Of a DNA stretch of 64,000 nucleotides, positions 1-64,000 are shown piece after piece; position 1 is the stretch's first letter, and every line of letters begins with the position of its first letter. The stretch covers positions 3,286,001 through 3,350,000 of the forward strand of contig NZ_CP027557.1 in the NCBI RefSeq assembly GCF_014854695.1, read 5' to 3'. This DNA is from Rhodococcus rhodochrous (GTDB taxonomy: Bacteria; Actinomycetota; Actinomycetes; Mycobacteriales; Mycobacteriaceae). A program made the position numbers and the translations under genes. The notes under the pieces are model-generated. The model did no database searches. It had not been told where the DNA came from and saw only the letters and a list, made by a program, of their open reading frames with translations.

Positions 1-660
1 GGCGGTCATCGATGCTGCGCCGGCCGGTTCGACACCGACGATCGACGTGCGTGGGGACCGCTCGCGCAGATAGGCGGCGACACCGGCGATGAGGCCGCCC
101 CCGCCCACGGGGACGAGCACCACGTCGAGATCGCCGTCGAGCTGCTCGAGGATCTCGCGCGCGATGGTGCCCTGCCCGGCAGCGGTGCGGGCGTCGTCGA
201 AGGGCGGGATCATCGTCGCCCCGGTGCGGATCGCATCGTCGGCGGCGGCCGCAGCCGCGGCGTCGAAGGTGTCGCCGACACCGATGAGTTCGACGCTGTC
301 GCCGCCGTGAACACGGATCCGGTCGCGCTTCTGCTTGGGAGTGCGGGTGGGCACGTAGATGCGGCCCTGGATTCCCATCACCCGGCACGCGTAGGCGACG
401 CCCTGCGCGTGGTTGCCGGCGCTGGCCGTGACGACGCCCGCGGCGCGCTCGGCCGCGTCGAGCTGCGCCATGGCGTTGTACGCCCCGCGGAGCTTGAAGG
501 ACCGCACACGGGTGAGGTCCTCACGCTTGAGGTAGACATTGGCTCCCACGAGGGCCGAGAGCCGGGGGCTGTGCTCGAGCGGCGTCGGGGCGACCGCCTC
601 CGAAATTCGCTCGGCAGCCGCATCGATGTCGGCCGCGCAGGGCACGGCGGTCACAGTCAT
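1..660 (-). CDS. ilvA: Threonine ammonia-lyase (threonine dehydratase), 5' part only
   Basis: Encodes the N-terminal 220 residues of the PLP enzyme that deaminates threonine to 2-oxobutanoate, the first step of isoleucine synthesis. The gene runs off the left edge, so roughly half of a ~420-residue protein is present. The PLP-lysine motif SFKLRGAYNAM (Lys about residue 56), the NHAQGVAYA substrate loop and the glycine-rich phosphate loop VGGGGLIAGV are all visible. The ATG at 660 gives a normal N-terminus. An in-frame GTG at 690 would add ten residues and neither start has a strong ribosome site. The Ddn-type oxidoreductase downstream of its 5' end matches the Rv1558-Rv1559 neighbourhood of mycobacteria. 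Confidence 0.93.
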   Translation of the reverse strand, partial: MTVTAVPCAADIDAAAERISEAVAPTPLEHSPRLSALVGANVYLKREDLTRVRSFKLRGAYNAMAQLDAAERAAGVVTASAGNHAQGVAYACRVMGIQGRIYVPTRTPKQKRDRIRVHGGDSVELIGVGDTFDAAAAAAADDAIRTGATMIPPFDDARTAAGQGTIAREILEQLDGDLDVVLVPVGGGGLIAGVAAYLRERSPRTSIVGVEPAGAASMTA

Positions 661-779
661 CGGTTCTGCTGTTCGCGAAGTGGAGGTCACCCGTCAATGC
701 TGCCACTCCCCCGATTCGCCCACCACGGCGGGACCCGCATCGAGGGGGTGGCCGCACAGTCCGTCCGAGCGTGCTCGGT

Positions 780-1223
780 CTACGAGCCCTCGACCGGCTC
801 GAGAACGAAGACGGGAATCTCGCGGTCGGTCTTCTCCTGGTACTCCGCGTAGGGCGGGAACGCCTCGACGGCACGTTCCCACCACTGCGCCTTCTCCTCA
901 CCGTGGACCTCGCGGGCGGTCATGTCCCACACCTCGGTGCGGTCCCTCACCTCGACGTGCGGATTCGCGACGATGTTGTGGTACCAGACGGGATGCTTCG
1001 GTGCACCGCCGAGCGAGGCGACGGCGGCATACCTGCCCTCGTGCTCGACTCGCATGAGAGGGATCTTGCGGAGCTTGCCGGACTTGGCGCCGACCGTGGT
1101 CAGGATGATGACCGGCCGACCCTGGAGGGTGGTGCCGCGGGTTCCGCCCGACGACTCGTACTCCTCGACCTGCTTGGCGCTCCATTCGACGGGACTCGGT
1201 TCGTATTCTCCGTGCAGTGGCAT
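780..1223 (-). CDS. Deazaflavin (F420)-dependent nitroreductase family protein
   Basis: 147-residue protein of the Ddn/Rv1558 family, small split-beta-barrel enzymes that use reduced F420 to reduce quinones, nitro compounds or other acceptors. Family signatures are the [19 protein letters not shown] strand-turn-strand, [19 protein letters not shown], and the [10 protein letters not shown] segment. Length matches Rv1558, which also sits next to ilvA. The natural substrate cannot be told from sequence. It is transcribed in the same direction as ilvA but is separated by about 120 bp. A 13-bp palindrome lies just upstream of its start. Confidence 0.9.
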
Positions 1224-1233
1224 ACCGACCAGT

Positions 1234-1246
1234 CAACACAATCGTT
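1234..1246. promoter_or_regulatory. Short palindrome upstream of the oxidoreductase gene
   Basis: CACAATCGTTGTG has 5-bp arms around a 3-bp centre and lies about 11 bp before the start of the F420-type oxidoreductase. Short dyads here are often TetR- or MarR-type operators. No regulator gene is adjacent, so this is only a candidate. Confidence 0.25.
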
Positions 1247-1300
1247 GTGACAGTCGTCGCCCGATCGTGGAGTTCGGTGGCCCGAACTCTTCCCTGCGCC

Positions 1301-1306
1301 TATCCT
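1301..1306 (+). promoter_or_regulatory. Putative -10 box for the 75-residue membrane protein
   Basis: TATCCT fits the actinobacterial TANNNT -10 consensus. It lies about 60 bp before the start at 1362, which has its own strong ribosome binding site AGGAGGT at 1347-1353, so a leadered transcript is expected. Confidence 0.4.
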
Positions 1307-1361
1307 GAAGAAAGGATTCCGCCCGGCCTACAGCCGCTCTGCCTACAGGAGGTGCACCGCG

Positions 1362-1589
1362 ATGTCCGTGCTCGATACCCGGATACGACGTGAGCGCACC
1401 GACGGTGTGGACATCGCCGGCACGATCTGGCCCCTGTACAAGCTCGAAGCACTCGCTTCGGGGCTTCTCACCCTGCTCGTGGTCCTCGTCGTCACCACCA
1501 GCGCCCAGAGCGCCGTGCTCGGTGCCGCTGCGGTCACCGTCGTCGTGTGGTGGGTCCGCAGGATCCAGCAACACGCACTCCGTTCCTAG
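1362..1589 (+). CDS. Small membrane protein of unknown function
   Basis: 75 residues. The N-terminal 20 are charged. One long hydrophobic stretch from about residue 30 to 65 (ALASGLLTLLVVLVVTTSAQ onward) could form two short membrane passes, followed by a basic tail (WWVRRIQQHALRS) that would sit in the cytoplasm. AGGAGGT eight bases before the ATG is an excellent ribosome site and argues that this is a real gene. I recognise no family. It is convergent with dnaE and isolated from any operon. Confidence 0.65.
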   Translation: MSVLDTRIRRERTDGVDIAGTIWPLYKLEALASGLLTLLVVLVVTTSAQSAVLGAAAVTVVVWWVRRIQQHALRS

Positions 1590-1612
1590 CCGCACCGGCC
1601 AACCCGGCTTCC

Positions 1613-1646
1613 CGCGCGGCGCTCACCGAAGGGCTCGCGCCGCGCG
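1613..1646. terminator. Possible bidirectional terminator between the small membrane gene and dnaE
   Basis: A 9-bp GC-only inverted repeat (CGCGCGGCG / CGCCGCGCG) with a 16-nt loop lies in the 65-bp gap between two convergent genes. There is no U-rich tail, so support is modest. Confidence 0.4.
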
Positions 1647-1654
1647 GCGGACCG

Positions 1655-4600
1655 CTAGGTGGCCAGGCAGCCCGGTCCGAGCAGGGCCTTGAGGTCGCCC
1701 ATCAGCGCCGACGACGGTTCGACCCGCAGGCTGTCGTCGAGCTTGAGGACGGTGACCTTGCTGCCGGTGATGAGCCGCACGTGCACGTCGGACGAGCCGG
1801 GATGGCGCGTGAGCACGTTCTTGAGGGCACCGACCTTGTCGGGGGTGCACAACCGGGTGGGCATCGACACCGACACCGGCTTCGCGACCCCGATCTGCGA
1901 GAGGTCGGGGACGACGAGATCGTTGGCGATCAGGGAGATCCGGTCGTCGCGGATCGACACCCGGGCCTTGACCAGCACCACCGAGTCCTCCACGACGTCC
2001 ATGCCGTAGACGGCGTAGGACTGCGGGAAGAACAACACCTCGATGCCACCGGTGAGGTCCTCGAGCTGCGCGGACGCCCAGGCGAGACCGTTCTTGTTGA
2101 TGCGCCGGTTCACCGAGGCGAGGATGCCACCGACGGTGACCTGGCTGCCGTCCTTGAGCGCGCCTTCGAGGATCGCGGGGATCTGGGTGTCGGCCTGCGA
2201 CGCGAGGACGTGCTCGACGCCGTTGAGCGGGTGCCCGGAGACGTAGAGGCCGAGCATCTCCCGTTCGAGGGCGAGGCGGTGCTTGGTGTCCCATTCCTCC
2301 TCGGGGATGCGGACGTTGAACACCGCGGCGACGGACTCGTCGGCGTCGTCGCCGCCGAACAGGTCGAACTGGCCGATCGCCTCGGCCTTCTTCGTGCTCA
2401 TCACCGCGTCGATCGCGTCGGCGTGGACGAGCATCAATCCCTTGCGCGGGTGTCCGAGCGAGTCGAATGCGCCTGCCTTGATGAGGGATTCGGTGACCTT
2501 CTTCGAACACGCGACGGTGTCGATCTTGTTGAGATAGTCGGAGAAGTCGGTGTAGCGGCCCTTCTCCTCCCGCCCCTTGATGATCGAGGCGACGACGTTC
2601 GTGCCGACGTTGCGGACGGCGCCGAGGCCGAACCGGATGTCCTCGCCCACCGACATGAAGTTGGTGTGCGACTCGTTGACGTCCGGCGGCAGCACGGTGA
2701 TGCCCATCTTGCGGCAGTCGGACAGGTAGACCGCGGCCTTGTCCTTGTCGTCACCCACGGAGGTGAGCAGACCGGCCATGTACTCGGCCGGGTAGTTCGC
2801 CTTGAGATAGGCGGTCCAGAACGAGACGAGACCGTAACCGGCGGCGTGCGACTTGTTGAACGCGTAGCCGGCGAAGGGCAGAACGGTGTCCCACAGCGCG
2901 GTGATCGCCGCCTGCGAGAAGCCGTTGTCCTTCATGCCCTGCGCGAAGCCGTCGTAGGCCTCGTCGAGGATCTCCTTCTTCTTCTTACCCATCGCGCGAC
3001 GCAGCAGGTCTGCCTGTCCGAGCGAGTAACCGGCCACCTTCTGAGCGATCTGCATGATCTGCTCCTGGTAGACGATCAGGCCGTAGGTGTCGGCGAGGAT
3101 CTCCTTCAGCGGCTCCTCGAGCTCGGGATGGATCGGCTTGACCTCTTGCCGCCCGTTCTTGCGGTCGGCGTAGTCGTTGTGCGCGTTCATGCCCATCGGA
3201 CCGGGGCGGTACAGCGCGAGCACGGCGACGATGTCCTCGAAGCCGGTGGGCTGCATGCGGCGCAGCAGGTCGCGCATGGCGCTGCCGTCGAGCTGGAACA
3301 CGCCGAGCGTGTCGCCGCGCGCGAGCAGTTCGTAGGTCGCCGGATCCTCCAGCGGGAGGGTGTCGAGGTCGAGATCGATCCCGCGGTTGACCTTGATGTT
3401 CTCGATCGCGTCGCCGATGACGGTGAGGTTGCGCAGACCGAGGAAGTCCATCTTCAGCAGGCCGATGGCCTCGCAGGACGGATAGTCCCAGCCGGTGATG
3501 ATCGCGCCGTCCTGCGCGCGCTTCCACAGCGGGATCGCGTCCATGAGCGGCTCGGACGACATGATCACCGCGCAGGCGTGGACGCCGGCGTTGCGGATCA
3601 GGCCCTCGAGACCGAGCGCGGTGTCGTAGATCTTCTTGATGTCCGGGTTGGACTCGATCAGCTGGCGGACCTCGGCGGCTTCCTTGTACCGCTCGTGGCT
3701 CGGGTCGGTGATACCCGAGACCGGGATGTCCTTCGCCATGATCGGCGGAGGCAGGGCCTTGGTGATCTGGTCGGCGATCGCGAATCCGGGCTGGCCGAAC
3801 TGCACTCGCGCGGAGTCCTTGATCGCGGCCTTCGTCTTGATGGTGCCGAACGTGATGACCTGGGCGACCTTGTCGTTGCCCCACCGCTCGGTGGCGTAGC
3901 GCACCATCTCACCGCGGCGGCGATCGTCGAAGTCGATATCGATATCGGGCATCGACACGCGCTCGGGGTTGAGGAACCGCTCGAACAGCAGACCGTGCGG
4001 GATCGGGTCGATGTTGGTGATGCCCATCGCGTAGGCGACGAGCGAACCGGCGGCCGAACCACGGCCGGGGCCGACGCGGATGCCGACCTCGCGGGCGTGG
4101 TTGATGAGGTCGCCGACGACGAGGAAGTAAGCGGGGAAGCCCATCTGGTTGATGACGCTGATCTCGTACTCGGCGCGCTCGACGTACTCGCGGGGCGGGC
4201 CGGCGGGGAAGCGACGGTCGAGACCGCGCATGACCTCCTTGTGCAACCAGCTCGCCTGCGTCTCCCCTTCCGGCACCGGGAAGATCGGCATCCGGTCGCG
4301 GTGGGTCCACACGTCCTCGTAGGACTGCACCCGCTCGGCGATGAGCAGCGTGTTGTCGCACGCGCCCGGCACCTCGCGGTCCCACTGCTCGCGCATCTCC
4401 TGCGCCGACTTGAGGTAGTAGCCGTCGCCGTCGAACTTGAACCGGGTGGGATCGGAGAGAGTCTTACCGGTCTGGATGCACAGCAGCGCCTCGTGGTTCG
4501 CGGCCGCATCCTTGGTGACGTAGTGGCAGTCGTTGGTCACGAGCGGCGGGATGTCGAGCTTGCGGCCGATCTCGATCAGGCCCTCGCGCACCCGGCGCTC

Positions 4601-5191
4601 GATGGACAGGCCGTGGTCCATCAGCTCGAGGAAGAAGTTGTCCTTACCCCAGATCTCCTGCCACTTCGCGGCCGCCTCGAGGGCTTCACGCTCGTGGCCG
4701 AGGCGCAGGCGCGTCTGGATCTCACCCGACGGGCAGCCGGTCGTGGCGATGATGCCCTCGTGATGGTGGGCGATGAGCTCTTCGTCCATACGAGCCCACT
4801 TGCCGAGCTGGCCCTCGATCGATGCGAGGGAGGACAGCTTGAACAGGTTCCGCAGGCCCGTGGAGTTCTCGGCGACCATCGTCATGTGGGTGTAGGCACC
4901 CGAGCCGGAGACGTCGTCGGACTTCTGGCCGGGATCGCCCCACTGCACACGCTTGGTGGAGAAGCGCGACTCCGGCGCGACGTACGCCTCGATACCGATG
5001 ATCGGCTTGATGCCGAACTTCTTGGCGACGTTGTAGAACTCGCTGGCGCCGTACATGTTTCCGTGGTCGGTCATGCCCACGGCCGGCATCCCCAGCCGTT
5101 CGGCCTCCTTGAACAACGGTCCGACCTTCGCGGCACCGTCGAGCATCGAGTACTCGGTGTGGGTGTGCAGATGAACGAACGAGTCAGCCAC
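1655..5191 (-). CDS. dnaE: DNA polymerase III alpha subunit (replicative, DnaE1 type)
   Basis: 1178 residues, close to mycobacterial DnaE1 (about 1184). It is the chain-elongating subunit of the replicative polymerase. The protein opens with a PHP domain ([16 protein letters not shown]), the proofreading or metal-binding module of actinobacterial DnaE. The palm follows with the catalytic acidic cluster PDIDIDFDD near residue 415, then fingers, helix-hairpin-helix and a C-terminal OB fold. The GTG at 5191 is chosen because homologs begin with (M/V)[14 protein letters not shown] and GAGAGG precedes it. Longer in-frame extension upstream has no family match. A TAGACT -10 box overlaps the rarD stop codon, so it probably has its own promoter. 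Confidence 0.97.
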
Positions 5192-5226
5192 GCGTGCCTC
5201 TCCCGGGATGTCTGTGGGCAGAGACG

Positions 5227-5232
5227 AGTCTA
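5227..5232 (-). promoter_or_regulatory. Putative -10 box of dnaE
   Basis: TAGACT (TANNNT type) lies about 36 bp before the dnaE GTG and overlaps the stop codon of rarD, giving a predicted leader of about 28 nt that carries the GAGAGG ribosome site. Confidence 0.45.
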
Positions 5233-6171
5233 AGCCGCGCGAGGCTCCGCGGTGACCACGGCACGCTGACGACGGGCCCGCACGAGGGCGTCCGTGCTGT
5301 ACACCGCCAGTGCGATCCAGATCAGGACGAAACCGATCCACCGCGAGGCAGGCATGTCCTCCCCGAGCACGACCACACCCCACGTCATCTGCAGGCTCGG
5401 CGTGAGGTACTGCAGCATGCCGAGTGTCGCGAGCGGGACCCGCTGCGCGGCCGCGCCGAAGAGCAGCAGCGGTACGGCGGTCACCAGCCCCGCCGACACG
5501 AGCAGGGCGGTGTGATCGATGCCGTGCCCGAGGAAGGTGCCGGTGCCGGTCACCGCGAGGAAGATCACGTACCCGAGCGCGAACGGGGCCGCGACGATCC
5601 CCTCACCTGTCAGGGACGTGCGCGGATCGAGCGGCACGACCTTCTTGATCACCCCGTAGGACGCGAAGGACAACGCCAGGGTCAGGGCGATGATCGGCGG
5701 TCTGCCGTAGTCGACGGTGATGACCACCACCGCGCACACCGCGAGCACCAGCGCCGCGATCTGCGCCGGCCGCAGTCGTTCCCGGAAGAACAGGACACCG
5801 AACACCACGCTGACGAGCGGGTTGATGAAGTAGCCGAGTGCGGTCTCCACGACCCGGCCCGACACGACGCCGTAGATGTAGACGCCCCAGTTGACCGCGA
5901 TCGCGGTGGACGCCGCGGCGACCAGGCCCCAGGTGCGGGCCGACAGGCCGCGCAGGGTGCCGAGGCGTCCCATGACGCCCAGCACGATCAGCATGAGCAC
6001 GAGGGTCCACAGCACGCGGTGCGCGAGGATCTCGACGGCGCCGGCGGGTTCGAGCAGGCCGAAGTAGGCGGGGAACAGTCCCCACAATCCGTAGGCGCCC
6101 AGACCGCACAGCACCCCGGTGCGCACGATGTTCCGCTGCCCCGAGTCGTTCCGATCCCCCGAGTCGCTCAC
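5230..6171 (-). CDS. rarD: RarD/EamA family transporter
   Basis: 313-residue drug/metabolite transporter superfamily protein with about ten membrane segments. The RarD hallmarks are [18 protein letters not shown] near the start, [10 protein letters not shown], and [18 protein letters not shown] in the middle. RarD proteins are predicted exporters and the substrate is unknown. The N-terminus is odd: the codons for [12 protein letters not shown] are an imperfect 18-bp tandem duplication. The GTG start sits six bases after a TAGGGT box, so the message is predicted to be leaderless. Four 15-16 bp tandem repeats lie immediately upstream of this promoter. Confidence 0.9.
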
Positions 6172-6177
6172 CGGATC

Positions 6178-6183
6178 ACCCTA
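6178..6183 (-). promoter_or_regulatory. -10 box of a leaderless rarD promoter
   Basis: TAGGGT followed by six bases and then the GTG start codon. This is the arrangement of leaderless actinobacterial messages, in which transcription starts on the first base of the start codon. Confidence 0.55.
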
Positions 6184-6197
6184 CGGCGCCGCCGGTG

Positions 6198-6260
6198 CGC
6201 TGTCGTTCCTGGACACTGTCGTTCCGAGACACTGTCGTTCCGAACACGGTCGTTTCGAGA
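6198..6260. repeat. Four tandem 15-16 bp repeats upstream of rarD
   Basis: Units at 6198-6213, 6214-6229, 6230-6244 and 6245-6260 share the core CACTGTCGTTCCGAGA on the plus strand. Units 2 and 3 are identical over 14 bases and the outer units carry a few changes. The array covers the -35 region and about 45 bp further upstream of the rarD promoter. The GTCGTTCCGA core recurs inside the first codons of rarD. It could be a protein-binding array or slippage-generated repeats. Confidence 0.7.
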
Positions 6261-6277
6261 CGGGATCCCCCGCACCG

Positions 6278-6925
6278 TCACACCTCCCCGTCGTCCGGGC
6301 CGGGCACGACCGTCTCGACGTGGGTGGGCAGCAGCGGGGTCACCGCGAAGCGTCCCGCGATCGCGTCGGCGGGCAGGACCTCCACGGCCCGCACGTCCGG
6401 GGCATCGGCGACGGCCCGGAACTGTGCGGGAGTACCCCGGAGCACCGCCGCGACGACGCAGTCGCAGCCGTCGGCGAGCCGCTGCGCGGAGACCGCCCCG
6501 ACCCGCGCGGCGCGTTCGGTCCCGAACTCCACCAGGCTCAGCCGGCCCGCGGCGACCGAAGGGGCACGACGCACCGCCTCCGGGTTCTCCGGCACCGCGA
6601 CCGGCACCAGTGGTGTCTGGACGCGGTCGATCGGCACACGGAGGAGCACCTGCGCCACGCGCGCCTCGTCGGTGAGTTCGACGACCCGGTCGATGCCGAC
6701 GGCGTCGGTGAACGACACCAGTCCCCAGTGCTCGAGGTCTCCGTCCGCTTCGGCCTCGGTCAGGCTGTCCGCGGCCCGTGCCAGATAGTCGGCGACCACT
6801 TCCCCGTTGTCGGGGCCGAGGGTGTCGCTCCCCACGGGGGACGTCCGCGGCGGTGAGGTCCACCCGGCGACGAGCACGGCGACGACGAGAACGACGACCG
6901 CCGCCCAGGGCAGGACACGTCCCAT
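6278..6925 (-). CDS. Membrane-anchored protein of unknown function
   Basis: 215 residues. A single N-terminal hydrophobic segment (VLPWAAVVVLVVAVLVAGW, residues 4-22) acts as an uncleaved anchor, and the rest is predicted to be extracytoplasmic. No catalytic motif is obvious. The body is an alpha/beta domain rich in valine and acidic residues, with a Cys-Asp-Cys (CDC) pair near residue 155. It starts three bases after the stop of the RluD-type gene and is therefore probably the last gene of the lspA operon. I do not recognise the family. Confidence 0.75.
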   Translation of the reverse strand: MGRVLPWAAVVVLVVAVLVAGWTSPPRTSPVGSDTLGPDNGEVVADYLARAADSLTEAEADGDLEHWGLVSFTDAVGIDRVVELTDEARVAQVLLRVPIDRVQTPLVPVAVPENPEAVRRAPSVAAGRLSLVEFGTERAARVGAVSAQRLADGCDCVVAAVLRGTPAQFRAVADAPDVRAVEVLPADAIAGRFAVTPLLPTHVETVVPGPDDGEV

Positions 6926-6928
6926 CGG

Positions 6929-7855
6929 TCAGGCGTTGCGCAACACGGCGAGCGCGTGTTCGAGATCCGGAGGGTACTTGCTGGTGATCTCGACCCAGTG
7001 CCCGCGCGTCGGGTGCGAGAACCCGAGGGTGCACGCGTGCAGCCACTGCCGTTCGAGGCCGAGACGCGCCGCGAGACGCGGGTCGGCTCCGTAGGTGAGG
7101 TCGCCGCAGCAGGGGTGACGCAGTGCCGAGAAGTGCACCCGGATCTGATGGGTGCGACCGGTCTCGAGGTGGATGTCGAGCAGGCTCGCGGCCTGGAACG
7201 CCTCGATCGTGTCGTAGTGCGTCACGCTGGGCTTGCCGTCGGCGGTGACCGTGAACTTCCAGTCGCTGCTGCGGTGGCGGCCGATCGGTGCGTCGATGGT
7301 GCCGCTGCTCGGGTCGGGATGCCCTTGGACGAGCGCGTGGTACCGCTTGTCGACCGTGCGTTCCTTGAAGGCGCGCTTGAGGACGGTATAGGCGCGTTCG
7401 GACGTCGCGACCACCATGACGCCGGAGGTGCCCACGTCGAGCCGGTGCACGATGCCCTGGCGTTCGTGGGCGCCGGACGTGGAGATCCGGTAGCCGGCTG
7501 CGGCGAGGCCGCCGATCACGGTCGGTCCGGTCCAGCCGACGCTCGCGTGGGCGGCGACACCCACGGGCTTGTCGACCGCGACGATGTCGTCGTCGGCGTA
7601 GAGGATCTCCATGCCCTCGACGGGCTGGGCCTCGATGGTCAGGGGGCGGGGCGGCTCGGGCAGTTCCACCTCGAGCCAGGAGCCGGCGGACAGTCGGTCG
7701 GACTTGCCCACCGCCGCGCCGTCGACCACGACGGCGCCCTCCTCGGTGAGCGTGGCGACCACGGTCCGGGACAGACCGAGCAGGCGCGCGAGGCCTGCAT
7801 CGACACGCATCCCGTCGAGCCCGTCGGGTACGGGCATCGCGCGGGTTTCCCTCAC
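6929..7855 (-). CDS. RluA/RluD family 23S rRNA pseudouridine synthase
   Basis: 308 residues, the same length as mycobacterial Rv1540. Converts specific uridines in rRNA to pseudouridine. An N-terminal S4-like RNA-binding domain ([20 protein letters not shown]) precedes the catalytic domain with the [14 protein letters not shown] motif, whose Asp is the nucleophile, and the C-terminal [13 protein letters not shown] block. The GTG at 7855 is used because it overlaps the lspA stop codon in a GTGA junction. An ATG at 7837 is an alternative that removes six residues. Cotranscribed with lspA, as in mycobacteria. Confidence 0.93.
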
Positions 7856-8472
7856 TGGTGTGATTCCTTTCTCGTTTCGTCCGCATCCGGCGCTGCGCCC
7901 GGGCCCTGCGAGGCGCCACCGTCGGGTTCGACGCCGAAGATGGTCAGGGCCACGAGCAGGATCGCTCCGCACACGATGGCCGAGTCGGCGACGTTGAACA
8001 CCGGCCACCATCCGACCGACACGAAGTCGACGACGTGGCCCTGCAGCGGTCCGGGCGAGCGGAACAGACGGTCGGTGAGATTGCCGAGCGCTCCCCCGAG
8101 GACGAGGGCGAGGCCGAGCGCCCACCACCGCGATCTCAGGGTCCGGCCGATCTTCACGACGCCGACGACAACGGCGATCGCGACCAGCGTGAGCAGCCAG
8201 GTCATGCCCGTGGCCATGGAGAACGCGGCACCGGGATTGCGGACGAGTGTCAGGGTGACCGTGTCGCCGACGATCGAGATCGGGTCGGCTGGGTCGATGT
8301 AGTGGACGGCGAGCACCTTCGTCACCAGATCCGCGACGAAGACGACGAGCGCCACGAGCAGCAGCGGCCGCAGCATGCGCCGGCCGACGGAGGGGGGCGG
8401 CGCCGGCTCGTCGGCACGACCGGGAACCGGCGTCTCCGCGTCGCGGTCGGGTCGGGAAGCTTCGTTCGTCAC
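7852..8472 (-). CDS. lspA: Lipoprotein signal peptidase (signal peptidase II)
   Basis: 206 residues. This inner-membrane aspartyl protease removes signal peptides from diacylated prolipoproteins. Four membrane segments are visible, and the two catalytic aspartates sit in GNLTDRLFR and VFNVADSAI. The N-terminal 35-residue extension is charged and proline-rich, typical of actinobacterial LspA. The GTG at 8472 is preceded by GGAGCG. The gene starts back to back with a lipoprotein gene at 8539, and its product would process the several lipoproteins encoded in this window. Confidence 0.96.
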
Positions 8473-8525
8473 CGCTCCATCATCCCCTACCGGACGACCG
8501 CGGCGGTTCCCCCTCCCGTCGTGGC

Positions 8526-8531
8526 TACCCT
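8526..8531 (+). promoter_or_regulatory. -10 box of a leaderless lipoprotein promoter
   Basis: TACCCT followed by seven bases and a GTG at 8539. The spacing fits a leaderless start and helps choose 8539 over the in-frame GTG at 8521. Confidence 0.45.
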
Positions 8532-8538
8532 GGGTGGC

Positions 8539-9495
8539 GTGCCTGCGCTGTCCAGATTCCCCCGCTCGGGGCCGTGTGCCCTCGCGGCTGTGCTGTCCCT
8601 CTCCGCTCTCGTCGCCGGTTGCGGTGGTCCTTCGGACGGCGCGCCCGCCGTCACGGCGGCGACATCGACGGAGGTGACGGTGCCGGTGTCGGCGGTGACC
8701 ACGACGGTGCTCGACCCCGGTGCCGAACCCCGATCGGTGGTGCGGCTCGCACCCGAGGCGGGGGTGCAGCAGAGCGTCGTCCTCACCACCCGATCCGAGG
8801 TCTTCCAGCGCGTCGGCGACGACCCGCAGCAGGACTTCTCCACTCCCGAGCTGACCCTTCCGCTCTCGGCGACGGTCGAGCGAGCGGTCTCCGGCGAGGA
8901 CCCGAGCACCGTGGTCGACATCACCGTCGGATCGGCGACATCGCCGGACGAGACGCTCGGGTCGGCACTGTCCGATGCCGAGGGTTCCGGAGCCGGACTG
9001 ACGATCGGGCCGACCGGCGCGATCAGTGCGCTGCGCCTCGAGCCCGCTCCCGATGCTGCGAACATCGCACGGTCGGCGATCGAGCAGGCCTTCTACCAGG
9101 CCGTCTATCGCATCGTCTCGTTCCCGGACGAAGCCGTCGGGGTGGGCGCGGTGTGGGAGATCCACCAGCAGGTGATGAGCGCGGGCATCACCCTCGACCA
9201 GGTCGGGACGGCGACGCTCGTCGAGCGGGAGGACGACCGCATCACGGTCGACGTGAGGGTCGAACAGACACCGCGCGAGTCCACCTGGGTGCTGCCGAAC
9301 GGACAGGGCCGTCTCGACATCGAGCAGTACACGATGGCCGGTGAGGGGTCGATGACGATCGACGCGTCGCTCCCCCTGCCCGTCGGCGGAGAACTGACGG
9401 TGCGGGGCGATCAGACCTACGTCGAGCCGGACGGCGGAACACGCCTGTCGCAGTCGCAGGTCGACCGCGTGGGCTGGAACACCCCGGATCGGTAA
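8539..9495 (+). CDS. Lipoprotein of unknown function
   Basis: 318 residues. A lipoprotein signal peptide ends in the lipobox LVAGC (Cys about residue 27), so the mature protein should be anchored in the cytoplasmic membrane facing outward. After a Thr/Val-rich linker comes a repetitive beta-rich region ([20 protein letters not shown], later [20 protein letters not shown]) with no recognisable enzymatic motif. The beta-rich build resembles lipid-binding lipoproteins of mycolic-acid bacteria, but that is only inference. It is divergent from lspA and ends at a strong hairpin shared with the next convergent gene. Confidence 0.8.
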
Positions 9496-9514
9496 TCCGG
9501 AAGATGGACGAACG

Positions 9515-9551
9515 CCGACGGCCGGCGCGGATGATCCGCGCCGGCCGTCGG
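9515..9551. terminator. Bidirectional terminator between two convergent lipoprotein genes
   Basis: A perfect 17-bp inverted repeat with a 3-nt loop fills the 78-bp gap between converging genes. Left arm 9515-9531, right arm 9535-9551, followed by TTCGTTC. Confidence 0.75.
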
Positions 9552-9573
9552 TTCGTTCGGGACGAGTACTACA

Positions 9574-10080
9574 TCATGCGCAGGCCGGGGACTGCAGCTG
9601 CGCCATGTTGATGACGATGGAGCACGCATAGTCCTTCGACACCTTCCAGGTGTCGTCCTCGGCGACGAAGTCGACCGTTCCGAAGGACGGCTGGTCGCTG
9701 CCCGCGAGCGCCATCTCGACACCGGCGGTGATCGTGCCGTTCTCGTTGTCGGTCACGTCGACGACGTTGACCTGCACGCCGGCGTCGTTGGCCGCCTGGG
9801 CGACCATGTTGATCAGCTCCGGATCCTCCTCGGCGCCCTGGACCAGGTCGGTCTTCTCGGCGGCCGGGACGCTCAGGTCGAAGGCGCGCGCGAGGTCGGC
9901 GTTGAGCTCCTCGACGGTGGGCACCGGCGGGTAGTCGACGGCCGGAGCCGCGGCGGTCGTGGTCGTGCTGGTCTTCGCGGTCGTCTCGGAGGAGCTACCG
10001 CCGTCGTCCGAGCTGCAGGCGGACATCGTGAGGGCGGCGGCGAGCGCCACGGTGGCGACGGTGATCTTGCGAAGCTTCAA
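9574..10080 (-). CDS. Small secreted lipoprotein, DUF4878-like fold possible
   Basis: 168 residues beginning at TTG 10080, preceded by AAGGA at a good distance. The signal peptide ends in TMSAC (Cys about residue 21), followed by a Ser/Thr/Asp-rich linker (SSDDGGSSSETTAKTSTTTT). A compact domain of about 110 residues (VDYPPVPTVEELNADLARAF to the end) follows, with two cysteines (YACS and SPACA) that could form a disulfide. The layout resembles low-molecular-weight antigen MTB12-like lipoproteins of mycobacteria, but I cannot confirm the family. Convergent with the preceding lipoprotein gene. Confidence 0.75.
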   Translation of the reverse strand: MKLRKITVATVALAAALTMSACSSDDGGSSSETTAKTSTTTTAAAPAVDYPPVPTVEELNADLARAFDLSVPAAEKTDLVQGAEEDPELINMVAQAANDAGVQVNVVDVTDNENGTITAGVEMALAGSDQPSFGTVDFVAEDDTWKVSKDYACSIVINMAQLQSPACA

Positions 10081-10202
10081 CTTCTCGTCCTTCTCGTTCG
10101 GTCGTGCACGATGTGTTCGTCGTGCTCGGTCATCCGGCAGCGGATCGCCCGCAAGAGTACCCGGCGGTAGTAAGAAGACCATGAGGGCGCCGGGAACATG
10201 TT

Positions 10203-11540
10203 TCAGTTCAGGCTCGCGAGCGGGTCGGCGACGCCGAGGTCGGGATCGTTCTCGTCGAGCGTCCGTGCTGGTCCCGGACCCGTGCTGCGTGTCTCGAAGC
10301 GGACGGTGACCACGCCGTGGCCCGCGCCCTGCACCCATCCGTGCCCGAATTCGGGATGGCAGACGTCGGCGCCCGGCGTCCACCGGGTGGCCGGTCCGCT
10401 CGCCGCGACGCGCTCCTCGTCGTCCTCCTCTGCCGGTCCGGTCTCCTCGGTCGTCGTCCGGTCGAGTTCGGGGAACAGGGTGTCCTGCGCGATAGCGGAC
10501 AGACCCGCATAGCCCACCCCGACGAGCCGGACGGGGCCGATCTCGAGGGGATCGAGCGCGAGTCGCTGGGCGGCGGCGGTGAGCACCTGCATGTCCTCGG
10601 TGGCGTAGGGCAGGGTCGACGACCGGGTGAGCACCGACATGTCGGCCTTGCGCAGCTTGAGCACCACCGTGCGGGCGGCACGCCCGTCCTTGCGCAGGCG
10701 TGTGTGCGCGGCGGTCGCCGACGCGGCGATCGCCCGCCGCAGTCCGGGCATCGCGACGATGTCCGTGGGAAAGGTGGTCTCGGCGCTGACCTGTTTCGCC
10801 TCGGCGCGCTCCGCGACGGGCCGGTCGTCGAATCCGTTGGCGAGCCGGTGCAGTCCCGGCCCGATGGTGCCGCCGAGGATCGACGCCGCCTCGGCGACGG
10901 GCAGCGCCGCGAGATCTCCGATGGTCTCGATGCCGAGTCGCCGCAACCGGTCCTCGGCCACCGGACCGATCCCCCACAGCTTGCGCACCGGCAGGCTGTG
11001 CAGCAACGGGAGTTCGCCTTCGGGCCGGACGACGAGCAGCCCGTCCGGTTTCGCGAGACCGGACCCGATCTTCGCGATCTGCTTACCCGATCCGGCCCCG
11101 ATGGAGGCGACGAGACCTGTTTTCTCCCTGACGTGTTCGCGTAACTCGGAACAGAAGCGTTCGACCTCGTCGGCGTCGGCGCCGGCGAGTTCGAGAGGTT
11201 CGGCGAACGCCTCGTCGAGAGAGAGGGTCTCGAGGATCGGGATCCGGGCGCGCAGGGTGTCGAAGACGAGTCCGCTCAGTTCGCGGTAGAGGATTCCGCG
11301 CGGAGGCAGCACGACCGCCGCCGGTCCGACGAGGCGCCGTGCCCGGCTCATCGGCATGGCAGAGCGCGCACCGTAGACGCGGGCCTCGTAGCTCGCGCCG
11401 GCCACCACCCCGCGGGCACCGAGCCCACCGACGAGGACCGGCCGGCCCCGCAGGGTCGGCCGGGTCAACTGCTCGGCGGACGCGAAGAACGCGTCGAGAT
11501 CCAGGTGCAACACCCAGCGCCGACTCACGGAAGCGGGCAC
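10203..11540 (-). CDS. dinB: DNA polymerase IV (Y-family translesion polymerase, DinX type)
   Basis: 445 residues. Y-family polymerases copy damaged templates without proofreading. The catalytic aspartate is in [15 protein letters not shown] at the N-terminus and the second acidic pair is in LSLDEAF. The helix-hairpin-helix and little-finger regions follow ([20 protein letters not shown]). The C-terminus carries a 60-residue extension ([21 protein letters not shown]) typical of mycobacterial DinX rather than enterobacterial DinB. The GTG start lies six bases after TAGTCT, so it has a leaderless promoter of its own although it follows ileS. No LexA box is visible upstream. Confidence 0.95.
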
Positions 11541-11546
11541 GTGTCG

Positions 11547-11552
11547 AGACTA
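11547..11552 (-). promoter_or_regulatory. -10 box of a leaderless dinB promoter
   Basis: TAGTCT, six bases, then the GTG start codon. Confidence 0.5.
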
Positions 11553-11590
11553 GTGCGCCGCACCCACACGTCCGGTGGGAGGCCGCAGGT

Positions 11591-11631
11591 CGGTGCTTCC
11601 GGAAGGACGCTCGGTCCTTCCGGAAGCACCG
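11591..11631 (-). terminator. Strong hairpin after ileS
   Basis: A perfect 18-bp inverted repeat (arms 11591-11608 and 11614-11631, 5-nt loop) lies just beyond the ileS stop codon and before the dinB promoter. There is no U-tract. It probably ends the ileS transcript, though the TTCCGGAA-containing arms could also be a dispersed palindromic element. Confidence 0.6.
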
Positions 11632-11637
11632 GCCCGG

Positions 11638-14600
11638 TCACGCCCTGACGATGGACGCGCGGGTTCCTTCGCCGAGTTCGATCGCCTCGCCTTCGGGGGC
11701 GCCGAGCTCGAAGGTCGTGGCGAGGATCTCGCCGGCGATCAGATCCTGGTGGCGGTCGGCCCATTCGGCGCGTTCGGCCGGAACCTCGAACCGCACCGAG
11801 ATGCGGTCGGAGACCTCCAGGCCGAGGTTGCGGCGCGCGTCCTGGAATTCGCGGATGCGGTCCTTGGCCCAGCCCTCGGCCTCGAGTTCCTCGGTGACGG
11901 TCGTGTCGAGGACCACCAGGCCGTTGCCACCCGGCAGCGCGGCGGTGGATTCCGGCTCGGCCGCGACGAGACGGCTGGTGTACTCCTCGGGCAGCAGGGC
12001 GATGCCGGCCGCGGTGACCGTGCCGTCCTCCGCTTGCGCCCAGTCGCCCGCCTTGACGGCCTTGATGACCTTCTGCACGTCCTTGCCGAGACGGGGACCG
12101 GCGGCACGTGCGTTGACGACCACCTCGAACCGGCCGTGGGCCTCGACGTCGTCGGTGGTCACGACCCGCTTGACGTTGACCTCGTCCTTGATGAGGTCGA
12201 CGAACGGATCGAGATGCGACGAGCCCGGCGTCGCGACCGTGACCTCGGGCAGCGGGAGTCGCACGCGCAGCTTCTGGGCCTTGCGCAGCGACAGCACGGT
12301 CGAGCACACCCCGCGCACCTCGTCCATCGCCGCGACGAGCGCGGGATCCGAGGGCAGGTCGTCGGACGCCGGCCAGTCCGCCAGGTGCACCGACCGGCCA
12401 CCGGTCAGACCCCGCCAGATCACCTCGGACGCCATCGGCAGCAGCGGCGCGGCCAGGCGCGTGACGACCTCGAGCACCGTGTGGAGGGTGTCGATCGCGT
12501 CGGTGTCCTCGTCCCAGAACCGGTTCCGCGAGCGGCGCACGTACCAGTTGGTCAGCGCGTCGCAGAAGGTGCGCAGCTCGTCGCACGCCCCGGCGATGTC
12601 GACGGCCTCGAGCGCCTCGGTGATGACGTCGCGGGTCTGCGCGAGCTTGGCGAGGATGTACCGGTCGAGCACGTTCGTCGAATCGGTCCGCCAGGTGCCC
12701 GGCTTCGACGCGTACAGCTGCAGGAAGCTCCACGCGTTCCACAACGGCAGCAGCGCCTGCCGCACACCCTCGCGGATGCCCTGTTCGGTGACGACGAGAT
12801 TGCCGCCGCGCAGGATCGGCGAGGACATGAGGAACCAGCGCATCGCGTCGGAACCGTCGCGGGCGAAGACCTCGTTGACGTCGGGATAGTTGCCCTTCGA
12901 CTTGCTCATCTTCAGGCCGTCGTCGCCGAGGACGATGCCGTGCGCGGCAACGCATTTGAAAGCAGGACGGTCGAACAGCGCGGTGGCCAGGACGTGCAGC
13001 GTGTAGAACCAGCCGCGGGTCTGGCCGTTGTACTCGACGATGAAGTCGCCCGGGTAGTGCGTGTCGAACCAGTCGCGGTTCTCGAAGGGATAGTGCACCT
13101 GGGCGAACGGCATCGAGCCGGACTCGAACCAGCAGTCGAGGACCTCGGGGACGCGACGCATGGTCGACTTCCCGGTCGGGTCGTCGGGATTCGGCCGGGT
13201 CAGTTCGTCGATCATCGGCCGGTGCAGGTCGGTGGGCCGCACGCCGAAGTCGCGTTCGAGTTCGTCGAGGGAACCGTAGACGTCGACGCGCGGGTACTCC
13301 GGGTCGTCCGAGATCCATACCGGGATCGGGCTGCCCCAGTAGCGGTTACGGCTGATGTTCCAGTCGCGGGCACCTTCGAGCCACTTGCCGAACTGACCGT
13401 CGCGGATGTGCTCGGGCACCCACGTGATCTGCTGGTTGAGCTCGACCATGCGGTCGCGGAAACGGGTGACGGCGACGAACCACGACGGCACCGCCATGTA
13501 GATCAGCGGCTGACCCGACCGCCACGAGTGTGGGTAGGAGTGCTCGATGGTCTCGTGCCGCAACAGCTTTCCGGCGGCCTTGAGGTCCTTGATGATGACC
13601 GGGTTGGCGTCGAAGACCTGCAGGCCCTCGTACGGCGGCACCATCGAGGTGAACTTGCCGCCCGGATCGAGCGGCTGCACGAGCTCGATGCCGTTGCGCT
13701 GGCAGTACTCCATGTCCTCTTCACCGAAAGCCGGTGCGAGGTGGACGATTCCGGTACCGGACTCGGTGGTGACGTAGTCGGCGGCGATCACCCGGTGCGC
13801 GTTCTCACGGCCGGCGAAGAAGTCGAAGGGCGGCTCGTAGGCGAGACCGACGAGGTCGGTGCCGCGGTAACGGCCGAGCACGTCGGGTTCCTCGCCGAGT
13901 TCGCGGGCGTAGTGGCCGAGACGATCCTGCGCGAGCAGGTAGGTCTTGTCGTCGGCGCCACGCACGGCGACGTACTCGATCTCGGGGTGCACCGCGATCG
14001 CGAGGTTGGACGGCAGGGTCCACGGCGTGGTGGTCCAGATGAGCGCGCACGCGCCGTCGAGTTCGGAACCGGGTGCACGCAGCACCATGTCGACGGTGAC
14101 CGCCGGGTCCTGACGCATCTTGTAGGCGTCGTCGAGACGGGTCTCCTGGTTCGACAGCGGCGTCTGCTCGTACCAGCTGTAGGGCAGCACCCGGAAGCCC
14201 TGGTAGATCAGGCCCTTCTCGTACAGCGACTTGAACGCCCACATGACCGACTCCATGAAGTCGAGGTCGAGGGTCTTGTAGTCGTTGTCGAAGTCGACCC
14301 AGCGGGCCTGACGGGTGACGTAGTCGCGCCACTCACCGGTGTAGCGCAGCACCGACTGCTTGCAGTAGGCGTTGAACTCGGCCAGGCCCATCGAATCGAT
14401 CTCGGACTTGTCCTTGATGCCGAGCTGCTTCTCCGCTTCGAGCTCGGCGGGCAGGCCGTGGCAGTCCCAGCCGAAGCGGCGGTCGACCTTCTTCCCGAGC
14501 ATGGTCTGGAAGCGCGGGACGACGTCCTTGACGTAGCCGGTGAGCAGGTGCCCGTAGTGCGGGAGGCCGTTCGCGAAGGGCGGGCCGTCGTAGAAGACGA

Positions 14601-14796
14601 ACTCGTCGGCGCCGTCACGGTTGCGCAGCGACGCCTCGAAGGTACCGTCGGAGGCCCACTGCGCGAGCACACGCTCTTCGAGCGCCGGGAAGTCGACACC
14701 CGAATCGCGCGGCAGGTCGTAGTCGACGCGCGGATATCCGGCAGTACTGCCGGCGGTTGCTGCGGTGGGATCCGGTGCAGCGTGGTTCTCGGTCAC
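11638..14796 (-). CDS. ileS: Isoleucyl-tRNA synthetase
   Basis: 1052 residues, the long eukaryote-like class found in actinobacteria. Charges tRNA-Ile. The class I signature HYGHLLTGY is near residue 80 and KMSKS ([12 protein letters not shown]) near residue 630, with the editing domain between them. The GTG at 14796 has GGAGGAG seven bases upstream. The 240-bp leader is a T-box riboswitch ending near this ribosome site, so translation should rise when uncharged tRNA-Ile accumulates. In M. tuberculosis, ileS (Rv1536) is followed by dinX as here, but wag31 lies elsewhere. Confidence 0.97.
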
Positions 14797-15040
14797 AGCG
14801 TGGCTCCTCCGTGCCTGGATACGTCTCGGCACGGGGACGATCGCCGTGCGCGTGCACGGCCACCGCGGTACCACCCCGCTTGCACGTCCCGAGGGACGGC
14901 CACTCGTTCGGGCTGTGACGGGCCCACCCGTCCGGTTCTACTGGGCGACCGGCAAGGTCGCCGTTCTTCCGGAGGCTCCCCGGTGATGGCCGGATCGACG
15001 CCGCCCGCGATCGCGGGATCGAGCTTCACGCTCGGTGATG
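14797..15040 (-). promoter_or_regulatory. Translational T-box riboswitch leader of ileS
   Basis: Read on the minus strand, the leader contains the canonical T-box core GGGTGGTACCGCGG (14863-14876), which pairs with the tRNA acceptor end. The stem I specifier region GGCCATCACCGG at 14980-14991 carries the isoleucine codon ATC at 14985-14987. The ribosome site GGAGGAG (14804-14810) lies downstream of the T-box and there is no U-rich terminator. This matches the actinobacterial ileS class with an ultrashort stem I that controls translation rather than transcription. Confidence 0.9.
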
Positions 15041-15043
15041 CAT

Positions 15044-15049
15044 ATTGTA
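15044..15049 (-). promoter_or_regulatory. -10 box of the ileS T-box transcript
   Basis: TACAAT, a near-consensus -10 box, lies just upstream of the T-box leader and just past the stop of the small membrane gene, giving a leader of about 240 nt. Confidence 0.6.
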
Positions 15050-15056
15050 GGACGCT

Positions 15057-15329
15057 TCAGCGATCCGAAGAATTCCGGTCGCCGGGACGCCGGCGCGGTG
15101 CACGCCGACCGGGACGTCCGCCCGAGGCTCCGGCCTGCCCGACGGAACGGGGATCGGCCCACTCACCTTCGGCCGAACTCCGTCCGCCGAGTGCGCTCGC
15201 CAGCAGGAGCACCGCTCCCACGACGCACACCGCGATACAACCCCATGCCCAGAGCACCGAACCGGTCATCAACGCGATCACGAGAAGACCGAATCCGACA
15301 GCTGCGAGTACCAGCGTGACGACGAGCAC
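15057..15329 (-). CDS. Small membrane protein (Rv2144c-like, wag31-linked)
   Basis: 90 residues. Two hydrophobic segments (about residues 2-22 and 28-47, VLWAWGCIAVCVVGAVLLLA) are followed by a basic, arginine-rich tail. GAGGAGG upstream of the GTG is a strong ribosome site. It occupies the position of the transmembrane protein Rv2144c, which follows wag31 in mycobacteria. The function is unknown. The gene ends eight bases before the ileS -10 box and marks the junction between two syntenic blocks. Confidence 0.75.
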   Translation of the reverse strand: MLVVTLVLAAVGFGLLVIALMTGSVLWAWGCIAVCVVGAVLLLASALGGRSSAEGEWADPRSVGQAGASGGRPGRRAPRRRPGDRNSSDR

Positions 15330-15349
15330 GACGCTCCTCCTCTACCGAG

Positions 15350-15379
15350 GTACAGCACCAGGCCGTACAGCACCAGCCG
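15350..15379. repeat. 15-bp tandem duplication downstream of wag31
   Basis: GTACAGCACCAG occurs at 15350-15361 and 15365-15376 with a 15-bp period, in the short gap between wag31 and the small membrane gene. No function is apparent. Confidence 0.5.
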
Positions 15380-15392
15380 GAGAGACCGTCGG

Positions 15393-16247
15393 TCAGCTGT
15401 TGCCCTTCGCGAAGGACGACGATCCGAACGACGACGACGAGTTGGACTGGTTGAACACTTCCTGTCCACCGTCCACCGGAACGGCGGAACCGCGCTGCTC
15501 GAGCTCTTCGAGCTGCGACTCCAGGTAGGACTTCAGGCGCACCCGGTATTCGCGCTCGAACGTCTTGAGCCGCTCGATACGCTCCTCCAGCACCGAACGC
15601 TGCTGGTTGATCGTGGCCATGATCTCGGTGTGCTTCTTCTCCGCGTCCGCCTGCAGCGCGTCGGCCTTCTCCTTGGCCTGACGCAACTGGGTCTCCGAAC
15701 GGGTCCGCGCATCGGCGAGCATCGCGTCGGACTTCTGCCGCGCGTCGGCGATCATCGCCTCGCTGCGGGTGCGGGCGTCGGAGACGAGCTGCTCGGAGTT
15801 GGTCCGGGCGTTACGCACGAGCTCCTCGGCCTCGGCCTTGGCGTCGCCGGTGAGGCGGTCGGCCATCTCCTGCGCGAGCCCGAGGACCTTGGCGGCCTGC
15901 ATGCTCGCGTCGCCGCTCGACGGCGCAGCGGCGACCGGGGCGGGTGCCGGAGCCGGCGCCGGAGCGGGTTCCGGCTTGGGTGTCTCGACGACACGTGCGG
16001 GTTCGGGTTTGGACGGGGCCGCCGGCGCGGACGACGACGCGCTGCGCGGCGCCTTCTTGGCTTCGGCGAGCTCCTGGTCGAGTTCGGCGACCCGCTGACG
16101 CAGGTCGGCGTTCTCCTCGATGAGGTTCGTCAACTCCTGCTCGACGAGATCGAGGAAGGCGTCGACCTCGTCCTCGTTGTAACCACGCTTCCCGATCGGA
16201 GGCTTGCTGAACGCGACATTGTGCACATCAGCTGGTGTCAGCGGCAT
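15393..16247 (-). CDS. wag31: DivIVA-family polar growth protein Wag31
   Basis: 284 residues. Wag31 is the coiled-coil scaffold that marks the poles and organises tip growth and peptidoglycan synthesis in mycolic-acid bacteria. The N-terminal membrane-binding DivIVA domain is clear ([20 protein letters not shown], then [18 protein letters not shown]). A Pro/Ala/Glu linker of about 60 residues ([16 protein letters not shown]) and a long coiled coil with repeated DARTRSE units follow. The tail is Ser-rich ([17 protein letters not shown]). The gene has its own upstream region with an inverted repeat. Confidence 0.97.
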
Positions 16248-16302
16248 GGAAGGATCCCTTCACGCGTCGAGTAAGCGGTCAAGCAGGCGTTCTGAGTAAT
16301 CG

Positions 16303-16333
16303 ACAGTGGGTTACGCGTATCAAAACCCACTGT
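16303..16333. promoter_or_regulatory. Inverted repeat in the wag31 promoter region
   Basis: A 10-bp inverted repeat (ACAGTGGGTT / AACCCACTGT, 11-bp spacer) lies 56-86 bp before the wag31 start. A TACAGT -10-like hexamer on the minus strand overlaps one arm. It could be an operator or a 5' hairpin in the wag31 message. Confidence 0.45.
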
Positions 16334-16398
16334 ATACGGCACTCCATTGTGGCACACGGCAGCTCCGGGACGGCCCGACACGACGTCGGACGCAGGCC

Positions 16399-16689
16399 TC
16401 ATGCTGCGCCGCCCCTGGGCAGGAATGCCATGAGGAAATACACGATGAACAGCAAGACCATGATGGACAGATCGAGCCGTACACCACCGAGATTGAGCGG
16501 CGGAATCAGTCTCCGCAGCAGCTTCACCGGCGGATCCGTGACCGTGAAGATCGCCTCGAGAACGACGACCACGAAGCCGGACGGCTTCCACTCCCGCGCG
16601 AAGGTTCTGATGAACTCGACGATGATCCGTCCGATCAGCAGAAGCCAGAAGATGAACAGCAGGAACCACAGCACCTCGAAAACGGCCAC
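16399..16689 (-). CDS. YggT family membrane protein
   Basis: 96 residues with two hydrophobic regions separated by a basic loop, the YggT fold (FLLFIFWLLLIGRIIVEFIR, then DPPVKLLRRLIPPLNLGG). YggT proteins lie next to sepF and divIVA in many Gram-positive bacteria and are linked to division and osmotic tolerance without a defined activity. The GTG start at 16689 gives the usual length. A terminator lies between this gene and sepF, so it probably has its own promoter. Confidence 0.9.
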   Translation of the reverse strand: MAVFEVLWFLLFIFWLLLIGRIIVEFIRTFAREWKPSGFVVVVLEAIFTVTDPPVKLLRRLIPPLNLGGVRLDLSIMVLLFIVYFLMAFLPRGGAA

Positions 16690-16731
16690 CTGCCCACAAT
16701 GCCCGACGATGACGGGTCGATCAAAACCGAA

Positions 16732-16769
16732 ACGCCCGGCCTGCAGTGATCTGCATCATGGCCGGGCGT
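16732..16769 (-). terminator. Intrinsic terminator after sepF
   Basis: A 10-bp GC-rich stem (ACGCCCGGCC / GGCCGGGCGT) is followed on the minus strand by TTTCGGTTTTG, a U-rich tail. This is the best-looking intrinsic terminator in the window and ends the ftsZ-pgeF-yggS-sepF transcript. Confidence 0.75.
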
Positions 16770-16845
16770 GTCGGAACGCTCGAGGGACGGCGACGGGCAT
16801 GCCACCACGGACGTGCCGTGTGCACGTCCGCGCAGCGCGCGTCGA

Positions 16846-17508
16846 CTACTGCTGGTTGTAGAAGCCGGTCTCGGCGATACGCCGCCGTTCCTCGGCGGAG
16901 ACGTCGATGTCGGCGGGCGAGAGCAGGAAGACCTTCGTGGCCACCTTGTCGAACGAACCGCGCAGCGCGAAGGCGAGCCCGGCCGCGAAGTCGACGAGTC
17001 GCTTGGCGTCGGCGTTGCTCATCTCGACGAGGTCCATGATGACCGGCGTTCCGTCGCGGAAACGCTCACCGATCGTGCGCGCCTCGCTGTAGTCGCGGGG
17101 GCGCAACGTGGTGATCTTGGACAACGGACCTCCCTCGTCGAAGAGCGCACCACGCCGGGGCTCGGCGCGCTCGAGCCGGCTCTCCGCCGTCAGTGGTGCA
17201 CGGCTGGGGACCGCGCGGGCCGGGGTGGGCGCCGGACGGGGGCTGCGGGCCGTGATGGGTTCGACCCGAGGACGCGGTGCCGGCTCGTACCGGTCGAACT
17301 CGTCGTGCTCGAACTCGCGAACCGGTTCCTCGCGGTGCGACGGGGCGTACTCGTCGCGGTGCGACGGCGCGTAGCCGCCGTAGGGCGCCTCGCCGTAGTC
17401 GCGATCACGGTCGCGGCGTCCGCTCGCCGGATCGTCGAGGTACTCGTCCTCGTAATCCTCGAGCGGCACCATCCCGAAGTACGCCTTGAACTTGTGGAGT
17501 GTGCTCAT
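16846..17508 (-). CDS. sepF: Cell division protein SepF
   Basis: 220 residues. SepF binds FtsZ and tethers it to the membrane, replacing FtsA in actinobacteria. An N-terminal amphipathic segment ([20 protein letters not shown]) precedes a disordered Asp/Arg/Pro-rich linker. The conserved SepF core begins around residue 130 ([20 protein letters not shown]) and continues through [19 protein letters not shown]. The linker contains an 8-residue tandem duplication ([16 protein letters not shown]). The ATG at 17508 has AAAGG upstream; longer forms lack family support. Confidence 0.95.
17330..17377. repeat. 24-bp in-frame tandem duplication in sepF
   Basis: Two adjacent 24-bp units (17330-17353 and 17354-17377) differ at only a few positions and encode YAPSHRDE and YAPSHREE in the disordered SepF linker. 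Confidence 0.8.
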
Positions 17509-17540
17509 CGATCGCCTTTCCCTCGCGCGGCGGATGTCAT

Positions 17541-18275
17541 TCAGGCTAACGGTCGATACCCCAAGACCGCCGTTCCGACACGCACGCACGTCGAACCCCA
17601 TCGAACCGCGTGCTCGAGGTCACCGGACATGCCGGCGGACAGCTCCACCGCAGCCGGGTGGTCCTGCAGCAACCGTGCATGCATGTCGTGCAGCTGCTCG
17701 AATGCCCGCTCGGGCTCCCACCCGAGCGGCGGCACTCCCATCAGGCCTCCGAGTTCGAGGACCTCGGACGCGGCGACCGCCTCGGCGAGGGCGGGAAGAT
17801 CCTCGGCGACCACGCCGCCGCGCTCCCGGTCGCCGTCGAGGCTGACCTGCAACAGCGCCCGCAGCGGGGCGGTGCGTTCGCCGGCGTCGAGGGCGGCTCG
17901 CACCCCCTTCTCGAAGGCCTGCACGAGACGGAGACTGTCGACCGAGTGCACCGTGTGCGCCCAGCGGGCGACGGCACGGGCCTTGTTGCGCTGCACCCGC
18001 CCGATCATGTGCCACTCGACCGGCGCGGTGACGCTCTCCCGGAACTCGGCGATCTTCGCGCTCGCCTCCTGCTCGCGGGACTCGCCGAAGCGTTCGCATC
18101 CCAGTTCGTGGAGGAGCACGGCGTCGGAGGCCGGAAAGAACTTGGTGACCGTCAGCAACGCGACGTCCGACGGATCACGGCCGGCGGCGCGGGCCGCGGC
18201 GTCGAGCCGCTCGCGTACGGCGGCGAGACGTCCGGCGAGTTCGTCGCGCCGGCCCTCGGAGGTGGGGGCGCTCAC
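17541..18275 (-). CDS. yggS: PLP homeostasis protein (YggS/PROSC family)
   Basis: 244 residues. A PLP-binding TIM-barrel protein that balances vitamin B6 pools and has no known enzymatic reaction. The PLP lysine is in [16 protein letters not shown]. Other family blocks are [26 protein letters not shown] and [24 protein letters not shown] near the C-terminus. The GTG start overlaps the pgeF stop codon by 4 nt, so translation is probably coupled. It sits between pgeF and sepF, the common order in Gram-positive division clusters. Confidence 0.95.
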
Positions 18276-19006
18276 GCCGTTCCCTCCTCGAGCCAGACGA
18301 CCGAGGCGAAGCGGCCCGTGGGGGCGGAGCGCCGGTGGCTGAACAGGGAGGTGTCCTCGATCGTGCAGCGCGGATCCTCCACCACGGCGGTCACGCCGTG
18401 GTCGGCGAGCTGGCGGCGCAGTCCGGCACGCAGGTCGAGGCCCGGAGTACCGCGGCTCGTGCGGGTCGCACTGCCGGGCAGGTGTGCCTCGACATCGGCC
18501 CTCATCGCCGCGGGCACCTCGTACTGCCGGCCGCTCGCGGCGGGTCCGAGCAGCGCGCCGATGCGATCGGGGCGGGCGCCGAGATCGACCATGACGTCGA
18601 GCACGCGCGGGAGGATCCCGATGCGCGCCCCCACCCGGCCGGCGTGCACGGCGGCGATCACCCCGGCCCCCTCGTCGGACAGCAGGATCGACACGCAGTC
18701 GGCGCTGAGGGTCACGAGCGCGAGCCCGGTCTCGCGCGTGACGAGTGCATCGGTGGCGGGAACGGGTTCGGGCACCGGCCCGTCGACCACCGTGACGTTG
18801 CGGCTGTGGATCTGTTCCATCCAGACGAACCGCTCCGGCGGCAGCCCGAGGACGGACGCGAGCCGCCGCCGGTTGGCGGCGACTGCGGCCGGGTCGTCGC
18901 CGACGTGGTCGGCGAGGTTGAAACTGTCGTACGGAGCTGCGGACACCCCGCCGGCTCGTGTGGTCACGACCCGGCGGGCGCGCAGCAGGCGGTGCGGAGC
19001 CGTCAA
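18272..19006 (-). CDS. pgeF: Peptidoglycan editing factor PgeF (YfiH, laccase-domain family)
   Basis: 244 residues. The YfiH/DUF152 family was first called a polyphenol oxidase. Members act on purine nucleosides and, in E. coli, keep peptidoglycan precursors correct. The zinc/copper ligands are visible: H and C in [18 protein letters not shown] and H in [16 protein letters not shown]. The start is TTG, overlapping the ftsZ stop codon as TTGA, so it is translated by coupling to ftsZ. Confidence 0.93.
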
Positions 19007-20244
19007 CGGCGCATGAAGATCGGCACGTCGACGTCGTCGTCACCGTCGTCGTCGATGTCCACGCTGCGAGGTGCGTTGCCGCCTGCGGCCGGCGGCTGGT
19101 TGCCGACGGGGGGCTGATCGCGCACCGGGGTGGGTTCGACGGTCTCGCGCTCGGGACGGCCGAGCTCGCCGGCACGCGCGACGCCGATCGCGCCGGGCCG
19201 ACCGGCCGGCTGTTGCTGCTGCTGCTGCGGCTGCTGCCCCTGGCCCGACTGCTGACCCGGTTGCTGCTGGCCCACCTCGACGGGACGGCGGGCGGGCGTC
19301 CCGCCCTCGAAACCTGCGGCGATGACGGTCACGCGGACCTCGTCGCCGAGCGAGTCGTCGATGACCGTGCCGAAGATGATGTTGGCGTCGATGTGTGCGG
19401 CCTCCTGCACGAGCGAGGCGGCCTCGTTGATCTCGAACAGGCCGAGATCGGAGCCGCCGGCGATCGACAGCAGCACGCCGCGCGCGCCTTCCATCGACGC
19501 CTCGAGCAGCGGCGAGTTGATCGCGGCCTCCGCGGCCTTGATGGCACGACCCTCACCGCGCGACGAGCCGATGCCCATCAAGGCCGAGCCGGCACCCGAC
19601 ATGACGCCCTTGACGTCGGCGAAGTCGACGTTGATCAGACCCGGGGTGGTGATGAGGTCGGTGATGCCCTGGACACCGTTGAGGAGCACCTCATCGGCGG
19701 AGCGGAAGGCGTCCATGAGGCTGACGGCGGCGTCGCCGAGCTGGAGGAGCCGGTCGTTGGGGATGACGATGAGCGTGTCGCAGGACTCGCGCAGCGTCTG
19801 GATTCCGGTGTCGGCCTGGCTGCCGCGACGCTTGCCCTCGAACGAGAACGGACGCGTGACGACACCGACGGTGAGCGCGCCGAGCTTGCGGGCGATGCTC
19901 GCGACGACGGGAGCGCCGCCGGTACCGGTTCCACCACCCTCGCCTGCGGTCACGAAGACCATGTCGGCGCCCTTGAGCACCTCTTCGATCTCGTCCTTGT
20001 GATCCTCGGCGGCCTTGCGGCCGACCTCCGGGTCTGCGCCGGCGCCGAGTCCGCGGGTCAGTTCGCGGCCGACGTCGAGCTTGACGTCGGCATCCGACAT
20101 GAGCAGGGCTTGCGCGTCGGTGTTGACGGCAATGAACTCGACTCCCTTGAGTCCCTGCTCGATCATGCGGTTGACCGCGTTCACGCCGCCACCGCCGATA
20201 CCGACGACCTTGATTACGGCGAGGTAGTTGTGCGGGGGCGTCAT
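19003..20244 (-). CDS. ftsZ: Cell division GTPase FtsZ
   Basis: 413 residues. The tubulin-like GTPase that forms the division ring. The nucleotide-binding GGGGVNAVN and the tubulin signature [11 protein letters not shown] are clear, as is the T7 synergy loop region [12 protein letters not shown] Gln/Pro-rich linker of about 70 residues separates the GTPase from the C-terminal peptide [11 protein letters not shown], which binds SepF and FtsW. GAAGGCGAG precedes the ATG. The 256-bp gap before ftsQ holds its own promoter and three direct repeats. Confidence 0.98.
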
Positions 20245-20265
20245 GTGCTCTCGCCTTCCTGAAGT

Positions 20266-20312
20266 TCCGGGTGGTGCATGGTGTCCGGGTGGTGCTCGGG
20301 TCTGGGTGGTGC
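20266..20312. repeat. Three direct repeats in the ftsZ leader
   Basis: The minus-strand motif GCACCACCCGGA occurs at 20266-20277 and 20284-20295 and, with one change, at 20301-20312. Spacing is 17-18 bp. They lie between the putative promoter and the ribosome site of ftsZ. Confidence 0.7.
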
Positions 20313-20400
20313 TGGGTCTGGCTCGATGTCGGTCACGTCCGCCGGCCGGGCGGACGGCTCCGCAGCGCGCTACCCCGACAAACCCTCAACCACAGCTTGA

Positions 20401-20412
20401 AGGTTATGTCAA
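20401..20412 (-). promoter_or_regulatory. Putative ftsZ promoter elements
   Basis: On the minus strand TTGACA (20407-20412) directly abuts TAACCT (20401-20406). TAACCT fits the TANNNT -10 type, with TCGGAC 17 bp upstream as a weak -35. TTGACA could instead be a -35 for a poorer -10 further down. Either gives a leader of at least 130 nt. Confidence 0.4.
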
Positions 20413-20500
20413 GTAACGCGACTGTCCGAAACGCTATGGCACGGGTACCGGGATTAGCCAGTAGACGCGCCGGACACGCCGGACGAATTTCGTCGATCCC

Positions 20501-21274
20501 TCACCTCACCGTCGGCAGGTCGGGACTCGCCACGTCGAATCGCTCCCCCGGCTGTGTCAGCAGCGGGCCGACGACCGCCGCCTTCCGCTCGGAACGATCG
20601 GTTCCACCCCACACCACGACACGCCCGTCGGTGAGGACGATCGAGATGTCGGACGGGGAGGGCGCTTCGACCGTCTCCACCTGCACGCGCAGGTCGGGCG
20701 GCAACTTGTCGAGCACCTCCACGGCGGCGCGGGTCGCGGGATCACCGGTGCCCGGCGTCGGGGTGACGAGGCGGGGCGTGAACATCGGAGGCGGTTCGAC
20801 CGCGAAGTCGACTCCCTCGATGTCGACCGAGTGGGTGCCGTCGGGGGCGTCGAAGAAGACCATCGCCTCGCGCTCGGTCACCGTCACCCGGACGGTGGAG
20901 GGATAGACCCGCTGGACCCGGGCCGACGCCGCGCGCGGAATCGTCGCGACCCGCTGGGCCGCCTCGGCCGTGTCGACCCGGAGCAGCGGCGTGCCCTCGG
21001 CGACCGCGAGGGCGTCGACCACCTCGTCGTAGGTGACGACCTCGATCCCGTCCACCTCGATCACCCGCACGGACAGCAACGGCGACAGCCAGGCCACCGC
21101 GATGGCACCGAGGAGCACCGCGACGACAGCCGCCCCGACGAGCACGGTCCGCAGGCGCACCGACCGCCCGGACGGGCGGCGGGCGGTGCTGCGTTCGCGG
21201 GCTTCGTCGGGATCACGCGGTTCGCGTGACGGTCGTCCGCGACGGCGGCGTGACGAGACGGCGGCGGGCGTCAC
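20501..21274 (-). CDS. ftsQ: Cell division protein FtsQ
   Basis: 257 residues. FtsQ is the bitopic scaffold that links early and late division proteins. The cytoplasmic N-terminus is arginine-rich, one membrane segment follows ([20 protein letters not shown], about residues 45-64), then the POTRA domain ([20 protein letters not shown]) and a beta domain. The GTG start overlaps the murC stop by 4 nt. It is the last gene of the mraZ-led operon, because ftsZ has a long leader of its own. Confidence 0.94.
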
Positions 21275-22839
21275 GAGCCGATCGACTCCGGTCCGGAACC
21301 GCCGGGTGCGCGGAATCCGCCGGGCTCGGGAGCCGCCCCGGCCGGACGGAAACGACCCGGTTTGCTGTGCAGCGCGTCGAGGATCTGCCGGCCCAGCATC
21401 GTGACGTCACCGGCACCCATCGTGATCACGACATCGCCCGGCCGGGTCAGACGCGCGACCTGCCGCGGCACCGCGGACAGATTCGGCTGGTAGTGCACAG
21501 GCTTGCTCACCGCCCGCGCGACCAGCGCGCCGCTCACACCCGGGATCGGTTCCTCCCGGGCGCCGTAGACGTCGAGCACCACGACCTCGTCGGCGAGGTC
21601 GAGCGCCCGCCCGAACTCGGTGGCGAACGCCTCGGTGCGCGAGTAGAGATGCGGCTGGAAGACGACGATCACGCGGGGTCGTTCGGTGCCGGTCTCGGTG
21701 TAGCGCAGCGGCTCTCCCGCGACGAGTTCGGCCGCGGCCGCGAGGACCGCCCGGACCTCGGTGGGATGGTGGGCGTAGTCGTCGAACACCCGCACGCCGT
21801 GTTCGCGGCCGGTGTACTGGAACCGCCGGTGCACACCACCGAAGCCGGCGAGTCCCTCCAGCGCCTCGTCGACCTGCGCTCCGGCTTCGAGCGCGGCGAG
21901 CAGCGCGGCGAGAGCGTTGAGCGCCATGTGCCGGCCGGGGACGGACAGTCGAACGGTGCGCGGCGAATCCTCACCCGCGAGGTGGAACTCGGCGACGCCG
22001 CCGACATCCTTGGCCTCCCAGCCGAGCAGCCGCACCCCGACGGGAACGCCGCGGTGGTCGCCTGCGGTGCCGAGGACGTCGGCGGTGCCGTAACCCTGCA
22101 CCCGCAGGTCGTCGCGACCCAGGGCGACGACACGTTCGGCGAGGGCCGCCGAGCCGGGATCGTCGAGGCAGACGACGAGCAGGCCGCCGGGGGCGATGCG
22201 GGCGACGAACTCGTCGAAGACCGCCGTGTACGCCTCCGGCGTGCCGAAGTAGTCGAGGTGATCGGCCTCGATGTTCGTGACGATCACGGTGTTCGGGTCG
22301 TACTGCAGCAGCGAGCCGTCGCTCTCGTCGGCTTCGGCGACGAAGACGTCCCCGCTGCCGTGGTGGGCGTTGGTCCCGGATTCGTTGAGTTCACCGCCGA
22401 CCGCGAAGGACGGATCGAAGCCGCAGTGCTGCAACGCGACGACGAGCATCGACGTCGTGGAGGTCTTGCCGTGGGTACCGGAGACCAGGAAGGTGCGATT
22501 CCCTCGCATCAGAGAGGCGAGGACCGCGGGGCGCAACAGGATCGGGATGCCCCGCTCGCGGGCGGCGACCAGTTCGGGATTGTCCTTCGGGATGGCCGCG
22601 AACGTCGTGACCAGGGCGGTGGGACCACCCTCGAGCAGGTCGAGAGCCTCGGCGGCGTGGCCGATGCGGACCTGCGCGCCACGGGCCCGCAGCGCGAGCA
22701 CACCGCGGCTCTCCTTCGCGTCGGAACCCGATACCTGTCCCCCACGGGCGAGCAGGATCCGGGCGATGCCCGACATCCCGGCACCGCCGATACCGACCAT
22801 GTGCACCCGCTCGAGCTCGGCGGGCAACTGCGCACTCAT
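21271..22839 (-). CDS. murC: UDP-N-acetylmuramate-L-alanine ligase
   Basis: 522 residues. Adds L-alanine to UDP-MurNAc in the cytoplasm, the first amino acid of the peptidoglycan stem. The N-terminal UDP-binding [12 protein letters not shown], the ATP loop [13 protein letters not shown] and the domain 3 region ([20 protein letters not shown]) are all present. It begins with an ATG that overlaps the murG stop codon as ATGA. Confidence 0.97.
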
Positions 22840-23990
22840 CGTTCACTCCTGTTCGGTTCCACTCCGGCAACCTCGAGCACTATGCGCGCCATCTCGTCCG
22901 CGGCACTGCGGTGACCGGCGGCCGCGGCGCTGCGCCCCATCTCCACGAGTCTCCGCTCGTCGCCGAGCAACGACACCACTTCCGTGGCGACATAGTCCGA
23001 ACTCAGGTCGCCGTCGGCGACGATCCTGCCACCGCCGGCCTCGACGACGGGGCGGGCGTTGAGTTCCTGTTCACCGTTCCCGTGCGGGAGCGGCACGTAC
23101 ACGGCGGGCAGACCCACCGCCGAGACCTCCGCGACCGTCATGGCCCCGGACCGGCACACCACCGCGTCGGCCGCGGAGTACGCGAGGTCCATCCGTTCGA
23201 GATAGGGCACGGCGACGTACGGCGCGCGGGCGTGTCCGGGATGAGCGGGAATGTCCACGGTGTTCTTCGGTCCGTGCGCGTGCAGCACCGCGATGCCGGC
23301 CTCCGCGAGCGCCGAGGACGCACCGGACACGGCCTCGTTGAGCGAGCGTGCACCCTGCGACCCGCCGAAGACGAGCAGCACGGGCACGTCGTCGGGCAGA
23401 CCGAAGTGCCGTCGTGCCTCCGCGCGCAGCCCGGCGCGGTCGAGACCGGTGATCGACGAGCGGACCGGGATCCCCACGATCTGCGCGTCGCCACGCCGGA
23501 CGATTCCCGAGCGCGGGACGGCGGCGAGCACACGCTCGGCCCGCAGGGCACCGATGCGATTGGCGATGCCCGCGCCGGCATTGGCCTCGTGGACGACGAC
23601 CGGGATACGCCGGCGTCGACGCAGCGGACCGGCCCCGGCCGCGAGGTAGGCGGGCAGCGCCACGTACCCGCCGAAACCGACGACGACGTCGGCGTCGACC
23701 TCGTCGAGGATCTGCCGGGTGCGGCGCACCGACGAGACGACCCTGCCCGGAAGCTTCAGCAGGTCCATCGTCGGCTTGCGGGGCAGAGGCACCGGCGGGA
23801 TGAGTTCGAGGGGATATCCGCGGCGCGGCACCAGCGTCGTCTCGAGTCCCCGTTCGGTGCCGAGCGCGGTGATCCGCGCGTCGGGCACGAGTGCGCGGAC
23901 GGCGTCGGCCACCGCGAGTGCCGGTTCGATATGACCGGCCGTACCGCCTCCGGCCACCACCACCGACAATGCCGGCCTCTCCCCACTCAC
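22836..23990 (-). CDS. murG: Undecaprenyldiphospho-muramoylpentapeptide beta-N-acetylglucosaminyltransferase
   Basis: 384 residues. MurG converts lipid I to lipid II on the inner face of the membrane. The GT28 signature [20 protein letters not shown] is at the N-terminus, and the UDP-GlcNAc site [18 protein letters not shown] and [20 protein letters not shown] lie in the C-terminal half. Its start overlaps the ftsW stop by 4 nt, so the two steps around the flippase and polymerase are translationally coupled. Confidence 0.97.
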
Positions 23991-25582
23991 CTACGGTTCC
24001 CTCTCTCTCCGCTTCGTCCGTTCGATCCGCGTGTCGTGCGGTTCGTCTGCTGCCGGCCCCGGGCCGGTTCGCGCGCGGGTTGTGCACGCCGGGTCCGGCC
24101 GGTCCCCTCCCGGGGTTCCGTCCGGCCCGCGGATGTCCGGCGGTCCTTCGCGGCTCCCCGTTGCCGCTCGTTGGGCGCCTGGGGCTGCCGCTTGTCGGGC
24201 GCCTGGGGCTGCCGCTTGCGCGATCCCCCACCACCCGACGCGGGGCGGGCACTGCGCTCAGGTGCCGCGGCCCGTGCCCGCGGCTGCCGTGCTGCGACCG
24301 TACGCGTCGCCGAGGATCGACCGGCCCGGTAGGCCTCCGGCTTGCGCAGACGGAGCAGTCGCGCGAACCGGCCGTCCTGCCCGGCGTGCAGCGCGGCGAT
24401 CGCCTCGGGTTCGTGTCTGGCCGCGTTCGCGATCAGACCGAACATCAGCAGGGTGGTGGCAGTGGAAGTGCCACCGGCCGACACGAGCGGCAGCTGCAGG
24501 CCGGTCACGGGCAGCAGTCCCACGACGTAGCCGATGTTGATGAAGGCCTGGCCGATGATCCACGTGGTCGCCGTCGCGGTGAACAGGCGCAGGAAGGGGT
24601 CGGCCGAGCGCATCGCGATCCGGAGTCCGACATAGGCGAACAGACCGAACAGGCCGATGACGGCCACTCCGCCGAGGAAGCCGAGTTCCTCACCGATGAT
24701 CGCGAAGATGAAGTCGTTGTGGGCGTTGGGCAGATAGCTCCACTTCGCGCGGCTCTGACCGAGCCCACGACCCCACAGGCCGCCGTCCGCGAGGGAGAAC
24801 TTCGCCTGTCGCGCCTGGTAACCGGCACCCTGCGGGTCGTCGCCGGGGTTGAAGAAGGCCCGCACACGCTGCGAGCGGTAGCCGGCCGTCAGGGCCAGGA
24901 TCACCGCGAGTGTGGCGGCCGTGCCGACGATCCCGAGGAACACCTTGAGCGGAAGTCCCGCGAACCACAGCAGGGCGATCACGATGATCACGATCGAGAC
25001 GGTGGTGCCGAGGTCGGGCTGGAGCACGATCAGGCCGGTCACGAGCAGTGCGGCCGGGACGAGCGGGACGAGCATCTCGCGCAGCGTCGAGTTCTCGCCG
25101 CGCCGGGAGGCGAGCAGGTGCGCACCCCACACGGCAAGGGTGATCTTGGCGATCTCCGCCGGCTGCAGCGAGATACCGGCGACGACGAACCAGCCCCGGG
25201 TGCCCTGCGAGACCGTACCGATGCCCGGTATGAGCACGAGCACGAGCAGTACGACCGAGAACGCGAACGCCGGGAAGGCGAAGCGTCGCATCAGACGGAC
25301 CGGGATCTGCAGCGCGATGTAGAAGATCACCATGCCGAGGACGGCAAAGATCACCTGCGAGGTGAACAGTCCGTAGGCCGATCCCGCCGCGGCCACCGCG
25401 CCCACGCTCGACGACGACAGCACCATGACGAGTCCGAGCACGGTGAGCAGGACGGCGATCGTCACCACGAGATGGAAGGACGCGAGCGGTCGCGCCATCC
25501 AGGCCCCGAAACGCCCGCGTACTCCGACCACCGGTTCGTCGGTGGTCGCCCCTGTTCGGGTCGCTCCTGCCCGAGGGGTCAC
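23987..25582 (-). CDS. ftsW: Septal peptidoglycan glycosyltransferase FtsW
   Basis: 531 residues. A SEDS-family polymerase that works with FtsI at the septum. About ten membrane segments are visible, with the SEDS signatures [20 protein letters not shown] and [21 protein letters not shown]. The N-terminus is short and cytoplasmic. The C-terminal 130 residues form a basic Arg/Gln/Pro tail, as in mycobacteria, and contain an 8-residue tandem duplication ([16 protein letters not shown]). The GTG start overlaps the murD stop by 4 nt. Confidence 0.96.
24173..24218. repeat. 24-bp in-frame tandem duplication in ftsW
   Basis: A 22-base identical core recurs at 24173 and 24197 with a 24-bp period, encoding RQPQAP-containing octapeptides in the basic C-terminal tail of FtsW. 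Confidence 0.8.
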
Positions 25583-27093
25583 GGTTGCGTCCCGCCCCCG
25601 CGGAGTTCCTCGACCGCGGACGCGAAGCTACGGCCGCGTTCCGCGTAATCGGCGAACATGTCGAGCGATGCCGCGGCCGGCGCGAGCAGCACCGTCTCCC
25701 CCGGCGAGGCGAGAGCGGCCGCTTCCCGGACCGCCACGCGCATCGCGGTGGGGCCGTCGGCTCCCGGCGCCGCGACCCTCCTCACCGAGGCGGTGCCTGT
25801 CGCGCTCACCGAGGCGGTGTCGGTCGCGCTCGTCGCATCGGTCATCGTTTCATCGTCGCCCGTGTCCACGACGACGACCGGGACCTGCGGGGCGTGTCGC
25901 GCCAGCGCGTCGGCGATCTCGCCGGCGTCGCGGCCGAGCAGCACGGCTCCGGACAGTCGCGGCGCCACCTCGGCGACCAGGTCGTCCACGCGGGCGCCCT
26001 TGAGCAGACCACCGGCGATCCACACCACGCGGTCGCGGGCGAGCAGCGAACTGCGGGCCGCGTGTGGATTGGTCGCCTTCGAGTCGTCGATGTACTCGAC
26101 GCCGTCGACCTGCCCCACGGGCGCGGCGCGGTGCGGGCCCACGCGGTGCCGTCGCAGGCCGTCGTGTACCGCCGAGGCGGGCACGTCGACGGCCCGGGCG
26201 AGGGCGGCGGCCGCGAGTGCGTCGGACAGTCCGGCGGGGCCGGGCGGCGTCACGTCGTCCACCCGGGCGAGCACAGCGGAATCGGCGAACGCCCGATCCA
26301 CGAGCAGTTCGCCGCTGATCCCGAGTTCGCCTTCCTGCGGATAGCCCAGGGTGAAGCCCACGGTGACCACGGCACGGGACCGGTCGCCGAGACCACCGGC
26401 GATCGGGTCGTCGAGACCGATGACCCCGACAGCGCCGGTGAGGGCACCGAGTTTGGCCTCGATGTAGTTCTCGATGCCGCCGTGCCAGTCGAGATGGTCC
26501 TCGGCGATGTTGAGCACGACGCCGGCCTCGGGCCGAACCGAGGGCGCCCAGTGCAGTTGGAAGGACGACAACTCGACGGCGAGGACGTCGGCCCGTGGCT
26601 CGTCGCGGCGCAGGGCGTCGAGCACGGGAAGACCGATGTTGCCGCACGCGACGCTGCCGAGACCGGCGGCCTCGAGGATCGCGTGCAGCATCATGGTCGT
26701 GGTGGTCTTGCCGTTCGTCCCGGTGACCACCAGCCACCGACGGGCCGGTCCGTAGACCTCGGCGCGGTCGATGCGCCAGGACAGTTCGATGTCGCCCCAG
26801 ATGGGGATCGCCGCGCCGGCCGCGCGCGAGAGCAGCGGGGCGTCGGGCGGGAATCCGGGACTCGTGACCACCAGGGCGAACTCTCGCAGCGCAGCGGGGT
26901 CGTCGACGAGGCTGTCGAGGTCGATCGTCCGGGCGCCGAGCGCCGCGCACTCGGCCAGTGCCCGCTCGTTGCGGTCGGTGACGGTGACGTGGGCGCCGAG
27001 ATCGGTGAGGGGTTCGATCGTCGCGCGGCCGGACACCCCTGCCCCGGCGACGAGCACCGCCCGTCCCCTGAGCCGTTCGAGTTCGTCGTTCAC
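25579..27093 (-). CDS. murD: UDP-N-acetylmuramoylalanine-D-glutamate ligase
   Basis: 504 residues. Adds D-glutamate to UDP-MurNAc-L-Ala. The N-terminal [17 protein letters not shown], the ATP loop [14 protein letters not shown] and the domain 3 motif [17 protein letters not shown] are clear. The C-terminal domain carries an unusual low-complexity insert of Thr/Ala/Ser/Val built from an 8-residue tandem repeat ([16 protein letters not shown]). The GTG at 27093 starts two bases after the mraY stop codon. Confidence 0.96.
25781..25828. repeat. 24-bp in-frame tandem duplication in murD
   Basis: Units 25781-25804 and 25805-25828 share CTCACCGAGGCGGTG and CGCG and differ at three or four positions. 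They encode a Thr/Ala/Ser insert in the C-terminal domain of MurD. Confidence 0.8.
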
Positions 27094-27095
27094 GG

Positions 27096-28175
27096 TCAGT
27101 CCCCGATCGCCGCGAGGTATTCGCTGTAGAAGAGGGCCAGACCGATCGCCGAGGCGATGGCGGCGAGCAACCAGAACCGGATGATCACCGTGGTCTCGGC
27201 CCATCCGCCGAGTTCGAAGTGGTGGTGGAAGGGTGCCATCCGGAACACCCGCCTGCGGCTGGACCGGAAGACGGCGACCTGGATGACCACCGAGGCGGCC
27301 TCCGCGACGAACAGCGCGCCGATGACCACCATGAGCAGCTCGGTGCGCGTCGTGATGGACAGACCGGCGAGCATGCCGCCGAGGGCGAGCGAGCCGGTGT
27401 CGCCCATGAAGATCTTGGCCGGTGCGGCGTTCCACCACAGGAAGCCGATGCAGGCGGCGGCGCCGGCGGCGCACAGCAATGCGAGGTCGAGCGGGTCACG
27501 GACGTCGTAGCACCCGGCGGTCGGCTCCACGGCGCACGCGTTGCGGTACTGCCAGAAGGTGATGATGACGTAGGCGCCGAGCACCAGCGCCATCGAACCG
27601 GCAGCGAGACCGTCGAGGCCGTCGGTGAGGTTCACCGCGTTCGACCATGCGCTGACCAGCAGATAGACGAACAGGATGAACACGATCGAGCCCATCGAGA
27701 CCGTGGCGATGTCGCGCACGTAGGACAGATCGGTGCTGGCCGGGGTGAGGCCGTCCGCATTGCGGAACTGCAGCGCGAGGATGCCGAAGCCCACCGCGAC
27801 GACGAGCTGGCCGACCAGCTTGGCCGTCTTGTTCAGGCCGAGATTGCGCTGCTTGCGGATCTTGATGAAGTCGTCGAGGAAGCCGACGCCGCCGAGCGCC
27901 GTCGTCAGGCCGAGGACGAGCAGACCCGAGGCCGTGGGACCTTCCGCGTCGTATCCCATGCCGATGAGATGCGACCCCCAGTAACCGGCCCACAGACCGG
28001 CGAGGATCGCGACGCCGCCCATGGTGGGAGTGCCGCGCTTGGACTGGTGGCTCTGCGGGCCCTCGACCCGGATCTCCTGCCCGAAGCCCTGCCGGGAGAA
28101 CATCTTGATCAGGACGGGGGTGAGCAGGATCGAGACTGCGAGCGCGATGCCCGCCGCGAACAGGATCTGTCTCAC
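27096..28175 (-). CDS. mraY: Phospho-N-acetylmuramoyl-pentapeptide-transferase
   Basis: 359 residues with ten membrane segments. MraY transfers phospho-MurNAc-pentapeptide to undecaprenyl phosphate, making lipid I. Signatures are [16 protein letters not shown], the aspartates of FLDDFIK and [26 protein letters not shown], and the HHHFE loop ([12 protein letters not shown]). The GTG start overlaps the murF stop codon by 4 nt. Confidence 0.97.
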
Positions 28176-29713
28176 CGGGCGTCCTCCGTCCCCACAGCAG
28201 CGTCGTCGTCTCCGGTACCGGGATCGTCCGCGAGGACGGCCTCGGCGACGGTCCACAGTCCCACGGACTGTGATGCCTTCACGAGCACGATGTCGCCCGG
28301 TTGCAGTTCGTCGCGCAACAACGCGATCGCGGCGTCGGCATCGGGTACGTGGCTCGCTTCCTCACCCCACGATCCTTCCATCACGGCGCCCTGGAACAGA
28401 CCCCGGACCGGCCGGGTGGCACCGACGGCGATGATGCGGGTGACGTCGAGGCGCACGGCGAGACGTCCGATGGCGTCGTGGGCGACGACGGCGTCGTCCC
28501 CGAGCTCGGCCATCTCCCCCAGCACCGCAAAGGTGCGCCGGCGATCCGGACCGGACCGCGCCATGGTGACCAGGGCCTTCACGGCTGCGCGCATGGAATC
28601 GGGATTGGCGTTGTAGGCGTCGTCGATGACGGTCACCCCGTCGGATCGGGTCTGCACCGCCATGCGGTGTGCCGAGACGGGACCCGCCGTCGCGAGCGCC
28701 TCGGCGGCCTGCTCGACCGTCGCACCGCATTCCACGGCGACGGCGATCGCCGACAGGGCGTTGCCGATCTGGTGTTCGCCGTGCACGGCAAGGCGCACGG
28801 GCACGCGCCGCTCCTGTCCGTCGGCGCCGGGGACGACGGCGGTGAAGGAGGCACGCGCCTGGTCGTCGAGGTGGATGTCCTCGGCGCGGTATGCGGCACC
28901 GGACCCGGTCCCGACGGTCACCACGCGGCCGGTGGTGCGGGTCGCCATCTTCGACACGAGGGTGTCGTCGGCGTTGAGGATCGCCACTCCCCCCTCGGCG
29001 GCGCTGGGCAGCGCCTCGACGAGTTCGCCCTTCGTCTTGGCGATGACCTCCTGCGAGCCGAACTCGCCGAGGTGGGCGGTACCGACGTTGAGCACGACCC
29101 CGATCCGTGGCGGCGCAATGCGCGTCAGGGTCGCGATGTGGCCGGGACCCCGCGCCGACTTCTCGAGGACGAGGAACCGGGTGGATTCGGTGGCGCGCAG
29201 GGCGGTCCAGGGGTGGCCGAGTTCGTTGTTGAACGAGCCGGGCGGGGCGACGACCTCCCCGAGCGGTGCGAGCACGGCGGCGATCATGTCCTTCGTGGAC
29301 GTCTTGCCCGCCGAACCGGTGACACCGACGACGGTGAGACCGGCGTCGGTGAGCGTGTCCACCACGGTGCGGGCGAGCTTCGCGAGGCCGGCGAGCACGG
29401 CCGCACCGGATCCGTCGCTGTCGTGTTCGAGCGCGAGGGCGTTGGTCTCGGTCGGCGGGATCGGCGGCACCACGATGGCGGGCACGCCCACCGGCCGTGC
29501 GGCCAGGACCGCGACCGCGCCGGCGGCGACGGCGGCCGCGGCGTGATCGTGTCCGTCCGAGCGCGCACCGGGCAGCGCCAGGAACAGGCCGCCGGGACCG
29601 ATCCGTCGCGAGTCGAACTCGACGGAACCGGTCACCTCGGCGGACGGATCGTCGACGTCGTGCAGGGTGCCCCCGACGACCTCCGCGATCCGAGCCAGTG
29701 TCATCGGGATCAT
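28172..29713 (-). CDS. murF: UDP-N-acetylmuramoyl-tripeptide-D-alanyl-D-alanine ligase
   Basis: 513 residues. Adds D-Ala-D-Ala to complete the cytoplasmic pentapeptide precursor. The ATP loop [18 protein letters not shown], the [12 protein letters not shown] block and the domain 3 signature [17 protein letters not shown] are present. ATG 29713 overlaps the murE stop as ATGA, with GGAGGC upstream. Confidence 0.97.
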
Positions 29714-31419
29714 GCCTTGCCTCCGTGATGCGAACCGCCCGCAGCAGGCGGATGACGACCGTCGGGTCCTGCGGTCCGGTACTTGTCGAGAGCTGCGCCG
29801 AGAACCTCGCGGTCGTCGAAGGGGTGCTTCACTCCCTCGATCTCCTGCCCCGTCTCGTGGCCCTTGCCGGCGACGAGGACGACATCACCCGGGCGGGCCC
29901 ACGCGACCGCGGCGTCGATCGCCGCGGCGCGGTCGCCGATCTCGAGGATCTCGCCGCGTTCGGCCGGCGGGACGGAGTGTGCACCGTCGAGGACAGCGGC
30001 GCGGATGGCGGCGGGATTCTCGGTTCGGGGGTTGTCGTCGGTCACGACCACCAGATCGGCGGCCCGCGCCGCGACCTCGCCCATGATCGGCCGCTTCGTC
30101 CGGTCGCGGTCGCCGCCGGCACCGACGACGACGGCGATTCGTCCCTCGGTCGCGGCGCGCAGGGTTCCGATGACCGCTTCGAGCGCGGCGGGCTTGTGGG
30201 CGTAGTCGACGACGGCGAGGAAGTCCTGTCCGCGCTCGACCCGTTCGACCCGGCCGGGCACCGCGACATCGGCGATACCGCGGATCGTGGCGTCGATGTC
30301 GGCACCCACCTCGGCGCAGAGCGCCACGGCGAGAGCGGCGTTGGTGACGTTGTAGCGGCCCGGCAGGCCGACGGTGGCGCGGCGGGCGATCCCGTCCGGA
30401 CCGGTCAGGGTGAACTGCTGCACGCCCGTCTCGTCGGGGACCTCGTCGGTGACCGTCCAGTCGGCAGCGACGGCACCGGCGCCGCCGGCGTCACCTGTGG
30501 CACGGTCGGCACGTGTGGTGACTGTGCGGACGGCGGTCGCGTCGTCGCGGCCGGCCGATGCGACCTCGGCCATGCGGCGTCCCCACGCGTCGTCGGTGCA
30601 CACCACCGCTCGGTGGGCCCGGACCGGCGAGTCCTCGGCGAACAGCCGGGCCTTCGCGCCGAAGTAGTCGTCGAGGTCCTTGTGGAAGTCGAGATGGTCC
30701 TGGGAGAGGTTGGTGAACCCGCCGACTGCGAACTCGGTGGCGTCCACGCGACCGAGCGCGAGGGCGTGGCTGGAGACCTCCATCACGACCGTGTCGACAC
30801 CGCGTTCGCGCATGACGGCGAACAGGGCGTGCAGCTGCGGCGCCTCGGGGGTCGTGAGGGTGCTCGGCACGCGGATCCCCTCGATCCGGGTCTCCACCGT
30901 GCCGACGAGACCCACGACGCGTCCGGCCGCGACCAGGCCGGCCTCGACGAGATAGGACGTCGTGGTCTTGCCGGACGTGCCCGTGATGCCGATGACCTGC
31001 ATGCTCCGGGAGGGGTGTCCGTAGACGGTGGCCGACGCCGCCCCCAGCGCCGCACGCGGCTCGGGATGGACGAGGACCGCAACCGGATCCGAGGTGGCCT
31101 CGGCGACGAGATCGCGACCGGCCTCGTCGGTCAGCACGGCGACCGCTCCGCGCTCGAGTGCGGTTCCTGCGAAGGAGGCGCCGTGGATGCGGGCGCCGGG
31201 CAGCGCGGCGAAGACGTCGCCGGGGCGGATGCCCTGGGCGCGCAGGTCGATGCCGGTGACCGCGGCCGCACGGGCCGCATCATCTCCGGCGGCTGCATTG
31301 ACGATCTCGACGCGCGCCCCGATGGCGTCGGCGAGAACCGAGATCTGCGTCATCGGTGGGTGCTCGGGTCTCCGCCCCTCCTCCGGAGGAGCCGGATCCG
31401 GACTCGATGGCACAGGCAC
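29710..31419 (-). CDS. murE: UDP-MurNAc-L-Ala-D-Glu:meso-diaminopimelate ligase
   Basis: 569 residues from GTG 31419, chosen because AGAGGA precedes it. Other in-frame starts at 31458 and 31353 (MTQISVLADAIG) are possible. Adds the third stem residue. The ATP loop GITGTSGKTTTSYL is followed by the substrate-selecting motif DDNPRTENP; the DNPR sequence marks meso-diaminopimelate enzymes, as expected for an actinobacterium with mycolic acids. It contains a variable Ala/Thr-rich insert (TRADRATGDAGGAGAVAAD) in the central domain. Confidence 0.95.
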   Translation of the reverse strand: MPVPSSPDPAPPEEGRRPEHPPMTQISVLADAIGARVEIVNAAAGDDAARAAAVTGIDLRAQGIRPGDVFAALPGARIHGASFAGTALERGAVAVLTDEAGRDLVAEATSDPVAVLVHPEPRAALGAASATVYGHPSRSMQVIGITGTSGKTTTSYLVEAGLVAAGRVVGLVGTVETRIEGIRVPSTLTTPEAPQLHALFAVMRERGVDTVVMEVSSHALALGRVDATEFAVGGFTNLSQDHLDFHKDLDDYFGAKARLFAEDSPVRAHRAVVCTDDAWGRRMAEVASAGRDDATAVRTVTTRADRATGDAGGAGAVAADWTVTDEVPDETGVQQFTLTGPDGIARRATVGLPGRYNVTNAALAVALCAEVGADIDATIRGIADVAVPGRVERVERGQDFLAVVDYAHKPAALEAVIGTLRAATEGRIAVVVGAGGDRDRTKRPIMGEVAARAADLVVVTDDNPRTENPAAIRAAVLDGAHSVPPAERGEILEIGDRAAAIDAAVAWARPGDVVLVAGKGHETGQEIEGVKHPFDDREVLGAALDKYRTAGPDGRHPPAAGGSHHGGKA

Positions 31420-31558
31420 CAGTTTCCTCTCGCTTCGCTGCAGCTCGTCTGCAGGCACTCGACGGATGTTCCCGGGTTCGTTCCCGATGCGGTCTCGGCG
31501 ACGACCGTCGTGTCACGTTACCGACGTGTCAGCCTACCGAGACACCACGGTCACCTCG

Positions 31559-33466
31559 TCAATCGACCTGGAGGATCAACTTGCTCTCCGGTTCGGCCGA
31601 CAGCGGCACGCCGTCGCGCTGCAGCAACCACGACGCGATGTTGCGGAACAGCGGCGCAGCCGATTGGCCGCCGCTGCCATCGGAGCTGCGGGTCGGGGCG
31701 TCGAGCATGATGCCCACGACGTAGCGCGGATCGTCGGACGGTGCGATGCCGGCGAAGGTGATCCAGTAGTCGGAGTTCGAGTAGCACTTGCAGTTCTGGT
31801 CGATCTGCTGGGCGGTACCCGTCTTGCCCGAGATCTGATAGCCCTCGATGGCGGCGCCCGCACCGGTGCCCTGCTGGTTGCCGGTGTCGGACTGGACGAC
31901 GGAGCGGAACATGTCGCGCACCGTCGCGGCGGTCTGCGGGCTCACCACCCGCACCGGATCGGGGCGGGGCGTCTCGGTGCGCGTGCCGTCCGGCGCGACG
32001 GTCGCACGCACGACCCGCGGCGGGACACGCTCGCCGTCGTTCGCGATGGTCTGGTAGATCGCGGTCATCTGCAGCAGCGTCATCGACAGACCCTGGCCGA
32101 TGGGGAGGTTCGCGAAGGTGCCGCCCGACCACTGCTCCCGGCTGGGCAGCAGACCCGCCGACTCGCCGGGCAGGCCGACATCGGTGCGCTGACCGAGACC
32201 GAACAGTCGCAGCATCTCGGCGAAGCGGTCCTCACCGATCCGCTCCGCGAGCATGAGGGTGCCGACGTTCGACGACTTCCCGAACACACCCGTCGTGGTG
32301 TACGGCACGACCCCGTGATCCCAGGCGTCCTTGACGGTCGCGCCGGCCATGGTGATCGTGCCGGGGACCTGCAGGACCTCGTCCGGGCGGGTCAGACCGT
32401 CCTCGATCGCCGCGGCCGCGGTGATGATCTTGTTCACGGATCCGGGCTCGAACGGCGAACTGACCGCGAGATTGCCCTGTTCGGCGTCGGGCGGGTTGTT
32501 CGCGACACCGATCGACGGGTCGAAGGTGCTGTCATTCGACATGGCGAGCACTTCGCCGGTGTGCGCGTCGAGCACCACCGCGGAGGCGTTCTTCGCCCCG
32601 GACAGGTCCTTCGCGCGCTGCACCTCCTGCTGCACGTGGTACTGCAGGTCGTTGTCGATCGTGAGCTCGACGGAGGAACCGTCGACGGCGGGCTGACGGT
32701 CGCGCCAGCTGCCCGGGATGACGGCGCCGTCGGACCCGCGGTCGTAGGTGGACGAACCGTCGGTACCCGCCAGCACGGCATCCATCGACGCTTCGAGCCC
32801 GATCAGGCCGTGGCCGTCCCAGCCGGTCGCGCCGACGAGATTGGCGGCGAGCGACCCGCCCGGATACAGACGGATGTCCTGACGCTCGGTGCCGACCTTG
32901 TCGTACTCGTCGACGATCTCCGCCGCGACCCCCGGATCGACGCCGCGGGCGAGGTAGACGAAGGTCTCGTCGCTCTCCAGCATCTCGAGCACGTCCTTCT
33001 CCGGCGCCGCAGCACCGAGCGCCTCGTGGACCGCCGACGCGACACCCTCGAGATATTCCGAGACCTCGGGCCGGGACGGATCCTTCGCGCGTTCCTCCTC
33101 GAGTTCCTTGCGCACCCGCACGGGTTGGAAGGTCAGCGCCTTCGCCTCCATGGTGTAGGCGAGCGGTTCGCCGTTGCGATCGGCGATGGTGCCGCGGGTC
33201 GCGGGTTCGACGAGTCGGGTGGTGCGCTGGCTGGCCGCTTCGGCGGACAGGGTGGGGGCCTGGACGAGCTGCACGGACAGCAACTGGGCGACGGCTACGC
33301 CCAGAACGCCGAACATGCCGATCCGGCCCCACTTGCTGCGGAACGCGAAACTCGTCCGGTCGCGCTGCTTGCGATCGCGCGGCGCGGGCATTCGAGCCCG
33401 GCCGCCGCGCGTCGCCGGAGTGGAACGTCGCTGCGGTGCACGCCGAGGGGTGGAGCGGTTGTTCAC
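31559..33466 (-). CDS. pbpB: Septal transpeptidase, penicillin-binding protein PbpB (FtsI)
   Basis: 635 residues. Class B penicillin-binding protein that crosslinks peptidoglycan at the septum with FtsW. A basic cytoplasmic N-terminus precedes one membrane segment (MFGVLGVAVAQLLSVQLVQA, around residues 50-70) and the dimerisation domain. Transpeptidase motifs follow: the SxxK serine in EPGSVNK (about 343), SSN in KSSNVG (about 397) and KTG in SGKTGTAQQ (about 545). The pair of cysteines in NCKCYSN near the KTG motif is seen in other actinobacterial PbpB. The GTG start overlaps ftsL by 4 nt. Confidence 0.97.
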   Translation of the reverse strand: MNNRSTPRRAPQRRSTPATRGGRARMPAPRDRKQRDRTSFAFRSKWGRIGMFGVLGVAVAQLLSVQLVQAPTLSAEAASQRTTRLVEPATRGTIADRNGEPLAYTMEAKALTFQPVRVRKELEEERAKDPSRPEVSEYLEGVASAVHEALGAAAPEKDVLEMLESDETFVYLARGVDPGVAAEIVDEYDKVGTERQDIRLYPGGSLAANLVGATGWDGHGLIGLEASMDAVLAGTDGSSTYDRGSDGAVIPGSWRDRQPAVDGSSVELTIDNDLQYHVQQEVQRAKDLSGAKNASAVVLDAHTGEVLAMSNDSTFDPSIGVANNPPDAEQGNLAVSSPFEPGSVNKIITAAAAIEDGLTRPDEVLQVPGTITMAGATVKDAWDHGVVPYTTTGVFGKSSNVGTLMLAERIGEDRFAEMLRLFGLGQRTDVGLPGESAGLLPSREQWSGGTFANLPIGQGLSMTLLQMTAIYQTIANDGERVPPRVVRATVAPDGTRTETPRPDPVRVVSPQTAATVRDMFRSVVQSDTGNQQGTGAGAAIEGYQISGKTGTAQQIDQNCKCYSNSDYWITFAGIAPSDDPRYVVGIMLDAPTRSSDGSGGQSAAPLFRNIASWLLQRDGVPLSAEPESKLILQVD

Positions 33467-34311
33467 CGAGGCCCGCCCTCGGGTTCCGTCGGCACGGCCT
33501 GGACAGGTGCTTCGGGCGCCGCCTCACGGGGCGCTTCGGATTGCGGCAGTTCGCTCACGGGTACCGATTGTCCTGCCGCGGGCGGTACAGGTACGGCACC
33601 CTCGACGTCCGGCGTGGCGGCCGCGGGAGCCTCCGCCGCGGGTGCGGGCACGGGAGCCGGTGCCGGTTCCTCGCCCACCGGGCGGCCGTCGGCCGACGGC
33701 GCGGCCCGACGCGTGTCCTCGGTGTCGGTGCGCGGCCGGGGTTCCTCGCTCACGTCACCGAGCGGCCGCGGAGTCTCCGCCCCGGCGCTGCCGGCCAGCG
33801 GGGTCTGGACGCGGGCGTCCTCCCGGGCGGGCGGATCCAGCGGGACCGGCGGGGCACCCTGGGCCGGAACCGGATCGCCTACCACCTGCACCGAACCGTC
33901 CGGAGCGACGACGATCCGCGCGACCTGCCCCGTGGGGATCATCCCCAGTTCCGCCGCGGCGACCGCGAGCGCGGGAGCCGACTCGGCCGTGGCGACGTCG
34001 CGCTGGAGCACCGCGCGTTTCTGGGCGAGCTCCTCGTTGAGGGACCGCGCCGCGCTGAGCTCGTAGGAGTCCTCGGTCGCCCGGGTGGTCAGCAACAGCG
34101 TCACGGCCATGCCCACGCCCAGGAGCCCGATGATGGTGGCGACGAACGGGATCCGGGTGCGGACACGTCCGGTACCCGTCGTGCGCCCGCGAGTCTGCAC
34201 CTGTTCGACCCCGAGCTGCGCTGCGCGCTGCGACCGTCGCTGATAGGCACGCTGCGCTGCGGTCGATCGCCCCGGGTTCCGGCGCTGCGGGGGTGCCACC
34301 TGTACGGTCAT
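33463..34311 (-). CDS. ftsL: FtsL-like division protein with proline-rich tail (Rv2164c family)
   Basis: 282 residues, longer than classical FtsL (about 100) but typical of actinobacteria. A basic N-terminus precedes one membrane segment (PFVATIIGLLGVGMAVTLLL, about residues 55-74). A heptad-rich stretch (LSAARSLNEELAQKRAVLQR) would pair with FtsB/FtsQ, and the FtsL-like AELGMIPTGQVARIVV follows. The remaining 150 residues are Pro/Ala/Glu-rich and probably span the periplasm. It starts three bases after rsmH, whose last two codons plus stop (AGGAGGTAA) supply the ribosome site. Confidence 0.9.
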   Translation of the reverse strand: MTVQVAPPQRRNPGRSTAAQRAYQRRSQRAAQLGVEQVQTRGRTTGTGRVRTRIPFVATIIGLLGVGMAVTLLLTTRATEDSYELSAARSLNEELAQKRAVLQRDVATAESAPALAVAAAELGMIPTGQVARIVVAPDGSVQVVGDPVPAQGAPPVPLDPPAREDARVQTPLAGSAGAETPRPLGDVSEEPRPRTDTEDTRRAAPSADGRPVGEEPAPAPVPAPAAEAPAAATPDVEGAVPVPPAAGQSVPVSELPQSEAPREAAPEAPVQAVPTEPEGGPR

Positions 34312-34314
34312 CGG

Positions 34315-35355
34315 TTACCTCCTGGCGATTCGTTCTGCAGCACGCAGGCGGACGGGCGCCGAACGTGGGTTGGCCTCGATCTCGTCGTCCGTCGCCCGCT
34401 CCGCACCGCGGGTGAGGATGCGCAGTTCCGGTCCCATCCCGGGCAGTTCGACCGGAAGCCCTTCGGGACTGCGGGACTTCGCACGCGGAGTCAGTTCCTG
34501 CTTGACGACCTTGTCCTCGAGCGACTGGTAGGACATGAAGACGATCCGGCCGCCCACCGCGAGAGCGTCGAGAGCGTCGGGGATCGCGTTGCGCAACGAG
34601 TCGAGCTCCGCGTTGACCTCGACCCGCAACGCCTGGAAGGTGCGCTTGGCCGGGTGACCACCGGTACGGCGGGTCGCGGCCGGGATCGTGCGGTACAGCA
34701 GTTCGACGAGTTCGCCGCTCGTCCGGAACGGGGTCTTGGCCCGGGTCCGCACGATCTCGGAGGCGATCTTGCCGGCGAAACGCTCCTCGCCGTAGGTGCT
34801 CAGGATGCGGGCGAGGTCGCCGTGACTGTAGGTGTTGAGGACATCGGCCGCGGTGATGCCGGTGGTGGCATCCATCCGCATGTCGAGCGGGGCGTCCTTG
34901 GAATAGGCGAAGCCGCGCTCCGCCTCGTCGAGTTGCATCGAGGACACGCCGAGATCGAACAGGGCGGCGTGGACCGAGCCGTACCGGTCGAGGCCGACGC
35001 TCTCGAGCGCGTCGGCGATCCCGTCGTAGCGGGTGTGGACGAAGTCGGTGCGGTCGGAGAACCGTGCGAGTCGCTCGCGGGCGATCGCCAGTGCGTCGGT
35101 ATCGCGGTCGAGGCCGACGAGCCGCAGCTTCGGGTAGATCGTCAGGAAGTGTTCGGAGTGCCCACCGAGACCGAGGGTCGCGTCGACGTAGACCGCGCCC
35201 TCGCCGTCGGGACCGACGCTCTCGATGGCCGGACCGAGAAGGTCGACGGCGCGCTGGAGCATGACGGGCACGTGGCCGAATTCCGCCGCAGATGTCACAT
35301 CGACACCGGTGGCCTCATCCGTACCATCGACGGATTCGCGCTCGCCGTCCACCAT
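34315..35355 (-). CDS. rsmH: 16S rRNA (cytosine-1402-N4)-methyltransferase
   Basis: 346 residues from ATG 35355, which has GGAGGA just upstream. RsmH (MraW) methylates C1402 in the ribosomal P-site with S-adenosylmethionine. The family start [13 protein letters not shown], the SAM motif [37 protein letters not shown], and the C-terminal [19 protein letters not shown] are present. A further in-frame extension exists upstream but would overlap the structured RNA leader and has no family match. Confidence 0.96.
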
Positions 35356-35499
35356 GTGTCCTCCGGAATCCTGCTCGGGCCGCTTACGGTCTGTGGGGTA
35401 CTCGTCGGGTGGACGGTGGTGTGCCTCGTGCCTGCCTGTCGCTCGTCTCGATACCGTGCTCGCCGCCACGGGGGTGGATACGGAAGACGGCGAATGCCT

Positions 35500-35600
35500 C
35501 GAGGTCTCTGTCCGAGTCCGAAGAGACCTGACGCCGGGGAAGTGCGTCAGGGCCCTCCGGTCCGTACCTGGCGCTGGGGAAGTGCGTCAGGGCCGGCACA
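35500..35600 (-). ncRNA. mraW-type structured RNA between mraZ and rsmH
   Basis: The minus strand of the 290-nt gap holds two hairpins 40 nt apart with the same loop ACTTCCCC. Hairpin 1 is 35567-35591 (stem CCTGACGC with GCGCCAGG, one mismatch). Hairpin 2 is 35527-35551 (stem CCTGACGC with GCGTCAGG, perfect). A third stem (AGGTCTCT / AGAGACCT, 35502-35529) shares three bases with the 3' arm of hairpin 2 and so competes with it. Position and repeated C-rich loops match what I recall of the mraW RNA motif of Actinomycetales. Confidence 0.75.
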
Positions 35601-35645
35601 TCGGGCAGAGGCCTCGCGGCACTCGCCGCGCAGCCCGAGCCGTAG

Positions 35646-36077
35646 TTACAAGATGTCGTGTAGTGCTTCGTCTCTCGCTTCCGAGAAGTCTTCTTCGTGC
35701 TCGGCGAGGTAGGTCTCCCATGCCGTCGCGTCCCAGATCTCGAGGTACCTGACCGAACCGATCACCACGCAGTCCTTGGTGAGACCGGCGTACTTGCGGT
35801 GGGCCGACGACAGCGTGATCCGGCCTTGTGAGTCGGGTCGCTGCTCCTCCGTCCCCGATGCGAGACTCCGCAGGAACGCACGTGCCTGAGGGTTGCTCCG
35901 TGAGGCACTCGCGGCGCGTTCGGCCAGAGCGGCGAACTCGTCGCGAGGGAACACGGTGAGGCTGTGATCCTGCCCCTTCGTGATCATCAACCCTCCCGCC
36001 AGCTCGTCTCGGTACTTCGCCGGCAGCGTGAGCCGGCCCTTGTCGTCCAACTTCGGGGTGTAGGTACCGAGGAACAC
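35646..36077 (-). CDS. mraZ: Transcriptional regulator MraZ
   Basis: 143 residues, the standard MraZ length. A ring-forming AbrB-fold DNA-binding protein that controls the division and cell wall operon, including its own promoter. Two tandem MraZ repeats are visible: [20 protein letters not shown] (residues 2-21) and [20 protein letters not shown] (about residues 80-100). The GTG at 36077 follows GGGGAGG and gives the conserved start. Three MraZ-type operator repeats lie 60 bp upstream. Confidence 0.97.
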
Positions 36078-36137
36078 TCGGCGCCTCCCCGCTGCCGGAC
36101 GGATGCTTCGCGCGACAGGACACCTTGTCCCGCCGCG

Positions 36138-36163
36138 CCCCACATTACCCCACTTTGCCCCAC
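36138..36163 (-). promoter_or_regulatory. MraZ operator, three GTGGGG repeats
   Basis: On the minus strand GTGGGG occurs at 36158-36163, 36148-36153 and 36138-36143, exactly 10 bp apart. This is the spacing known for MraZ boxes (TGGGN repeats one helical turn apart). The repeats overlap a plausible promoter: TTTCCG, 16 bp, TAATGT (36142-36147). MraZ binding would therefore block RNA polymerase. Confidence 0.85.
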
Positions 36164-36183
36164 CGGAAACGGATTACTGCCGC

Positions 36184-36459
36184 CCGGTCACGCGTGTTGT
36201 CGTCACATTCCCAGCTCAGAGCAGGTGGCGGAAAATGGGGACACGCGCTCGCGTGACGACGATGGATCCACCGCTGTCTGCACCCCGACGATCCGCCCCA
36301 CCGGCGGAGCGAGGCGCGAGCAATCGGCGACCAGGGAAAACACTGCGGTCGGGGCCGAGGTGGGAGGCGGTGGGAAGACGGGGATCGCGCGAGTGGGGCG
36401 CGGTGGTGGAGGGACAGAGGGGCGGACGACGCCGGGTCGGTGAAAGGTCCGCAGACGAA
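36184..36459. other. Non-coding interval upstream of mraZ, G-rich on the plus strand
   Basis: No credible gene is seen in this gap of about 330 bp between the mraZ promoter and the terminator of the DUF3040 gene. Open frames here lack ribosome sites and family content. The plus strand carries six runs of three or more G between 36362 and 36422, enough for a G-quadruplex. Confidence 0.5.
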
Positions 36460-36495
36460 CGACGACGGCGCGACCCGTGGGTCGCGCCGTCGTCG
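36460..36495 (-). terminator. Terminator after the DUF3040 gene
   Basis: A perfect 17-bp inverted repeat (arms 36460-36476 and 36479-36495) lies about 23 bp beyond the stop codon at 36518. The stem is GC-rich with a minimal loop and no U-tract. Confidence 0.65.
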
Positions 36496-36517
36496 ATACA
36501 CCTGATGGTCGAGGAGG

Positions 36518-36937
36518 TCAATCCTGCTCGAAACGCCTCCGGAACCGCTCTTCCATGCGGTTGGTGAAGCCACCACCCGAGGACTTCTTGCCGCCGCGGG
36601 AACTTCGACCGGTCTTTCCGGAACCGGAACTACCGCCCGTCGCTCCGGGAGTCGACGGCCGACGACCGCCGAGGAGCAACAGGACTCCGGCGGCGAACAT
36701 CACGAGGAACCCGAGCAGACTGATGATCGGGAAGCCGCCCGGCTTGAGCGGCAGGGCAACGCCGGCGATCAACAGCGTCAGGCCCAACACGAACAAGGCG
36801 CCGGCCTGTAGCCGCCGCCGGTTCGACGCCATCCCCAACCGGCTGCCACGCACGGTCGAGGCGAACTTGGGATCCTCAGCATAGAGCGCGCTCTCGATCT
36901 GATCGAGCATGCGCTGCTCGTGCTCGGAGAGTGGCAC
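36518..36937 (-). CDS. DUF3040 domain membrane protein
   Basis: 139 residues, homologous to mycobacterial Rv2169c, which also lies beside mraZ. The N-terminal MPLSEHEQRMLDQIESALYA is the DUF3040 signature. Two membrane segments follow (LFVLGLTLLIAGVALPL and ISLLGFLVMFAAGVLLLLGG), then a Gly/Ser/Arg-rich tail. The function is unknown. The GTG at 36937 has GGGGGAGG upstream. Confidence 0.9.
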   Translation of the reverse strand: MPLSEHEQRMLDQIESALYAEDPKFASTVRGSRLGMASNRRRLQAGALFVLGLTLLIAGVALPLKPGGFPIISLLGFLVMFAAGVLLLLGGRRPSTPGATGGSSGSGKTGRSSRGGKKSSGGGFTNRMEERFRRRFEQD

Positions 36938-37110
36938 GGTACCTCCCCCGGCACTAAACGGTGGCCACCGGATCCGTGGGGCGAATCCGGCGGGGGGCCG
37001 TCCGTACGGCCGCCTGAGTCAATAATACGAGCAGATGTCGCTGTGGACCACAAACTCCACACGTGAGTTCGATCCCCTCTTCGGCGAAGGCCCTCGTGAA
37101 GAGGCGAAAG

Positions 37111-37596
37111 TCACCCACCCACACCGACCTCCGGTTCTGCTTCGGCGTCGAGATAACCCTCCACGTCGTGCAGGAAGTGGCCCACCTCGTCGTAGAACGC
37201 ACCGGATTCGTCGGCACCCACCGCCTGCGCGACCCCCGCCTCGACCGCGGTGCGAGTGGCGGAGCGATCGGCGAAGTAGTCGGCCCACACGGCGAAGGAG
37301 TCGTCGGCACGCGCCATGAGTGCCCATGCGTTGCGCGTGGCGGGGCGGCGGGGCCGGATCCCGGAACGCAGCTCCGCGGCGGCGACCACCGCACCGGCAC
37401 CGCGCAGCGCCGCCAGATAGGCGAGACGGAACCGCTCGCCCGGATCGCCGGCACCGGCGGCAGCCGAGAGCAGATCGTCGGCCTTGCGCAGCAACGTCGC
37501 CGCGCGCGCCGAGGTGGCATGGTCGATGCATACGGACGGCCCGAGCGTGGGAGACGTTCGGCGCGGGCCTCGACTCGCGACCTGACCGTTGGCCAT
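37111..37596 (-). CDS. SAV_6107-family HEPN domain protein
   Basis: 161 residues. After a basic 25-residue N-terminus, the body is all-helical (SARAATLLRKADDLLSAAAG, FRLAYLAALRGAGAVVAAAE, FYDEVGHFLHDVEGYLDAEA), matching the actinobacterial SAV_6107 HEPN family. Many HEPN proteins are RNases or toxin partners, but I do not see the R-x(4-6)-H active motif, so a non-catalytic role is likely. The ATG at 37596 follows GGAGGTGCGTGAAC; an in-frame GTG two codons earlier is possible. A perfect LexA box and a long hairpin lie upstream. Confidence 0.8.
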   Translation of the reverse strand: MANGQVASRGPRRTSPTLGPSVCIDHATSARAATLLRKADDLLSAAAGAGDPGERFRLAYLAALRGAGAVVAAAELRSGIRPRRPATRNAWALMARADDSFAVWADYFADRSATRTAVEAGVAQAVGADESGAFYDEVGHFLHDVEGYLDAEAEPEVGVGG

Positions 37597-37734
37597 GTTC
37601 ACGCACCTCCTCGGCGTGGTCTCACCACTCGTTACAACGAGCGGTATCCGGTGGCATTCCCGCCGAAACGCCGAGGAACGGAGATCACTGTCCTCGAGTG
37701 AGGCCCGACACGGACGCCGAGCGGGAGACCCCAG

Positions 37735-37779
37735 GGTGATCCGGGGATGTTCGCTTCCCTCGAACATCCCCGGATCACC
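37735..37779. repeat. 19-bp perfect inverted repeat in the HEPN/GNAT intergenic region
   Basis: Arms at 37735-37753 and 37761-37779 (7-nt loop) are exact complements over 19 bp. It lies between the LexA box and the HEPN gene, so it would form a stable hairpin at the 5' end of that message, or act as a terminator for rightward transcription. Confidence 0.8.
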
Positions 37780-37783
37780 GGTA

Positions 37784-37799
37784 TCGAACATGCGTTCGA
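37784..37799. promoter_or_regulatory. LexA (SOS) box
   Basis: TCGAACATGCGTTCGA has the perfect 6-bp half-sites of the actinobacterial SOS box TCGAAC-N4-GTTCGA. On the minus strand it lies within a possible promoter (TTGAAT, 17 bp, GATACC) pointing at the HEPN gene. It is 120 bp before the divergent GNAT gene. Confidence 0.75.
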
Positions 37800-37919
37800 C
37801 GTATTCAATATAGCTGGACCCACCGACAACCCGTCAAGAGAAAGTGGCCACGTCATCCCGAACGATCAGCGAGACCCGAGCACCTCCGACGCACCGCGAG
37901 CCACCCGAACGAGTCACGC

Positions 37920-38567
37920 ATGACCACCGATCCCTGCCAGGACGCCCCGATCCTCACCGAGCTCTCCCCCGCGGACTTCCGTGCGCGCCTGCCCGCGCTG
38001 CTGACCGTCTACGTCGCGGCGATGCGATATCCCCGAGGCACGGAGTACCACCGCGCGCCGATGTGGTCCGAGCATTCGGCCCGCGCGGGTTGGCAGGCGT
38101 TCGCCGCGAGCCTCCCCGAGGATCCGGACACCGTCGTCGGGATCGCGTACGGCTACCGGGGCGACACCCGCCAGTGGTGGAACCAGCAGGTGCGCGCCGG
38201 CATGCGTCATTCGGGACGGTCCCCCGAGGAGATCGATCGCGTCCTCTCCGACTACTTCGAGCTCACCGAACTGCACGTCCGACCCGACATGCAGGGACGC
38301 CGCATCGGTGAACTGCTCCTGTCGGCGCTGCTGCGGGAACGCAGCGAAGCGGCCGTACTGCTGTCGACACCCGAGGTGCCGGGCGAGGACAACCGGGCGT
38401 GGCGGCTGTACCGTCGGTTCGGATTCCAGGACGTCGTCCGCCGGTTCGTCTTCACCGGCGACGCCCGCCCGTTCGCGGTCCTCGGCAGGAGCCTGCCCCT
38501 CGAGCCGGACCTCGTTCCGCACCACCATCACACGACCGACGATCCGGACGGAAGCGGTACCCCATGA
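37920..38567 (+). CDS. GNAT family N-acetyltransferase (Rv2170-like)
   Basis: 215 residues. The acetyl-CoA site is visible in FELTELHVRPDMQGRRIGEL, with the GNAT motif Q-x-x-x-I-G, and the C-terminal motif B region RAWRLYRRFGFQDVVRRF. The mycobacterial homolog Rv2170 has been described as a lysine acetyltransferase; the substrate here is unproven. The N-terminal 100 residues are family-specific. The stop codon overlaps the crtO start as ATGA, so it is translationally coupled to carotenoid genes. No strong ribosome site is visible before the ATG. Confidence 0.88.
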   Translation: MTTDPCQDAPILTELSPADFRARLPALLTVYVAAMRYPRGTEYHRAPMWSEHSARAGWQAFAASLPEDPDTVVGIAYGYRGDTRQWWNQQVRAGMRHSGRSPEEIDRVLSDYFELTELHVRPDMQGRRIGELLLSALLRERSEAAVLLSTPEVPGEDNRAWRLYRRFGFQDVVRRFVFTGDARPFAVLGRSLPLEPDLVPHHHHTTDDPDGSGTP

Positions 38568-40159
38568 ACTCCACACTCGACGTCGTCATCGTGGGCTCGG
38601 GCCACAACGCGCTGGTCGCGGCGTGTTATCTCGCCCGCGACGGATGGTCGGTGGAGGTCCTCGAACGCGACACCGTGCCGGGCGGCGCCGTCTCCACCGT
38701 CGAACGTTTCCCCGGATATGCCGTCGACCGCGGCTCCTCGGCGCACATCATGGTGCGCCATTCCGGGATCGTCGAGGAACTCGATCTCGCCGCCCACGGC
38801 CTGCGCTACATCGACTGCGACCCGTGGGCGTACGCGCCACCGCCGGCGGACTCCGACCGTCCCGGCATCGTCTTCCACCGCGATCTCGACCGGACCTGCG
38901 CCTCCGTCGAGGCCGCCTGCGGACGCCGCGAGGCCGACGCGTACCGCCGCTTCGTGCAGGACTGGGGCCCGCGCAGCGCGGCGGTGATGAAGTCGTTCAC
39001 CCATCCCCCGACCGGACGGCACCTGCTGTCCTCGTTCTGGGGACTCGACGCGGGTGAGGGCGGCAGCGCCCTGTCCCGCCGGTTCCTCACCACCGGCGAC
39101 AGCCTGCTCGACGAGTACTTCGACGACGAACCCCTGAAGGCGGCCCTCGCCTGGTTCGGCGCGCAATCCGGCCCGCCCATGTCCGAACCCGGCACCGCGG
39201 CGATGGTGGGCTTCGCGGCCCTCATGCACACCCTGCCCCCGGGTCGTGCGATCGGCGGGAGCGGCGCACTCACCCAGGCCCTGCTGTCTCGGCTGCGGTC
39301 CGACGGCGGCACGGTGACCTGCGGCGACGCCGCCACCGAGATCCGCCGGACCGGCGACCTGTGGACCGTGCGCACCGAATCGGGACGCACGGTGCAGGCC
39401 CGCAGAGTCGTCGCCGGATGCCACGTGCTGACCACGCTGGATCTGCTCGACCGCGGCGGATACGACCGCGACCGGCTCGAGGGCTGGCGTCGCAGCATGC
39501 GGGTCGGCCCGGGCATCGGCATGGTCCTGCGCCTCGGCACCGACTCGCTGCCCCGCTACCGCGGCTGCGACGAGCCCGAACTGACGACCTCCGGTCTGCA
39601 ACTGCTCGTCGACGACCGCGCCCACCTGCGCGCCGCGCACGGTGCCGCGATGGCGGGAGACCTGCCGCCGCGACCGGCAGTCCTCGCGATGAGCTTCTCC
39701 GCCCTCGACCCGACGATCGCACCCGACGGCAAGCACCAGATCACGCTGTGGTCCCAGTGGCATCCGTACGCGCTGCGCGGCGGACGTCGCTGGGCGGACA
39801 TCGCCGGCGCCGAGACCGACCGCATCCTCGCCGAGATGGAGACGCGCTCTCCCGGCTTCACCGCGAGCGTGGAGCACTGCCACGTGCAGACCCCCGCGGA
39901 CATCGAGAGCGAACTCGGCCTGCTCGGCGGGAACGTCATGCACGTGGAGATGTCGCTGGACCAGATGTTCCTGTGGCGCCCGCTGCCGGAGCTGTCCGGT
40001 TACCGGGTGCCCGACGCGCCCGGCGTCTACCTCACCGGCGCCTCCACCCATCCCGGCGGTGGTGTCTCCGGTGCGAGCGGACGCAACGCCGCCCGGGTCG
40101 CCCTCGCCGACGCCAAGGGAAGCCTCGTCGACCGCGTGAAGGGCTGGGTGTCGCGGTGA
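38564..40159 (+). CDS. crtO: Beta-carotene ketolase, CrtO type
   Basis: 531 residues, the length of Rhodococcus CrtO (about 532), which introduces 4-keto groups into beta- or gamma-carotene rings. It belongs to the CrtI-like flavoprotein family. The FAD-binding dinucleotide fold is at the N-terminus (LDVVIVGSGHNALVAACYLA, then ERFPGYAVDRGSSAH) and the FAD C-terminal block is YLTGASTHPGGGVSGASGRN. The sequence recalls R. erythropolis CrtO along its length, including SGPPMSEPGTA and GGNVMHVEMSLDQM. ATG 38564 overlaps the GNAT stop codon by 4 nt. Confidence 0.92.
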   Translation: MNSTLDVVIVGSGHNALVAACYLARDGWSVEVLERDTVPGGAVSTVERFPGYAVDRGSSAHIMVRHSGIVEELDLAAHGLRYIDCDPWAYAPPPADSDRPGIVFHRDLDRTCASVEAACGRREADAYRRFVQDWGPRSAAVMKSFTHPPTGRHLLSSFWGLDAGEGGSALSRRFLTTGDSLLDEYFDDEPLKAALAWFGAQSGPPMSEPGTAAMVGFAALMHTLPPGRAIGGSGALTQALLSRLRSDGGTVTCGDAATEIRRTGDLWTVRTESGRTVQARRVVAGCHVLTTLDLLDRGGYDRDRLEGWRRSMRVGPGIGMVLRLGTDSLPRYRGCDEPELTTSGLQLLVDDRAHLRAAHGAAMAGDLPPRPAVLAMSFSALDPTIAPDGKHQITLWSQWHPYALRGGRRWADIAGAETDRILAEMETRSPGFTASVEHCHVQTPADIESELGLLGGNVMHVEMSLDQMFLWRPLPELSGYRVPDAPGVYLTGASTHPGGGVSGASGRNAARVALADAKGSLVDRVKGWVSR

Positions 40160-41034
40160 CCGACACCCGCGTCCCCGCACCGCCCCGGCCGGCCCGTTGG
40201 CGGACGATCCTTCCGATCGTCCCGGCCGTCGCCGCGGTCCTCGCCCAGATCGCCTACCCCCTCACTGCGGGTGATGCCCGGGACGCCGCGACCGTCGCGG
40301 TCGTCACGCTGCTCACCACCGCGTGCCTCGTCCATGCCGCGCTGAACCGCGGCCTCACCTTCGCCGTCGTCCTGTTCGTCAGCTCGGCCGGCATCGGATA
40401 TCTGTCCGAGGTGGTCGGCACGATGACCGGCTATCCCTACGGCTGCTACAGCTATGTCACCGACCGGCTCGGACCGGCCGCCTTCGACGTCCCGCTGGTG
40501 GTGCCGCTGGCGTGGTCGGCGGGTCTGTACCCCGTCTGGTGCGTGGCCTCCCGCCTCGTCCGCAACGGTCCCGGCCGGATCGCGGCGGTCACCGTCGGCA
40601 TGCTGGGCTGGGATCTCTATCTCGACCCCCAGATGGTGGCGGACGGTCACTGGTCGTGGTGCAACGCCGGCGGCCTGCCCGGGATCGAGCACATCCCGCT
40701 CACCAACTACGCGGGCTGGCTCCTCGTCGCCGCGATCATGGCGACCGTGCTCGTGCTCGTCGACTCCCGTTCGGACCGCGCCGACACGCCCCGACACGAC
40801 GCCGTGCCGATCGCGCTGTTCCTGTGGACGTGGCTCGGTTCGGCGCTCGCCCACAGCGTCTTCCTCGACGCTCCCGAACTCCGCTACTCCGCGGTGTACG
40901 GACTGGTCGTCATGGGTGTACTGGGTGTTCCCCTGCTGGTCTCGCTCGTCCGATCGTGGCGCGGACGCGTGTCCGGTCCCGGCCGGGACGAGGCACGACT
41001 CGCCGCGAGCGACCCGAACGACCGACGAGGATGA
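40156..41034 (+). CDS. cruF: CruF-type carotenoid hydratase (1',2'-hydratase)
   Basis: 292 residues with about seven or eight membrane segments. CruF/CrtC-like enzymes of this family (DUF422) add water across the terminal double bond of a linear carotenoid end, giving the 1'-hydroxyl that is then glycosylated. Signatures are GYLSEVVGTMTGYPYGCYSY, PLAWSAGLYPVWCVASRLV, and GWDLYLDPQMVADGHWSWCN. The GTG start overlaps the crtO stop and its own stop overlaps the next gene, so the set is tightly coupled. It sits beside a glycosyltransferase as cruF sits with cruG in cyanobacteria. Confidence 0.88.
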   Translation: MTDTRVPAPPRPARWRTILPIVPAVAAVLAQIAYPLTAGDARDAATVAVVTLLTTACLVHAALNRGLTFAVVLFVSSAGIGYLSEVVGTMTGYPYGCYSYVTDRLGPAAFDVPLVVPLAWSAGLYPVWCVASRLVRNGPGRIAAVTVGMLGWDLYLDPQMVADGHWSWCNAGGLPGIEHIPLTNYAGWLLVAAIMATVLVLVDSRSDRADTPRHDAVPIALFLWTWLGSALAHSVFLDAPELRYSAVYGLVVMGVLGVPLLVSLVRSWRGRVSGPGRDEARLAASDPNDRRG

Positions 41035-41753
41035 CCGTGCCTGGCACCATGTTCTCCGTGCAGTCGTCCAACCTGTCCGTCCGCCGTCGTGTCGTCGCGG
41101 TCGTGGGGCTCGTGCTCCTCGGCCTCCCGCTCCTCACCGGCTGCCTGCGTGTGCAGGCGACGATGGGGATCTCCTCCGACGACCGTGTGTCGGGGCAGAT
41201 CGTCGCCGCGACCATCCCCGCCGACGAGAACGATCCCGGTCCCGAGCTCACCGCTCCCTCGGCCCTGGCCGGGAAGGTGCGGGTGCAGGAGTACTCGCAG
41301 GACGGCTACGTCGGGAGCCAGGTCTTCTTCAACGACCTCACCTTCGGCGACGTCCAGCAGCTGGCCACGATGTCCGATCAGAGCGCCGGCATGTTCCAGC
41401 TCAATCTGCAGCGCTCGGGCGATCTGGTCGCACTGAACGGACGCGTGGATCTCGAGTCCGCTCCCACCCAGGGCACCGATGTGCAGTTCACCATCGCGTT
41501 CCCCGCCCGGGTGGCGACCACCAACGGCACCCGCGAGTCGGATTCGGTCGTGACCTGGAAGCTTCCGGCCGGTGAGGTGAGCACCCTCCGCGCGGAGGTG
41601 CGCTACGCCGACCCCAACACGCGCGGTTTCGCGGGCTGGGCCGGGATCATGGCCGGCGCCGCCTTCGGTGTCACGCTGATCATCGCCGGTGTGGCCTGGT
41701 TCACCCGCAATCCCGCGCCGCAGTGGTCGTCGGCGAACGGGACGCGGTCCTGA
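41031..41753 (+). CDS. lppM: LppM-like lipoprotein with C-terminal membrane anchor
   Basis: 240 residues, homologous to mycobacterial LppM (Rv2171), a surface lipoprotein that binds phosphatidylinositol mannosides and influences host interaction. The signal peptide ends in lipobox LLTGC (Cys about 35). The folded domain (VQATMGISSDDRVSGQIVAA onward) ends about residue 195 and a second membrane helix (AGIMAGAAFGVTLIIAGVAW) precedes a short cytoplasmic tail. ATG 41031 overlaps the cruF stop by 4 nt. Unexpectedly, it sits between a carotenoid hydratase and a glycosyltransferase. Confidence 0.85.
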   Translation: MTVPGTMFSVQSSNLSVRRRVVAVVGLVLLGLPLLTGCLRVQATMGISSDDRVSGQIVAATIPADENDPGPELTAPSALAGKVRVQEYSQDGYVGSQVFFNDLTFGDVQQLATMSDQSAGMFQLNLQRSGDLVALNGRVDLESAPTQGTDVQFTIAFPARVATTNGTRESDSVVTWKLPAGEVSTLRAEVRYADPNTRGFAGWAGIMAGAAFGVTLIIAGVAWFTRNPAPQWSSANGTRS

Positions 41754-42940
41754 CCCGCCTGCCGCGCGACCCGGCCCCCGGTCTCGCGCGGCTCGTCGCC
41801 GGTGGCACTCTCGTCGCCTCCTACGGCGCGGCCGTCGCCGTCGCGAACCGCGTCGCGCTCCCCCGTCTCGTGCCGGGTCCGGTGATCGACGAGCAGGTCA
41901 CCGTCGTCGTCCCCGCCCGCGACGAGGCTCCCCGCATCGGCGCGATCGTCTCCGACCTGCGGACACAGACGGGACTGCGCGCCCTACGTGTGGTGATCCT
42001 CGACGACGACTCGTCCGACGGCACCGCCGACCTGGCCACGGCCGCGGCCGAGGGCGACGAGCGCATCACCGTCGTCCGATCGACGCAGCCGCCGCCCGAG
42101 GGATGGACCGGGAAGGCGGCCGCGTGTGCCGCGGCCGTCGCCCACGCCGGATCGACTACCGACAGCGGCATCGTCGTGTTCGTCGATGCGGACGTCCGGC
42201 TCGCACCCGACGCACTCGCCGCCGCCGTCGCTCTGCTGCGCCGCCAGGATGCCGCGCTCGTCTCACCGTTCCCGTACCAGCTCACCGGGTCGGTGCTCGA
42301 ACGGCTCGTGCAGCCACTGCTGTTCTGGTCGTGGTTCTCGGCGCTGCCCGTCGCCGTCTCGCACCGCACCCACCGGCCGTCGATGGCGGTCGCGTGCGGA
42401 CAGTTCCTCGTCTTCGACGCGCGCGCCTACGCAGCGATCGGCGGCCACGCCGCGGTCGCGGCGAGTCCCACGGAGGATCTGGATCTGGCCCGCGCACTGC
42501 GTTGCGCCGGACTGCGTACGACGGTCGCGGCCGCGGGCGGGCTGGCGTCGTGCCGGATGTACGACGGACCCCGCCCGCTGATCGGCGGTTACACCCGCTG
42601 GTTGTGGTCGGCGTTCGGCTCCCCGGTCGGGGCGGCCGCGGTGGTCGCGCTGTATCTCGTCGCCTATCTCGTGCCCCCGTCCGCGGCGCTTCTCGGCGAG
42701 GGGCGGACGCGGCGCTGGGGCGTGGCCGGTGCCGCGGCGGGAATGGCGTCACGGCTCCTCGCGCGCGTCACCGAACGGGGAGGACGCCGACACCCGGACG
42801 CTCCGGGCCGTCCCACCGACGACCTGCTGGACGCCGCGGCGCACCCGGCATCGGTCCTGGCCTTCGGTGCGCTCACGGCATCGTCCATCCGGGCCCGGCG
42901 CAGCGGACGCACGGCGTGGAAGGCCCGCGTCCTGCCCTGA
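41723..42940 (+). CDS. Family 2 glycosyltransferase, carotenoid CruG-like
   Basis: 405 residues. The GT2 catalytic core is clear: VTVVVPARDEAPRIGAIVSD, the DDDSSDGTA nucleotide loop, and the FVDADVRL DxD. Membrane segments flank the C-terminal third (GAAAVVALYLVAYLVPPSAA). Relatives next to cruF glycosylate the 1'- or 2'-hydroxyl of carotenoids, which fits this context. An alternative is a general polyprenyl-glycan transferase. The GTG at 41723 overlaps lppM by 31 bp; a later start would break the conserved N-terminal membrane region. Confidence 0.82.
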   Translation: MVVGERDAVLTRLPRDPAPGLARLVAGGTLVASYGAAVAVANRVALPRLVPGPVIDEQVTVVVPARDEAPRIGAIVSDLRTQTGLRALRVVILDDDSSDGTADLATAAAEGDERITVVRSTQPPPEGWTGKAAACAAAVAHAGSTTDSGIVVFVDADVRLAPDALAAAVALLRRQDAALVSPFPYQLTGSVLERLVQPLLFWSWFSALPVAVSHRTHRPSMAVACGQFLVFDARAYAAIGGHAAVAASPTEDLDLARALRCAGLRTTVAAAGGLASCRMYDGPRPLIGGYTRWLWSAFGSPVGAAAVVALYLVAYLVPPSAALLGEGRTRRWGVAGAAAGMASRLLARVTERGGRRHPDAPGRPTDDLLDAAAHPASVLAFGALTASSIRARRSGRTAWKARVLP

Positions 42941-42964
42941 CCCCGAGCCGGGGCGGGCCGGACG

Positions 42965-43948
42965 TCAGGCCGGTTGAACCGCGGCGGGAGCTTCGAGTTC
43001 GTAACCGAGGCGGTCGAGCACCTCGCCCGTCGCGCGGGCGAAGTTGAGCGTGATGAAGTGCAGGCACGGTGCGCCTTCGGAGATCAGCCGCTCGCACATC
43101 TCCGTGGCCACCTCGATGCCCACCTCGCGCACGGCCGCGCGGTTCTCCTCCGGGCCGTCGCCCGCCGCGCGCCGCAGCCGCTCCTCGAGAACGGGGGGCA
43201 GATGCGAACCCGACAGTTCGAGGCTGCGTCGCGCCGACCGCAGCGACGTGATGGGCATGATCTCGGGGATGATCGGCTTGAGCCCCTGCTCGGCGTCGCA
43301 CGCCACGACCCGGTCGCGCAGACGCAGGTAGTGCTCGACGTCGAAGAACATCTGGGTGATCGAGTACTCGGCGCCCGCGCGCAGTTTCTGCACGAGATAG
43401 CGGGTGTCGTGATCGAGGTCCGGGGACCGGTGATGTCCTTCGGGGAACGAGGCGACGCCCACGTGGAAGTCGCCGAGATCGCGCACCAGACGCACGAGTT
43501 CGTCGGCGTATTCGAGACCCTCGGGGTGCTTCTCCCACTCGCCGAGCGGGTTGCCCGGCGGGTCGCCGCGCAGGGCGAGGATGTTGGTGATGCCACGGTC
43601 GGCGTAGGCGCCGACCATCGCGCGCAGTTCGTCGATGCTGTGCCCGACGGCCGTGAGGTGCGCGACCGGCAGGAGGGTGGTCTCCTCGGCGAGACGTCCG
43701 GTGACCCGGACCGTGCGGTCGCGGGTGGAGCCCCCGGCGCCGTAGGTCATCGATACGAAGGCCGGGCCGAGACGTTCGAACGTCCGCACGGCGCGCCACA
43801 GTCGTCCCTCGGCCTCGGCGTCGCGAGGCGGGGAGAACTCGACGGAGAACGGAATGCGGCCCGAACGCGCAGACCCGAGACGGTCCACGATCGACGGGGT
43901 CCGAGAAATCCCGCCGTCCTCGGTTGCCCTGACGAAGTCGCTTGTCAC
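42965..43948 (-). CDS. metF: Methylenetetrahydrofolate reductase (MetF family)
   Basis: 327 residues. Uses FAD to reduce 5,10-methylene-THF to 5-methyl-THF for methionine synthesis. The TIM-barrel family signature FSVEFSPPRDAEAEGRLWRA carries the substrate-binding Glu. Further family blocks are SMTYGAGGSTRDRTVRVTGR, NILALRGDPPG (THF site) and AEYSITQMFFDVEHYLR. The GTG at 43948 stands six bases after TATGCT, so the message is leaderless. Mycobacteria have the homolog Rv2172c at this position, described as an unusual F420- or NADH-linked form, so the cofactor should not be assumed. Confidence 0.92.
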   Translation of the reverse strand: MTSDFVRATEDGGISRTPSIVDRLGSARSGRIPFSVEFSPPRDAEAEGRLWRAVRTFERLGPAFVSMTYGAGGSTRDRTVRVTGRLAEETTLLPVAHLTAVGHSIDELRAMVGAYADRGITNILALRGDPPGNPLGEWEKHPEGLEYADELVRLVRDLGDFHVGVASFPEGHHRSPDLDHDTRYLVQKLRAGAEYSITQMFFDVEHYLRLRDRVVACDAEQGLKPIIPEIMPITSLRSARRSLELSGSHLPPVLEERLRRAAGDGPEENRAAVREVGIEVATEMCERLISEGAPCLHFITLNFARATGEVLDRLGYELEAPAAVQPA

Positions 43949-43954
43949 CGGTCC

Positions 43955-43960
43955 AGCATA
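43955..43960 (-). promoter_or_regulatory. -10 box of a leaderless metF promoter
   Basis: TATGCT, six bases, then GTG. It is back to back with the TAGGCT box of the divergent prenyl synthase gene. Confidence 0.55.
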
Positions 43961-44009
43961 GGTGGCGCCCCCGGGGCGGTCGCTACCGGCGACGACTCGA
44001 CTGTGCGGA

Positions 44010-44015
44010 TAGGCT
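44010..44015 (+). promoter_or_regulatory. Putative -10 box of the prenyl diphosphate synthase gene
   Basis: TAGGCT would start transcription near 44022, downstream of the first in-frame GTG (44003), which is therefore unlikely to be the start codon. Confidence 0.45.
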
Positions 44016-44080
44016 GGTCGCGGCACCTCCGGCTCACCCGCCTCCGAGGTGCCGTCACCCATCGACCTGGAGGTTTCGTC

Positions 44081-45175
44081 CTGTCTACCGGCGCCGATCA
44101 TTTGTCTGCCGAGAAGCTCCCCCATCGGGTGGAGGACTCCCTCCGGCAGTTCTTCACCTCACGCTCCGACCTGGTCGACTCGGTGGGCGGTGGATACCGG
44201 CAGGCCGTCGACACGCTCGAGGCGTTCGTGCTGCGCGGCGGCAAGCGGGTGCGGCCGCGCTTCGCGTGGACGGGCTGGCTCGGCGCCGGTGGTGATCCGA
44301 CCGGGCCGGACGCCGAGGCCGTCCTGCAGGCGTGCTCGGCGCTCGAACTCGTGCAGGCCGCGGCGCTCGTCCACGACGACATCATCGATGCCTCCACCAC
44401 GCGCCGCGGGTTCCCCACCGTGCACGTGGAGTTCACCGAGCAGCACCGCAGCGCCGGTTGGCACGGTAAGGCGGAGCAGTTCGGCGAGTCGGTGGCGATC
44501 CTGCTGGGCGACCTCGCCCTGGTGTGGGCGGACGACATGTTGCACTCGGCGGGGCTCGACCCCGCGACCGTCGCGCGCGTGGTCCCGGCCTGGGCCGCGA
44601 TGCGCACCGAGGTGCTCGGCGGGCAGTATCTCGACATCGCCAACGAGGTGGCGGCGGACGAATCGGTGGAGGCCGCCACGCGGGTCAACCGGTTCAAGAC
44701 CGCGGCGTACACGATCGAACGCCCGCTGCACATCGGCGCTGCCCTCGCCGGCGCCGACGACGACCTCATCGATGCCTACCGCCGCTTCGGCACCGACATC
44801 GGCCTGGCGTTCCAGCTGCGCGACGACCTGCTCGGTGTCTTCGGCGACCCCGAGGTCACCGGTAAGCCCTCGGGCGACGACCTGCGCTCGGGCAAGAGGA
44901 CGGTCCTGTACGCGCTGGCGCTCGAGACGGCCGACGCTTCCGATCCGGCCGCGGCCGAACTGCTGCGCACGACGATCGGGACCGATCTGTCCGACGCGCA
45001 GGTCGAGCAGCTCCGCTCGCTGCTCGTCGATCTCGGCGCGGTCGCCCGGATCGAGGACCGCATCACGGAACTGACCGACAGCGCGTTCGAGGCGCTCGAG
45101 TCGTCCGGCGCCACCGAGGAGGGCAAGGCCCTCCTGCGCGAGTCGGCGGTCGCGGCGACGCGACGGGTGGCGTGA
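44081..45175 (+). CDS. idsA: Polyprenyl (geranylgeranyl) diphosphate synthase
   Basis: 364 residues. Condenses isopentenyl diphosphate with allylic primers, here most likely making GGPP for CrtB. The first Asp-rich motif is VHDDIIDAS and the second is RDDLLGVFGD, with GGKRVRPRF at the N-terminus. The start is unusual: GGAGGT (44069-44074) is six bases before a CTG at 44081, and no ATG or GTG lies nearby. A TTG at 44102 and a GTG at 44003 are in frame, but the first lacks a ribosome site and the second precedes the promoter. Its stop overlaps crtI. Confidence 0.9.
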   Translation: MSTGADHLSAEKLPHRVEDSLRQFFTSRSDLVDSVGGGYRQAVDTLEAFVLRGGKRVRPRFAWTGWLGAGGDPTGPDAEAVLQACSALELVQAAALVHDDIIDASTTRRGFPTVHVEFTEQHRSAGWHGKAEQFGESVAILLGDLALVWADDMLHSAGLDPATVARVVPAWAAMRTEVLGGQYLDIANEVAADESVEAATRVNRFKTAAYTIERPLHIGAALAGADDDLIDAYRRFGTDIGLAFQLRDDLLGVFGDPEVTGKPSGDDLRSGKRTVLYALALETADASDPAAAELLRTTIGTDLSDAQVEQLRSLLVDLGAVARIEDRITELTDSAFEALESSGATEEGKALLRESAVAATRRVA

Positions 45176-46713
45176 GGACGGTGCGGACGGTTCCCGGCGC
45201 CGACCGGGTCGTCGTGGTCGGTGCCGGTCTCGCCGGTCTGTCGGCGGCGCTGTACCTGCGCGGCGCCGGTAGGGACGTGACGGTGCTCGAACGCGCCGAT
45301 GACGTCGGTGGCCGGGTCGGCAGCTATCACGGCCCGGGCTACGAGATCGACAACGGCGCCACGGTGCTGACGATGCCCGAGTTGATCGACGACGCGCTCG
45401 CCGCGGTGGGCGCCGACCGGAATTCCGTCCGGCCGGCGCTGCACACCCGGCGACTGTCCCCCGCATATCACGCACGGTTCGCCGACGGCACCTCGATCGA
45501 CGTGCACTCCGACCCCGACGCCATGGTCGCGGAGATCTCGCGGGTGTGCGGTGCGGAGGAGGCGCGCCGCTATCTGCGGTTGCGCGCGTGGCTCGCCGAC
45601 ATCTTCGACGCCGAGTTCGACCGCTTCATGGACGCGAGTTTCGACTCGCCGCTCGACCTGGTGTCGTCCCCGGCGGCGCTGCGCGACCTGGCGCGCCTGC
45701 TCCGGCTGGGTGGGTTCGGCAGGCTCGGCGCGCAGGTGAACCGTAGGATCACCGACCCGCGCCTGCGCCGCGTCTTCACCTTCCAGGCGCTGTACGCGGG
45801 GGTCGCTCCGGCGCGGGCCCTCGCCGTCTACGGGGCCATCGCGCACATGGACACCTCGCTGGGCGTGTACGCGGTGGACGGTGGTATGCGGTCGGTCGCC
45901 CGCGCGATGGCCGCGGCGTTCGTCGAGGCCGGCGGACGACTCGAACTCGGGCGGGAGGTGACCTCGCTCGATCTGTCCGGCGGTCGGGTCGACGGTGTCC
46001 GCACCCGCGACGGAGAGCGCTTTCCGTGCGACGCGGCCGTCCTGACCCCCGACACCCCGGTGGTCGACGGATTACTGCCGCGCCGACGGCGCCGTCGCAC
46101 GCTGGCCGCGCCGTCGGCCGTGGTGCTGCACGGGTCGATCCCCACCGGGGTGACCCGCGGCTGGGCGGCGCAACACCACCACGTGATCGATTTCGGCGGC
46201 GAGTGGGACCGCACCTTCGCGGAGATCACCCGCAACCGCGGACGCGGTCGGCCGATGTCGGATCCCTCGCTGCTCATCACGCGACCGGCACTGTCCGATC
46301 CCGGCCTGCGGTTCACCCGTGAGGGCGTCGAGCACGAACCGTTGTCGGTGCTGGCGCCGTGCCCGAACCTCGACAGCGCGCCGCTCGCCTGGGCCGAGCT
46401 CGCGGTGCCCTATCGCAACGAACTGCTCGACGTCCTCGACCGCCGCGGATACGGCGGCATCGCGGACGGTTTCCGCGTCGACCACATCGACACACCGGCC
46501 ACCTGGCACGCTCGTGGCATGCAGGCGGGCAGCCCGTTCTCGAGCGCTCACGTCTTCCGGCAGACGGGACCGTTCCGGCGCCGCAACCTCGATCCGGCCG
46601 TTCCCGGCGTGGTGCTCGCGGGGTCGGCGACGGTGCCGGGTGTCGGTGTCCCCACCGTGCTGTTGTCCGGAAGGCTCGCCGCCGAACGGCTCGGTGCTCC
46701 GCGAAGGCGGTGA
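45172..46713 (+). CDS. crtI: Phytoene desaturase
   Basis: 513 residues. A flavoprotein that desaturates phytoene toward lycopene. The dinucleotide fold RVVVVGAGLAGLSAALYL is followed by VGGRVGSYHGPGYEIDNGAT and, in the middle, GVYAVDGGMRSVARAMAAAF. The C-terminal GVVLAGSATVPGVGVPTVLLSGRLAAERL is the CrtI FAD block. The GTG overlaps the idsA stop as GTGA. It directly follows the GGPP synthase and is followed by mptA, with crtB after that. Confidence 0.93.
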   Translation: MRTVRTVPGADRVVVVGAGLAGLSAALYLRGAGRDVTVLERADDVGGRVGSYHGPGYEIDNGATVLTMPELIDDALAAVGADRNSVRPALHTRRLSPAYHARFADGTSIDVHSDPDAMVAEISRVCGAEEARRYLRLRAWLADIFDAEFDRFMDASFDSPLDLVSSPAALRDLARLLRLGGFGRLGAQVNRRITDPRLRRVFTFQALYAGVAPARALAVYGAIAHMDTSLGVYAVDGGMRSVARAMAAAFVEAGGRLELGREVTSLDLSGGRVDGVRTRDGERFPCDAAVLTPDTPVVDGLLPRRRRRRTLAAPSAVVLHGSIPTGVTRGWAAQHHHVIDFGGEWDRTFAEITRNRGRGRPMSDPSLLITRPALSDPGLRFTREGVEHEPLSVLAPCPNLDSAPLAWAELAVPYRNELLDVLDRRGYGGIADGFRVDHIDTPATWHARGMQAGSPFSSAHVFRQTGPFRRRNLDPAVPGVVLAGSATVPGVGVPTVLLSGRLAAERLGAPRRR

Positions 46714-46743
46714 CACCGGGCGCACCACGCTCCGCGTCTCCAC

Positions 46744-46749
46744 TAAACT
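46744..46749 (+). promoter_or_regulatory. Putative -10 box of mptA
   Basis: TAAACT, a good TANNNT match, lies in the 100-bp gap between crtI and mptA, about 65 bp before the start codon. Confidence 0.45.
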
Positions 46750-46813
46750 GTCCTCGTTCGCCAGCTACCTGCGCGCCGCGCATCCACACGTCCACGGGGG
46801 AGGAACCGTACCG

Positions 46814-48400
46814 ATGTCGTCCCCTGCCTCGCCCGACGCCGAGCCACAGACCTCGCCCGCGCCGGAGGGGACGGCCGCACCGAAGGGTGAGCGCCCGAAG
46901 CGCGCATTCCTGAGGAGTCCCGCCGGCCACGCCGCGCTGCTCGGCGCGTGGGGCGCGGTACTCATGACCTTCGGCAGTTTCGGGTCGGGCAGTGTCCGCC
47001 GGGTCGATCCGCTCCTCGAGGACATCTATCTGTCGTGGCTGCGGTTCGGCCACGGCCAGTTGCTCTCGCGGATCATCCTGTGGGTCGGTGTGCTCCTCAT
47101 GATCGCAGCGTGGGTGCGTGTCGGCCGGGCGACCCTCGCCGGCCACGTCACGGTGCGCGATCTGTGGACGGTGCTGCCGGCGTGGACCGCTCCCCTGCTG
47201 GTCGCCACCCCGATGTTCAGCCGCGACGCCTACTCCTACCTCGCGCAGGGCGCACTGCTGCGCGACGGTTTCGATCCGTACGAGGTGGGCCCGGTCGTCA
47301 ATCCGGGCGTCCTGCTCGACAACGTCAGCAATGTGTGGACGACGACGACCACGCCCTACGGGCCCGTCCACCTGCTGCTCGGTGCGGGCATCACGTCCAT
47401 CACCGACGACAACGTGGTGACGGGCACCTGGTTGTGGCGCCTGACCATGCTTCCCGGCCTGGCACTGATGGCGTGGGCCGTGCCGAAACTCGCCCGTCGC
47501 ATGGGCGGGAATCCCGCGATCGCCCTGTGGCTCGCGGTGTTGAACCCGCTCGTGTTGATCCACCTCGTCGGCGGTGTGCACAACGAGTTGCTGATGGTCG
47601 GTCTCATGATCGCCGGCATCGTGCTCGTGCTCGAGGGCCGGCACCTCGGCGGCATCGCCCTGGTCTCGCTCGGCGCCGCGATCAAGGCCACCGCAGGATT
47701 GGCACTGCCCTTCCTGGTGTGGGTGTGGATGATCCACGAACGCGATCGTGCGCTTGCCGAGGGACGCGAACCGGCAGCGCCCGTCCGTCTGTTCGTCAAG
47801 GCCGCCGGCCTGGGACTGGTGGTCTTCGCCGCAGTCTTCGGTGGCACCTCGCTGCTCGCGGGTGTGGGCATCGGCTGGCTCACCGCCCTGTCGGGCTCGT
47901 CGAAGATCATCAACTGGTTGTCGCTGCCGACGATGATGGCGCACGCCGTCACGTGGGTCACCCCGTGGCGACTCGGATCGGTCCTCGACATCACGCGCAT
48001 GCTCTGCGCGATCGCGCTGGTGGTGATCCTCGTGTGGGCGTGGTGGCGCTTCCGCCGCACCGAGCGCGACGCGATCTTCGGGATCGTCGTGGCGCTGACC
48101 GCGGTGACCCTGCTCTCGCCCGCCGCGCTGCCCTGGTACTACTCCTGGCCGCTCGCCGTCGCCGCCGCCTTCGCGATGTCGCCTCGGGTGCTCATGGTGC
48201 TCGTCGGGCTGTCGACCTGGCTGATGTTGATCTTCAACCCCGACGGGTCGATCGGGATGTACAACATCGCGCACGTCGCACTCGCGGTGTTCGCTTCGAT
48301 CGTCGCGGCCCGTTCGCTGGTCACCTACGACCCGCTGCGCCTGCGGTTACGACCGCGACCGGCATCGCCCGCCGGCGCTGCCCGGGACGACCGTGCCTGA
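46814..48400 (+). CDS. mptA: Alpha-(1->6)-mannopyranosyltransferase MptA (GT-C family)
   Basis: 528 residues with about a dozen membrane segments. MptA uses polyprenyl-phosphate mannose to extend the mannan core of lipomannan on the outer side of the membrane. The GT-C type acidic motif in an early external loop (RVDPLLEDIYLSWLRF), the FSRDAYSYLAQGALL segment and NPLVLIHLVGGVHNELLMVG are typical. The ATG at 46814 follows GGGGGAGG at ten bases. It corresponds to Rv2174 and its 3' end overlaps crtB by 8 nt, so crtB translation depends on it. Confidence 0.93.
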   Translation: MSSPASPDAEPQTSPAPEGTAAPKGERPKRAFLRSPAGHAALLGAWGAVLMTFGSFGSGSVRRVDPLLEDIYLSWLRFGHGQLLSRIILWVGVLLMIAAWVRVGRATLAGHVTVRDLWTVLPAWTAPLLVATPMFSRDAYSYLAQGALLRDGFDPYEVGPVVNPGVLLDNVSNVWTTTTTPYGPVHLLLGAGITSITDDNVVTGTWLWRLTMLPGLALMAWAVPKLARRMGGNPAIALWLAVLNPLVLIHLVGGVHNELLMVGLMIAGIVLVLEGRHLGGIALVSLGAAIKATAGLALPFLVWVWMIHERDRALAEGREPAAPVRLFVKAAGLGLVVFAAVFGGTSLLAGVGIGWLTALSGSSKIINWLSLPTMMAHAVTWVTPWRLGSVLDITRMLCAIALVVILVWAWWRFRRTERDAIFGIVVALTAVTLLSPAALPWYYSWPLAVAAAFAMSPRVLMVLVGLSTWLMLIFNPDGSIGMYNIAHVALAVFASIVAARSLVTYDPLRLRLRPRPASPAGAARDDRA

Positions 48401-49331
48401 GCGCCCCACGGGGATCGCGGCCGACGATCTCACCCGGGCCTACGCCTACTGCGCCGAGCTCACCGCCGAACACGGACGCACCTACAACCTCGCGACCCGG
48501 CTGCTACCCGCCTCGCGGCGACACGCCGTGCACGCGCTCTACGGCTTCGCCCGACACGTCGACGACATCGTCGACGTCACCGCCGTGGACGACCCGGAGG
48601 CCGCGATCCGCGGTGTCGACGACGCGCACACCCGCCTGCACGCCGCGCTCGCGGGCGATCCCGGCCCGCTCGACGACACGGGTCTCGTGGTCCGCGCGCT
48701 CGCCGACACGATCGAGCAGTACCGCATCCCGACCGGGTACTTCGAGGCCTTCATCCGTTCCATGCGCATGGACGTGCCGGGCACGCCCGAGTTCCGGCCC
48801 CGCTACGGGACCATGGAGGAACTGCGCGAGTACATGTACGGCTCGGCAGCGGTGATCGGTCTCGAACTGCTACCGATCCTCGACATCGACGATCCGGCCG
48901 CCCCGCCCGCCGCAGCAGCGCTCGGGGAAGCATTCCAGCTCACCAACTTCATCCGCGACGTGGGCGAGGACCTCGAACGCGGACGCGTCTACATCCCGCT
49001 CGAACTGTGGTCGGCGTTCGGGGTCGACATCGACCTGCTGCAGGAAGGCCGGCACACCGGCACGGTGGATCCGAAGGTCCGGCGGGCACTCGCCCACGCG
49101 GTCGCGTTGACCCGCGCCGAATATCGCAAGGCCGAACCCGGGCTGGCGGTACTCCCCGGCCGGATCCGACCGGGTATCCGCGCGGCCTTCACGCTCTACG
49201 GGCGGATCCTCGACGAGGTCGAACGCAGCGGGTTCCGGGTGCTCGACCGGCGCGCGACGGTTCCGCGCCGCACGCGCGCCGCGGTCATGCTCACCGAGTA
49301 CGTCACCGGTTCGCTGCTCCGGCAGCGGTGA
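48393..49331 (+). CDS. crtB: Phytoene synthase
   Basis: 312 residues. Condenses two GGPP molecules to phytoene, the committed step of carotenoid synthesis. Both aspartate-rich regions are present: YGFARHVDDIVDV near residue 55 and LTNFIRDVGEDLERGRVYIP near residue 190. The YCAELTAEHGRTYNLATRLL start is typical of the trans-isoprenyl synthase fold. The GTG at 48393 overlaps the mptA stop codon by 8 nt, with no separate ribosome site needed. Convergent with the next gene. Confidence 0.94.
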   Translation: MPERPTGIAADDLTRAYAYCAELTAEHGRTYNLATRLLPASRRHAVHALYGFARHVDDIVDVTAVDDPEAAIRGVDDAHTRLHAALAGDPGPLDDTGLVVRALADTIEQYRIPTGYFEAFIRSMRMDVPGTPEFRPRYGTMEELREYMYGSAAVIGLELLPILDIDDPAAPPAAAALGEAFQLTNFIRDVGEDLERGRVYIPLELWSAFGVDIDLLQEGRHTGTVDPKVRRALAHAVALTRAEYRKAEPGLAVLPGRIRPGIRAAFTLYGRILDEVERSGFRVLDRRATVPRRTRAAVMLTEYVTGSLLRQR

Positions 49332-49360
49332 CGATCTGCTGCTCGGCAAGCATCACGAAC

Positions 49361-49732
49361 TCAGAAGGCGAGCGCCTGCGCCCGCCGCATGACCTCGCGC
49401 GCGGACTGCGTGTGCATCGCGGCCACGGGGCATCCACCGGGAAGAGAATCGTCCTCGGCGAAGAGCCACTGCAGGATCTCGTCGTCCTCGTAACCGCCGT
49501 CGTGCAGCACTGCGATCAGGCCGGGAAGACCCTTGAGAACGTTCCCCTCGTCGTCGAGGAAGGCCTCGGGCAGGACCGGCACGCGGTCGCGCTTGAACGC
49601 CAGCAACTGCCGGTCGCGCACCATCTGGTGCACGCGGGAAGTGGCGACGCCGAGGCTCTTGGCCACATCGACGAGCTGCACCACGGGGACGGAGCGGTCG
49701 AGAACGTCGTCGCAGTAAGGGATTGCACTCAC
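49361..49732 (-). CDS. Winged-helix DNA-binding protein, PknL substrate (Rv2175c family)
   Basis: 123 residues. The Rv2175c protein of mycobacteria has a winged helix-turn-helix, binds DNA and is phosphorylated by PknL on an N-terminal threonine. Here the helix-turn-helix is VVQLVDVAKSLGVATSRVHQ and the wing is DRQLLAFKRDRVPVLPEAFL. The C-terminal GYEDDEILQWLFAEDDSLPG is the Rv2175c domain. It diverges from pknL with about 180 bp between them. The start lies six bases after TAACGT, so the message is leaderless. Confidence 0.93.
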   Translation of the reverse strand: MSAIPYCDDVLDRSVPVVQLVDVAKSLGVATSRVHQMVRDRQLLAFKRDRVPVLPEAFLDDEGNVLKGLPGLIAVLHDGGYEDDEILQWLFAEDDSLPGGCPVAAMHTQSAREVMRRAQALAF

Positions 49733-49738
49733 CCCACC

Positions 49739-49744
49739 ACGTTA
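49739..49744 (-). promoter_or_regulatory. -10 box of a leaderless Rv2175c-like gene
   Basis: TAACGT, six bases, then GTG 49732. It is divergent from a TACGAT box at 49795-49800 that probably serves pknL with a 5' leader of about 110 nt. Confidence 0.55.
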
Positions 49745-49914
49745 TCGCTGCGGCCGCGCGGGCAGCTACGCGGCTACCGTCCACGGGAGCTGGCTACGAT
49801 CGACGGGGACGAAATCGCTCCGCACACGCGGAGCCGGACCTTCGTCACGTCGATACCTCGAAGGCCCGGGTACCGGCGTCCCACCATCACGCACGAGACA
49901 CGGGGGTACACCGG

Positions 49915-51981
49915 GTGACCGCTGGAGGCGACCGACTGGTCGGCGTCGTGCTCGACCGGCGTTATCGCATCGAATCGCAGATCGCGCGGGGCGGCATGTC
50001 GACCGTCTACCGCGGCACCGACATGCGTCTCGACCGTCCCGTCGCCGTGAAGATCATGGATCCGCAGTTCGCGGCCGATCCCCAGTTCCTGGCACGGTTC
50101 GAGTTCGAGGCCAGGTCCGTCGCACGACTGACGCATCCCGGGCTCGTCGCGGTCTACGACCAGGGCCAGGACGGCGATCACGTCTTCCTCGTCATGGAGC
50201 TCGTCGAAGGCGGTACCCTGCGCGAACTGCTGCGCGAACGCGGACCGATGCCGCCGCACGCCGCGGCCGCCGTGGCCGCGCCGGTCCTCGGAGCCCTGGC
50301 CGTCGCCCACCGCGCGGGTCTCGTGCACCGCGACATCAAGCCCGAGAACATCCTCATCTCCGGCAACGGCGAGGTGAAGATCGCCGACTTCGGGCTCGTC
50401 CGGGCGGTCGCCGCCGCGACCACCACCTCGCGCAGCGTGATCCTCGGCACGGCGGCGTACCTGTCCCCGGAGCAGGTGACCGTCGGCAGCGCCGACGCGC
50501 GCAGCGACGTCTACTCCGCCGGTGTTCTCGTGTACGAGATGCTCACCGGTCGCACTCCCTTCACCGGCGACACGTCCCTGTCGGTGGCGTACCAGCGCGT
50601 GGAGAAGGACGTGCCGGATCCCAGTTCGGCTATCGACGGGGTCCCGCCGGAACTGGACGCCTTCGTCCGCCGGGCCACCGAACGCGAACCGTCGGAACGC
50701 TACGCCGACGCGCAGGTGATGGCCGACGCGCTCGGCGAGATCTGCGACACGCTCGATCTCCCCCGCTACCGGGTTCCGGCTCCGAGACGATCCGCGGTGC
50801 GGACGCCACCCGTGGTGGATCCCGATGCCGCGGCGCCGACCCGCACCGTCGACGGCGCCGCTTCCGGGCATGCCGATCCTGCTCCGCCGACGACGGTGCT
50901 CCCCGGCTCGGCCGCGACCTCGCATGCTCCGACGACCGTGCAGACCGCCGTGCCGGCCCCACCCGACCCGAATGCACCGGCCACGCCTGGCCCGAATACT
51001 CCGGCCACGCGCCCGCACCCGACCCGGGTCGCGACCCGCACCCATCCGCGTCCCGACACCGAACCGGTGGCGCCCCGGCCCGACTACGCCGCCGACCGTC
51101 GCCGTCAACGCCGGTCCGCCGCCGGCTGGATCGCCGCGATCATCGTGCTCGCGTTGTTCATGGGGATCGCCGGATGGTGGCTCGGCGCCGGCCGGCTCAC
51201 CGACGTCCCGACCGTGCTGGGACTCGACCGGGCGGCGGCCGTGTCCGCGATCGAGACGGCCGGGTTGTCCAGCGAGATCCGGGGCGAGTACTCCGACGAC
51301 GTTCCCGTCGACACCGTCCTCGGCACCGACCCCACCGCGGGCTCACGCGTGCCCGACGGCGACACGATCGCGTTGCTCGTGTCGCTCGGCAGACCCACCG
51401 TCCCGTCCATTCCCGGCGCCGGTGAGAGATCCGTCGTCGAGGACGAACTGCGGAGCCGCACCTTCGAACCGGTCGAGGGCGGTACCGCGTTCAGCACCAC
51501 GGTGCCCGAGGGCGGAGTGGCCGCGCTCGACCCCGCGCCCGGCACCGTCCTGCCCGTGGGGGCGGAGGTCGCGCTCGTGATCAGCAAGGGATCGCCGCCC
51601 GTGACCCTGCCCGACCTGACCGGTCGGCCCGTCGACGAGGCGCGTCGCATCCTCGACGAGGCCGGCCTGACCGTCGGGGAGATCCGTGAGGTCTTCGACG
51701 CCGATGTCGACGAGGGGCGGGTCGTCGGCACCGACCCGGAGGAGGGCGAAGACGTCAGCGCCGGCGGAACCGTCACCCTCCTTGTATCCAATGCAGTGAA
51801 GGTGCCGTCGATGTTGGGACGCTCGGTGGGCTCGGCCCGCGACGAGCTCACCCGCCTCGGTTTCGAGGTCGAGGTGCGGCAACTCGGCGACTCCGACCGC
51901 TCGGTCGTGATCGGCCAGAATCCCGGGGCGGGCCGGAGAGCAGAACAGGGCAGCACGGTCACGCTGACCGCACTGCCCTGA
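49915..51981 (+). CDS. pknL: Serine/threonine protein kinase PknL with PASTA repeats
   Basis: 688 residues. The kinase domain covers about residues 12-270, with the glycine loop IARGGMSTVYRG, the lysine in VAVKIMD, catalytic VHRDIKPENIL and DFGLVRA, and activation-loop threonines (ATTTSRSVILGTAAYLSPEQ). A Pro/Thr-rich linker precedes one membrane helix (WIAAIIVLALFMGIAGWWLG, from about 404). Four PASTA repeats follow outside the cell, with clear starts at VPTVLGL, VPSIPGA, LPDLTGR and VPSMLGR. M. tuberculosis PknL lacks PASTA domains; corynebacterial PknL has them. PASTA repeats sense muropeptides or lipid II. Confidence 0.95.
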   Translation: MTAGGDRLVGVVLDRRYRIESQIARGGMSTVYRGTDMRLDRPVAVKIMDPQFAADPQFLARFEFEARSVARLTHPGLVAVYDQGQDGDHVFLVMELVEGGTLRELLRERGPMPPHAAAAVAAPVLGALAVAHRAGLVHRDIKPENILISGNGEVKIADFGLVRAVAAATTTSRSVILGTAAYLSPEQVTVGSADARSDVYSAGVLVYEMLTGRTPFTGDTSLSVAYQRVEKDVPDPSSAIDGVPPELDAFVRRATEREPSERYADAQVMADALGEICDTLDLPRYRVPAPRRSAVRTPPVVDPDAAAPTRTVDGAASGHADPAPPTTVLPGSAATSHAPTTVQTAVPAPPDPNAPATPGPNTPATRPHPTRVATRTHPRPDTEPVAPRPDYAADRRRQRRSAAGWIAAIIVLALFMGIAGWWLGAGRLTDVPTVLGLDRAAAVSAIETAGLSSEIRGEYSDDVPVDTVLGTDPTAGSRVPDGDTIALLVSLGRPTVPSIPGAGERSVVEDELRSRTFEPVEGGTAFSTTVPEGGVAALDPAPGTVLPVGAEVALVISKGSPPVTLPDLTGRPVDEARRILDEAGLTVGEIREVFDADVDEGRVVGTDPEEGEDVSAGGTVTLLVSNAVKVPSMLGRSVGSARDELTRLGFEVEVRQLGDSDRSVVIGQNPGAGRRAEQGSTVTLTALP

Positions 51982-51997
51982 TCCGACCGCCTGTTCC

Positions 51998-53428
<1,431 letters not shown>

Positions 53429-53437
53429 TTACCCGCG

Positions 53438-53929
53438 TCACCGCGACCGGCGAGCAGCCTCGATCGCTTCGAACTTCGCGAGGTTGTGGCGGGCGTCGGC
53501 GAGCGCGTCGTGGTTGTCGTCCGGCGCCGGGGGCAGGGGCGGTGAGCCCGAGTCCTCCCAGTACTGCCGGAGCTCGCGGGTGAAGCGGGGCAGGACGTCC
53601 GGGAGTTCGGGCATGGTGCCCCACAGCTGGACGAGCACGACGTGGTCGTAGGCCCCGATCCACGCCCACAGTTCGGGCCGGATGCCCGGTCGGGGCACGA
53701 GGAACTTCAGCAGGTCGTCGCGGATCCTCGATCGCGACTTCCAGGCGGGGTGCGCCGGGGGCGGGAGCTTCGGGAGGACGTTGCGGCGCACCCAGGCTCC
53801 GGCCCGGGTCGGGTCGAATTCGGTCGACACCGCGTAGAACTCGCGGCCGTCCTCGCAGGCGACACCGATCGAGACGAGTTCGATCGTGCGTCCGTCCTCG
53901 ATGAACTCACAGTCGTAGAAGTAGCGCAC
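53438..53929 (-). CDS. DEDD-fold 3'-5' exoribonuclease (Rv2179c family)
   Basis: 163 residues. Rv2179c is the type member of a small RNase T-like family that removes nucleotides from 3' ends and degrades poly(A). The catalytic acidic residues are in FYDCEFIED at the N-terminus, with WAWIGAYDHVVLVQLWG in the middle and HDALADARHN (His and Asp of the DEDDh site) near the end. The GTG at 53929 gives the family length and follows the acyltransferase stop by four bases. An earlier in-frame GTG at 53944 would overlap that gene. Confidence 0.9.
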   Translation of the reverse strand: MRYFYDCEFIEDGRTIELVSIGVACEDGREFYAVSTEFDPTRAGAWVRRNVLPKLPPPAHPAWKSRSRIRDDLLKFLVPRPGIRPELWAWIGAYDHVVLVQLWGTMPELPDVLPRFTRELRQYWEDSGSPPLPPAPDDNHDALADARHNLAKFEAIEAARRSR

Positions 53930-53933
53930 CTGC

Positions 53934-54719
53934 TCACCCGGCACGCGTGTCGGGAACGCGGTCCGCGACGGAACCGTCCTGCGGCGGGGTCGCGGCACTG
54001 CCGTTCGTCGACGCGCCCGTGTCCCCGGCCCCCGACTCGTTCGCCGAGCCCTTGTTCTTGAGGGAGGCGGCGTAGATGTCGACGTACTCCTGACCCGACA
54101 ACTGCATGAGCGAGTACATGACCTCGTCGGTGACGGTGCGCTCCACGAACCTGTTTCCGCCCATGCCCTCGAACCGGGAGAAGTCGATGGGCTCGCCGAT
54201 CCGGACGGTGATCTTCGCCGGTCGCCACATCTTCGACCCGATGGGGTTCATCCGGTCGGTGCCGATCATGGCGACGGGGATCACGGGGACGCCGGTCTCC
54301 AGCGCCAGTCGCGCGAGGCCGGTCTTGCCCTTGTAGAGGCGTCCGTCGGGTGAGCGGGTGCCCTCGGGATAGATGCCGAGCAGCTTGCCCTGGCCGAGCA
54401 CCCGGACCCCGGCGTTGAGCGCATCCTGCGCGGCGTCGGCGCCGGTGCGGTCGATGGGGACCTGCCCGACCGACGAGAAGAACCAGCGCTGGAAGGCGCC
54501 CTTGAGTCCGGTGCCGGTGAAGTACTCGCTCTTCGCGAGGAAGGTGATGCGCCGGCGTACCAGGAGGGGAAGGTAGAACGAGTCGAGGACGGCCCGGTGG
54601 TTACTGGCCAGGATCGCCGGTCCGTGCGCCGGAATGTTCTCGCCGCCTTCGAACTTCGGACGTCCTATGAGCCACAGCAGCGGTCCCAGGAGGACGTACT
54701 TGAACAGCCAGTACCACAT
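53934..54719 (-). CDS. Phospholipid/glycerol acyltransferase (PlsC-like, Rv2182c family)
   Basis: 261 residues. Membrane-associated acyltransferase of the 1-acylglycerol-phosphate family. The catalytic HX4D is ASNHRAVLDSFY, the substrate block is FSSVGQVPIDR, and GIYPEGTRSPDGR binds phosphate. The start MWYWLFKYVLLGPLLWLIGR matches mycobacterial Rv2182c, supporting ATG 54719 with GGAAGGA upstream. The C-terminal 30 residues are Ala/Gly/Ser-rich and variable. Rv2180c and Rv2181 of mycobacteria are missing between this gene and the exoribonuclease. Confidence 0.92.
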   Translation of the reverse strand: MWYWLFKYVLLGPLLWLIGRPKFEGGENIPAHGPAILASNHRAVLDSFYLPLLVRRRITFLAKSEYFTGTGLKGAFQRWFFSSVGQVPIDRTGADAAQDALNAGVRVLGQGKLLGIYPEGTRSPDGRLYKGKTGLARLALETGVPVIPVAMIGTDRMNPIGSKMWRPAKITVRIGEPIDFSRFEGMGGNRFVERTVTDEVMYSLMQLSGQEYVDIYAASLKNKGSANESGAGDTGASTNGSAATPPQDGSVADRVPDTRAG

Positions 54720-54860
54720 GGCATCCTTCCCGAATCCGATCATCCCCCACACGGATCGGTGCAGCACCGCCCGCCGGTCGACTCTACGACGATGCGACTG
54801 CCACTCGCACATCGCCTCAGTGCCCGACCCCACCCTTTCCACGTCGACGTGACGATAATC

Positions 54861-55874
54861 TCACCTCCGGCGAATCTCACCTACAGGGAAATTCGACGAC
54901 AGCGGTGGTCGTGAGGTTTCGATCGCGGAGCGGGCGAGATCGGCGGCACCGATGAGCCCGGCGGCGTCGCCGAGCTGCGCGACCCGGACGCGCGCGAGAG
55001 GACGATGGCCGGCGCCGGTGGTCACGGCCGCGTAGTGCTCGCGCGCGGCGTCGAGGAACAGCGGCGCGGAACCGGAGACCCCTCCCCCGATGACGACGAG
55101 CTCGGGGTCGTAGACGTCGGCGACGAGCGCGAGGCCGAGCCCGAGCCTGCGGGCGAAATCGTCGAAGGCCGCGAGCGCGACGGGGTCGCCGTCGTGGGCT
55201 GCGCCCGCGATCCGCCGGCCGGTGAGCGATCCGGGATCCGAGGCGATCTCGCCCGCGAGAACGGACCGCCCGGGTTCGGCCGCGAGCATCTCGACGGTCG
55301 TGTCCACGAGACCCGTTCCGCTGCAATACCGTTCCCAGCACCCCTGCTTGCCGCACGGGCAGGGCCGACCGTTGGGCACGACCTGCAGGTGACCGAGCTC
55401 GGGCGCCACACCGTAGGCACCGCGATAGATCCTGCCGTCGAGCAGCAGGGCGGCGCCGATGCCCGTTCCGAGCGCGACCATCACCGCGATCGTGCTGCCC
55501 GCGGCGGCGCCGAAGCGGTACTCGGCCCAGGCCGCGGCATTGGCGTCGTGTTCGAGGACGACCGGCAACCCGAAGCGTTCGGTGAGCGTCTCGGCGAGCG
55601 GCGTATCGCGCCAGGGCAGATGCGGCGCGAACCGCACGGTGGTGCGGTCCTCGGTGAGGAAGCCCGCGACCCCCAGCCCGACCGCTGCGATGTCGTTGCG
55701 GTCGCGCAGATGCTCGACGAGCCGGTGCAGCGCGTTCTCGAGGGCGACCGCGGAGGACGGCGTCTGCGTGCGCACACTGTCGACGACGTCGCCGTTACGG
55801 TCGACGGCCGCCGCGCGGATGCTCGTGCCCCCGATGTCGATCCCGACCGTGAGCCCGGGGTCGTGCGTGTTCAC
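54861..55874 (-). CDS. ROK-family sugar kinase (glucokinase-like)
   Basis: 337 residues. ROK proteins phosphorylate glucose, fructose or N-acetyl sugars. The ATP phosphate loop VGIDIGGTSIRAAAVD is at the N-terminus, the sugar-binding EHDANAAAWAEYRFG with the catalytic Asp follows, and the zinc motif is complete (CPCGKQGCWERYCSG). There is no N-terminal winged helix, so this is an enzyme, not a repressor. The GTG overlaps the preceding gene by 4 nt. The exact sugar cannot be told. Confidence 0.9.
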   Translation of the reverse strand: MNTHDPGLTVGIDIGGTSIRAAAVDRNGDVVDSVRTQTPSSAVALENALHRLVEHLRDRNDIAAVGLGVAGFLTEDRTTVRFAPHLPWRDTPLAETLTERFGLPVVLEHDANAAAWAEYRFGAAAGSTIAVMVALGTGIGAALLLDGRIYRGAYGVAPELGHLQVVPNGRPCPCGKQGCWERYCSGTGLVDTTVEMLAAEPGRSVLAGEIASDPGSLTGRRIAGAAHDGDPVALAAFDDFARRLGLGLALVADVYDPELVVIGGGVSGSAPLFLDAAREHYAAVTTGAGHRPLARVRVAQLGDAAGLIGAADLARSAIETSRPPLSSNFPVGEIRRR

Positions 55875-56272
55875 GTGCGGAGGTTGACGGAGATCGGCTC
55901 GAAGGCCGGGCGATCCCGCGTCGGCGGATCGGGTGTCGGCTCGGGCGGGACGCCACCGGTCGCGGGCAGGAACTGCGCGAGGAACTCCCGCAGCAGCGCG
56001 ATCAACGCCGCCAGTTTCGACGCCAGCCTGCTGACCAGTTCGTGGTTCTCGCCGCGAACCAGGGCTGCGGCGGCGCAGAGCGGGCACCACGCGCACCCAC
56101 TCGGGGTGGTTGCGGCCTCGGCGTCACCCGGCGCCGTCGAACCGGGCGCGGTATGAGCCGACGCGTCGCCGGTCGCGGCGACGAACTGCTGCACCGTGCC
56201 CTCGACGCGGTCGAGAACGGCGTCGGCGAGCAGCAACAACTCGGAGATCAGGGCTTCGTGATCGTCCCTCAC
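55871..56272 (-). CDS. Cys-motif protein linked to an ArsA-like ATPase (Rv2183c-like)
   Basis: 133 residues. The N-terminal helix (HEALISELLLLADAVLDRVE) and a C-terminal helix (HELVSRLASKLAALIALLRE) flank a linker and the motif CAWCPLCAAAALVRGENHE. The CxxCxxC pattern could bind a metal or pair with a client protein. It overlaps the ArsA-like ATPase gene by 4 nt on one side and the ROK gene on the other, suggesting one transcript and a functional link with the ATPase. The corresponding mycobacterial gene (Rv2183c) has no known function. Confidence 0.75.
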   Translation of the reverse strand: MRDDHEALISELLLLADAVLDRVEGTVQQFVAATGDASAHTAPGSTAPGDAEAATTPSGCAWCPLCAAAALVRGENHELVSRLASKLAALIALLREFLAQFLPATGGVPPEPTPDPPTRDRPAFEPISVNLRT

Positions 56273-57477
56273 AGCGGCCACACCGCCGGATCCGGTACGA
56301 ATCGCACCACCAGATCGGTTCCGTCGAACTCGGCATCGGAGACGGTGCACCGGCGCAGCCCCGAAGCGAGTCGCACCCGGCGTCGCATCCCGTCGGCGCC
56401 GACGACGAGGTCGTCGCCGATCCGTCCGAGTGTCAGGGACGCGGGATCGGCGAGCGGCAGGTACATGCGCATCGCGTACACCGACTCCACCCCCGTTCCC
56501 GATTCGTGCTGCACCCGGACCGGCTCGTCGGTCTCCGACGAGGGAACGGGTGCGTCGCGGCGGAGCGCCGTGGCGAGCTCCTCCAGAGCTGCCAACCCTA
56601 CCGGCTCCGCGGCGCGGCGCTCGCACACGATCACGGGAACGTCGGTGACGGCCGCCCCGATCTCGGCGACGATCGCCTCGTGCGCGGCCCGTTGGTCGGC
56701 GAGCAGCCGCGCGGCCGCACCCGAACCACCCACCGCGGGGACGACTCCGTTGACGACGACCGCGTCGACGCGCATGCCGGACAGAGCGAGCCACGACCGT
56801 ACCCGTGCGAGCTCGGCACGACCGGCGCGGTCGGGCGTCGCCACGACCACCGCGGCGCTGCGTCCGCGATCGTCGAGCAGGTCGCGTACCGCGGTGATCC
56901 CCGACAGCAGCCGATCGAACAGCGCGACGAAGACACCCGTGCGGGGGTCCGGACCGGTGGCCGCTGCGACCCGGCTGTGCTGGGGCCAGATCCGTTCCAG
57001 CGAATCGGAGACCGTGCGCGGCGCGGTGAGGGTGCGCAGGGCGTCGGCGGAGGCCGGGGCGTCGACGACGACGAGAGCCCACCTCCCGCTGTCCGCGAGT
57101 CGCGCGACCTCGGTGAGCACGAGCAGTTCCTCGACGCCGGGAAGTCCGGTCAGTTCGTCGGGCTCGGGCAGGTCGAACCGATCGGCGTGCTCGTGCGTCC
57201 CGGCGAGCGCCGCCATCGACGCGAGGACCGCGTAGCGCGTGCGGAGCAGCTGCAGCGAGTCGATCTCCACCATGTCGAGGTTCTCCTCGACGGTGCGGAT
57301 GTCCGTCGCGTCGGCGTCCCGGTTCGTGGCCGGGGGCAGGTCGAGCACGTCGCCGAGGGAGTGCGCCCGGTCGATGGACACGACGAGCACGGGCTCTCCC
57401 GCACGGGCGGCCGCGAGCGCCTCGGCCGCGGCAAGGGTCGTCTTCCCGGCGCCGCCCTTTCCGAGGAACCATCGCAC
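56269..57477 (-). CDS. ArsA/GET3-like ATPase (Rv2184c-like)
   Basis: 402 residues. The deviant Walker A loop is LGKGGAGKTTLAAAEA at the very N-terminus, switch I is VVSIDRAHSLGDVLDLP, and WALVVVDAPASADALRTL is the Walker B/switch II region. ArsA relatives drive arsenite export or escort tail-anchored proteins. The histidine/cysteine metal ligands of true ArsA are not visible, so an arsenic role is unlikely. The C-terminal 90 residues are beta-rich and unlike GET3. It follows the SRPBCC gene by 23 bp and precedes the Cys-motif gene. Confidence 0.85.
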   Translation of the reverse strand: MRWFLGKGGAGKTTLAAAEALAAARAGEPVLVVSIDRAHSLGDVLDLPPATNRDADATDIRTVEENLDMVEIDSLQLLRTRYAVLASMAALAGTHEHADRFDLPEPDELTGLPGVEELLVLTEVARLADSGRWALVVVDAPASADALRTLTAPRTVSDSLERIWPQHSRVAAATGPDPRTGVFVALFDRLLSGITAVRDLLDDRGRSAAVVVATPDRAGRAELARVRSWLALSGMRVDAVVVNGVVPAVGGSGAAARLLADQRAAHEAIVAEIGAAVTDVPVIVCERRAAEPVGLAALEELATALRRDAPVPSSETDEPVRVQHESGTGVESVYAMRMYLPLADPASLTLGRIGDDLVVGADGMRRRVRLASGLRRCTVSDAEFDGTDLVVRFVPDPAVWPL

Positions 57478-57500
57478 GCGGGCCGGGGCGTGCCGGACGT

Positions 57501-57938
57501 TCAGCCCTCCACCTGCTTCTTGAGTTCCTTCAGCGCGGTGTCGGTGATGACCTTCTCCGCCTTGCGCTTGAACAGACCGATCATCGGGATCGTGAGATCC
57601 ACGGTGAGCTGGTAGTCGACGACCGTCGTGCCGTCGGGGGCCTCGGTCAGCACGTACGAGCCGGACTGGGCCTTCTGGATCTCACCGCTCTCGAGCTCCC
57701 AGCTCACGGCACGGTTGTCGGGCGCCCACTTGTACCGCAGGACGTAGGTGTCCTTGACGATGCCGGCGTCGAGGACGAAGCGCACGCGTTCGGCCCGGCC
57801 GTCGGGTCGATGTTCCACGACCTCCACGGTCTTTGCCGCCGACACCCACGTCGGATAGGCATCGAAATCTGCGATGACCTCCATGACGCGCTCGGCCGGC
57901 GCGTCGATGGTGATCGACCTCTTCGTCTTCTCGGCCAT
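57501..57938 (-). CDS. SRPBCC/polyketide cyclase-like protein (Rv2185c, TB16.3 family)
   Basis: 145 residues, the length of mycobacterial TB16.3. The START/Bet v1-like fold forms a deep hydrophobic pocket and probably binds a lipid or polyketide. Family start RSITIDAPAERVMEVIADFD and the final helix VITDTALKELKKQVEG are clear. No catalytic residues can be assigned. ATG 57938 is used. A leader of at least 60 nt contains an 8-bp stem with a 20-nt loop at 57963-57998. Confidence 0.9.
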   Translation of the reverse strand: MAEKTKRSITIDAPAERVMEVIADFDAYPTWVSAAKTVEVVEHRPDGRAERVRFVLDAGIVKDTYVLRYKWAPDNRAVSWELESGEIQKAQSGSYVLTEAPDGTTVVDYQLTVDLTIPMIGLFKRKAEKVITDTALKELKKQVEG

Positions 57939-58049
57939 GTGGTGACGGCTCCCTTTCTCGGTCCCTCGGGTGTGCACCGATCAGTCCCGCCCCGAGGGTC
58001 TATCACACCGTAGGAACAACGGTATCGGGACGACGCTCCTTCGGTGGCT

Positions 58050-58439
58050 TCAGTGTCGCGGCGGTTCACCGGCCGGACGACCGGCCTCGAGACGCTGCTT
58101 GACCTCGAAGGTCATCACCTTTCCCTGGACCCGGCGCGTACGGTTCATTCCCGCGAGGTCGAGCCCCGCCACCCGCTCGGGCGCGACACCGGCCGGTTCG
58201 CAGTGCAGGAAGTAGTGGAGCACCGCGCCGTCGAGAACCGGCTCGATCCACACCTCCATCGTTCCGTCGAGCGGACCCGACACCGTCCACCGGATGCCCT
58301 TCTCGGCTCGGTCCTCCCGCACGGTCAGTACGAGATCGGGCCACCATGCACGCCACCGATCGAGGGCCGCGATCTCCTCGGCGATGCGCTCCGGGGGCGC
58401 CGCTACGAAGGTCTGGTCCGCCACCTGAATGCTGCTCAC
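58050..58439 (-). CDS. SRPBCC-like protein (Rv2186c-like)
   Basis: 129 residues from GTG 58439, which fits the expected length for the Rv2186c family. A GTG at 58454 would add five residues; neither has a strong ribosome site. Like its neighbour it has the Bet v1-like pattern (IQVADQTFVAAPPERIAEEI, ALDRWRAWWPDLVLTV, and a C-terminal helix). It may be an ancient duplicate of the adjacent SRPBCC gene. The function is unknown. Confidence 0.8.
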   Translation of the reverse strand: MSSIQVADQTFVAAPPERIAEEIAALDRWRAWWPDLVLTVREDRAEKGIRWTVSGPLDGTMEVWIEPVLDGAVLHYFLHCEPAGVAPERVAGLDLAGMNRTRRVQGKVMTFEVKQRLEAGRPAGEPPRH

Positions 58440-58478
58440 GCAGGACAGCTTCACATATCGCGTCGGCGGCCCGTCCGG

Positions 58479-59648
58479 TCACCCCGCCGACGGCGTCACC
58501 GTCTCGTTCGGGGGCGCCGAGGCGTCGAGATAACCGCGCAATCTGGCGCCCAGGACGTCCCACCTCCAATCGGTGGAGACCCACTCGCGACCGGCCGCGC
58601 CCATCGCGGCGGCACGATCGGGATCGGCGAGGACACCGGACACCGCGGTCGCGACGGCCGTGACGGAGGTGCCGTCGACGACGTAACCGGTGCGACCGTC
58701 GCGCACCGTTTCCGGGGCACCGCCCGACCGGCCGGCCACGACGGGCACCCCGGTCGCGGACGCCTCGAGGTACACGATGCCCAGGCCCTCGACGTCGAGA
58801 CCGCCGCCGCGGGTCCGGCACGGCATCGCGAACACGTCGGCGATGGTGTGGTGCGCGGCGAGTTCGGCCGACGGCACGGTGCCGGTGAACACGATGTGCT
58901 CCTCGACCTCCGTGCGGCAGGCGAGCTCCCGCAGACGCGACTCGTACGGTCCGCCGCCGACGATCACGAGGACGGCACCGTCGATCCGCTTCCGGATCGC
59001 GGGCAGCGCGCGGATGAGCACGTCCTGCCCCTTACGCGGCACCAGGCGCGACAGGCACAGCACGGTGGGCCGGTCGCCGAGACCGTAGCGTGCCCGCAGT
59101 TCGGCGCGTGCCGCCGGATCGGGCCGGAAGACGTCGGTGTTCACGCCGGACGGCAGGTGTTCGAGACCCGCTTCGGGGCCGAATGCCGAGGCGAACCGCC
59201 CCCTCGTGTAGCGACTGACGTAGGTGACGGTGTCGGTGTGCTCGCCGATCTGCCGCAGCGCCTGCCGGGCGGCGGGAAGCATCGACCATCCCACCTCGTG
59301 GCCGTGGGTGCTGGCGACGATGCGATGGGCGCCGGCACGGCGCAGCACGGGCGCCAGCAGAGCCAACGGCGCAGCCGCTCCGAACCAGACTGTGTCGCAG
59401 TCGTGTTCGGTGAGCAGCCGAGTGGCCCGTCGCGCGACGTCGGGGGTCGGCAGCATCAGCGTCGTGGGATGACGGACGACCTCGAAGGGGACCCGCGCGT
59501 CGAACTTCACGTGACTGTCGCCGCGCCACCGCGGCGCGTAGACGACCAGGTCGTCGGACGGCAGCTGATTCGCGAAGGCGTGCAGATAGGACTGGATGCC
59601 CCCGGGTCGGGGCGGGAAATCGTTCGTCACCAGCAAGGTCCGCGACAT
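58479..59648 (-). CDS. pimB: GDP-mannose-dependent alpha-(1->6)-phosphatidylinositol monomannoside mannosyltransferase
   Basis: 389 residues, orthologous to PimB' (Rv2188c). Adds the second mannose to phosphatidylinositol mannoside on the cytoplasmic face. This is a GT-B, GT4-family enzyme. The N-terminal VTNDFPPRPGGIQSYLHAFA loop binds acceptor and donor, SRLVPRKGQDVLIRA holds the GDP phosphates, and VEGLGIVYLEASATGVPVVA is the EX7E motif. The ATG lies six bases after TACGGT (leaderless). Together with mptA it supplies the lipomannan pathway in this window. Confidence 0.95.
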   Translation of the reverse strand: MSRTLLVTNDFPPRPGGIQSYLHAFANQLPSDDLVVYAPRWRGDSHVKFDARVPFEVVRHPTTLMLPTPDVARRATRLLTEHDCDTVWFGAAAPLALLAPVLRRAGAHRIVASTHGHEVGWSMLPAARQALRQIGEHTDTVTYVSRYTRGRFASAFGPEAGLEHLPSGVNTDVFRPDPAARAELRARYGLGDRPTVLCLSRLVPRKGQDVLIRALPAIRKRIDGAVLVIVGGGPYESRLRELACRTEVEEHIVFTGTVPSAELAAHHTIADVFAMPCRTRGGGLDVEGLGIVYLEASATGVPVVAGRSGGAPETVRDGRTGYVVDGTSVTAVATAVSGVLADPDRAAAMGAAGREWVSTDWRWDVLGARLRGYLDASAPPNETVTPSAG

Positions 59649-59654
59649 GGGACC

Positions 59655-59660
59655 ACCGTA
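59655..59660 (-). promoter_or_regulatory. -10 box of a leaderless pimB' promoter
   Basis: TACGGT, six bases, then ATG. Confidence 0.55.
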
Positions 59661-59738
59661 GAAGCAGCGCGACGGGAAGGCGTCGACGGGTCCCGGGCTC
59701 CGGACGGTGCCGATGGGCCCCGGTCCGGACCGTCCCGG

Positions 59739-61079
59739 TCAGCGGATGTCGCGGATGCGCTCCCCGAGCCAGCGGCTCCAACCGTCCACGAAGCCGGCGG
59801 TGTCGACGCCGAGCAGGTCGGTGAGCACGTCGTCGAGCCGCTCGTCGGTGACGGGACCCGCGGCGAGGGCGCGGTAGAGGGAGACGAGCCTGTCGTGTCC
59901 GAACTCGTCCGCGGTGTACGCGGCGATCGACCAGGAGCTCTCGTAGGCGAGCGCCGACCGGTCGCCGGTGAAGTCGCCGTCGGCGGGCAGCGACGTCGGT
60001 GCACCCGACGCCCGTACCTGCCGGGTCAGCGTCGGCGCGATCCGCTGCACGTCGAGTGGCCCTGTCTCGAGACCCTCTGCGGCCGTGCGGTGGCCGACGT
60101 AGTCGGCGAAGCCCTCGAGGACCCACATCGGTGAGCCGTCCACGGTGCCGGCGCGTGCGGCGACGTGCACCGTCTCGTGCGCGAGCACGATCCGGCGGGA
60201 GGTGTCGTCGAGCCGGTCGCTCGCGGCCGGGTTGAAGACGATGCGCTGCCCGGTGGCGATCCCGCGCTCGTGATCGACATCGTCGGAGACCGCGACGGCC
60301 GCGATGTCGTCGCCGTCGTGCCGGGGTCCGACGAGGTGCGAGAACTCCTCGCGTGTGGACGTCACGACCACCAGTGCGCGTCGCGGCCAGGAATCGCCCC
60401 ACAGGTCGTCGACGGCCTCGACCACCGACGGCAGGTCGCCGGCCAGGTCGTCGACGAAGGCGGCGTTGTCCGGGTGTCCGATCACGAGCGAGCGACCACC
60501 CTCGGTCTGCGCGGTCGCGAGGTGGAGGCTGCCGTGGTCCCAGGGTCCTCGCCAGGTGACGGTCTGCGCCCCGGCGAGATCGGGTGCGTCGTCGGCGATC
60601 CGCCAGCCCTGCGGCCGGTGCACGAACAGCACGGTCACCGGCCGTCGGGTGGGTACGTCGTCGATTCCGTCCACGGCGTACCGCAGGTGGACGCGGTGCG
60701 CCCGTACCTCGTCGGCCGCGAACCGGGCGATCGTCTCGGGCGGCAGCGGCAGCGCGGGTTCGGAGGCGAGTTCGTAGCCGAGATCGGCGAGGGGAACGAC
60801 GGCGATCGCTGCGATCCGCTCCCGTTCGGCGTCGAGGAGTTCCGGGGACGCGTCGTCGATCAACTCCGCGAGCGATCCGTCGTCGCCGGTCCGGACCGCA
60901 TGCGCCCAGTCGTCGAGCACGACCTGCAGTTCGGCCCGTACCCGGCTGTCGGCGTCGTCGGTGTCCACCGGGTCGACGGCCAGTAGCAGTCCTGCCGTGA
61001 CCAGCGCGACCACGAGTCCGGCCAGGCCGAGACGTTCCCACTTGCGGGTACCGGCGGTGAAGGGCGATCGCGCGGGCAC
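59739..61079 (-). CDS. Membrane-anchored HExxH metalloprotease-like protein
   Basis: 446 residues. One N-terminal membrane segment (LGLAGLVVALVTAGLLLAV, about residues 17-35) places the rest outside the cell. The first 250 residues form an NTF2-like or Cystatin-like domain pair. The C-terminal part has a zinc-protease site, IVLAHETVHVAARAG (HExxH), with a third ligand in EGFADYVG about 25 residues later, the gluzincin pattern (MA clan). Substrate is unknown. The GTG lies six bases after TAGACT (leaderless). It sits between pimB' and ripC. Confidence 0.8.
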   Translation of the reverse strand: MPARSPFTAGTRKWERLGLAGLVVALVTAGLLLAVDPVDTDDADSRVRAELQVVLDDWAHAVRTGDDGSLAELIDDASPELLDAERERIAAIAVVPLADLGYELASEPALPLPPETIARFAADEVRAHRVHLRYAVDGIDDVPTRRPVTVLFVHRPQGWRIADDAPDLAGAQTVTWRGPWDHGSLHLATAQTEGGRSLVIGHPDNAAFVDDLAGDLPSVVEAVDDLWGDSWPRRALVVVTSTREEFSHLVGPRHDGDDIAAVAVSDDVDHERGIATGQRIVFNPAASDRLDDTSRRIVLAHETVHVAARAGTVDGSPMWVLEGFADYVGHRTAAEGLETGPLDVQRIAPTLTRQVRASGAPTSLPADGDFTGDRSALAYESSWSIAAYTADEFGHDRLVSLYRALAAGPVTDERLDDVLTDLLGVDTAGFVDGWSRWLGERIRDIR

Positions 61080-61085
61080 CGCGTC

Positions 61086-61091
61086 AGTCTA
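61086..61091 (-). promoter_or_regulatory. -10 box of a leaderless HExxH protein gene
   Basis: TAGACT, six bases, then GTG 61079. Confidence 0.55.
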
Positions 61092-61155
61092 GGTCGGCGT
61101 CCGAAGGCGGTCCCGTACGCCCTCGTCCACCGGCGGCGATCCCGCCTCTACCCGG

Positions 61156-62244
61156 TCAGTACCGCCGGGCGCTGTGGAACGGGAAGCGATCGATCGACTG
61201 CACCTTCACCGGCACACCGAAGGTCGAGGCGTGCACCATGTTGCCGTCGCCGACGTACATTCCGACGTGGGAGGCGTCGTCGTAGAAGATCACGAGGTCG
61301 CCGGGCTGCAGATTGTCGCGGGAGACGGGGATGCCGCCCTGCGCCTGGGCCTGACTCGACCGGGGCAGCGACTTGCCGACCTGCTGGTACGCCCACACCA
61401 TCAGTCCCGAGCAGTCGAACTGGTCGGGGCCGGTCGCGCCCCACACGTACGGTGAGCCGATGCGCGACAGGGCGGCGCGCAGCGCGGCGCCGTTGCTGCC
61501 GGGGACGAGGTGCTGCAGGATCTTCTCGGCGTCGAGGCCCGGAGGGAAGGGAGTGCCGGCGAGTTCGGCCTTCTCCGCGTCGCTCAGCGCCTCGAAGGCG
61601 TTCAGGACCCCTTCGATCTGCTCCTCGAGGTCGGCCTGTCGCCGCTGGAGTTCGTCGCGGAGGGTCTGGGCCTGCTCGGCGGCGGCACGTGCCTCGTCGG
61701 CGGCATGCTGTGCGGCGACGGCCGCCTCGGCCGCAGCGGCGGTGGCCGCCCGGAAGCCCTCGACCTCACGCGAGGTCTGCTCGCCCAGGACGTCGAGCAG
61801 GACCATCTGGTCGAGCATCTGCTGGGGCGAGTCGCTCACCATCACGGCGAACAGCCGGTTGGTGCGCGCACCGCGGTAATTGGCCCGCGCGAGCTTGTCG
61901 ACGGTGGGCTTGAAGCGGGCGATCTCGGCGCGAGCGGCGCCGAGCGCCTCGTCGGCCTGGCCGGCACGCACCTCGGCCTCGTGCTGCGCCGCGACCTTCG
62001 CTTCGAGATCCGCCCCGGCGGCGTGCAAAGCCTCGGTGGCCTGTTCGCTGCGACGTGACAGATCCGCGAGGTGCTCGAGGCGTGCGGCCGGACTCTCCCC
62101 TGCGGGTTGCGCCGTCGCCGGCGCCAGAGTGAAACCGAGGACCATCATCACGAGCGCGACGACGAGCACTGGACGGCCGGTCCGTCGCCTGTCCTGCACT
62201 CGTACGAGGTGCTTCGTCCTGTCGGAAACCACGTGGGCTCGCAT
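61156..62244 (-). CDS. ripC: NlpC/P60 peptidoglycan endopeptidase RipC
   Basis: 362 residues, orthologous to RipC (Rv2190c). A signal peptide (VLVVALVMMVLGFTLAPATA) precedes a long coiled coil of about 180 residues, rich in Ala/Glu (AAAEAAVAAQHAADEARAAA), which in homologs docks onto FtsEX. The NlpC/P60 domain has its catalytic Cys in DQFDCSGLMVWAY and the His in DASHVGMYVGDGNMVHAS. It cleaves D-Glu-meso-DAP bonds. ATG 62244 follows GGGAAAGG closely. The strand context is a chain of envelope genes. Confidence 0.94.
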   Translation of the reverse strand: MRAHVVSDRTKHLVRVQDRRRTGRPVLVVALVMMVLGFTLAPATAQPAGESPAARLEHLADLSRRSEQATEALHAAGADLEAKVAAQHEAEVRAGQADEALGAARAEIARFKPTVDKLARANYRGARTNRLFAVMVSDSPQQMLDQMVLLDVLGEQTSREVEGFRAATAAAAEAAVAAQHAADEARAAAEQAQTLRDELQRRQADLEEQIEGVLNAFEALSDAEKAELAGTPFPPGLDAEKILQHLVPGSNGAALRAALSRIGSPYVWGATGPDQFDCSGLMVWAYQQVGKSLPRSSQAQAQGGIPVSRDNLQPGDLVIFYDDASHVGMYVGDGNMVHASTFGVPVKVQSIDRFPFHSARRY

Positions 62245-62368
62245 CCTTTCCCAAAGGTCTCGATCAGGTTACGGAATTGCATAGGTTTGTGTCTACCTGC
62301 GAGTAGCCCTCCCACGCAGCGGCCGTTTGTGCAAGCAGTTCGCGCATCGGCAGGGACGTGCAGACACA

Positions 62369-62410
62369 CGAGGAGGGTGGGTCCGGTACGTACCGGACCC
62401 ACCCTCCTCG
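62369..62410. terminator. 42-bp perfect palindrome after the NlpC/P60 gene
   Basis: The two 21-bp halves are exact complements with no loop bases. It lies about 65 bp beyond the stop of the second NlpC/P60 gene and 125 bp before ripC. It probably ends the riboswitch-controlled transcript. Confidence 0.75.
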
Positions 62411-62474
62411 GCAGTGCGTCGGCGCTGGAGCGGGGGGGTGCTCAGACCGATCGGAAGCGACGGGGCGCCGTCGA

Positions 62475-63056
62475 TCAGAAGCGACGGGCGCCGTCGACCG
62501 GCATCGAGTTCAGCGGTGCGATCTTGACCGGCTGGCTCGAGGTGGAGGCGTGCACGATGTTGCCGCCGCCGATGTAGATGCCGGTGTGGCTGCCGCCGTA
62601 GAACGACACGACGTCACCGGGCTGCAGAGCCGCGACGTCCACCGGGGCACCGGCGGAGGCCTGCTCGTAGCTGGTGCGCGGGACGCTCAGACCGGCCTGC
62701 TTGTAGGCCCACTGCACGAGACCCGAGCAGTCGAAGGAGCTCGGGCCGGCGGCGCCGTAGACGTAGGGGGCACCGATCTTCGACTGTGCGGCGTCGGCAG
62801 CGCGCTGGCCGACGGAGCTGAAGGGGGCGGTGAAGGAACCGGCCTGAGGCGCGGGGGCCGCCTCGGGGGCCGGCGGAACGATGTTGGCGATCTCCGGCGG
62901 CACGGTCACACCGGCCGGGAGGTCGAACGTTCCGACACCGGGAATGTTGATCGGCTCGGCCATCGCCGGGCCGGCCGAGACGGTGACTGCTCCGAGAGCA
63001 ATGGCACCGGCGACGAGTGCGCGCCGGACGGTGCGCTTGCTGTTGTTCGAAACCAC
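62475..63056 (-). CDS. Secreted NlpC/P60 endopeptidase under a cyclic di-AMP riboswitch
   Basis: 193 residues. The signal peptide ends about residue 31 (VSAGPAMAEP), followed by a short Pro/Ala linker and a compact NlpC/P60 domain (AAQSKIGAPYVYGAAGPSSF, DCSGLVQWAYKQAG). The catalytic Cys and the His of SHTGIYIGGGNIVHAS are present. It is a short paralog of ripC without the coiled coil, similar in build to RipD/RipB. The GTG at 63056 is chosen for the signal peptide; an upstream GTG at 63086 lies at the edge of the riboswitch. Confidence 0.92.
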   Translation of the reverse strand: MVSNNSKRTVRRALVAGAIALGAVTVSAGPAMAEPINIPGVGTFDLPAGVTVPPEIANIVPPAPEAAPAPQAGSFTAPFSSVGQRAADAAQSKIGAPYVYGAAGPSSFDCSGLVQWAYKQAGLSVPRTSYEQASAGAPVDVAALQPGDVVSFYGGSHTGIYIGGGNIVHASTSSQPVKIAPLNSMPVDGARRF

Positions 63057-63087
63057 GAGGGGACGTTCTCCGTTTCTTCCGTTCACC

Positions 63088-63240
63088 CGCCGACCGAGTT
63101 AGCTGACGGGTTCGGGCCGGAAGATCAGCCCTACCCCTCCCCGCGAGCGGCGGAGGGGATTCACCCCGAGTACTACGTGTGGGTCCCCGGCTCGCTGCTC
63201 CCGCAGACGGGAGAAGCGATTAGGCGGTAACCGTGCGGCT
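63088..63240 (-). promoter_or_regulatory. Cyclic di-AMP (ydaO-type) riboswitch
   Basis: On the minus strand the conserved ydaO blocks occur in order: GGGGACCC (63181-63188 region), GGGGTGAATCCCC (63155-63167) and CCCGAACCCGTCAGCTAAC (63098-63116), ending in CGGTCGGCG just before the coding region. Several aptamer strands pair with each other. ydaO riboswitches are known in actinobacteria upstream of resuscitation-promoting factors and NlpC/P60 hydrolases, as here. High c-di-AMP would switch the gene off. Confidence 0.92.
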
Positions 63241-63284
63241 CCGACCCGGGGGTGGGGCGGGAAACTCTCCGCTCGGTCTCGAAA

Positions 63285-63290
63285 AGATTA
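63285..63290 (-). promoter_or_regulatory. -10 box of the riboswitch-controlled transcript
   Basis: TAATCT with TCGACT 17 bp upstream (63308-63313). Transcription would start near 63278, about 40 nt before the aptamer. Confidence 0.5.
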
Positions 63291-63672
63291 CGAAACGGCA
63301 TCGGTGAAGTCGACCGCCTCACCGTGCGGCCCGATCGTTTCGGCCCGCCCCTGGGGGAATGCCGCCGCGGGGCAACGGTCCGATAACGGCGCGGTAACGG
63401 GCACCGTTCGACGCGCCTCCACCAGAGGGAGGCTCGGCGCCCGTTTCATCCGAGTCCTTTCCGGAAGAACCAGGTCAGGACACCCTGACTCGCCGACCTT
63501 CGACGAGGCGATGCGCCCGATTCGCCGGAGTGCCGTCCTCGGAGGCCGATCGGTCTGTTTTCCGGCCTGCGCGTACCCCTCATCGAGCCGAAAAGAACGC
63601 AGTGTGATCCTCGTCTCCCCCTGCTTCGAACCCACTCCGAAGCCCGCTCGGCGGCGTGTCGGTGACGCTTCC
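63291..63672. other. Non-coding interval between the NlpC/P60 promoter and the exonuclease gene
   Basis: About 380 bp with no convincing gene in any frame. The only structure seen is the triple direct repeat and the -35 element noted separately. Base composition is slightly less GC-rich than in the flanking genes. Confidence 0.5.
63371..63400. promoter_or_regulatory. Three 8-bp direct repeats with an 11-bp period
   Basis: GGCAACGG (63371-63378), GATAACGG (63382-63389) and GGTAACGG (63393-63400) are exactly 11 bp apart. The pattern suits a dimeric response regulator. It lies about 60 bp upstream of the NlpC/P60 promoter -35 box and about 290 bp from the divergent exonuclease gene. Confidence 0.6.
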
Positions 63673-63678
63673 TAGGCT
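63673..63678 (+). promoter_or_regulatory. -10 box of a leaderless exonuclease promoter
   Basis: TAGGCT, seven bases, then ATG 63686. Confidence 0.55.
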
Positions 63679-63685
63679 CTGCCGC

Positions 63686-64000
63686 ATGACCTCGCCGCGA
63701 CCATCCGCCCTGGGCGTGCAACTCGGTTTCGACGAGCTCGACACTCCCCTGCGCGAGACCACCTTCGTCGTCGTCGATCTCGAGACGACGGGCGGGAAGG
63801 CAGCCGAGGACGCCATCACAGAGATCGGAGCGGTGAAGATCCGCGGGGGTGAGGTGCTCGGCGAGTTCGCGACCCTCGTCGATCCGGGACGACCCATCCC
63901 CCCGTACATCGTGCAGCTCACCGGCATCACCACCGCCATGGTCTACGCGGCCCCCAAGATCGAGGAGGTGCTGCCCGCCTTCCTGGAATTCGCGTCCGGA
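63686..64000 (+). CDS. DEDD exonuclease, probably fused to a GIY-YIG domain, 5' part only
   Basis: First 105 residues of a gene that runs off the right edge. A DnaQ-like DEDDh exonuclease domain begins at about residue 25: the first two catalytic acids are in [10 protein letters not shown] and exonuclease II-type sequence follows ([37 protein letters not shown]). By position and sequence it matches mycobacterial Rv2191, a DnaQ-UvrC-like fusion (Cho family) linked to DNA repair; the fusion itself lies outside the window. The ATG follows TAGGCT by seven bases (leaderless). Confidence 0.85.

Follow-up and report, generated by a model that had tools for sequence, protein, structure and literature searches.

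What is a perfect LexA (SOS) box doing in front of a gene for a SAV_6107-type HEPN protein, and what would the very stable hairpin between the two contribute? The question arises from the window, i.e., the whole 64,000-nucleotide stretch of Rhodococcus rhodochrous DNA that was analysed. Our preferred answer, to which we give a probability of roughly 0.78, is that the HEPN gene is a damage-response gene with a two-layer PafBC/LexA switch and a leader hairpin, and that its product is an accessory factor acting beside specialised polymerases. The features concerned, in window coordinates, are:

37111..37596, minus strand: SAV_6107-type HEPN gene, 161 aa (PF18726), from profile match and orthologs
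37606..37610, minus strand: GGAGG, likely ribosome-binding site of the HEPN gene, from the sequence
37735..37779, minus strand: 5'-leader RNA hairpin of 19 bp with loop AGGGAAG at 37754-37760, from fold, covariation and strand asymmetry
37784..37799, no strand assigned: LexA (SOS) box TCGAAC-N4-GTTCGA, an exact match conserved upstream of HEPN orthologs
37807..37812, minus strand: -10 element TATATT, part of the conserved promoter
37821..37829, minus strand: RecA-NDp/PafBC element TTGTCGGTG, exact motif, 8 nt before the -10 element
37832..37837, minus strand: -35-like TTGACG, 19 nt from the -10 element, occurring in part of the family; putative role
37920..38567, plus strand: divergent GNAT acetyltransferase gene, probably outside the unit
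36518..36937, minus strand: DUF3040 gene, downstream syntenic neighbour, from profile match and synteny
35646..36143, minus strand: mraZ ORF, start of the division/cell-wall cluster and syntenic neighbour, from profile match and synteny

LexA box and PafBC-type promoter

The protein encoded from the start codon at 37596 matches HEPN_SAV_6107 (PF18726) with an E-value of 5.3e-25 and 88.3 bits, against a cut-off of 27.2. On the minus strand the LexA box reads TCGAACGCATGTTCGA (37799-37784); it sits just downstream of the -10 element, overlapping the presumed transcription start. The box is exact, as the original prediction had it, and conforms to the actinobacterial LexA consensus, given for S. 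venezuelae as tCGAAC-N4-GNNCGa (PMC9380542). Scanning of the whole 6.09-Mb genome returned it as the sole zero-mismatch copy, which is weak evidence on its own because the reversed control pattern also has one perfect copy in the same genome; about 0.4 copies would be expected by chance under equal base use. When one mismatch is allowed, 95 sites are found genome-wide versus 8 for the control. A chance match of a 12-base palindrome, to which the single control copy and the expectation of 0.4 lend something, is contradicted by the background counts given below and already refuted by the conservation of the box upstream of orthologs, so that we hold its probability to be negligible; it is likewise this conservation that makes the box at 37784-37799 significant.

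Absence of the box upstream of orthologs had been named beforehand as refuting the idea. HEPN orthologs were detected in 133 of 151 family genomes, from which 130 loci were taken; the loci of G087, G101 and G102 were left out, as were the second, weaker HEPN matches that G094, G120 and G132 (genus g19) carry elsewhere in their genomes. Within 500 nt upstream of the HEPN gene, a box with at most one mismatch lies in 110 of these 130 loci, which represent 26 of 30 genera; the other 20 loci have no box of this quality, among them every locus of genera g4, g5, g8 and g15. For 127 of the 130 loci (tblastn E <=1e-3), the best site within 450 nt upstream was scored on one strand, which suffices for a palindrome: it was a perfect box in 84 and a one-mismatch box in 25, versus 0 perfect and 8 one-mismatch boxes across the other 652,799 bp that these loci comprise. 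This conservation supports, at the level of sequence, the claim that LexA would control the HEPN gene.

Further afield, the box persists with varying quality. Among 58 Corynebacterium-type loci, the best site within 300 nt has one mismatch in 12, two in 27 and three or four in 19; the box is thus more degenerate than in the family loci, with two or fewer mismatches in 39 of the 58 versus 1.6% of 1,092 random windows. In loci from other families, a box with no more than one mismatch occurs within 900 nt in 18 of 20, a set chosen non-randomly (7 picked with a known box, 6 picked for having none of this quality within 600 nt and 7 previously unscanned); all 7 unscanned loci have the box, and 4 of the 6 have one further out. 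Class-wide, 9 of the best-scoring 30 class loci carry it within 600 nt. The 15 loci of genus g50, whose genomes are large and which we infer to be Streptomyces, are those found among these best-scoring 30; in none of the 15 does any site come closer than two mismatches to the box, and LexA control looks to have been lost there. Seven of them (L151, L160, L164, L168, L170, L171 and L172) keep CCGAAC-N4-G(A/T)(T/C)CGA shortly upstream of a PafBC-type motif, which may be a decayed LexA box.

LexA is itself encoded in the R. rhodochrous genome, with two one-mismatch boxes upstream of its gene. One-mismatch boxes also lie upstream of recA and of the second dnaE, each weak taken singly, sites with up to two mismatches not being rare in shuffled loci. 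Besides the best LexA match, a second protein matches a LexA-type DNA-binding domain at 62 bits (G000:C1:3175694-3175876).

The promoter first proposed (TTGAAT, 17 bp, GATACC) can be spelled on the minus strand, but the orthologs conserve TTGTCGGTG-N8-TATATT instead; a simple promoter scan of 37600-37920, limited to spacers of 16-18 nt, returned no sigma-70-type promoter. The elements that recur in the ortholog upstream regions are TGTCGGTG and TATATTGAATA, followed by the LexA box, and TAnnnT is found 4-10 nt ahead of the box in 105 of the 110 box-bearing family loci. A PafBC-dependent, LexA/RecA-independent damage promoter has been described as tTGTCRgtg-8 nt-TannnT (PMC5656591), with further descriptions of the PafBC-dependent damage response in PMC6789036 and PMC8223512. 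The HEPN promoter (37829-37807, minus strand) matches this RecA-NDp/PafBC consensus exactly, giving the one match in the window, with 0 in 100 shuffles. Genome-wide, there are three exact sites: the HEPN promoter, a site upstream of recA, and a third that we discarded because it falls within a listed ORF on contig C2. Of the 110 box-bearing family loci, 73, spread over 19 genera, have a looser TGTCRG-N10-TAnnnT immediately ahead of the box, and a similar PafBC-type motif occurs in 5 of the 20 loci from other families. PafBC is encoded in the genome as two tandem WYL genes, which follow an ORF that, recognised by eye, we take to be PafA.

Genus g50 bears on how the two signals are related: all 15 loci examined carry TGTCAGTG-N8-nAnnnT, against a background of 0 in 87,078 strand-nucleotides, the first -10 base having been relaxed after the sequences were inspected. 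As g50 keeps this motif without a good LexA box, a PafBC-type signal is perhaps the more widespread of the two, with LexA forming a second layer that most sampled lineages have retained. Two side observations concern the same regions. In 9 of the 15 g50 loci (L149, L150, L151, L156, L160, L164, L168, L170 and L172), the PafBC-type motif is preceded by a palindrome resembling TTGAACTGACTGGTCAGTGCAAAA, which has the look of an operator for a different regulator, possibly one acting on the divergent gene. In Corynebacterium-type loci such as L176, L195 and L204, TGTCGAAC..TTTTAGGGT can be seen by eye downstream of the degenerate box, looking like a PafBC-type promoter placed after rather than before the LexA box.

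Taken together, the exact PafBC motif and the LexA box make the HEPN gene look activated by PafBC and repressed by LexA, like recA. Mycobacterial recA has a LexA-controlled promoter P2 and a PafBC-controlled promoter P1 (PMC5656591, PMC8223512), several genes including recA are listed with both signals (PMC8223512), and recA of R. rhodochrous likewise has both motifs upstream. The arrangement differs, however, in that recA uses two promoters, whereas the HEPN gene has one, with the LexA box just past the PafBC-type -10. We therefore picture the switch as follows: (i) PafBC would activate transcription of the HEPN gene through the TTGTCGGTG element and its -10; (ii) LexA, bound to the box just downstream of that -10, would block initiation until RecA-driven cleavage of LexA; and (iii) the resulting mRNA would start with a long leader carrying the conserved AGGGAAG-loop hairpin.

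A precedent for damage control of this family may already exist. In C. glutamicum, cg2381 is a member of the LexA regulon with an M-value of 3.86 after ciprofloxacin, and mraZ is cg2378 (PMC5055667). We take cg2381 to be the ortholog of the HEPN gene, an identity by position, as it lies three locus numbers from mraZ and a PF18726 match in C. glutamicum exceeds the cut-off. The likeness thus comprises position near mraZ, membership in the LexA regulon and induction by DNA damage; on the other side, the available part of PMC5055667 treats cg2381 as a conserved hypothetical and makes no mention there of a PafBC motif, a leader hairpin or a link to polymerases. The suggestion that the family had gone unreported in the SOS regulon is at least incomplete: no title or abstract start among the matches listed by our literature search links SAV_6107 HEPN to the SOS response, but cg2381 is a probable precedent. 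Within the scope of that literature search, dual control across the family, its conserved promoter, the conserved hairpin in the leader and the neighbouring polymerase genes are new.

The leader hairpin and the divergent GNAT gene

The hairpin begins 4 nt from the box, and about 140 nt of further leader separate it from GGAGG. Its arms (37735-37753 and 37761-37779), 19 nt each and 100% complementary, enclose a 7-nt loop; folded alone, it reaches -39 kcal/mol (z -7.55), with 0 of 200 shuffles as stable, which bears out the unusual stability ascribed to it at the outset. Leaders are long in general, with a median of 130.5 nt in 110 loci when ortholog start codons are set by a rule of thumb.

Loop pattern together with arm complementarity, the loop patterns having been defined after inspection of ortholog upstream sequences, occurs on the upstream sense strand in 76 of 130 family loci and on the antisense strand in 0 of 130; elsewhere in the loci it occurs 0.046 times per 520 nt. 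If 13 or more of 14 pairs are required to form, the hairpin is found in 61 of the 130 loci versus 6 instances in 1,322,378 strand-nucleotides. A model built from 54 hairpins, run on 49 of the 54 family loci left after the pattern search, adds 10 loci (E <0.01), bringing the total to 86 loci in 19 genera; in the other 44 of 130, including all those sampled from g3 and g23, it was not found. Within the stem, 16 of 20 pairs show compensatory change, and the covariation score is 0.552 versus 0.203 in shuffles (0 of 500 as high) and 0.07-0.17 when the alignment is slid. Of 62 distinct hairpins, 54 are in that alignment (A2), those with shifted stems (8) having been dropped; because the hairpins had been preselected to have 6 or more of 8 loop-proximal pairs, the percentage paired is inflated. 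Since kinship and pairing-based selection inflate covariation as well, the strand asymmetry and the counts elsewhere are the fairer test.

Searching 31 genomes (R. rhodochrous and 30 relatives) with the model gave a match at E up to 0.1 in 20: R. rhodochrous itself, 15 of 17 from the same genus, one from the same family and 3 of 12 from the same order, the last being weak. In R. rhodochrous the top score, 67.3 bits, belongs to the HEPN leader, with 28.6 bits for the runner-up; the best second place in all 31 genomes reaches 36.5 bits, and in nine relatives the best place immediately precedes the HEPN match. Beyond the family, a loop of strictly 7 nt is found in 0 of 30 class loci and 1 of 20 loci from other families. 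With an 8-nt loop, allowed only after the sequences suggested it, 6 of these 20 show a GGGGAAG version ahead of the HEPN gene, with 0 antisense and 0 in 366,920 strand-nucleotides elsewhere. Rfam 15 gave no match over the gathering score in 37500-37950, with four sub-threshold matches only.

Three ordinary explanations of the hairpin were set aside: (i) an intrinsic terminator or attenuator, as no U run follows the stem and a terminator scan found none; (ii) hidden LexA half-sites, as the GTTCG/CGAAC stem occurs in only part of the family and CCCG/CGGG carries the same loop elsewhere; and (iii) a leader peptide or longer HEPN frame, as stem bases covary and leader lengths differ by non-multiples of three. 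That a non-palindromic loop is kept on one strand argues for recognition as RNA rather than as DNA. Post-transcriptional control is the most likely role that we can propose for the hairpin, possibly through binding of the HEPN protein to its own leader, which is a guess.

Two smaller observations were made in the course of this work. A 10-bp stem, TCCTCGGCGT/ACGCCGAGGA, within 37608-37677 terminates next to the ribosome-binding site, which it could mask; masking is doubtful as a general device, the leaders of L009 and L010 (93 and 74 nt) leaving little room for such a stem. Weak hairpin-model matches (E about 0.05) also occur in L071 (4620-4660) and L073 (4637-4677), both of genus g8 and without a box, well downstream of the HEPN gene and on the opposite strand.

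Box and hairpin might instead serve the divergent GNAT gene, with the box about 120 nt upstream of its start, or the promoter might make a small RNA that is the real product, leaving HEPN as a bystander; the great stability of the hairpin and the length of the leaders speak for such a reading. Both hairpin and PafBC motif, though, point toward the HEPN gene, and the related hairpin in other families again stands upstream of HEPN. Loci that lack the HEPN gene are also informative. Apart from two Corynebacterium contigs that end early, HEPN was not found in 20 of the 80 loci in the named set, 19 of which have enough upstream DNA (18 named mycobacteria and one actinobacterial MAG). GNAT is retained in every one of the 19, whereas boxes with at most one mismatch and exact RecA-NDp motifs are lacking throughout; it is thus with the HEPN gene that the control signals seem to travel. 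The suggestion that GNAT shares the control finds no support here, although the box may have a side effect on it, and we regard a GNAT or small-RNA purpose as quite improbable.

The same loci suggest that mycobacteria are without the gene: HEPN was not found around mraZ in the 18 informative named mycobacterial loci, nor in any of 17 genomes of genus g29, which we infer to be mycobacterial. Work on mycobacteria would for this reason tend to miss it.

Gene neighbourhoods and the role of the HEPN protein

If the gene is switched on by DNA damage, what would its product do? Many HEPN proteins are RNases (PMC3710099), and a ribonuclease toxin or phage-defence effector triggered by DNA damage could be envisaged. 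Yet the catalytic R-x4-6-H is not conserved: H is present in at most 21 of 78 rows of any alignment column, with some R-x4-6-H in 45 of the 78, and SAV_6107 is listed as a family without the motif (PMC3710099). An RNase toxin is unlikely because of this. The HepT/MntA (HEPN-MNT) system shares the HEPN superfamily, but the SAV_6107 protein differs from it in lacking a conserved RNase motif, in having no MNT antitoxin gene in the three neighbouring genes that were scanned (GNAT, DUF3040 and MraZ), and in being encoded by a widespread, syntenic gene; presence in 133 of 151 family genomes is unlike an accessory defence gene. A toxin or defence function thus strikes us as very doubtful, and a phage-defence role, of the kind often seen for HEPN proteins, finds no support, with the neighbourhoods pointing to DNA polymerases. 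A PDB sequence search with the protein returned no significant relative (best E 0.33).

A second alternative follows from synteny. DivS of Corynebacterium is an SOS-induced division brake, and the HEPN protein might similarly slow division, in connection with the adjacent mraZ/dcw cluster. In the 96 family loci with 3-kb flanks, GNAT is divergent in 96, DUF3040 lies downstream in 96 and mraZ is present in 91; all 58 Corynebacterium-type loci with the gene have it upstream of mraZ, and DUF3040 is near the gene in 6 of the 20 loci from other families. Also in keeping with a brake, a LexA site on mraZ itself has been reported from a gut metagenome (PMC3998124), and C. glutamicum mraZ falls with ciprofloxacin (M -1.13; PMC5055667). 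Beyond the family, however, MraZ was not found in any of the 20 other-family windows of up to 10.3 kb, and 7 of these have a DnaE-type polymerase after HEPN instead. We therefore consider a division brake unlikely.

Those 20 loci, drawn from 16 families with flanks of up to 5 kb, carry the evidence for the polymerase link. In the 7 just mentioned, DUF6504 precedes HEPN and the DnaE-type polymerase follows it, with the box upstream. The run is tight in L281, with gaps of 15 and 0 nt; the L281 polymerase is confirmed by Pfam, and the other six are 58-64% identical to it over the main segment. With NCBIfam, the polymerase scores over the DnaE superfamily cut-off and below the cut-offs of both the replicative and the error-prone models, and it is about 26-37% identical to the R. 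rhodochrous DnaE proteins over long segments. DNA polymerase IV (DinB) lies downstream of HEPN in 5 of the 20 loci, directly after DnaE in L278 and L281 and after a methyltransferase in L282, L291 and L295; in the latter three NCBIfam confirms it, and L293 has a weak match to DinB only. A methyltransferase of the same kind is near the HEPN gene in 10 of the 20. Overall, one polymerase or the other is present in 10 loci from 9 families, and in the other 10 neither was found in up to 5 kb of flanking DNA. In the family itself, DinB is beside HEPN in 3 of 130 loci (96 of which have 3-kb flanks), namely L121, L125 and L131, in the order HEPN-methyltransferase-DinB; the polymerase link rests on the other lineages for this reason.

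Damage-controlled modules of this composition are familiar from the ImuA'-ImuB-DnaE2 mutasome cassette, which includes a DnaE-type and a Y-family polymerase. The runs seen in the relatives pair the same two kinds of enzyme, but differ in having DinB as the Y-family member, in the additional HEPN and DUF6504 genes, and in a DnaE-type polymerase with the identity of about 26-37% to the DnaE proteins of R. rhodochrous given above. Because in other families DUF6504, the DnaE-type polymerase, the methyltransferase and DinB run with it behind a LexA box, we propose that the HEPN gene probably belongs to bacterial DNA-damage tolerance, where its protein would be an accessory or nucleic-acid-binding factor working with specialised polymerases. 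This would give a likely function class to HEPN_SAV_6107, a family with members in 197 of the 296 genomes sampled from the class, and would make the HEPN protein a testable candidate partner of such polymerases; it would also provide a single promoter that joins both actinobacterial damage pathways, to which a candidate RNA regulatory element is added.

As for how this distribution came about, it would be simplest to suppose that a damage-tolerance run is ancestral and that the R. rhodochrous family has mostly kept HEPN and its switch from it; alternatively, the polymerase run may have been gained in other lineages. More tentatively, SAV_6107 HEPN could be a core component of actinobacterial damage tolerance, descended from an ancestral DUF6504-HEPN-DnaE-methyltransferase-DinB arrangement, with the AGGGAAG leaders constituting a new RNA family, read by the HEPN protein or by some other factor so that output is adjusted after damage. 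In R. rhodochrous itself, DUF6504 is absent from the genome and no polymerase gene adjoins HEPN, which sits with its switch between GNAT and DUF3040-mraZ. The window does contain a DnaE polymerase gene at 2657-5185, about 32 kb from the HEPN gene, which is probably the replicative DnaE1.
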